This document shows positions 1 to 24,007 of a stretch of 24,007 nt of DNA, piece after piece. Positions within the stretch are counted from its first letter, which is position 1, and each line of letters starts with the position of its first letter. Position numbers and translations under genes: made by a program. The DNA comes from Bacteroidales bacterium (GTDB lineage Bacteria > Bacteroidota > Bacteroidia > Bacteroidales > F082). Where the stretch lies: assembly GCA_016285355.1 (NCBI GenBank), contig JAEEQP010000056.1:1-24007 (forward strand). Direction: 5' to 3'. A model generated the notes under the pieces. The model worked only from the letters and a program-made list of their open reading frames with translations. It had not been told where the DNA came from and made no database searches.

Positions 1-650
1 TTGGCGTTTTTCCAATAGTCGAGGATGGCGTCGACACCAAGACCAAGATTGCCAAAATACTGTGAAGTGCCACTATATCCCACCACAGGGTCGGCAGTGC
101 CGTGAATGTGGAGCAACCGCACAGGAGCCACTGGTGTATAGTTAGCCATAGAATGCGTAATCAGCCCACTGACAGGAGCACAAGCCGTGATGCGATTGCC
201 ATACTCGATGGCAATGCGGTGGGTCATGAAACCGCCCATGGAGAAGCCTGTAAAGAACACACTGTCGAGATTTAAATTATACGGTTCGGCCAACGAATCG
301 AGCAAAGCCATCAAAAAGCCTGAATCATCTGTGTTGCTTGGGTTTAAGCCCGCATTCCACATGGTTCCCGAGCCTTCGTCCAAGGCTTGTGGGATAACGA
401 TAGTCCAGCCAAACTCATTCGCAACCTGTTGGAAATGAAACTCATTGTCCACATGGGTAATGTTGTCGGTCCATCCATGCAAGAAATACAATACAGGCAT
501 GGTCGTTTTTTCGGTTTGCTGCGGAGCTCTCACAAGGTATTGCCGTTGAACGCCTTGCCATTCAAAAGTCTGGATTTGCGCAAAAAGCGATCCGCAAAGC
601 ATTAGCAAAAAAGCTAAAGCATTGATTTTTAGTAAGTTTTTCGATTTCAT
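1..650 (-). CDS. Secreted esterase, polyhydroxybutyrate depolymerase/LpqC-like (3' end outside window)
   Basis: Reading leftward from the ATG at 648-650, the frame is open for 216 codons and runs off the window edge, so the C-terminus is missing. It begins with a signal peptide (MKSKNLLKINALAFLLMLCG...LFAQ). An alpha/beta-hydrolase core follows: an oxyanion-hole segment LYFLHGWTDN near residue 55, the nucleophile elbow GFSMGG near residue 137, and a late HIHGTADPVVGY segment carrying the likely catalytic Asp. The catalytic His would lie in the missing part or near the window edge. The family (COG3509, feruloyl esterase/PHB depolymerase-like) hydrolyses ester bonds outside the cytoplasm, often in polysaccharide or polyester breakdown. 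The actual substrate cannot be read from the sequence. It is transcribed divergently from the sigma operon at 755. The fold assignment is firm; the substrate is open. Confidence 0.85.
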   Translation of the reverse strand, partial: MKSKNLLKINALAFLLMLCGSLFAQIQTFEWQGVQRQYLVRAPQQTEKTTMPVLYFLHGWTDNITHVDNEFHFQQVANEFGWTIVIPQALDEGSGTMWNAGLNPSNTDDSGFLMALLDSLAEPYNLNLDSVFFTGFSMGGFMTHRIAIEYGNRITACAPVSGLITHSMANYTPVAPVRLLHIHGTADPVVGYSGTSQYFGNLGLGVDAILDYWKNA

Positions 651-679
651 AGTAATAAGAGTTATTAGATTATTTCTGG

Positions 680-687
680 CAAAGATA
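680..687 (-). promoter_or_regulatory. -7 promoter box for the esterase gene
   Basis: The minus strand reads TATCTTTG, a full match to the Bacteroidota -7 consensus TAnnTTTG, 29 bases upstream of the esterase ATG. No clear TTTG -33 box is seen at the usual 19-21 base spacing, so the call rests on the -7 box and its position. Confidence 0.6.
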
Positions 688-754
688 CACTTTTTCTGCA
701 AGAAGTGTAAGATTTCGGACTTTATTGCGATAGTATTACAAACGAACGAAAACG

Positions 755-1249
755 ATGACGATTGAGGAATTCAAACGAGACATCCTACGCCTGCAACCGC
801 TCATGCAACGGACCGCCGAAAGCATTATCGGCAACCCCGACAGTGCGGAAGATGCCGTTCAAGAAACCGTCATCGCACTATGGAAGCAACGCGCAACGAT
901 AAAGGAAAGCAAAGATTTGGAAAGGCTCAGCCTAACCATCGTCAAACGCCGTAGCATCGACCAAGTCCGCAAAGAAAAACCATTACTATCCATAGATGCG
1001 GAAAGCCTGATGCTAACTGAACCGCCTCAAGACGATTTGGAAGAACGTTACCAACTGGCGCGAAAACTCGTTGACCAACTCCCTAAGCGTCAGCGCGATG
1101 CCATCCTGATGAAATACGAAGACGGTCTCAGTAACGAAGAAATCGAAAAGGCAACAGGAATGAGCCGAACCCATCTCTATGCCACCCTCTCTCGGGCTTA
1201 TACAACACTAAGAAACGCTATCGAACAACACAAAAACGAACTACCATGA
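755..1249 (+). CDS. ECF-type RNA polymerase sigma factor
   Basis: 164 aa, usual length for an ECF sigma factor. Region 2 spans roughly residues 10-75: the helix with DSAEDAVQETVIALWKQR matches the region 2.2 core-binding signature, and KRRSIDQVRKEK lies where the -10-recognition helix sits. Region 4 spans about 100-158: LPKRQRDAILMKYEDGLSNE, then a helix-turn-helix EEIEKATGMSRTHLYATLSR. It would direct core polymerase to a small set of target promoters. The start at 755 has no competing upstream in-frame candidate. The stop overlaps the start of the next gene by four bases (ATGA), so the two are translationally coupled. That neighbour is a membrane protein, as expected of a sigma/anti-sigma pair. 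No clear promoter of the TAnnTTTG type was seen in front of it, which would fit autoregulated transcription (inference). Confidence 0.93.
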   Translation: MTIEEFKRDILRLQPLMQRTAESIIGNPDSAEDAVQETVIALWKQRATIKESKDLERLSLTIVKRRSIDQVRKEKPLLSIDAESLMLTEPPQDDLEERYQLARKLVDQLPKRQRDAILMKYEDGLSNEEIEKATGMSRTHLYATLSRAYTTLRNAIEQHKNELP

Positions 1250-2064
1250 AAGAAGAAAAAGAACGCAACGACGACCTCAAGCAACTGCTTGACGCATTGG
1301 AAGAACACGGTCGCAATACACGTCGGCAGGCACAACTCAGTGACTTGATTGACAGCCTGGAAGCATCGGGCACGTCATTACGAGGAGGAACGACGAAGCA
1401 ATCCAGACATGAAGCTACATCACAAAGTAGTGCATCAACTTCCGCTAAAACCTCATCTCTGGATTGCTTCGTTCCTCGCAATGACGGAAAACAACACAAA
1501 CTTTACTCATTATGGTGGGCCATGTGTGCAGCAGCAGCATGTCTCTTGCTTTGGCTGCTTGTCAAACCTACAACGAAACAGATACCTGAAATGGAGGAGA
1601 AAAACCTTGTAGAAAAGGTGGAAGCCACAGATTTCATGAAAGTTGAAGAGAAGGATGTCGTCATCGAGGAGCCTGTTGTCAAGGAAGAACTCTTGGCAGA
1701 GGAAATGCCTGCCGTTCCCCAAAAAACACCGACAAAGGTGGGAAAGCCAAAAATGAAAGTTGTGGAAGAAAAGACAGAAGAACCCATTTTGGCCGAAGTA
1801 ATCCCTACAAAGCCAGCCAAATCCACTGATACTGAAAACATTGAACCCAACACTATACCCGCCGTGAACGAAACACCTGCTGACAATCAAAAACCCCAGC
1901 GGAGAGTCATCCGGAGCCTCAACCTGGTGTGCTATGAATGTCAGAAAGACCCAGAATACGAATTTGCGACAAAACCCAACATGGACAACAAAACCCTTTT
2001 CGGCCAGCCGCAAGACCCGAACATGAAAAACGGATCGCTGGCCTTTGAAATCAAACTCTATTAA
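1246..2064 (+). CDS. Single-pass membrane protein, putative anti-sigma factor with periplasm-spanning linker
   Basis: 272 aa, no recognised domain family. Residues 1-42 are charged and helical (cytoplasmic). Residues 43-80 are encoded by an inserted palindromic repeat (see 1373-1486). Residues 88-107 form one hydrophobic helix (LWWAMCAAAACLLLWLLV). About 110-235 is a long low-complexity stretch rich in Glu, Lys, Pro and Val, resembling the extended linker of TonB. The C-terminal 35 residues contain a CxxC pair (CYECQK) and end in FEIKLY. The coupled sigma gene upstream and the topology (short N-terminus inside, long part outside) suggest an anti-sigma factor. The linker looks able to cross the periplasm toward the outer-membrane protein encoded 11 bases downstream. 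The anti-sigma role is inference from context. The ATG is fixed by the overlap with the sigma stop. Confidence 0.8.
   Translation: MKEEKERNDDLKQLLDALEEHGRNTRRQAQLSDLIDSLEASGTSLRGGTTKQSRHEATSQSSASTSAKTSSLDCFVPRNDGKQHKLYSLWWAMCAAAACLLLWLLVKPTTKQIPEMEEKNLVEKVEATDFMKVEEKDVVIEEPVVKEELLAEEMPAVPQKTPTKVGKPKMKVVEEKTEEPILAEVIPTKPAKSTDTENIEPNTIPAVNETPADNQKPQRRVIRSLNLVCYECQKDPEYEFATKPNMDNKTLFGQPQDPNMKNGSLAFEIKLY
1373..1486 (+). repeat. In-frame palindromic repeat inside the membrane-protein gene
   Basis: The left arm 1373-1407 and right arm 1458-1486 are inverted copies. Aligned, they differ by two 3-base gaps and one substitution, with about 50 bases between. The arm core is the well-known dispersed bacterial repeat starting CGTCATTNCGAGG and containing ACGAAGCAATCC. 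The whole element is 114 bases (38 codons), and it encodes LRGGTTKQS at one end and LDCFVPRND at the other, peptides that recur in unrelated proteins of genomes carrying this repeat. All length differences between the arms are multiples of three, so the host frame stays open. It lies in the cytoplasmic part of the protein, just before the membrane helix. Confidence 0.85.
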
Positions 2065-2075
2065 ATCTTAGAACT

Positions 2076-3383
2076 ATGAAACGCATCACATTTTTATTAG
2101 CCATTTTGTTTGCAACTCAAATGGCCTTTGCGCAAGAGGAAGTTGCCATCGAGCAAATCATCAACCAGCGCATCAACAAATTGGAAATCAACCCTGGATG
2201 GGATGTCCATCTTATTCATCATGAGGCTGACAGCGGTTATCGTGTCGCCATCATCACCGATGATGATCTGGCAGCACGTGCCTACAATGTGCAACTCTGC
2301 AACGTCAAAGACCAGACCTTGACCATACTTGAAAACACCCAACTCCCAAAAGGCACCGTGGTGGAGATTGAAGGGCCTATGAACTTATGGCAAATCGGTC
2401 TGTTGGACAGGGCAACGGCAAAAGCGGATTATGTAATAGCCTCCGCGGCATCCGCACCGAAGGATTTGACCAACCTCTTCCTTGCTCGAAATTCAAGTTT
2501 TCATGTCCAGCATTATTACATCCCCAATCCCGACAACTCACCCAGCATGGATGTTTGGGATAGGTCGAAGTTAATCATTGATACCATTACGGGGAAAGGA
2601 GACATTGCTGCGGAGACCTACACCGATGCCGAGTTTCAAATTTCCACCAACCATCTTGAGGGGAAAATCTCATTGATCCAATGGGAAGACACTCCCGTCA
2701 GGCACTACCAGCACAAGGATTCGAGAATTATCAAAACCAAGCAGGTTGATGGCGAGTGGGTGACCTCCGACCATAGAAAGGTTTGGAACGATGCCATCCA
2801 CGTTGATGCTTCCTTTGGCTACCGCATGGGCACCAATCCAACGAATGCTAACAGCCCCCTGCTGAATAATGGAACGCTGTCGATCAACCTTGGGCTAAGC
2901 ACTTATTTCCAGCTTGGCAAACGTTTGGGCTTGAGGACTGGCATCCAGTGGAATACCGACAACAAATTCTTGAGCCATCAGGTGAAATACGAGGACAACG
3001 CCTTGGTGGTGATTGACGGACAAGAGGATTTTCAGCGCAATCGTTTGAAGAACAATTATGTAGGCATTCCGATTTCCTTGGACTATTACCTTGGCCGACA
3101 ATCAACTGAGAGCTTCTCCTTGGACTTCTACTGTGGTTACCTCATGGGTGAACTGTTTTCGACCAGCATTGACCCCACCAAGCTGATTGGCTTTAAAAAC
3201 TGGAACAGAGAAAAAGTCGATGGCATCTTCAATCCCTGGAAGATGGAAGTCGGTCTCAGCTTCAACACCCAACATTTAGGCTTCTTTCACGGCATTAGGG
3301 TCTTCACTAATCTCCTGCCCGAGTACAAGCCTGGCGTTACGACAGATAAAGTCAGGAGCGTCGGAGTCGAAATCAAACTCTGA
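2076..3383 (+). CDS. Outer-membrane beta-barrel protein of the sigma operon
   Basis: 435 aa. Residues 1-19 form a signal peptide ending AFA before QEE. Residues 20-150 are beta-rich and resemble the N-terminal part of GIN/DUF2807 adhesin-head proteins, with alternating hydrophobic strands and short polar turns; this likeness is weak. From about residue 240 to the end there is a PorT/OmpA-like succession of amphipathic strands with tight turns (HVDASFGYRMG, SINLGLSTYFQLG, GLRTGIQWNTDN, NYVGIPISLDYYLG, MEVGLSFNTQHLG), finishing VGVEIKL. It follows the membrane protein by 11 bases and is surely cotranscribed with it and the sigma factor. Possible roles are a surface sensor feeding the sigma switch or the main output of the sigma factor. 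The sequence does not separate these. No close family name can be given. Confidence 0.85.
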   Translation: MKRITFLLAILFATQMAFAQEEVAIEQIINQRINKLEINPGWDVHLIHHEADSGYRVAIITDDDLAARAYNVQLCNVKDQTLTILENTQLPKGTVVEIEGPMNLWQIGLLDRATAKADYVIASAASAPKDLTNLFLARNSSFHVQHYYIPNPDNSPSMDVWDRSKLIIDTITGKGDIAAETYTDAEFQISTNHLEGKISLIQWEDTPVRHYQHKDSRIIKTKQVDGEWVTSDHRKVWNDAIHVDASFGYRMGTNPTNANSPLLNNGTLSINLGLSTYFQLGKRLGLRTGIQWNTDNKFLSHQVKYEDNALVVIDGQEDFQRNRLKNNYVGIPISLDYYLGRQSTESFSLDFYCGYLMGELFSTSIDPTKLIGFKNWNREKVDGIFNPWKMEVGLSFNTQHLGFFHGIRVFTNLLPEYKPGVTTDKVRSVGVEIKL

Positions 3384-3418
3384 CAAAGAATTACAAATCA
3401 GTTTATGAAACCCATGAC

Positions 3419-3512
3419 GGCCCTTCGACCCTTCGAAGGGCCTCAGGGACCGCAAGCTCAGGGACCTTTGCTTTCACTGAAGTTAAAGGGGCCTGAGCCT
3501 GTCGAAGGCCCC
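3419..3512. repeat. Composite palindromic repeat cluster between convergent genes
   Basis: This stretch is built from pieces of one dispersed repeat whose full unit reads CCTTCGACAGGCTCAGGG. 3421-3451 holds a degenerate forward unit containing the perfect palindrome CCCTTCGAAGGG (3429-3440). 3456-3466 repeats CTCAGGGACC, and 3488-3512 is a complete unit in reverse orientation. The outer parts can pair to form a long hairpin. It sits between the converging ends of the beta-barrel gene and the acetyltransferase gene, so a hairpin here could also end transcription from either side (inference). The remaining bases of the 190-base gap hold nothing else recognisable. Another copy of the unit is at 22961-22982. 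Confidence 0.8.
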
Positions 3513-3573
3513 GGCAGATGTAAACCGAGTCTGTTGTGATTTGGTTTTTCGTTTTGCGACAAAGGGCTAACGT

Positions 3574-4095
3574 TCAAGAAAGCCTCTCCCATCGCATCAC
3601 GCGCGTCGGTTTTGTCGTACCGGTCAGCTTTTCATCCACGCAGGTCTCGCCTGTGGGTACGAAACCGCATTTTTCCATCACTCGCCCTGAAGCTGGGTTG
3701 TCATAGTAATGGCTGCTAATCAGTGATTTGATGTCGGTCGTCTCGCGGATATGCTCAAGCATCACCCTAAGTGCCTCCGTGCAGATGCCTTGGTTCCAGT
3801 AGGGTCTGCCTACCCAGTAACCCACCAATGGCTCACCCTCGCGTGAGGGAAGATCGCTTTCGTGCGTTGGCATATATCCAATCGCACCGATGGCCTCGCC
3901 TGTCGCTTTTAGTTCGATGGCCCAATTGGTGTCATTATTAAAAACGGTGCGGATGATTTCTAAACTCTCTTCCACACTTTTATGTGGCGGCCAGCCTGCA
4001 CGAGGGCCCACATCGGGGTCACTGGCATATTTGAACAAGGCCTCGGCATCACTTTCGCGCCAAGGACGAAGTAGTATTCTTTCGGTTTCCATCAT
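3574..4095 (-). CDS. GNAT-family N-acetyltransferase (RimJ/RimL type)
   Basis: 173 aa from the chosen start, usual for the family. It opens METERILLRPWRESDAEALF, the typical first strand and helix of RimJ/RimL-like acetyltransferases. The acetyl-CoA pyrophosphate loop is in GYWVGRPYWNQGICTEAL (N-Q-G-I-C in place of the common R/Q-x-x-G-x-G/A). The late NPASGRVMEKCGF segment is the family's conserved region for CoA and fold closure. It transfers acetyl from acetyl-CoA to an amine on a protein, peptide or small molecule; the substrate is unknown. The open frame continues upstream to 4185, but the promoter box at 4130-4137 lies inside that extension and the family signature begins at METERI. The start is therefore 4095, or the adjacent ATG at 4092. 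The gene is monocistronic. Confidence 0.9.
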   Translation of the reverse strand: MMETERILLRPWRESDAEALFKYASDPDVGPRAGWPPHKSVEESLEIIRTVFNNDTNWAIELKATGEAIGAIGYMPTHESDLPSREGEPLVGYWVGRPYWNQGICTEALRVMLEHIRETTDIKSLISSHYYDNPASGRVMEKCGFVPTGETCVDEKLTGTTKPTRVMRWERLS

Positions 4096-4129
4096 AGTAG
4101 TTTCATGGTTATTCAGCTGAATTATGCCG

Positions 4130-4137
4130 CAAAAATA
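4130..4137 (-). promoter_or_regulatory. -7 promoter box for the acetyltransferase
   Basis: The minus strand reads TATTTTTG, matching TAnnTTTG, 34 bases upstream of the start at 4095. The -33 region would fall inside the terminator hairpin of the gene upstream (4139-4168). Confidence 0.6.
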
Positions 4138-4138
4138 C

Positions 4139-4168
4139 AAAAAAAGCGCAATCGTTTTGCGATTGCGC
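4139..4168 (-). terminator. Rho-independent terminator of the sigma operon 5326-4213
   Basis: A perfect 9-bp stem GCGCAATCG/CGATTGCGC (4146-4154 with 4160-4168) closes a 5-base loop. On the minus strand it is followed by seven T residues (4139-4145). It lies about 45 bases after the stop of the membrane-protein gene at 4213. Confidence 0.9.
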
Positions 4169-4212
4169 CTTGTATTCAAAAACATGATCGGAGTCTCACA
4201 TACCTCGACTAT

Positions 4213-4824
4213 TCAACTCTCAAACTCACGGAGTTCTTCGAGGCCGCGTTCTATCTCCAGCATCTGCTGCGCATGGCGGCGGCGTTGCCAGAGGCCGAGC
4301 ACAAAAGCCATCGCGAAGGTAAATAGCGTGAGCCCAATAACAATCAGCACCCTATTGGCTTCAAACGCATAGCCAGCCGTTGGGTTGAAACCAAGTTCTA
4401 TGATGTAGAAGGCAACCATGGCCAAACAAACGGCTGCAATTCCCCAATACTTTTGTTGATGACTTATCTGTTTGTAGCGTAGAACCAGTCGGCTGAGTTC
4501 GTTGCAACTCATGCCTCCCATGTCGAACTTCGACAGTAAGGAAAGTTTCCAAATTATCGGAATCAATCCCAATATCATCATGGCTTCAACGATTGCGAAC
4601 GAAATGGTTCGAATAGGTGTGTTCATATAGATATAGGGGAATAAGACACCTATGATTAGAATGTTAACCACAAAGAAGTAAAGGTTCTGTCCCACGATAC
4701 CGTTGTAGGCGGACTTGGTTTTTTGCTGAATCATCTCCTTTACCACGCGAAGATTCACTATTTCTGTTTCTGCCAGACGCTTGTCGAGTGCGTTCCAACT
4801 GGTTTTTAATTCGTCAAGTTCCAT
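4213..4824 (-). CDS. Four-helix membrane protein paired with an ECF sigma factor, putative anti-sigma
   Basis: 203 aa from the ATG at 4822-4824. The frame is open 17 codons further up, but that would overlap the end of the sigma gene, and MELDELKTSWNALDKRL is the characteristic start of proteins encoded downstream of sigma factors in Bacteroidales. Residues 1-40 are a charged helical cytoplasmic head. Hydrophobic segments follow at about 45-66, 73-92, 125-143 and 158-177, with a basic loop and a charged C-terminal tail (RRRHAQQMLEIERGLEEL). The gene starts 13 bases after the sigma stop. The head could hold the sigma factor at the membrane; this role is inferred from position and topology only. 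No catalytic motif is seen. Confidence 0.85.
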   Translation of the reverse strand: MELDELKTSWNALDKRLAETEIVNLRVVKEMIQQKTKSAYNGIVGQNLYFFVVNILIIGVLFPYIYMNTPIRTISFAIVEAMMILGLIPIIWKLSLLSKFDMGGMSCNELSRLVLRYKQISHQQKYWGIAAVCLAMVAFYIIELGFNPTAGYAFEANRVLIVIGLTLFTFAMAFVLGLWQRRRHAQQMLEIERGLEELREFES

Positions 4825-4837
4825 ATTACTTTGAATT

Positions 4838-5326
4838 TTAACTGTTAGACATTTTCTTGAGTTTTTCTTTGACACGATTGAGCTTCACGGCGACGTTAGT
4901 CTTAGAGATGCCAAGGATATCAGCCATTTCCTGATAACTCCGTTCTTCGAGCCAAAGGAGAATCAGCGCGCGTTCCAATTTCCCTAACTGGTTGATGAGT
5001 TTGTAAAGTTCTTGAAGCTGAGCAGCAGTACCCTCATCGGCTGCAATCTGTGCCATATCCGCTGATAAGGGAATGGCTTGCGGACGGGTGCCAGAGCGAC
5101 GCAGAAACGTGATGCAGGTGTTCATGGCGATGCGATAGACCCATGTCACAAGTTTGCTATCTCCCCGATAGCGCGGGAAACTCTTCCATAGGTTGAGCAC
5201 AGTCTCCTGAAACAGGTCGTCCAGGTCGTCCTGATTGTTGGCATAGATGTAGCACACCTTGTAGATGGTCCGCTTTTGAGCCTCAATCACCTCTAAGAAT
5301 TCTTTCTCTAATTCTTTCGTCTCCAT
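4838..5326 (-). CDS. ECF-type RNA polymerase sigma factor
   Basis: 162 aa. Region 2 covers about residues 10-80, with NNQDDLDDLFQETVLNLWKS (region 2.2 signature DLxQETxLxLWK) and GDSKLVTWVYRIAMNTCITF, the conserved 2.3/2.4 helices that melt and read the -10 element. Region 4 is at about 105-158, with LGKLERALILLWLEERSYQE and a helix-turn-helix MADILGISKTNVAVKLNR. Regions are complete and the length is normal. The gene is first in an operon with the four-helix membrane protein downstream. It is divergent from the AAA ATPase at 5497, with a 170-base shared control region. It is more similar in style to the sigma factor at 11220 than to the one at 755, which lacks the WVYRIA segment. Confidence 0.94.
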   Translation of the reverse strand: METKELEKEFLEVIEAQKRTIYKVCYIYANNQDDLDDLFQETVLNLWKSFPRYRGDSKLVTWVYRIAMNTCITFLRRSGTRPQAIPLSADMAQIAADEGTAAQLQELYKLINQLGKLERALILLWLEERSYQEMADILGISKTNVAVKLNRVKEKLKKMSNS

Positions 5327-5402
5327 TTTTTTTAGCTTTCATCGTTTGCTTCGTTAGTCGCAAGAAAAACGGAATAATTACAGCAGACTGCAAAAAAAGT
5401 TT

Positions 5403-5410
5403 CAAAAATA
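5403..5410 (-). promoter_or_regulatory. -7 promoter box for the sigma operon
   Basis: The minus strand reads TATTTTTG (TAnnTTTG). An identical box at 5433-5440 contributes a TTTG 22 bases upstream that may serve as the -33 element, slightly longer than the usual 19-21. The leader would be about 70 bases long. Confidence 0.5.
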
Positions 5411-5442
5411 GCGAAAAAAATGGTGATTAAAACAAAAATATC

Positions 5443-5450
5443 TATTTTTG
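5443..5450 (+). promoter_or_regulatory. -7 promoter box for the AAA ATPase
   Basis: TATTTTTG on the plus strand matches TAnnTTTG, 46 bases before the ATG at 5497. It is followed directly by the tandem dyads at 5463-5486, so the start of transcription would lie at or just before them. Confidence 0.6.
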
Positions 5451-5462
5451 CATTGCGAAAAG

Positions 5463-5486
5463 TTCGTTACGAAAGTTTCGTTACGA
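5463..5486 (+). promoter_or_regulatory. Tandem dyads, candidate operator
   Basis: TTCGTTACGA occurs at 5463-5472 and again at 5477-5486. Each is a near-palindrome (TTCGT-T-ACGAA; the second copy ends in G). The centres are 14 bases apart, between the -7 box and the ATG of the ATPase gene. Position and symmetry suggest a repressor site; the binding protein is unknown. Confidence 0.5.
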
Positions 5487-5496
5487 GATTTACGCA

Positions 5497-6654
5497 ATGA
5501 AAACACATATCGTTATGGCAAAAGCAAAACAGAAACAACTTGATAATCCGTTTGTTTATCAGGGATATGAAGGTCCAGAATATTTCTGCGACCGTGAGCA
5601 AGAAACAAAAAATATGATTTCTGCGCTCAATAATGGGCGCAATTTAACCCTAATTTCTCCAAGAAAAATAGGAAAAACAGGGCTAATAAACCATGTTTTC
5701 TATCAAATTAAGAAGAAAAACAAGGAGGCTATTTGCATTTATGTTGACATTTTTTCGACCAAAAACCTACAGGAATTTGTGGAGACATTGTGTAGGGCAG
5801 TTATCGAAGACGCATTGGAAAGGGAGAAATCTTTTGGCAACAAGGTTTTGGATTTTTTCAAAGGACTTCGGCCTACGATTACCCCTGACTTGATGACTGG
5901 ATTGCCCACTGTTTCCGTCAGCGTGGTTCCTGTGCAGGCTGAATATACGCTCAAAAGCATTTTCACCCATCTGAACGACCTGAACAAGCCCGTGTATCTG
6001 GCCATCGATGAATTTCAGCAAATTACGGAATATCCTGAAAAAGGCACCGAAGCTATGTTGCGTTCCTATATCCAGTTTATCCACCACGTGAAGTTTATCT
6101 TTTCCGGCAGCAAGAAGCATTTGATGGAAGAGATGTTCTGTGCCCCCAACAGGCCTTTCTATCAGAGCACGCAACTGATGAATTTAGAGCCACTTCAAGA
6201 AGAGACCTACTATGACTTTGCCAGAAAGTTCTTTGAGGCAAAGAAAGGCTCATTTAGCCAAGAGGTTTTCCATAACATCTATCAGCGTTTCGACGGCTAT
6301 ACTTGGTATCTGCAAGCCATCCTGAATCGGTTGTACGAGCAGGGGAAAAAGGTGGAAACGGATAAGCAAGCTGTCGAGGCTATTCTGTTTCATGTCAATG
6401 CGTTGGCACCACATTATCAGATGCTCACCTCGTTTTTGACCGACAACCAGTTCAGCCTGCTCAAAGCCATTGCCCATGCGGATGTCGTTGAACAGCCCTT
6501 GGGCAATGAGTTTATCAAACGCTTTGAACTGCCCACCACCAGCAGCGTCAAATCGGCATTGAAAGTATTGGTAGATAAGGACTTGGTCTATCAGACCTCC
6601 GAAGGTTATATCGTATATGACCGCTTTCTCGGGCTATGGCTGAAGCGGATTTGA
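5497..6654 (+). CDS. AAA+ ATP-binding protein, archaeal-ATPase (PF01637-like) family
   Basis: 385 aa. After NPFVYQGYEGPEYFCDREQE (the family's entry motif) comes the P-loop SPRKIGKT at residues 54-61, a family variant in which the first Gly is Ser. Walker B is VYLAIDEFQQI with D171 and E172. A sensor-like strand FIFSGSKK lies near residue 205. The C-terminal 100 residues form a winged-helix domain (NQFSLLKAIAHA through YIVYDRFLGLWL). There is no DUF234/PD-(D/E)xK nuclease tail, unlike the ATPase at 19556. The biochemical role of this large Bacteroidota/archaeal family is not established; members are STAND-like NTPases often found in accessory regions. Either M1 (5497) or M7 (5515) may be the start. 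It stands alone, divergent from a sigma operon. Confidence 0.9.
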   Translation: MKTHIVMAKAKQKQLDNPFVYQGYEGPEYFCDREQETKNMISALNNGRNLTLISPRKIGKTGLINHVFYQIKKKNKEAICIYVDIFSTKNLQEFVETLCRAVIEDALEREKSFGNKVLDFFKGLRPTITPDLMTGLPTVSVSVVPVQAEYTLKSIFTHLNDLNKPVYLAIDEFQQITEYPEKGTEAMLRSYIQFIHHVKFIFSGSKKHLMEEMFCAPNRPFYQSTQLMNLEPLQEETYYDFARKFFEAKKGSFSQEVFHNIYQRFDGYTWYLQAILNRLYEQGKKVETDKQAVEAILFHVNALAPHYQMLTSFLTDNQFSLLKAIAHADVVEQPLGNEFIKRFELPTTSSVKSALKVLVDKDLVYQTSEGYIVYDRFLGLWLKRI

Positions 6655-6703
6655 TTTGTCTCATTTATACCTGAAACTCGACTATTACATCTTTAAGTCT
6701 AAA

Positions 6704-6802
6704 TTACAGCCTATTCTTCTCTTCATTTCCGGCACCAGTGCCTTTGTACTTGCTGCGCGTGGTATTGAACTTGTAGCGCACGGTGAGGCCAAATTCACTT
6801 AT
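6704..6802 (-). pseudogene. C-terminal remnant of an outer-membrane beta-barrel receptor (TonB-dependent/OMP_b-brl_3 type)
   Basis: Reading leftward from 6802, 32 codons and a TAA (6704-6706) encode SEFGLTVRYKFNTTRSKYKG followed by TGAGNEEKNRL. This is the characteristic last strand and tail of large outer-membrane beta-barrel proteins of the CarboxypepD_reg/OMP_b-brl_3 class in Bacteroidales. Everything before it is gone: upstream of about 6803 the sequence is the end of the serine-hydrolase gene in another frame. The fragment has no start or promoter of its own. It marks a point where an older receptor gene was deleted or overwritten. The identification is by eye from the tail motif. Confidence 0.75.
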
Positions 6803-6803
6803 A

Positions 6804-7991
6804 CTAATTTTCGATCCACGAATTGCTCAGTTGTTCAAACAGATATGGAATGTGAGCATAGGTGTCATCTTTAAGCCCCAGCCGCACCATAATCAGATTC
6901 TTGTACGGATTCACATAGAGTACCTGACCGCGGATGCCCATAGCATAATAGCCAGGAAACTCAGGCTTGTCGGCCCCAATACAACTAGTGTTGTACCAGC
7001 AGAAATGGTAACCCTCATTATCCTGCGAATACGCTGTCGATTGCTCAATCCACGACTCACTAACAATTCTCTTCCCATCCCATACACCACGGTTCAAATA
7101 CAAACGGCCGATTTTGGCAAGATCCCGCATCGTCAAAGCAAGCCCTCCAAAAGCGTGTGCCGTGTGGTGCTTCTTGCTGTCATAATTCATGTAGGCAGGT
7201 GACTCCATTCCCAGAGGAATCCAAATCTTTTCGCCAAGGTACTCGGCATAACTCCTCCCAACCGCTCTCTCTATAATGATACCAAGTACTTCGCTTGTCA
7301 TACTATCGTAATTATACTCAGTGCCTGGTTCACATCTGAATTTCAATTTCCCAATCTGCGCTGGAATGTTACGCCCATAGTTCAGTTTGGCCATCATGTT
7401 TAGGCGCTTGATATCTTTTATCTTTAGTCTTAGCGAATAGGTGTCATCGAAGTCTAGACCACTCTGCATATCCAACAGATGACGGATTGTCAGTTTTTGC
7501 CACATCGGGTCTTTCTTCCTCAGTTCGGGAAGGTAATCAGTCACAGGATCATCGATGCTCTTAATATATCCTTCGTCCACTGCAATGCCGCAAAGCAAGG
7601 ATGTGACCGACTTGGTCACAGAAAAAACGCCTGCAATCTTATCGGGAGCAATGTCTCCCGTACATTTCTCATAAACGATGTTGTCATTATGGATGATTAG
7701 AATGCCCTGCGTCTCCGTCTTGGGACCAATGGCTTCCCACATTGTACAGTTCGAATACATCCGACCCTGATTAAAGAAATGCAAAGTGTCAATCCAATCA
7801 GCCTGCTTGGTCGCACGGCAGAAAGTAAATGTATCAGAACGATTGACGATGGTATCCTTTAGCTGCTTCTCGTAACTGAAACTCGTCGGCCCATAAGCCC
7901 CATCAGCCAAATAGCCCCGTACAATCGAGCAGGATGTAAATAATAATGAGAGAGCCGAATAAAGGATAATTGATGTCTTGTGTTTTTTCAT
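6804..7991 (-). CDS. Serine hydrolase lipoprotein, beta-lactamase/DD-peptidase (class C) family
   Basis: 395 aa from the ATG at 7989-7991. The first 21 residues are a lipoprotein signal (MKKHKTSIIL..., lipobox LFTSC, lipidated Cys21); an upstream in-frame ATG at 8018 would bury it. The catalytic SxxK is SVTK at residues 124-127 in VFSVTKSVTSLL. The second motif is YNYDS near 226-230. GGLALTMRDLAKIGRLYLN and the late MGIRGQVLYVNPYKNLIM are standard family segments that complete the active site. Members hydrolyse D-Ala peptides, esters or amides in the periplasm; true beta-lactamase activity is not implied. The gene is divergent from the LuxR-type regulator at 8201. Its 3' end abuts the receptor remnant, so it may have replaced that locus. 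Confidence 0.9.
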   Translation of the reverse strand: MKKHKTSIILYSALSLLFTSCSIVRGYLADGAYGPTSFSYEKQLKDTIVNRSDTFTFCRATKQADWIDTLHFFNQGRMYSNCTMWEAIGPKTETQGILIIHNDNIVYEKCTGDIAPDKIAGVFSVTKSVTSLLCGIAVDEGYIKSIDDPVTDYLPELRKKDPMWQKLTIRHLLDMQSGLDFDDTYSLRLKIKDIKRLNMMAKLNYGRNIPAQIGKLKFRCEPGTEYNYDSMTSEVLGIIIERAVGRSYAEYLGEKIWIPLGMESPAYMNYDSKKHHTAHAFGGLALTMRDLAKIGRLYLNRGVWDGKRIVSESWIEQSTAYSQDNEGYHFCWYNTSCIGADKPEFPGYYAMGIRGQVLYVNPYKNLIMVRLGLKDDTYAHIPYLFEQLSNSWIEN

Positions 7992-8101
7992 CGCATCAGA
8001 GATTTGGTTGTTGAACATGAGTACTACGGATTTCTTTCGAAAAAGTTACAGTCTCGGTTTTTCTTGGTGCAAAAGAAGAGAATCGCCACGACAGCACCGC
8101 T

Positions 8102-8154
8102 ACCCAAATGGGTGAAAGAAGTTTGCCAAAGCAAAGAATTACCCATTGGGGTAA
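8102..8154. promoter_or_regulatory. Two related dyads between hydrolase and LuxR-type gene
   Basis: ACCCAAATGGGT (8102-8113, arms ACCCA/TGGGT) and ACCCATTGGGGT (8141-8152, embedded in a 6-bp-arm dyad TTACCC/GGGTAA at 8139-8154) share 9 of 12 positions, 39 bases apart. The second overlaps the expected -33 region of the promoter at 8172. They are candidate binding sites for the LuxR-type protein or another dimeric regulator. The rest of the 209-base intergenic region shows no other feature. Confidence 0.45.
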
Positions 8155-8171
8155 GGGAATTACTAATTTTG

Positions 8172-8179
8172 TACTTTTG
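8172..8179 (+). promoter_or_regulatory. -7 promoter box for the LuxR-type regulator
   Basis: TACTTTTG matches TAnnTTTG, 21 bases before the ATG at 8201. Its position rules out the longer open frame that begins at 8108. Confidence 0.65.
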
Positions 8180-8200
8180 CAAGGCAAAACAAAGCAGAGA

Positions 8201-8956
8201 ATGATTCAAAAAGAGGATTTTTTCATCGAGGCAAACCGTGTGGAAGGCATCACAGAGGAAGATTACTTACGGGCGAAACCTTATATCGAGACAGCACAGG
8301 CATTCGCGCAGACCACATACCGAAGCATCTACATCATTGATTATTTCAAGAAGGATTTTCTGTATGTATCTGACAATCCGATTTTTCTGTGTGGTCGCAC
8401 TGCTGAAGAAGTGAAGGCGATGGGCTATGGCTTTTATATGAGCAATGTACCCCAAGCGGAACTGCCTATGCTGACAGAATTGAACCGCGCTGGTTTTTCA
8501 GCCTTTAATGCCACACCTCGTGAGGACAAAATGCGGTGCCTGATGTCGTATGATTTCCATATCCTTTCCAACAAAAAGAAATTACTTGTCAACCACAAGA
8601 TTACACCGCTAATGCTAAATGAATTGGGACAGGTATGGCTTGCACTTTGTACAGTGTCTCTCTCCTCGCACAAGGAGGCTGGACATATTGAATTCCGTCA
8701 GATGGGAACGAGTCAGCATCAGGTCTATTCTTTGACCGAGCACCAATGGATTCCACAAGAGGAAATCAAGTTGAAGCCAGAGGAAAAGGAAGTTTTAGTG
8801 CTTTCGGCGCGAGGCTACACGATGAAGGAAATCGCCGACAAGGTCTGCAAGTCCATTGACACGGTGAAGTTTTATCGCAAGCAAGTATTTGAGAAATTGG
8901 AAGTCGGAAACATCACCGAAGCTTTGGCATTTGCCACAAATTATGGGCTGATATGA
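8201..8956 (+). CDS. LuxR-type transcriptional regulator with N-terminal PAS-like domain
   Basis: 251 aa from the ATG at 8201. Residues about 30-160 resemble a PAS fold (SIYIIDYFKKDFLYVSDNPIFL, then a beta-rich half). The C-terminal 65 residues are a LuxR/NarL helix-turn-helix: LKPEEKEVLVLSARGYTMKE, IADKVCKSIDTVKFYRKQVF, EKLEVGNITEALAFA, with the hallmark L-T/S-x-x-E-x-x-V-L and T-V-K-x-Y/H-R positions. There is no receiver domain with a phosphorylated Asp, so input is likely a ligand or protein contact. Such stand-alone PAS-LuxR regulators are common in Bacteroidales and their signals are mostly unknown. The divergent hydrolase gene and the paired dyads between them are a reasonable guess for its target (inference). 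The start is fixed by the promoter box at 8172. Confidence 0.88.
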   Translation: MIQKEDFFIEANRVEGITEEDYLRAKPYIETAQAFAQTTYRSIYIIDYFKKDFLYVSDNPIFLCGRTAEEVKAMGYGFYMSNVPQAELPMLTELNRAGFSAFNATPREDKMRCLMSYDFHILSNKKKLLVNHKITPLMLNELGQVWLALCTVSLSSHKEAGHIEFRQMGTSQHQVYSLTEHQWIPQEEIKLKPEEKEVLVLSARGYTMKEIADKVCKSIDTVKFYRKQVFEKLEVGNITEALAFATNYGLI

Positions 8957-9078
8957 GGAATCAAGCAAGGATTCTTTGAGGTTTAAAGGTTCATCAAACT
9001 CAATCAAAATATTGGTAACACGATTTATCGAATCTCAAAAAGAAGACTTTTTCTTTAATTTTTTATCAATAATACTAA

Positions 9079-9115
9079 AATATTCGTACTTTTGCGCAAA
9101 AAATAAAGAATATTC
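9079..9115 (+). promoter_or_regulatory. Promoter of the AbiE operon with flanking AATATTC repeats
   Basis: TACTTTTG at 9087-9094 matches TAnnTTTG, 23 bases before the antitoxin ATG. AATATTC occurs at 9079-9085 and at 9109-9115, 30 bases apart. The second copy lies in the perfect palindrome GAATATTC (9108-9115), so the pair bracket the box and the likely start site. AbiEi proteins are known to repress their own operon by binding paired repeats in the promoter, so these are operator candidates. Confidence 0.5.
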
Positions 9116-9117
9116 CG

Positions 9118-9882
9118 ATGAAGGACTATCTGCGTAAACTGCATAGTATGAAGCTGTTCTCGTTGAAGGATGTGGCAGCACTTACTGGCAATGAAAACAC
9201 CGCCAAATCGTTATTAGCATCAGGGTTGCGCAACGGAACGCTATGCCGCATCAAACCCAACCTTTATGCTGTAACCGACTTGGCAACAGGGCTATGTGCG
9301 GTCAACAAATACGAAATAGCGTCAAACATTTCCGATACGGCGTGTGTGGCCTACCATTCCGCAATGGAGTATCACGGCTTGGGACATCAACTGTTCAATG
9401 AAATGTCCGTCATTTCTGCTTCAACCTTCCGAACCTTTGAGTTTGAAGGCATCACCTATATCCGCCGTCAACCGAAGATAACAGAAGGCGTGACGGTGCC
9501 CGTGATGAACACGAAAATTAAGGTGACCGACTTGGAATGCACCGTCATCGATTGCATCGACCGTATCAAATATGCAGGAGGATTAGAGGAATTGCTCAAT
9601 AATTTCACAAGCGTCACATATATTGACGAAATCAAATTGAAAACCTATTTAGATGCCTATGGGAAGGCCTCGCTATATCAGAAAGCGGGTTTTCTGTTAT
9701 CCATGTATAAAAAGCAATGGCGGTTATCTGCTGGCTTTTTTCGCCATTGCAAGGCCCACATCGGCCAAAGCACCCGTTATCTGACCGATGCCGCCGACAA
9801 TTCGGCATACGATTCGGAATGGCGGCTTTGTGTACCCGAGAATATGTCAAACTTAATGGAACAAGGAGGAATATATGTTTAG
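9118..9882 (+). CDS. abiEi: AbiEi-type antitoxin (type IV toxin-antitoxin system)
   Basis: 254 aa. Residues 1-52 form the winged-helix N-terminus typical of AbiEi antitoxins: LRKLHSMKLFSLKDVAALTG, then SGLRNGTLCRIKPNLYAV, with the R-x-x-x-x-Y strand of the wing. The rest is the AbiEi C-terminal domain, including CVAYHSAMEYHGLG (conserved hydrophobic-Tyr-His-x-A), TDLECTVIDCIDR and GLEELL. In known AbiE systems the antitoxin does not bind the toxin; it opposes its effect and represses the operon through the winged helix. The gene overlaps the toxin gene by 8 bases in another frame, which fits coupled translation. Length and domain order are normal and the system looks intact. Confidence 0.9.
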   Translation: MKDYLRKLHSMKLFSLKDVAALTGNENTAKSLLASGLRNGTLCRIKPNLYAVTDLATGLCAVNKYEIASNISDTACVAYHSAMEYHGLGHQLFNEMSVISASTFRTFEFEGITYIRRQPKITEGVTVPVMNTKIKVTDLECTVIDCIDRIKYAGGLEELLNNFTSVTYIDEIKLKTYLDAYGKASLYQKAGFLLSMYKKQWRLSAGFFRHCKAHIGQSTRYLTDAADNSAYDSEWRLCVPENMSNLMEQGGIYV

Positions 9883-10819
9883 CCGTAACGACATCGATAA
9901 TCTAGCAACCGAGCTTAACTTCATCCGCGACAACATGGAAAAGGTAGTGCGGCTGTGTATGATATTGGAATACATCAATACGGATCCGATGCTTTCCAAG
10001 CAACTGGTACTCAAAGGAGGTACGGCCATCAATCTGTTAGTGATGCCGCTCCCTAGGCTTTCTGTTGACATCGACCTGGATTTCACGGAGAACTGCGACA
10101 GCCCCGCCATGCTTCGCTATCGAAAAGTCATTACAGAGAAGCTGCAAGCCTACATGTATGCCAACGGCTATCGATTGGCACCAAGCAGCAAACATCCGTT
10201 CTCCGTTGATTCGTGGGTGTGTCAATACACCAATGTCATCGGCAATCTCGACAACATCAAGGTTGAAATCAACTACTCGATGCGTTGCCATTTGCTGCCG
10301 ACAGAAATCCAGCCTATCAAGTTGCGCGGTTTCGAAAGTGTAAATGTGAGAACATTAGCACTAGTTGAATTGTACGCTTCCAAGGTAAAGGCATTGTTGG
10401 AAAGAGGAGCCGCCCGCGACCTTTTCGATGTTCACAATATGATCCGTCATCAGGTCATCGGTGAAGAGCAAAAGCCCATGCTGCGTAAAGGCGTGGTGTT
10501 TTATAGTGTTGCTGGCGGTAATGCCAAGCCGACTGCGACATATTCGCTTCAGCCCATTGAACGCTTGCAGTTCAAGCAAATTCGCGCTACATTATTGCCT
10601 GTATTGAAGAAAGGGACTTTCTACAATTTGGAATCAGTGAAGCAAGAAGTATGTGGCTATCTTGAAGACTTGATGCAACTATCCGATAATGAAAGGCTTT
10701 TCATAGAGCGGTTTGCCAACAATGAATACCAGCCAGAATTGCTCTTTGAGGATAAAGAAATCGTTGAGCGAGTCGCAAAGCACCCCATGGCTTTATGGAA
10801 GATACAGAATTCTCACTAA
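9875..10819 (+). CDS. abiEii: AbiEii-type nucleotidyltransferase toxin
   Basis: 314 aa, normal length. The nucleotidyltransferase signature is complete: LKGGTAINLL (GG-S/T) followed at the expected distance by RLSVDIDLDF with the DxD metal ligands. Later comes the ASKVKALLERGAARDLFDVH block with the conserved Lys and the final Asp of AbiEii/AbiGii toxins (PF08843). Such toxins transfer nucleotides to tRNA or other RNA targets, halting growth. Most known members act as phage defence or plasmid/island stabilisation. The target of this one is not readable. It is the second gene of the pair. Its stop codon shares three bases with the convergent stop of the gene at 10816, leaving no space for a terminator. 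Confidence 0.92.
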   Translation: MFSRNDIDNLATELNFIRDNMEKVVRLCMILEYINTDPMLSKQLVLKGGTAINLLVMPLPRLSVDIDLDFTENCDSPAMLRYRKVITEKLQAYMYANGYRLAPSSKHPFSVDSWVCQYTNVIGNLDNIKVEINYSMRCHLLPTEIQPIKLRGFESVNVRTLALVELYASKVKALLERGAARDLFDVHNMIRHQVIGEEQKPMLRKGVVFYSVAGGNAKPTATYSLQPIERLQFKQIRATLLPVLKKGTFYNLESVKQEVCGYLEDLMQLSDNERLFIERFANNEYQPELLFEDKEIVERVAKHPMALWKIQNSH

Positions 10820-11223
10820 TTAATCCCATATCCAACCTCACCTCGCATACTCCGAATATCCTGAATATTACCAATAATACTGATAAGCCCAAGGGTGACC
10901 AGAAGTGAAAGTGCCGTGGCAGTAATAATTCGTGAGTTGGCGGCAAGCCAAGAAAGCCAGCCTGTTTGCACGCGGAAGGTGAACAGAGGAACAGCAGCAG
11001 GCGTGGAAAGCACAAACGCTATGGTGACCGCACCGCTGATGATGCCCACGACAAAGGCCACCACCAAGGCCATCTTGTAGCGACGAATCGTGGCCTCTTG
11101 GTGCTGTTTGATGTACTCCACGGCATCCAAACGCTTGTTGAGCGAGGCCATAAAGGCTTCGTTGTCATCGAATTGAGGTTTCTGTGCGAGGAAAAGATCC
11201 TCAAGGGCTTTGTCTTTGTTCAT
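10816..11223 (-). CDS. Two-helix membrane protein paired with an ECF sigma factor, putative anti-sigma
   Basis: 135 aa. A charged cytoplasmic head (residues 1-50, LEDLFLAQKPQFDDNEAFMA, then LNKRLDAVEYIKQHQEATIRR) is followed by hydrophobic helices at about 51-72 and 98-117. The D-x-x-x-F-M-x-x-L-x-x-R-L motif in the head is typical of short Bacteroidetes proteins encoded after sigma genes. The start ATG overlaps the sigma stop by four bases (ATGA), indicating coupled synthesis as in sigma/anti-sigma pairs. Its role is inferred from this position. The 3' end overlaps the convergent AbiEii stop. No enzyme motif is present. Confidence 0.85.
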   Translation of the reverse strand: MNKDKALEDLFLAQKPQFDDNEAFMASLNKRLDAVEYIKQHQEATIRRYKMALVVAFVVGIISGAVTIAFVLSTPAAVPLFTFRVQTGWLSWLAANSRIITATALSLLVTLGLISIIGNIQDIRSMRGEVGYGIN

Positions 11224-11696
11224 AGCTTCAGTTTTTCTTTCAGTTGGTCACGTCCCCGTGAGAGTTGTTTCTTTACGGCATCTTCCGATGCCTCGGTAAT
11301 GGCAGCTATCTCCTTGATATTGTATCCGTTGAGATAGAACAATGTGATGGCTGAGCGTTCTTTGGGCGGCAGAGTGCGCAAAGCCAAATAAAGGTCTTGG
11401 TGTTCAAAGGAAGCGTCGGCGGCATTGTTGCTGATGAGTGTTCGGGCTTCGTCGATGCTTTCCGTTGTGCGGCAACTCGCCTTGTGGTTAAGGAAAGTGT
11501 TGTGTGCAATCTTGAAGAGCCACGAGCGGAACCGCCCCTTTTCTTGGTAACCCGCCGACGAGAGGTAAGCCTTGACCAAAGCATCTTGCGCGATGTCGTC
11601 GGCCTCGTCCTTGTTGCCACAACAGAGGTAGAGCAAGAAGCTTCTCAGTGCCTCCTGCTCACGCTCCACAAGTTCTATGAATCCTTCGCGTGTCAC
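11220..11696 (-). CDS. ECF-type RNA polymerase sigma factor (GTG start)
   Basis: 158 aa. Region 2: LCCGNKDEADDIAQDALVKA (region 2.2 signature D-x-A-Q-D/E) and KGRFRSWLFKIAHNTFLNHK (2.3/2.4 helices, with the RSWLFKIA core). Region 4: LPPKERSAITLFYLNGYNIK, then the helix-turn-helix EIAAITEASEDAVKKQLSRG. The start is GTG at 11694-11696, three bases after the stop of the upstream DUF6249-like gene. A Shine-Dalgarno-like AGGAA lies six bases before it, which supports the choice and is notable because Bacteroidota seldom rely on such sites. It is the middle gene of a three-gene operon. Confidence 0.93.
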   Translation of the reverse strand: MTREGFIELVEREQEALRSFLLYLCCGNKDEADDIAQDALVKAYLSSAGYQEKGRFRSWLFKIAHNTFLNHKASCRTTESIDEARTLISNNAADASFEHQDLYLALRTLPPKERSAITLFYLNGYNIKEIAAITEASEDAVKKQLSRGRDQLKEKLKL

Positions 11697-11699
11697 GGA

Positions 11700-12152
11700 T
11701 TATTCCTGCTTGGTCAGGTTGTTTTGCTCCGCTTCAAGTTCCTTAGCGAGCATCTTTTTGCCTACACCGTAATTGATGATGAAAGCCGCACCGATAGCCA
11801 GCAAAATCAAGCCGAAGCTGATGGCGGTCAGGAAATCGTCCTCAATACCTGTTCCACTACTTTTGAGATAGATGGCAAGGATTATCAAACCAATGCCCAG
11901 CAATGATGTAATGAAGCCCCAAAGCAGTTTCGAAAGCAGTTTTTCCTTCAGCAGCTTTTGTTTGGGCGACATCTTTTTGAGTAGTTCTTCAATGTCCATG
12001 TCTGGATTCTTCTCGATGGCAGCTGTTACAATTTGAGTGCGTGCGTTGGTCTCGTTCATCTTTTCACGAACACCCAACCAAATGATCACGATGGGAAGAA
12101 TGCATCCGCAAAAGATGGGTACTAAGCTGAAAATAATGTCACTTGTAAACAT
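11700..12152 (-). CDS. DUF6249-like membrane protein heading a sigma operon
   Basis: 150 aa from the ATG at 12150-12152, preceded by an A-rich ribosome-binding region. An upstream in-frame ATG at 12212 is rejected because MFTSDIIFSLVPIFCGCILP is the usual N-terminus of this family, with the first helix at about 5-27. A charged cytoplasmic loop (KMNETNARTQIVTAAIEKNP, then MDIEELLKKMSPKQK) leads to two more helices at about 76-95 and 108-130, and a charged tail. Proteins of this type are often encoded next to ECF sigma factors in Bacteroidales, and the gene here ends three bases before the sigma start. The function of the family is unknown. Part of the sigma-regulatory complex is a plausible reading. 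Confidence 0.82.
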   Translation of the reverse strand: MFTSDIIFSLVPIFCGCILPIVIIWLGVREKMNETNARTQIVTAAIEKNPDMDIEELLKKMSPKQKLLKEKLLSKLLWGFITSLLGIGLIILAIYLKSSGTGIEDDFLTAISFGLILLAIGAAFIINYGVGKKMLAKELEAEQNNLTKQE

Positions 12153-12284
12153 TTTCTTTTTGTTTTTAATTGTTAGACTTCTGTTTTCTGAACCAGTTCG
12201 CCTCAATAACAAGTTCGGAGTTCAAAAGGTGACATCTAGTTTAAAAAATGTTCAAAACCAAACTGCATATTACAGTTTTCCAAT

Positions 12285-12424
12285 AGATTCCCTTGCAGGG
12301 AATGGAGTTGAGATATAGTTTATTAGGCGGCGGCATGAACAAGTTGACTATTCGTAAGCTCCACAAGCCGCCGCATGTAAAAAAACGAGCAGACTCCATT
12401 CCCTGCAAGGGAATCTCAACTTGT
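12285..12424. repeat. Nested inverted-repeat element, MITE-like
   Basis: A perfect 24-bp inverted repeat pairs 12285-12308 with 12393-12416. Each arm contains TTCCCTTGCAGGGAA, itself nearly palindromic. Inside, GCGGCGGC (12327-12334) pairs with GCCGCCGC (12367-12374). ACAAGTTGA (12339-12347) can pair with TCAACTTGT (12416-12424), an alternative to the outer stem, and GTTGAGAT (12307-12314) with ATCTCAAC (12413-12420). No transposase and no clear target duplication were found. It fills most of the 294-base gap between the minus-strand genes ending at 12447 and starting at 12152. The remaining gap sequence holds a ribosome-binding region but no convincing promoter box. Small open frames across it follow from the palindromes and are not genes. 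Confidence 0.8.
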
Positions 12425-12446
12425 CGATTATGTAAACTAAATTTAC

Positions 12447-12944
12447 TCATTTGTTTATTTTTCCTTTTGTTCTAATAAAGTGCCCTTCCTGTATGGCGGC
12501 AAAAGTAGCAAAAATGCAAACCACTGTTGCACTGTATTTTAGGTCGATGAAAGATAAAGTCAATGGAAGAACAAACAGCAACACCCCCGTGACTTTGTTC
12601 ATCACACTATGGACGGCCACAAACTGCTTTTGGATGACAAACCCCGAAACCATATTGATGACTTTGATGAGGGCGATAACACCAATCCAAACATAGAGCC
12701 AAAGCGGAATATCCATGACAGGAAGCAACTTGATTAGACAAACAACGACAAAGATAACATCTGCGACGGTATCTAATTTGGAGCCGAACGCACTGACGGT
12801 GTTTGTTTTTCTTGCTATCCAACCGTCTGCTATATCTGATAATCCAGCGGTGATATATAGCGCATAGAAAGCCACTGAAAACGTGGGGCAAAACAAGATG
12901 GCTATGCTGCACAGAATGCGGAGGCTTGTAATGATGTTAGCCAT
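12447..12944 (-). CDS. CDP-alcohol phosphatidyltransferase family membrane protein
   Basis: 165 aa, somewhat short for the family. The CDP-alcohol phosphotransferase motif is complete: D-x-x-D-G-x-x-A-R-x8-G-x-x-x-D-x-x-x-D in DIADGWIARKTNTVSAFGSK plus LDTVAD. The four Asp bind Mg2+/Mn2+ and CMP. About five or six hydrophobic helices surround it. The family moves a phosphatidyl group from CDP-diacylglycerol to an alcohol (for example PgsA, PssA). The acceptor alcohol here cannot be named; it is shorter than typical PgsA. The ATG lies one base after the stop of the small membrane protein gene upstream, so they are cotranscribed. Confidence 0.88.
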   Translation of the reverse strand: MANIITSLRILCSIAILFCPTFSVAFYALYITAGLSDIADGWIARKTNTVSAFGSKLDTVADVIFVVVCLIKLLPVMDIPLWLYVWIGVIALIKVINMVSGFVIQKQFVAVHSVMNKVTGVLLFVLPLTLSFIDLKYSATVVCIFATFAAIQEGHFIRTKGKINK

Positions 12945-12945
12945 A

Positions 12946-13347
12946 TTAGGATTTACGCAAACTCACCACAGCAGCCACGGCTTCCACCAATCCGAGCACA
13001 AAATAGATATTGCTCATAGGATTGAAGCCCCAAACCCACCATTCGAGGACAATCCAAAGCATTAGGATGATGCCGCAGGCGAGGACGGCCCAGTAAGCCA
13101 ACGGATGGTTCTTGAACAACAGAATCGCCGCCACAAACTGGGTGATGCCATTCAGAGCCAGCAACACAAAACCTGATGGGATGAAGTCCCTGAAAAAGAC
13201 ATCTGGCCAAGGCATTTTTGCTCTCAACATCTCAAGCAATGGCTCCATGCCCCACATTTGGCCCGAGGGGTCAATCCACATCATTACCGCACCGATTACC
13301 GCACCGATGCCAATGAACAGCGTCAAGAATTTCAGAAGTTTTACCAT
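12946..13347 (-). CDS. Small four-helix membrane protein, unrecognised
   Basis: 133 aa from the ATG at 13345-13347 (MVKLLKFLTL); an ATG nine codons further up is possible but less likely. Hydrophobic stretches lie at about residues 5-24, 56-77, 82-102 and 106-125, with a Trp-rich segment LWIVLEWWVWGF before the last helix. The pattern recalls DoxX-like or other small four-helix proteins, but no motif settles it. It is the first gene of a two-gene operon with the phosphatidyltransferase and may act in the same lipid step. This is only inferred from the one-base spacing. Confidence 0.75.
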   Translation of the reverse strand: MVKLLKFLTLFIGIGAVIGAVMMWIDPSGQMWGMEPLLEMLRAKMPWPDVFFRDFIPSGFVLLALNGITQFVAAILLFKNHPLAYWAVLACGIILMLWIVLEWWVWGFNPMSNIYFVLGLVEAVAAVVSLRKS

Positions 13348-13436
13348 TTTGTTTAGGACATATCTAATTATCAAGAATTATAGAATTTAAGAATTATATA
13401 TCATGTTGTTTTTCTGAATTTTACTGAATTTGAGAC

Positions 13437-13456
13437 AAAAATTGCAGGCAATTTTT
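13437..13456 (-). terminator. Hairpin after the zinc-ribbon/PNPOx gene
   Basis: AAAAATTGC (13437-13445) and GCAATTTTT (13448-13456) are inverted copies with a 2-base centre, so the practical loop is 4 bases. The T run lies on the downstream side for minus-strand transcripts, 12 bases after the stop at 13468. It is AT-rich and therefore a modest terminator candidate. Confidence 0.5.
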
Positions 13457-13467
13457 AGAAGTCCCCT

Positions 13468-14196
13468 TTATCCGATAACAAAACTCCTCGGATAAAAATC
13501 GCTATAGAAGCGGCCATCCGTGGCGGTGAACTTCAGAACGCAGTAATTCGGGTCAGTCACGCCACCGGGGTAATACTGCTCGTCGCCCTCGCGCCAAATC
13601 ATCTCCTTGCTCTTGGCATCGGTCAGCACCTCCATCGTGCCACGCAGCATCATGCCCTTGAAACCTTCTCCGTCACAGAAATAGATACTGGCCTTGGGGT
13701 TGGCTTTGTAGTGGGCCACCCGCAGCGAAAAGGTGTTGGTGGTGAAGTAGAACACCTTGATGCCCTCTCGGACACGCGGCGACAGCATAGCTTTTGTGCA
13801 AGGATAGCCATCTTCATCCACCGATGAAATCATAGTAACAGGCAAGGTATCAGCCATTTGTGCAATAAGGTCTTTAACGCCCGCCAAAGCAGGGTTTTCA
13901 GGCATGGCATCGTCGGTAACCTTCATGGCTTGGCGCCAGCGTTTCAAATGCGGGAAGTACATCTTCATCTGGCCAATGTATTCCTCTTTCGTGATGGGTT
14001 GCGGCAGGCCCTTGTTGACCTCATCGACAAACTGGGCGCAATGCTCAATCATTTCGTCCATCGTGCAGTCTTGCAGGAATTTGCCATCTTTGTAGCAATA
14101 CATGCAATATTCTTCGTTCTTGCTGCCGTCGGCATTGGTGCCGAGGACTTCATTCGTGAGCGGCATTCCGCAGCTCTGACAAAATTTTTGTTCCAT
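13468..14196 (-). CDS. Zinc-ribbon domain fused to pyridoxamine 5'-phosphate oxidase-family domain
   Basis: 242 aa in two parts. Residues 1-90: a zinc ribbon with CQSCGMPL and CMYCYKDG (two CxxC pairs about 19 residues apart), followed by a conserved helical tail (DCTMDEMIEHCAQFVDEVNK). Residues 95-242: a split-barrel flavin-binding fold of the PNPOx/general-stress-protein-26 type (TLPVTMISSVDEDGYPCTKA, VFYFTTNTFSLRVAHYKANP, SIYFCDGEGFKGMMLRGTME, ending DFYPRSFVIG). Such proteins bind FMN or F420-like cofactors and are linked to redox stress; the reaction is unknown. A separate copy of the first half is encoded at 18207-18482. The gene is divergent from the M28 peptidase. Confidence 0.9.
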   Translation of the reverse strand: MEQKFCQSCGMPLTNEVLGTNADGSKNEEYCMYCYKDGKFLQDCTMDEMIEHCAQFVDEVNKGLPQPITKEEYIGQMKMYFPHLKRWRQAMKVTDDAMPENPALAGVKDLIAQMADTLPVTMISSVDEDGYPCTKAMLSPRVREGIKVFYFTTNTFSLRVAHYKANPKASIYFCDGEGFKGMMLRGTMEVLTDAKSKEMIWREGDEQYYPGGVTDPNYCVLKFTATDGRFYSDFYPRSFVIG

Positions 14197-14233
14197 TATT
14201 GATTTGTATTTATTGTTTGGTTGAATTCATCTG

Positions 14234-14241
14234 CAAAATTA
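14234..14241 (-). promoter_or_regulatory. -7 promoter box for the zinc-ribbon/PNPOx gene
   Basis: The minus strand reads TAATTTTG, matching TAnnTTTG, 37 bases upstream of the ATG at 14196. No -33 TTTG at the usual distance was found. Confidence 0.5.
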
Positions 14242-14298
14242 AACTTTTGTTTTCCAAATAATCCTTTAGTGATGCGGCAAAAATAGTCTTTTATTCCA

Positions 14299-14306
14299 TA
14301 TCTTTG
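14299..14306 (+). promoter_or_regulatory. -7 promoter box for the M28 peptidase
   Basis: TATCTTTG matches TAnnTTTG, 26 bases before the ATG at 14333. The box and the following GCGGC are the same as in front of other genes in this window. Confidence 0.6.
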
Positions 14307-14332
14307 CGGCAAATTTCAAACACATTCAAACG

Positions 14333-15586
14333 ATGAAAAAGTTTTTGTTTTTGCTGCTTGCATTGGCTTCAATACAGTTGAACGCGCAGGATTTGGCGCA
14401 CTACAAACAGATTGTCAAGGAGTTGAGCTCCTCAAAATACCAAGGTCGCGGCTATGCCAAGGACGGTGCCAACAAGGCCGGAAAGTACTTGGAAAAAGAG
14501 TTCACCAAAGCAGGTGTAGACGAGGTGATTTGCCAGCCTTTCACCATCGACATCAACACTTTCCCCGGAAAGATGAAGATGTGGGCCGATGGGAAGAAAC
14601 TCACCCCTGGCGTTGATTTCTCCATGCGAGAGTATTCCCCTGGTGTACGCGGAACATTCCCTGTGTATCACGTGGATACCCTGAACTTTGACCCCGAAAA
14701 GATGTTTGCCGAATTGGCCAAGCCTGAATATGCCAACTGCTTCGTGGTCTGCGAGTTCTGGTTCTCTTATCGGCACGGAAAAGACTTCGCACGTCTGCAA
14801 AAGTCTGGCGAATGCACCAATGCAGGAGTCATCAACACTTGGACCTCGCCTATCAAATTCTACAAGGCTTACGGCCATCGTGTGGTGGACAAGCCCATCA
14901 TTTGGCTGACGCCGGAAGCCATCGAGGGAGTGAAATCTATCCGCGTGGATATTGACAACAAGTTCCTGAAAGACTACGAACTCTTCAATGTCATCGCCAA
15001 GGTGGAAGGCCGCAAGCACGACAGTTGTTATGTCTTCACGGCACACTACGACCATCTCGGCAACCTCGGCAAGAAGGTGTATTACGCGGGTGCCAACGAC
15101 AATGCCTCTGGTACGGCAACCATTGTGACTTTGGCCGAATACTATGCGAAAAACCGCCCCGAATACGACATGTATTTCATCGCTTTCTCCGGCGAGGACG
15201 CCAACCTACGCGGCTCGGAGTTCTATGCCAAGAACCCCATTGTGCCCTTGGAGCAAATCAAATACCTGTTCAACATCGACATGATTGGCGACAACAACCC
15301 TGTGCAATATTGCGAGGTCAGCGACGAGGGTATGCGCGGTTTCGCCTTGTTTGAGCAAATCAACAACGAGAAGCACCATTTCAAGAGCCTGAACCGTGGC
15401 GAGTTGGCCGGCAACAGCGACCACTACCCCTTCGCCACGCGCCATGTGCCTTGCATCTTCCTCGAGAACCAAGAAGGCGACGCCTTCCCCTATTACCACA
15501 CCATCTTTGACACATATAAAAATGCCGTTTTCGACAGCTATGAGCCTGTGTTTAGGCTGGTTAAGGATTTTGTGGAGCGGTATTGA
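14333..15586 (+). CDS. Secreted M28-family zinc aminopeptidase
   Basis: 417 aa. The signal peptide is residues 1-18 (MKKFLFLLLALASIQLNA). The M28 active site is complete: H238 in TAHYDHLG, bridging D256 in GANDNASG, the acid pair E288-D289 in FSGEDANLRGSEFY (general base and zinc ligand), D316 in NIDMIGD, and H389 in YYHTIFDTY. About 200 residues of PA-like or lid sequence precede the catalytic core, as in many Bacteroidetes homologues. It would release amino acids from peptides in the periplasm or outside. The gene is alone, divergent from the zinc-ribbon/PNPOx gene and convergent with the erythromycin-esterase-family gene. The 33-base gap between them holds only a short ATGG/GTTG run. Confidence 0.93.
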   Translation: MKKFLFLLLALASIQLNAQDLAHYKQIVKELSSSKYQGRGYAKDGANKAGKYLEKEFTKAGVDEVICQPFTIDINTFPGKMKMWADGKKLTPGVDFSMREYSPGVRGTFPVYHVDTLNFDPEKMFAELAKPEYANCFVVCEFWFSYRHGKDFARLQKSGECTNAGVINTWTSPIKFYKAYGHRVVDKPIIWLTPEAIEGVKSIRVDIDNKFLKDYELFNVIAKVEGRKHDSCYVFTAHYDHLGNLGKKVYYAGANDNASGTATIVTLAEYYAKNRPEYDMYFIAFSGEDANLRGSEFYAKNPIVPLEQIKYLFNIDMIGDNNPVQYCEVSDEGMRGFALFEQINNEKHHFKSLNRGELAGNSDHYPFATRHVPCIFLENQEGDAFPYYHTIFDTYKNAVFDSYEPVFRLVKDFVERY

Positions 15587-15619
15587 ATTGTTTCATGGAT
15601 GGATGGTTGGTTGGAACTA

Positions 15620-16897
15620 TTATCGTATCACGGTTGGATGCGCGTTTGAGACCAATATTATTCCGTCATAAAGTTCCGTGGGCGAAACCCAAATGCGGTA
15701 TGCCATAGGCATGACAGCCATGAACGGAGAGTAGCCTTCGCCCACCGAACCCATCCAAGTGTAACCTGCAATTTGCTGCTTGAGTGGGGAATCTTCTGGA
15801 ATCGTTGAGAAATCGAGCCAACTCATTTCATAGCCGCATTTCTTGGAAGCTTTGGCCAAGGGGTCGTAGGAATAGAAGGTGTGGATGCTGCGTTTGCGGT
15901 CTTTGCCTTTTGGCAGGTTGACGCGTGCCTTGTAGAAATCTGTGCCGATGGCGAAATACGCCTCACCAAATTTATCGGCAAGCAGATTGCCCATCCCTTT
16001 TCCTGATGTTCCATAATTGTTGAACCGCTGAATATGGCCATTGTGGGCAGAAACAAAAATTCGCTCATTGCCGCGCGCTTGCTCTTGTTCCAAAATCCAG
16101 CATACATTGTCGGCCATAAGCTTGTCGCGCAAAGCGTTCCCCACCACTGCATCGTTGATGACTTTTCCAATGGAGATGTTTTGGAGCAACACATCCGCAT
16201 GATGCACGGCTTTTGCGGTCAGTGAGTCGTTCAGCTGCATCAGTTCCTGCTTCACGGTTTCAAAAATTTTCGCGTTCTCGTCAGGTTGATAGGCATCCGA
16301 GAAACCGTCTTTTTCATCATCCCAAATTTTTTCCAAATCTTTCGTGTCCAGCCCAAATTCCCTTGCGGCCTCAAGCAGATACTTGTAGTTGTACTCATAG
16401 CGCTGCATATCAAAGCCGTAGAAGCAGAGTTGGTCTTCCTCGCTTGCCGTTGCGTTGTAGTCGCGCATCCACGAGACCAGTTGCTCCATCTGCTCGGTTC
16501 TGTAGATGGGAAAACCGATGGCTGCCACCGTTTCTTGTACTGTTCCTTCGCCACCGTGGATATAATGATTGACCACCTCGCAGTTGCCGTAATCGCCCTC
16601 CAAGGCAAAAGCGCGTACTCCGTATTTCTCGACCATCACCTTGAAAACATCCAACTTGAGTTGTTGGAACTCGGCATTGCCGTGCGTGGCTTCTCCCAAA
16701 GCAACAATACGAGCTTGTGCAGGAACGGAAATTTCCGAAATGTTGCGGGCGTATTTCTTAAATTTCGCAGTGTCAGCGCATTGTCCTGTACCAAATCCTC
16801 CAAAGTAAGAAAATATGCAACCGACCACTATGGCCATTGCAAATAGCGCAAGCAATATCTTACGAATGGGATGCTTTTTTTTGTCCTTGTTTTTCAT
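15620..16897 (-). CDS. Erythromycin-esterase-family protein, membrane anchored
   Basis: 425 aa from the ATG at 16895-16897. That start lies 10 bases after the symporter stop; the longer open frame would overlap the symporter. Residues 12-32 form one hydrophobic anchor, so the catalytic part is periplasmic. The family signature (PF05139) is present: VALGEATHGNAEF with E69 and H72, FALEGDYGNCE with E100, and SAHNGHIQR with H285 and H288, matching the catalytic Glu/His set of EreA and EreB. Those enzymes open the macrolide lactone ring. The many Bacteroidota homologues such as this one mostly have unknown natural substrates, so resistance should not be assumed. The gene is last in a probable operon with a symporter and a zinc-ribbon protein. 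Confidence 0.87.
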   Translation of the reverse strand: MKNKDKKKHPIRKILLALFAMAIVVGCIFSYFGGFGTGQCADTAKFKKYARNISEISVPAQARIVALGEATHGNAEFQQLKLDVFKVMVEKYGVRAFALEGDYGNCEVVNHYIHGGEGTVQETVAAIGFPIYRTEQMEQLVSWMRDYNATASEEDQLCFYGFDMQRYEYNYKYLLEAAREFGLDTKDLEKIWDDEKDGFSDAYQPDENAKIFETVKQELMQLNDSLTAKAVHHADVLLQNISIGKVINDAVVGNALRDKLMADNVCWILEQEQARGNERIFVSAHNGHIQRFNNYGTSGKGMGNLLADKFGEAYFAIGTDFYKARVNLPKGKDRKRSIHTFYSYDPLAKASKKCGYEMSWLDFSTIPEDSPLKQQIAGYTWMGSVGEGYSPFMAVMPMAYRIWVSPTELYDGIILVSNAHPTVIR

Positions 16898-16907
16898 TTC
16901 TATTTGT

Positions 16908-18134
16908 TCAATGATTTCTGTTTTTCTTCCTATCATAATATTCCGCCGTAGCAGTGAAAAACACATCGCCGCTGCTGTTGAGGGCGGTCTCGACGGAGTC
17001 TTGCACCACACCAATGATAAAACCTATGGCAACGGCCTGCATGGCCACATCATTGCCGATGCCAAAGAACGAGCAGGCCATCGGGATAAGCAACAACGAG
17101 CCGCCCGCCACACCCGAGGCACCGCAGGCGCCGAGGGTGGCAATGAGACCCAGAAATACCGCCGAAGCGAAACTGACCTCCACACCCACGGTGTGTGCCA
17201 CGGCAAGCGCAAAGACCGTAATGGTCACGGCGGCACCGTCCATGTTGATGGTAGCACCCAAAGGAATGCTGACGGAATAGAAATCCTCATCGAGGTTGAG
17301 CTTCTTGCACAATGCCATGTTGATGGGGATGTTGGCCGCCGAAGAACGTGTGAAGAAAGCATTTAATCCGCTCTCCTTGAGGCAAGTGAACAACAACGGA
17401 TAAGGGTTCTTCCGCAACATCACAAAGGAGATGAGAGGGTTGAAGACCAAGGTGTTGACCAACATGCAACCCACCAAAAGCAGCAGCAAGTGACCGTATG
17501 TCGTAAAGACTTCAAGGCCATTTTCCGACACGGCCGTGAAGACCAACCCGAGGATGCCGAACGGAGCGAACTCGATAATCCATTTTACCACTTTTGAAAT
17601 CACCGTGGCAAAATCGTGGACCACGGCGATAGTAGCTCTACTGGCCAGCTTTTTCAGGGCAATGCCGATGATGATGGACCAGAACAAGATGGCGATGTAG
17701 TTGGCGTTGGCAATGGCCATGATAGGGTTGGTGAGCATTCCTGTCAGCAGGTTGGTGAACACCTCCGACAGCGAGCCCACAGCACCTTCCATCTCGGGTA
17801 CCTCAACCAATTGCAAAGTCACAGGGAACAAAAAACTGCCCACCACCGCACAAATGGCCGCGATAAAAGTACTCAATATATAAACTCCTATCAAAGCGGC
17901 GAAACGATGTCCGTGACCTTTGCCTGCCTTGGCGATGGAGGAAGTCACCAACACCGCCACCAACACAGGGGCAATGCCTTTCAAGGCACTGACGAACATC
18001 CTGCCAAGGATGCCGATGCCTATCCACGAAGGCACCAACAACCCCAACACCGCTCCGATGACCAGTCCGATAAAGATGCGCAACATCAGGCTGACGTTGG
18101 TGTATTTCCTGACGATTTGTTTGGCTATATTCAT
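16908..18134 (-). CDS. sstT: Sodium:serine/threonine (dicarboxylate family) symporter, SstT-like
   Basis: 408 aa, close to the length of E. coli SstT (414). It has the DAACS-family fold with eight or more hydrophobic helices and two re-entrant loops. Key segments are FFTRSSAANIPINMALCKKL (serine-rich hairpin HP1), SIPLGATINMDGAAVTITVF (the N-M-D-G sodium and substrate motif of helix 7), and GASGVAGGSLLLIPMACSFF (HP2). SstT proteins import serine and threonine with Na+ across the inner membrane; assignment within the family is based on overall pattern. The gene starts 72 bases after the zinc-ribbon gene, with no promoter box seen between, and ends 10 bases before the next gene. Confidence 0.9.
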   Translation of the reverse strand: MNIAKQIVRKYTNVSLMLRIFIGLVIGAVLGLLVPSWIGIGILGRMFVSALKGIAPVLVAVLVTSSIAKAGKGHGHRFAALIGVYILSTFIAAICAVVGSFLFPVTLQLVEVPEMEGAVGSLSEVFTNLLTGMLTNPIMAIANANYIAILFWSIIIGIALKKLASRATIAVVHDFATVISKVVKWIIEFAPFGILGLVFTAVSENGLEVFTTYGHLLLLLVGCMLVNTLVFNPLISFVMLRKNPYPLLFTCLKESGLNAFFTRSSAANIPINMALCKKLNLDEDFYSVSIPLGATINMDGAAVTITVFALAVAHTVGVEVSFASAVFLGLIATLGACGASGVAGGSLLLIPMACSFFGIGNDVAMQAVAIGFIIGVVQDSVETALNSSGDVFFTATAEYYDRKKNRNH

Positions 18135-18206
18135 GATACGTTTTTCCTTGTTCTCTGCATCAATTGTTCCGTTTTCGGCATACTGCTCAACCGCAGCCGC
18201 AAATCA

Positions 18207-18482
18207 TCACTTTTTCCACCGTTTTAGCGTCGGGAAATACTGCCTCATCATGCCCTTGTACTCGTCCTTGGTCATGGGTTTGGGCATGTTCTTGTTGACC
18301 TCGTCCACAAACTGGGCGCAGAATTCAATCATCTCGTCCATAGTGCAGTCGTTTGTGAAGGCTCCGTCCTTGTAGCAATACATGCAATAGTCTTCGTTTT
18401 TGCTGCCATCGGCATTGGTGCCAAGCACTTGATCATTCAGAGGCATTCCGCAACTCTGACAAAATCTCATTTCGTTTTCCAT
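18207..18482 (-). CDS. Stand-alone zinc-ribbon protein
   Basis: 91 aa. FCQSCGMPL and YCMYCYKDG supply two CxxC pairs for one zinc. The helical tail DCTMDEMIEFCAQFVDEVNK and the ending QYFPTLKRWKK follow. It matches the first 90 residues of the zinc-ribbon/PNPOx fusion at 13468-14196 at most positions, including GTNADGSKNE, but lacks the second domain. The frame stops cleanly after the shared part, so it is a family member and not an obvious truncation. ATGs at 18482 and 18470 are both possible starts. A consensus promoter lies 60 bases upstream. It heads a probable operon with the symporter. The function of this ribbon family is unknown. Confidence 0.88.
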   Translation of the reverse strand: MENEMRFCQSCGMPLNDQVLGTNADGSKNEDYCMYCYKDGAFTNDCTMDEMIEFCAQFVDEVNKNMPKPMTKDEYKGMMRQYFPTLKRWKK

Positions 18483-18542
18483 AATATAAGTTTTGTGTTT
18501 GTATCTAATTGGTAATATTCTTTACTGAAATCATTTCGATTG

Positions 18543-18574
18543 CAAAAATAGCGCATAATCTTTGTTCCTGCAAA
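18543..18574 (-). promoter_or_regulatory. Consensus Bacteroidota promoter of the zinc-ribbon/sstT operon
   Basis: The minus strand reads TTTG (18571-18574), a 20-base spacer, then TATTTTTG (18543-18550). This is the full -33/-7 consensus with ideal spacing and the best-matched promoter in the window. The leader to 18482 would be about 55 bases. Confidence 0.8.
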
Positions 18575-18641
18575 TTTAGTTGTTTTTCGGAAAACAGCAT
18601 AATAGGTTGGGAAAAAGATTTAGACAATAGCACTGGAATGG

Positions 18642-18688
18642 TTTTGAATGGGATTTTGATTGAGTTTGATTGATTTTGAGTAATTTTG
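18642..18688 (+). promoter_or_regulatory. Promoter of the broken regulator with phased TTTG repeats
   Basis: TAATTTTG (18681-18688) matches the -7 box, only five bases before the ATG at 18694, so the transcript would be almost leaderless. TTTG recurs with its last base at 18646, 18658, 18668, 18678 and 18688, nearly a 10-base period, through short TTTGATTGA-like units. Confidence 0.5.
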
Positions 18689-18693
18689 CGGGC

Positions 18694-19538
18694 ATGAAAT
18701 GGTTGCGGCACATATCAGGGTTGGGGCTTCTGCTTGCTGTGATAGCATGCGGAAAGATGCAGCAACATGCCTCTCCTGATGATTTACAAGAGGCTAAAGC
18801 CCAATATGATAGTGGTTTCGTCTGCCTTCAACATGACAGCCTGATGCAAGCCTTCCCACATTTTATTCAAGTAGCCGGAAAGCTGGAGTATTTGCCTGAA
18901 GATATGACTGACGAGGAGATGCTGCTCGCCTCACGTGCTTATTATCAGATGGCGCATGTTTTCAAACGGAAGATAGAGAACAATGCAGAGATTGATGCGC
19001 TCCGTTGGGCTTTAGGCTATCAAAAAAGAATTCAGAACACAACTTGGATGGTATGGACAACACAGTCTTTGGCCAGTGCTTTCCAGACCATTATGGAAGA
19101 CGATTCAGCAAGAATTTATCTGAACTGGGTGATGCCGTATTTGGATACGGTCTCCGACAATGTTTGGGACTATATCGGTGCACAACAGCTTTTGTCCAGC
19201 TTGTATTTTGATAAACAGAAACTTGATTCAAGCCTTGCGGTGCAGCGGGACATCAGGTGCGGGCCATCTACGACGACAAACGCAACAACACCTTTAGTCG
19301 CATCCTTGAAGTGTTCAACACGACCCATCCCGATGCCTTGGCGAAACTAAAGGCTGCTCATCCCGACCTCAGCGAAGTGGAAATCGGCATTTGCGTGCTT
19401 TCCTTCTATCCCTTCCTTATGAAGGAAATCGGAAACATCCTCGACCTGCGCGAAAACACTGTGTCGAAGTACCGCACAAACATCAAGAAAAAGACCCAAA
19501 CCGAGACGATTGAGGGGCTTTGGGAAAGGTTTATATGA
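18694..19538 (+). pseudogene. Broken TPR-like/HTH regulator: internal deletion with frameshift
   Basis: The first part (18694 to about 19245) encodes a lipoprotein-like leader (MKWLRHISGLGLLLAVIACG, Cys 19) and about 165 residues of helical TPR-like sequence, for example SRAYYQMAHVFKRKIENNAE. From about 19250 the meaningful frame moves by one: IYDDKRNNTFSRILEVFNTT, HPDALAKLKAAHPDLSEVEI and a helix-turn-helix MKEIGNILDLRENTVSKYRT (stop at 19538). This is the C-terminal domain of long Bacteroidetes TPR-transmembrane-HTH regulators. Those usually exceed 500 residues and carry a membrane helix and coiled coil between the halves. Both are missing here, so a deletion joined the halves out of frame (inference). 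The first frame runs on to 19350 as nonsense; the second could restart at GTG 19257. Confidence 0.75.
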
Positions 19539-19555
19539 GCTTAATATGATTGTTT

Positions 19556-21010
19556 TTAACAAAACAATTCATCCAAGATTATTTCACGCTGGATACATTC
19601 TGCATGTTCATTCCTGTCTATACCCTTGGTTGTTATCATGGTTACAATGACATTTTTGTCTGTATGCGTGGCCTCTATAAATGTGGAAACTTTACCCTCA
19701 ATGTCGTCCTCGTCCTTTGCTGTCATTGTATATGGTTTGTTCCAGAATTTCATTTCACAGATATTGATACTCTTGTCGGCTCTATCGATAAGCATGTCAA
19801 TCTGTGCAGAACGCTGATTTCCTTTGCCAAACCATGAAAAGACATTGGCGGTTATGCCTGATATGCCTAATGCCATCTTGATTTGTTCAACATGGTTCAA
19901 GCATAGCATTTCAAAGGACAGCCCGCTCCATGTGCTATAAATATGGGTGTTTTGGTTGTTTGACCAGAAATGGGCATCATGGGCTTCAGCTTTCTTCATC
20001 ACCTGAAAGTGAAAGAGAGTGAAAGCATCGACAAGTTGGTAAAGTGTGTCGGTGCTTTTTCGTTCTTCCGAATTATAGTTCACTTGGTGTCCATTTGTCA
20101 TGATAAAAGGTTCGTAACTACGAATGAACCCGCAACTCTCAAGTTCCTCTAACATCAAGGAGAATTTCCCATTATCGGGGAGTTTTGTCTTTTCGATTAT
20201 TTCTTGTCTGGTCAGTCCTTTCCCTTTTGTCGCCAAAGCGGTGACAATTTTGATGTGGTTGGCAGCGTTCTTATACAGCGAGTTGTACAGGCTTTGGAAC
20301 TCATCGTGCAGTTCACCGTCATCAGCGAAAACCAGCCTGTCAATATTCTGTGCCACACCTTCGCCTTTGTTCATCTTTGATAGATAATAAGGTACGCCAC
20401 CGAGAACCATATAGCACTCTGCAATTTGTTTGGTTGACAGGCGGAATCCTCTTGCTTCAAAATAGGTCTGACATTCTTTTAACGTGAAGGGCTTCAATGG
20501 TATCTTGTGAGTCACTCGGTTGTGAAGACCGCCTCTGTTCTTGATCAAGTTGTTGATAATCCATGATGTTGCGCTGCCGCAGACAATCAGTTTGATGTCA
20601 TCGCGCCATGATGCCCACGAATTCCAGAAATGCTCCAGGCCACTGATGAAATTGGAGCGCGGAGTGTCCATCCAAGGCATCTCATCAATGAAGACAATCT
20701 TCTTCCCCTCTGGTAGTGATTCCAGATAGTTTTCTAAGGCCATGAAAGCGTCAAGCCATGTCTTGGCAAGAGGCACCTCAGGCCGATACTTTTTGATACC
20801 TTGCATGAAGTTTTTCAGTTGTATGCGCATTGAAACCTTGTTCATACCAGCAACATAAAAAGCATATTTATCGCCTATGACTTTTTGAATCAGAAACGTC
20901 TTTCCCACACGTCTGCGCCCATATACAGCAATAAATTCAGACTGGTTAGAATTGATGTATTCCTTCAACTGCTGCTGTTCCTTCTCCCGTCCGATGAAAA
21001 GTTTGTTCAT
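19556..21010 (-). CDS. AAA+ ATPase with C-terminal DUF234/PD-(D/E)xK-like domain
   Basis: 484 aa. FIGREKE opens the archaeal-ATPase fold. Walker A is YGRRRVGKTFLI (G31-T38) and Walker B is KIVFIDEMPW (D109, E110); a sensor strand LIVCGSATSW and a GGVPYYL segment follow, then a winged helix (ALATKGKGLTRQEIIEKTKL). The C-terminal domain contains QIDMLIDRADKSINICEMKF, where D and the ExK pair fit a PD-(D/E)xK nuclease core as in DUF234 proteins. The family is large in Bacteroidota and archaea; a role in DNA handling or defence has been suggested but not settled. The start at 21010 follows a promoter box at 21043-21050. Its 3' end converges on the broken regulator, 17 bases away. Confidence 0.92.
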   Translation of the reverse strand: MNKLFIGREKEQQQLKEYINSNQSEFIAVYGRRRVGKTFLIQKVIGDKYAFYVAGMNKVSMRIQLKNFMQGIKKYRPEVPLAKTWLDAFMALENYLESLPEGKKIVFIDEMPWMDTPRSNFISGLEHFWNSWASWRDDIKLIVCGSATSWIINNLIKNRGGLHNRVTHKIPLKPFTLKECQTYFEARGFRLSTKQIAECYMVLGGVPYYLSKMNKGEGVAQNIDRLVFADDGELHDEFQSLYNSLYKNAANHIKIVTALATKGKGLTRQEIIEKTKLPDNGKFSLMLEELESCGFIRSYEPFIMTNGHQVNYNSEERKSTDTLYQLVDAFTLFHFQVMKKAEAHDAHFWSNNQNTHIYSTWSGLSFEMLCLNHVEQIKMALGISGITANVFSWFGKGNQRSAQIDMLIDRADKSINICEMKFWNKPYTMTAKDEDDIEGKVSTFIEATHTDKNVIVTMITTKGIDRNEHAECIQREIILDELFC

Positions 21011-21042
21011 GGTGTCTTAGGTATTCGTTTGTGTTAACGGGG

Positions 21043-21050
21043 CAAAAGTA
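21043..21050 (-). promoter_or_regulatory. -7 promoter box for the DUF234 ATPase
   Basis: The minus strand reads TACTTTTG, matching TAnnTTTG, 32 bases upstream of the ATG at 21010. The inverted repeat at 21081-21138 begins 30 bases further upstream. Confidence 0.65.
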
Positions 21051-21080
21051 GTTTTTTTTCTTCAAACAAGAACAAGAAAG

Positions 21081-21138
21081 TGCACGAAATCGGTCGCAGA
21101 GTAGTTGTTTTTGCTATATTAACGACCGATTTCGTGCA
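21081..21138. repeat. Perfect 16-bp inverted repeat upstream of the DUF234 ATPase
   Basis: TGCACGAAATCGGTCG (21081-21096) is exactly inverted as CGACCGATTTCGTGCA (21123-21138), with a 26-base AT-rich centre. No T tract follows on either strand, so it is not a classic terminator. It may be a regulatory dyad or the scar of a mobile element. The rest of the 310-base gap (21011-21320) holds the promoters of the two flanking genes; 21139-21255 shows nothing recognisable. Confidence 0.8.
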
Positions 21139-21259
21139 TATTTATAAGATTGTCAGGCAATGGCAATTGGATTTCTTCCAACTTTTTTATGGACAAATTT
21201 TTCGTAATCGATTGATTTACAATACCAAATTTCAAAAATAATATGGATTGGCTTATGGG

Positions 21260-21293
21260 TTTGGCTTTTTTAGTGTATTTTTATATAATTTTG
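21260..21293 (+). promoter_or_regulatory. Promoter of the T9SS cargo gene
   Basis: TTTG (21260-21263), 22 bases, then TAATTTTG (21286-21293). The -7 box is a full match; the spacer is slightly long. The ATG follows 27 bases after the box. Confidence 0.55.
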
Positions 21294-21320
21294 TGCACAT
21301 GAATTATTAATTGTACACAA

Positions 21321-23015
21321 ATGAAAAACATCATCAAAATTGCTTTTGTCCTTGCCCTGCTTTTCGGGGCCAAGGCTTTTGGACAAGAATGGGAATACAT
21401 AGTGGAGCACACGGACAATGATAGCCCATGGCTGAAAGATCCCATACCCTTGCAAGGTGGCAACATCGCTGTTCCTTATACTACTTTTTACTCAGGTTCC
21501 ACTTCCCAACTTGGTTCGAAACAGCCAGGCATGCTGATTCTCTCATCGGATGGGGAAGAACTAACAAGAAAAAGTTATCTCAAGCCTGCATTTTGGGGAC
21601 ATTCCCCATATCTGCTTTCAGATGACGAAGGAGCGATGTATATGCTGGTCGACTACAATCCCGACCACGATACCACCATCGCCAACTATTTCATGAACTT
21701 CGACAATCCGCCTGACTATTCCATTCTCGGCTTGTATGAATTGGACGAGAACTTTTCCATCGTAGAAAGCTATGAACATCAAATTCCCATAGACACTTTC
21801 AGTTGCCCTGAAACCGACAATTCATTTGGCTCACACAATGAATATTGCGGTAGCATCTATGTCTTTTCGGCTATCGTCGATGACAATACCATTGTGGGCG
21901 GATATATGAAGACACCTACCTCAGACTATTTCAATCCTCGTGGACACGACAGCGTCTTTTTCTTCAGGATGGGTTTTGATGGGACGCTCATCCATAGGAA
22001 AGGGTATGACTTGGACTATGGCATATATGGATGGGGTGGCAATTTTAACTGGTCAAATAGTTTAATGGGCCACGACATCATGAAAACAGACGAAGGAATC
22101 GTTTTCTTTTATGACGAACAATATCCTATTGCTTTTGATGCAGCAAATGGGAAGGAAAAGATGCAGAATCCAGGCCATGCCTTCTTTTTGGATTACGATT
22201 TCAATCTAATAGAGGAAAAACGCTACGAACAACGTCCTGGACTTCCACACAATTATTTCCAATACTCCACTTACGTTCCCAGCCGTCACAATTCGGTATA
22301 CTTGTCTTGTAGCTATCATAAGAATGCTACTGGTGGAAAAACAGGATGTGCTCTATATGAGTACGGTCTTAATGCCGACAGGGTGAACACGCTGCCAACC
22401 CTGCGTTACATTGAAAGAACATCCAGCGGTTGGGACTTCACAGCCCAACGAAAAGGTACTTGTGTGGATGCCGACAACACCATATATTTTGCCTATTCAC
22501 TGAATGATGGCCTTGCGGGGATGACCATAGAGCATCTGGATCCTGATTTCGATATCATCAGGACTTTGTACTATGATCTAAGGCCGTATTTCCAACCGTG
22601 CGAACATATTGTCCAAACTGTTGAAGTTGACGAAAACGGTGATTTGTTGTTGACTTTCAATTCGTACAACGCAGACAATTTGGCACAACAATGGTCGACC
22701 ATCACCAAATTCCCCGCCGAGGCTTTTGTAGGCATCGACGAAGCCCACAACAACGGCCTGAAAGTGGCCATTGCCTATCCCAATCCGGGGAAGGACGTGC
22801 TAAATATCAGGACAGGATTGAAGGATGCGCGGTTGGAGGTATATGATATGAGTGGAAGGATGGTTTATAGGCAAGAGATTATGGAGAATCTGACTTCGAT
22901 AAATACTGAAGGGTGGCCTGCGGGGGCTTATGTTTGGAAGGTTTATACTTCTTATGGCGGCCCTTCGACAGGCTCAGGGACCTTGGCGGAAATGGGAAAA
23001 TGGATTAAAGAATGA
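21321..23015 (+). CDS. Secreted protein with T9SS type A C-terminal sorting domain
   Basis: 564 aa. Residues 1-21 are a signal peptide (MKNIIKIAFVLALLFGAKAF). About 22-475 is a large beta-rich region, probably a propeller-like or lectin-like body, without a recognised catalytic motif. About 480-564 is a Type IX secretion sorting domain: VAIAYPNPGKDVLNI, ARLEVYDMSGRMVY, WPAGAYVWKVYTS and a closing GKWIKE. Proteins of this type cross the outer membrane by the T9SS and are fixed to the surface or released. Residues 547-554 (GPSTGSGT) derive from a palindromic repeat inserted near the end of the sorting domain (22961-22982). The gene has its own promoter and is followed by another secreted protein. 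The role of the body is unknown. Confidence 0.88.
   Translation: MKNIIKIAFVLALLFGAKAFGQEWEYIVEHTDNDSPWLKDPIPLQGGNIAVPYTTFYSGSTSQLGSKQPGMLILSSDGEELTRKSYLKPAFWGHSPYLLSDDEGAMYMLVDYNPDHDTTIANYFMNFDNPPDYSILGLYELDENFSIVESYEHQIPIDTFSCPETDNSFGSHNEYCGSIYVFSAIVDDNTIVGGYMKTPTSDYFNPRGHDSVFFFRMGFDGTLIHRKGYDLDYGIYGWGGNFNWSNSLMGHDIMKTDEGIVFFYDEQYPIAFDAANGKEKMQNPGHAFFLDYDFNLIEEKRYEQRPGLPHNYFQYSTYVPSRHNSVYLSCSYHKNATGGKTGCALYEYGLNADRVNTLPTLRYIERTSSGWDFTAQRKGTCVDADNTIYFAYSLNDGLAGMTIEHLDPDFDIIRTLYYDLRPYFQPCEHIVQTVEVDENGDLLLTFNSYNADNLAQQWSTITKFPAEAFVGIDEAHNNGLKVAIAYPNPGKDVLNIRTGLKDARLEVYDMSGRMVYRQEIMENLTSINTEGWPAGAYVWKVYTSYGGPSTGSGTLAEMGKWIKE
22961..22982 (+). repeat. Palindromic repeat unit inside the T9SS sorting domain
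   Basis: One full unit of the repeat family seen at 3419-3512, containing CCTTCGACAGGCTCAGGG, lies in frame near the 3' end of the T9SS cargo gene. It encodes GPSTGSGT, which interrupts an otherwise normal end of the sorting domain. Confidence 0.8.
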
Positions 23016-23151
23016 TTTAAACACATCTGTTTCAGAAAAAATAGGGACATAATGATCTGATGCGTTTTTGCATAACGTTAATATTCAACGATATAACAAC
23101 TGACAATTGAAAAAAAGTATGGACATAGCCTTGTGGCACCCCAAAAACCTC

Positions 23152-23180
23152 TTGACAAACACTTTTTATACTTACCTTTG
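23152..23180 (+). promoter_or_regulatory. Promoter of the Asp-box protein gene
   Basis: TACCTTTG (23173-23180) matches TAnnTTTG, and TTG at 23152-23154 lies 18 bases upstream as a partial -33 element. The ATG is 42 bases further on. The preceding gap from 23016 shows no clear terminator, only a twice-occurring GGACATA after A runs. Confidence 0.6.
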
Positions 23181-23222
23181 CCGATAACAATATCTAAGCT
23201 CCAACGGATAAAATTATCGGAT

Positions 23223-24007
23223 ATGAAAAACTTGAAGATTTACACCTTGCTTGCGCTCCTGCTGATGGCGGGAGGGGCGACAAAGGCGCAACAATGGATA
23301 GAACTCCAAACGGGAGTTACAGAAGACCTGTACGGTGTCTGCTGCATCGACACCAACACGGTTTTCGTCTGCGGACAAAACGGTGTGATACTGAAAACCG
23401 AGGATGGGGGCGAGAATTGGCAGGAGAAATACAGACAATCGGGCTACCATTGGTATAAAATCAAGTTTGTCGATTCAAATGTTGGGTTTTCTTTGGGAAG
23501 AGATAATAACTATAAGGGAAAACTGCTCAAAACCGTTGATGGAGGAGAAACATGGATGGATATGGGCTGTCCCTTCAATGCATACAATTACCTTTCTCCT
23601 TCTTCCTGCGACCTGTTTTTGGTCGATACGGACACTTTGTATGTGGCCAGCGACCAATTAATGAAAAGTACAGACGGAGGTAATAGCTTTTCCCAATTGG
23701 AAATAGAATGGCTGAATTCGACTCAAGATTTGTATATTGAGGGAAATGTCGGGTATATCGTTTGGGGGATGGCTGGCGATTTTCAAGGCACTCATATTGC
23801 AAAGACTACAGACTATGGCTCTTCATGGGAAGAGTTCCTGTCGTTTGATTCAGAAGAGGAAGGCATAGAAAAGGTCTTGTTCCATGACAAAGACCATGTT
23901 TCCATATTCGGTGGTTTTGGTTATGATGAAAATGAGCTTTCCTATGAATACAATGAGATTAGAACCGATGACGGATTTGCAACCTATGAGTGGCTGCAAA
24001 CTGAAAA
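23223..24007 (+). CDS. Secreted Asp-box (BNR/YCF48-like) repeat protein, 3' end outside window
   Basis: The frame is open for 261 codons and runs off the edge. A signal peptide (MKNLKIYTLLALLLMAGGAT, then KAQ) is followed by repeated Asp-box turns: KTEDGGENW, KTVDGGETW, KSTDGGNSF and KTTDYGSSW, about 45-65 residues apart. Between them are strands such as LYGVCCIDTNTVFVCGQNGV. This is the pattern of YCF48/BNR-type beta propellers. In Bacteroidota such proteins are commonly T9SS cargo, so a sorting domain may lie beyond the window. No enzyme active site is visible. It follows the T9SS cargo gene with its own promoter, and both begin with MKN-type leaders. Confidence 0.85.
   Translation, partial: MKNLKIYTLLALLLMAGGATKAQQWIELQTGVTEDLYGVCCIDTNTVFVCGQNGVILKTEDGGENWQEKYRQSGYHWYKIKFVDSNVGFSLGRDNNYKGKLLKTVDGGETWMDMGCPFNAYNYLSPSSCDLFLVDTDTLYVASDQLMKSTDGGNSFSQLEIEWLNSTQDLYIEGNVGYIVWGMAGDFQGTHIAKTTDYGSSWEEFLSFDSEEEGIEKVLFHDKDHVSIFGGFGYDENELSYEYNEIRTDDGFATYEWLQTE

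Follow-up and report, generated by a model that had tools for sequence, protein, structure and literature searches.

Does the palindrome that lies inside the reading frame of a putative anti-sigma factor gene in a Bacteroidales bacterium represent a dispersed repeat that was inserted and is now read as protein, and what would allow it to stay there? The stretch of DNA analysed, called the window throughout, is 24,007 nucleotides long. The gene that holds the palindrome is flanked on both sides by recognisable neighbours:

755 to 1249, forward strand: ECF sigma factor gene (Pfam Sigma70_r2, 8.9e-11; Sigma70_r4_2, 8.1e-12)
1246 to 2064, forward strand: 272-residue single-helix membrane protein, putative anti-sigma factor and host of the element (open reading frame, 757 homologues, gene order)
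1249 to 1365, forward strand: predicted cytoplasmic helix, residues 2-40 (AlphaFold2 model)
1495 to 1563, forward strand: predicted membrane helix, residues 84-106 (AlphaFold2 model and sequence)
2076 to 3383, forward strand: downstream outer-membrane beta-barrel-like gene (Pfam OMP_b-brl_2; conserved order)

The ECF sigma gene overlaps the next start codon (1246) by 4 nt. Each of the 36 related loci had a sigma gene upstream; 33 of them also showed the barrel gene, and the other 3 ended at that point. The OMP_b-brl_2 match of the barrel gene had an E value of 7.2e-06 and scored 26.6 bits against a cut-off of 27. The 272-residue protein itself showed no Pfam or NCBIfam match, hence no recognised anti-sigma domain. 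The name putative anti-sigma factor, which an earlier note on this DNA had proposed, therefore draws on gene order and topology and gained nothing from the domain searches. The AlphaFold2 model of the protein was of low confidence overall (mean pLDDT 48), with blocks of 64-77 over residues 1-40 and values below 50 for linker residues 47-77. In this low-confidence model the predicted helices flank the element, in keeping with its proposed position between a cytoplasmic head and the membrane helix.

The element consists of two CGTC-ended units in opposite orientation around a core:

1373 to 1486, forward strand: captured palindromic element, 114 nt or 38 codons' worth, an imperfect inverted repeat
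1373 to 1404, forward strand: left CGTC unit (CGTCATTACGAGG..GCAATCC, 32 nt), of a unit type dispersed in relatives
1405 to 1460, forward strand: variable core of 56 nt, differing in sequence among element carriers
1461 to 1486, reverse strand: right CGTC unit, inverted, the reverse complement of CGTCATTGCGAGGAACGAAGCAATCC (26 nt, 6 nt shorter than the left)

The palindrome had been described as 38 in-frame codons without a stop, and its coordinates and its length of 114 nt proved exact. The host frame does run through it without a stop codon, yet three of the six reading frames across the element are open, the host's own included, so that an open frame alone is weak evidence for coding use. 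Both ends of the element read CGTCATT...GCAATCCAG, that is, a CGTC head and a tail fitting CCA. Folded as RNA, the whole element reached -48.2 kcal/mol (z -8.45), a value that 0 of 200 shuffles attained, and single units, folded as DNA, were no more stable than their shuffles (z -0.81 to 0.02). A 5-bp ATTGC/GCAAT stem with at least 10 nt between its strands forms in two of three unit types, and the third folds otherwise. An Rfam search of window positions 1-4000 gave only a chance match to MIR408 (18.4 bits against a gathering score of 64).

An exact empty site was found in locus L016, which reads GGTA/CAAAGCAGCGCAAG where L189 reads GGTA/CGTC...GACG/CAAAGCGACGCAAG (slashes mark the boundaries). 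The insertion in L189 is bounded exactly by CGTC and GACG and is followed by CAAAGC, as in L016 (GGTA/CAAAGC), with no target duplication visible at the insertion point of this pair. We then compared linkers among protein homologues, taking the best 120 of 757 (E values up to 10) ranked by likeness to the element-bearing query; P0111, which has no linker, was dropped. By peptide pattern, 90 of the 119 linkers cut from these listed homologues contained the CGTC element, 26 were unrelated and short, and 3 were exact empty sites; because of the ranking, the share of 90 in 119 should not be taken as a frequency in the population. Among 40 genome loci (36 related ones and 4 picked from the 53 genomes matched by tblastn, with L117 dropped as a duplicate of L030), the CGTC element was present in 7 and a different repeat in 2, while 30 held an unrelated short linker and 1, L016, was exactly empty.

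The absence of residues 43-80 from homologues, which the earlier note had predicted, was thus seen in 26 + 3 of the 119 listed, and among the homologues we saw no distant ones with conserved non-repeat residues 43-80, the outcome that the note had named as contrary to its claim. With an empty site in L016 and no element in close relatives, the element is an insertion. Element-free alleles mostly carry an unrelated linker (EEKTV..PRK) and not the exact empty site, so that many presence/absence changes look like replacement of a segment and not like clean gain or loss.

The in-frame element would be an artefact of assembly or annotation if the repeat had misjoined two contigs or if the real start codon lay downstream. 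Metagenome assembly does break at repeats, and an in-frame start further on could in principle exist. However, the same arrangement recurs in 90 of the 119 homologue clusters listed and in 7 of 40 further genome loci, residues 1-40 are conserved, the start overlaps the sigma stop and the flanks match the empty site; we regard an artefact as very improbable.

Dispersal was measured with a unit pattern that demands conserved ends. The pattern occurred in 10 of 10 related ruminant Bacteroidales genomes, with 1-66 matches each (66 in G002, 43 in G005, 41 in G003, 23 in G001 and 1-13 in the other six), and the reversed control gave 0 in all 10. The counts refer to metagenome assemblies of relatives; the window's own genome is represented by the 24-kb stretch alone, which contains a single copy of the element (1373-1486). 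By this pattern the CGTC units are dispersed repeats in related ruminant Bacteroidales, as had been claimed for the palindrome. Inverted dimers often pair units of unlike subtype, the window's included. In G002, where 53 element sites were read in 45 stretches fetched around listed unit matches, 29 of the 53 are +- pairs, that is, inverted dimers with CGTC outward. A flank motif, CRAAGC, taken as RAAGC at 0-2 nt outside the CGTC end, accompanied 69 of 126 distinct unit ends against 1% at random positions, the motif having been found and counted on the same data. It is present in several anti-sigma carriers, the window's own right flank does not fit it, and it could reflect target choice or be part of the element.

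Genes for Y1 transposases numbered 24, in 8 of the 10 genomes. None of these 24 Y1_Tnp loci had a unit pair within about 1.5 kb, and two of the genes lay, by coordinates, 1.6-1.7 kb from units. In plasmid records the search gave nothing beyond a 30-nt unit match, found in 6 cyanobacterial records. A selfish nature of the element is plausible, though no transposase gene was found within about 1.5 kb of a unit pair. Long-core dimers were also considered as a form confined to coding sequence; this was rejected, for a long-core copy in G103 lies outside any open frame of more than 70 codons. One contig of G105 (C20) holds five long-core CGTC dimers in about 9 kb (L123 and L129-L132), four of them within 1.1 kb.

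The presence of the element varies among close relatives. On a tree of 116 rows, built without the linker and with 44 of the 90 CGTC homologues, P0111 and L117 left out, the CGTC state changes 30 times (bootstrap 29-31), and at least 16 changes are forced by supported branches. Shuffled labels on the same tree gave 38.6 changes on average, so the state is somewhat clustered, yet far from one origin. Comparison of protein pairs confined the differences between alleles with and without the element to one tract:

1318 to 1527, forward strand: tract in which element-plus and element-minus alleles differ (residues 25-94), from the window protein with P0010 and from P0001 with P0017; identical or nearly so outside

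The compared parts of the window protein and the element-free P0010 are alike except at residues 25, 26, 29, 37, 39 and 94, with the linker between. P0001, which has the element, and P0017, which has none, differ at the same six residues and additionally at residue 144. All four combinations therefore occur at the protein level, with both linker alleles on both C-terminal backgrounds. Recombination of the linker tract is the simplest reading of this mosaic of proteins. The mosaic could partly be assembly error, the relatives being metagenome assemblies, though the same tract recurs in two pairs.

We consider it highly probable that a CGTC-tagged, REP-like inverted dimer was inserted in the putative anti-sigma gene, is read as a linker and has spread by recombination. 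The dimer would have entered between the codons for Thr43 and those for the juxtamembrane basic residues, with no visible target duplication, and would be translated as a 38-residue, probably disordered spacer that links the cytoplasmic head and the membrane helix. Its persistence would be explained by a length divisible by three, an open frame and a linker tolerant of length change, with a near-neutral effect on the protein. Homologous recombination of the linker tract would then carry the presence or absence of the element from strain to strain and between species. An adaptive version of this scheme, in which cells gain by swapping linkers of differing length and composition and the repeats are the raw material, would also account for linker alleles that recur on two backgrounds, for the 16 or more CGTC changes needed by the tree and for the filling of the same site by different repeat families. 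Neutral tolerance together with recombination would give the same picture, however, and we think such a tunable spacer unlikely. The natural allele pairs with and without the element on the same background make an old question testable, namely whether such repeats alter the protein or sit in it harmlessly.

The earlier note had expected further in-frame copies, and these were found in related genomes, in PPDK-like, Dus, TilS, U32/TrhP, HemW and IleRS genes. In a tblastn search of the window protein over 173 genomes of the family, of which 53 matched, window residues 33-80 were matched inside frames of 1,412-1,445 amino acids in five genomes. This host is PPDK-like, with PPDK_N and PEP-utilizer domains. 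Of 19 aligned PPDK-like loci, selected so that both states were represented, 10 had the element and 9 did not. In one of the 10, that of G106, the frame stops 33 codons past the element and the remainder lies in a separate 1234-aa frame. The G131 assembly has two PPDK-like copies, L098 (C17) and L184 (C21), one with the element and one without, which may be paralogues or come from mixed strains.

Seven of the 53 element sites of G002 lie in genes backed by families or aligned homologues: the anti-sigma-like protein twice, the PPDK-like gene, Dus, TilS, U32/TrhP and HemW. The other 46 are intergenic or unresolved. A subtilase of G002 with the element before its domain is a probable host, as is a DUF3987 protein in G137. 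A single CGTC unit lies in frame in IleRS of G111 (L106, C48), at a point where the closest solved relative has a 13-residue gap. Which frame of the repeat is read varies from host to host. Among 16 element matches outside the anti-sigma gene, 8 were in long frames or recognised genes, the one in G106 being truncated, and the other 8 lay in short frames or were interrupted by stops. TilS, HemW and the anti-sigma-like protein provide examples of elements within linkers, given here as examples and not as a measure of enrichment. As a side observation, Dus, TilS, TrhP and IleRS all act on tRNA, which may be due to chance. The anti-sigma-like protein at L018 (G002, C10) contains a second, single CGTC unit in frame in its periplasmic part (3482-3507, LLRSARND).

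In the PPDK-like gene the arms of the element are more alike than their surroundings. The flanks had 0.318 and 0.386 synonymous differences per comparable codon pair, the left arm 0.057 and the right arm 0.147, in a comparison of seven PPDK-like sequences whose pairs are not independent. Codons invariant at the nucleotide level made up 14 of 16 usable codons in the arms and 24 of 94 in the flanks (Fisher p 3.7e-6; six sequences of this gene that share descent, without L103). The keeping of the arms at synonymous sites suggests upkeep at the level of DNA in the PPDK-like gene, whether by conversion from dispersed copies, by repeated re-insertion or by selection on the hairpin.

Selection on the hairpin leads to a different account of the window, in which the hairpin and not the peptide is kept: as a fold of the sigma/anti-sigma mRNA, or as a cruciform extruded from the DNA, it would adjust how the downstream portion of the operon is translated or how stable that portion is. 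The strong fold of the whole element (z -8.45) fits such a role, as does the contrast in the PPDK-like gene between arms conserved at synonymous sites and a core whose amino acids are unlike in 71 of 180 pairs. Most of the examined loci with the operon nevertheless do without the element (of 40, 30 show an unrelated linker in its place and 1 is exactly empty), near-identical units, by a pattern that demands conserved ends, occur at many places unlinked to the operon, and elements are present in unrelated genes. A regulatory hairpin is thus improbable as the reason for the element in this operon, and the preferred reading remains that of an inserted dimer carried as a linker.

Several of the host sites hold other repeats in other genomes. 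The anti-sigma linker of L030 contains a TTTCCGTTTTCC palindrome that occurs 15 times in that genome, the site itself included (reversed control 0), and that of L006 a CTCTCCACT repeat for which 2 genome matches, the site itself included, against a reversed control of 1 argue weakly for dispersal. In TilS, the six aligned genomes comprise 2 with CGTC, 1 with a TCGAAGG repeat, 1 with a CTCAACT-like linker (L211), L212 with none of these, and L214, which resembles the linker of L211 in protein only. Dus has CGTC in G002 and L219 and a GTAGGGACGC-type palindrome in L216, with no clear repeat in L217, L218 and L220. The U32/TrhP site could be read in 19 of 30 loci, with CGTC in 2, a GTAGAGACGC/GTAGGGACGC-type repeat in 12 and others in 5; among 120 listed U32 homologues, 31 fit the site pattern, 8 with CGTC and 23 with another repeat. 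The PPDK-like protein has CGTC, and in other genomes a TCGAAGG-type repeat some 14 residues downstream.

The dispersal of these other repeats varied. The GTAGAGACGC palindrome occurred at 16 other places in the fetched loci and GTAGGGACGC at 4, L216 included (reversed control 0 for both). CTCAACTCTCAACT occurred at 5 places in the fetched loci but with a reversed control of 2, a weak indication of dispersal, and the TCAATTATCAATT and CCCCTCTCC repeats of the U32 site were found nowhere else in these loci. Of 8 genomes searched, 7 contained CCTTCGACAGGCTCAGG, six of them in 19-39 copies (reversed control 0). Several repeat families at one site suggest that the site, and not the repeat, decides what is kept. 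We see a not quite even chance that, in this Bacteroidales family, certain linkers in conserved proteins are landing sites for unrelated dispersed palindromes that enter, leave and replace one another, always in frame. Such sites would include the anti-sigma linker (CGTC, TTTCCGTTTTCC and possibly CTCTCCACT), TilS (CGTC, TCGAAGG and possibly CTCAACT repeats), U32/TrhP (CGTC and GTAGAGACGC), Dus (CGTC and GTAGGGACGC) and the PPDK-like protein (CGTC, with the TCGAAGG-type repeat a little further on). On the same tentative reading the cassettes would be exchanged by recombination and their arms maintained at the nucleotide level, and the repeats would be live and not fossils. This wider pattern, with several hosts and several repeat families, is of more interest than the single case.

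The closest known kind comprises the protein-coding palindromes of Rickettsia and Wolbachia and intragenic REPs. The former, in the passages of PMC2229807 that describe them, are 105-146 bp long, have terminal inverted repeats, are dispersed, lie in frame in conserved proteins and are apparently tolerated; a guanylate kinase bearing such an element (RPE) was active. The 114-nt palindrome is similar in its terminal inverted repeats, its dispersal in relatives and its in-frame insertion missing in homologues, so that the comparison with Rickettsia made in the earlier note holds as one of kind. It differs in phylum (Bacteroidota), in the several unrelated repeat families found at a single host site, and in the variation of that site between empty and filled from one close allele to another. 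The likeness to RPE families is one of description, with a link in sequence through the CGTC tag only; RPE-4 and RPE-6 are assigned to CGTC repeats in the relevant part of Di Nocera et al. (PMC3733652). Protein-coding palindromes are thereby extended from Rickettsia and Wolbachia to gut Bacteroidales.

The CGTC REP super-family, as outlined by Di Nocera et al. (2013; PMC3733652), has a CGTC head, a stem beginning with AT, a CC(A) tail, dimers (mostly head-to-head), intragenic copies and no dedicated transposase, with a stem of 8-9 bp and a loop of 4-5 nt in its definition. The elements described here share the CGTC head, the stem beginning with AT, the CC(A) tail, dimers and intragenic copies, and have no Y1 transposase within about 1.5 kb. 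In contrast, their units have stems of at most 5 bp and loops of at least 10 nt, so they are similar to CGTC REPs but fall outside the definition. G. forsetii is itself a member of the Bacteroidota. It is already listed among the CGTC carriers in that work, which in the sections concerned also reports intragenic CGTC and GTAG REPs from many species, includes a tRNA synthetase and a pseudouridine synthase among the hosts, and suggests that insertions in flexible linkers are possibly neutral (PMC3733652).

Enterobacterial RU-1/ERIC and Neisseria Correia repeats are mentioned in PMC2229807 as small mobile repeats with open frames inside genes and with target duplications. They are similar by description in placing a repeat in frame in a gene, and unlike the present element, for which no target duplication is visible. 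Coding palindromes are also described from mitochondria of Nematomorpha, as inverted repeats inside functional genes; there, in what is reported of them, the arms encode conserved protein regions, whereas here the insert is extra and optional. No earlier description in Bacteroidales was found in the open-access literature, nor any account there of unrelated repeat families reusing one site or of linker alleles being shuttled; searching that literature by sequence string is weak and missed even the known CGTC-repeat paper.

The window contains other repeats besides the element. At 22959-22984 lies GGCCCTTCGACAGGCTCAGGGACC, another dispersed repeat, in frame near the C-terminus of the ORF at 21321-23015 (GGPSTGSGT); intergenic sequence related to it is found at about 3418-3511, and Dus of three related genomes (L215, L216 and L217) also carries it in frame. 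Two perfect inverted repeats were observed, one of 24 nt at 12285-12416 (AGATTCCCTTGCAGGGAATGGAGT, 84 nt between the arms) and one of 16 nt at 21081-21138 (26 nt between the arms). A 250-nt direct repeat, 78% identical, at 13936-14185 and 18216-18465 corresponds to related N-terminal segments (FCQSCGMPL) of two separate genes.
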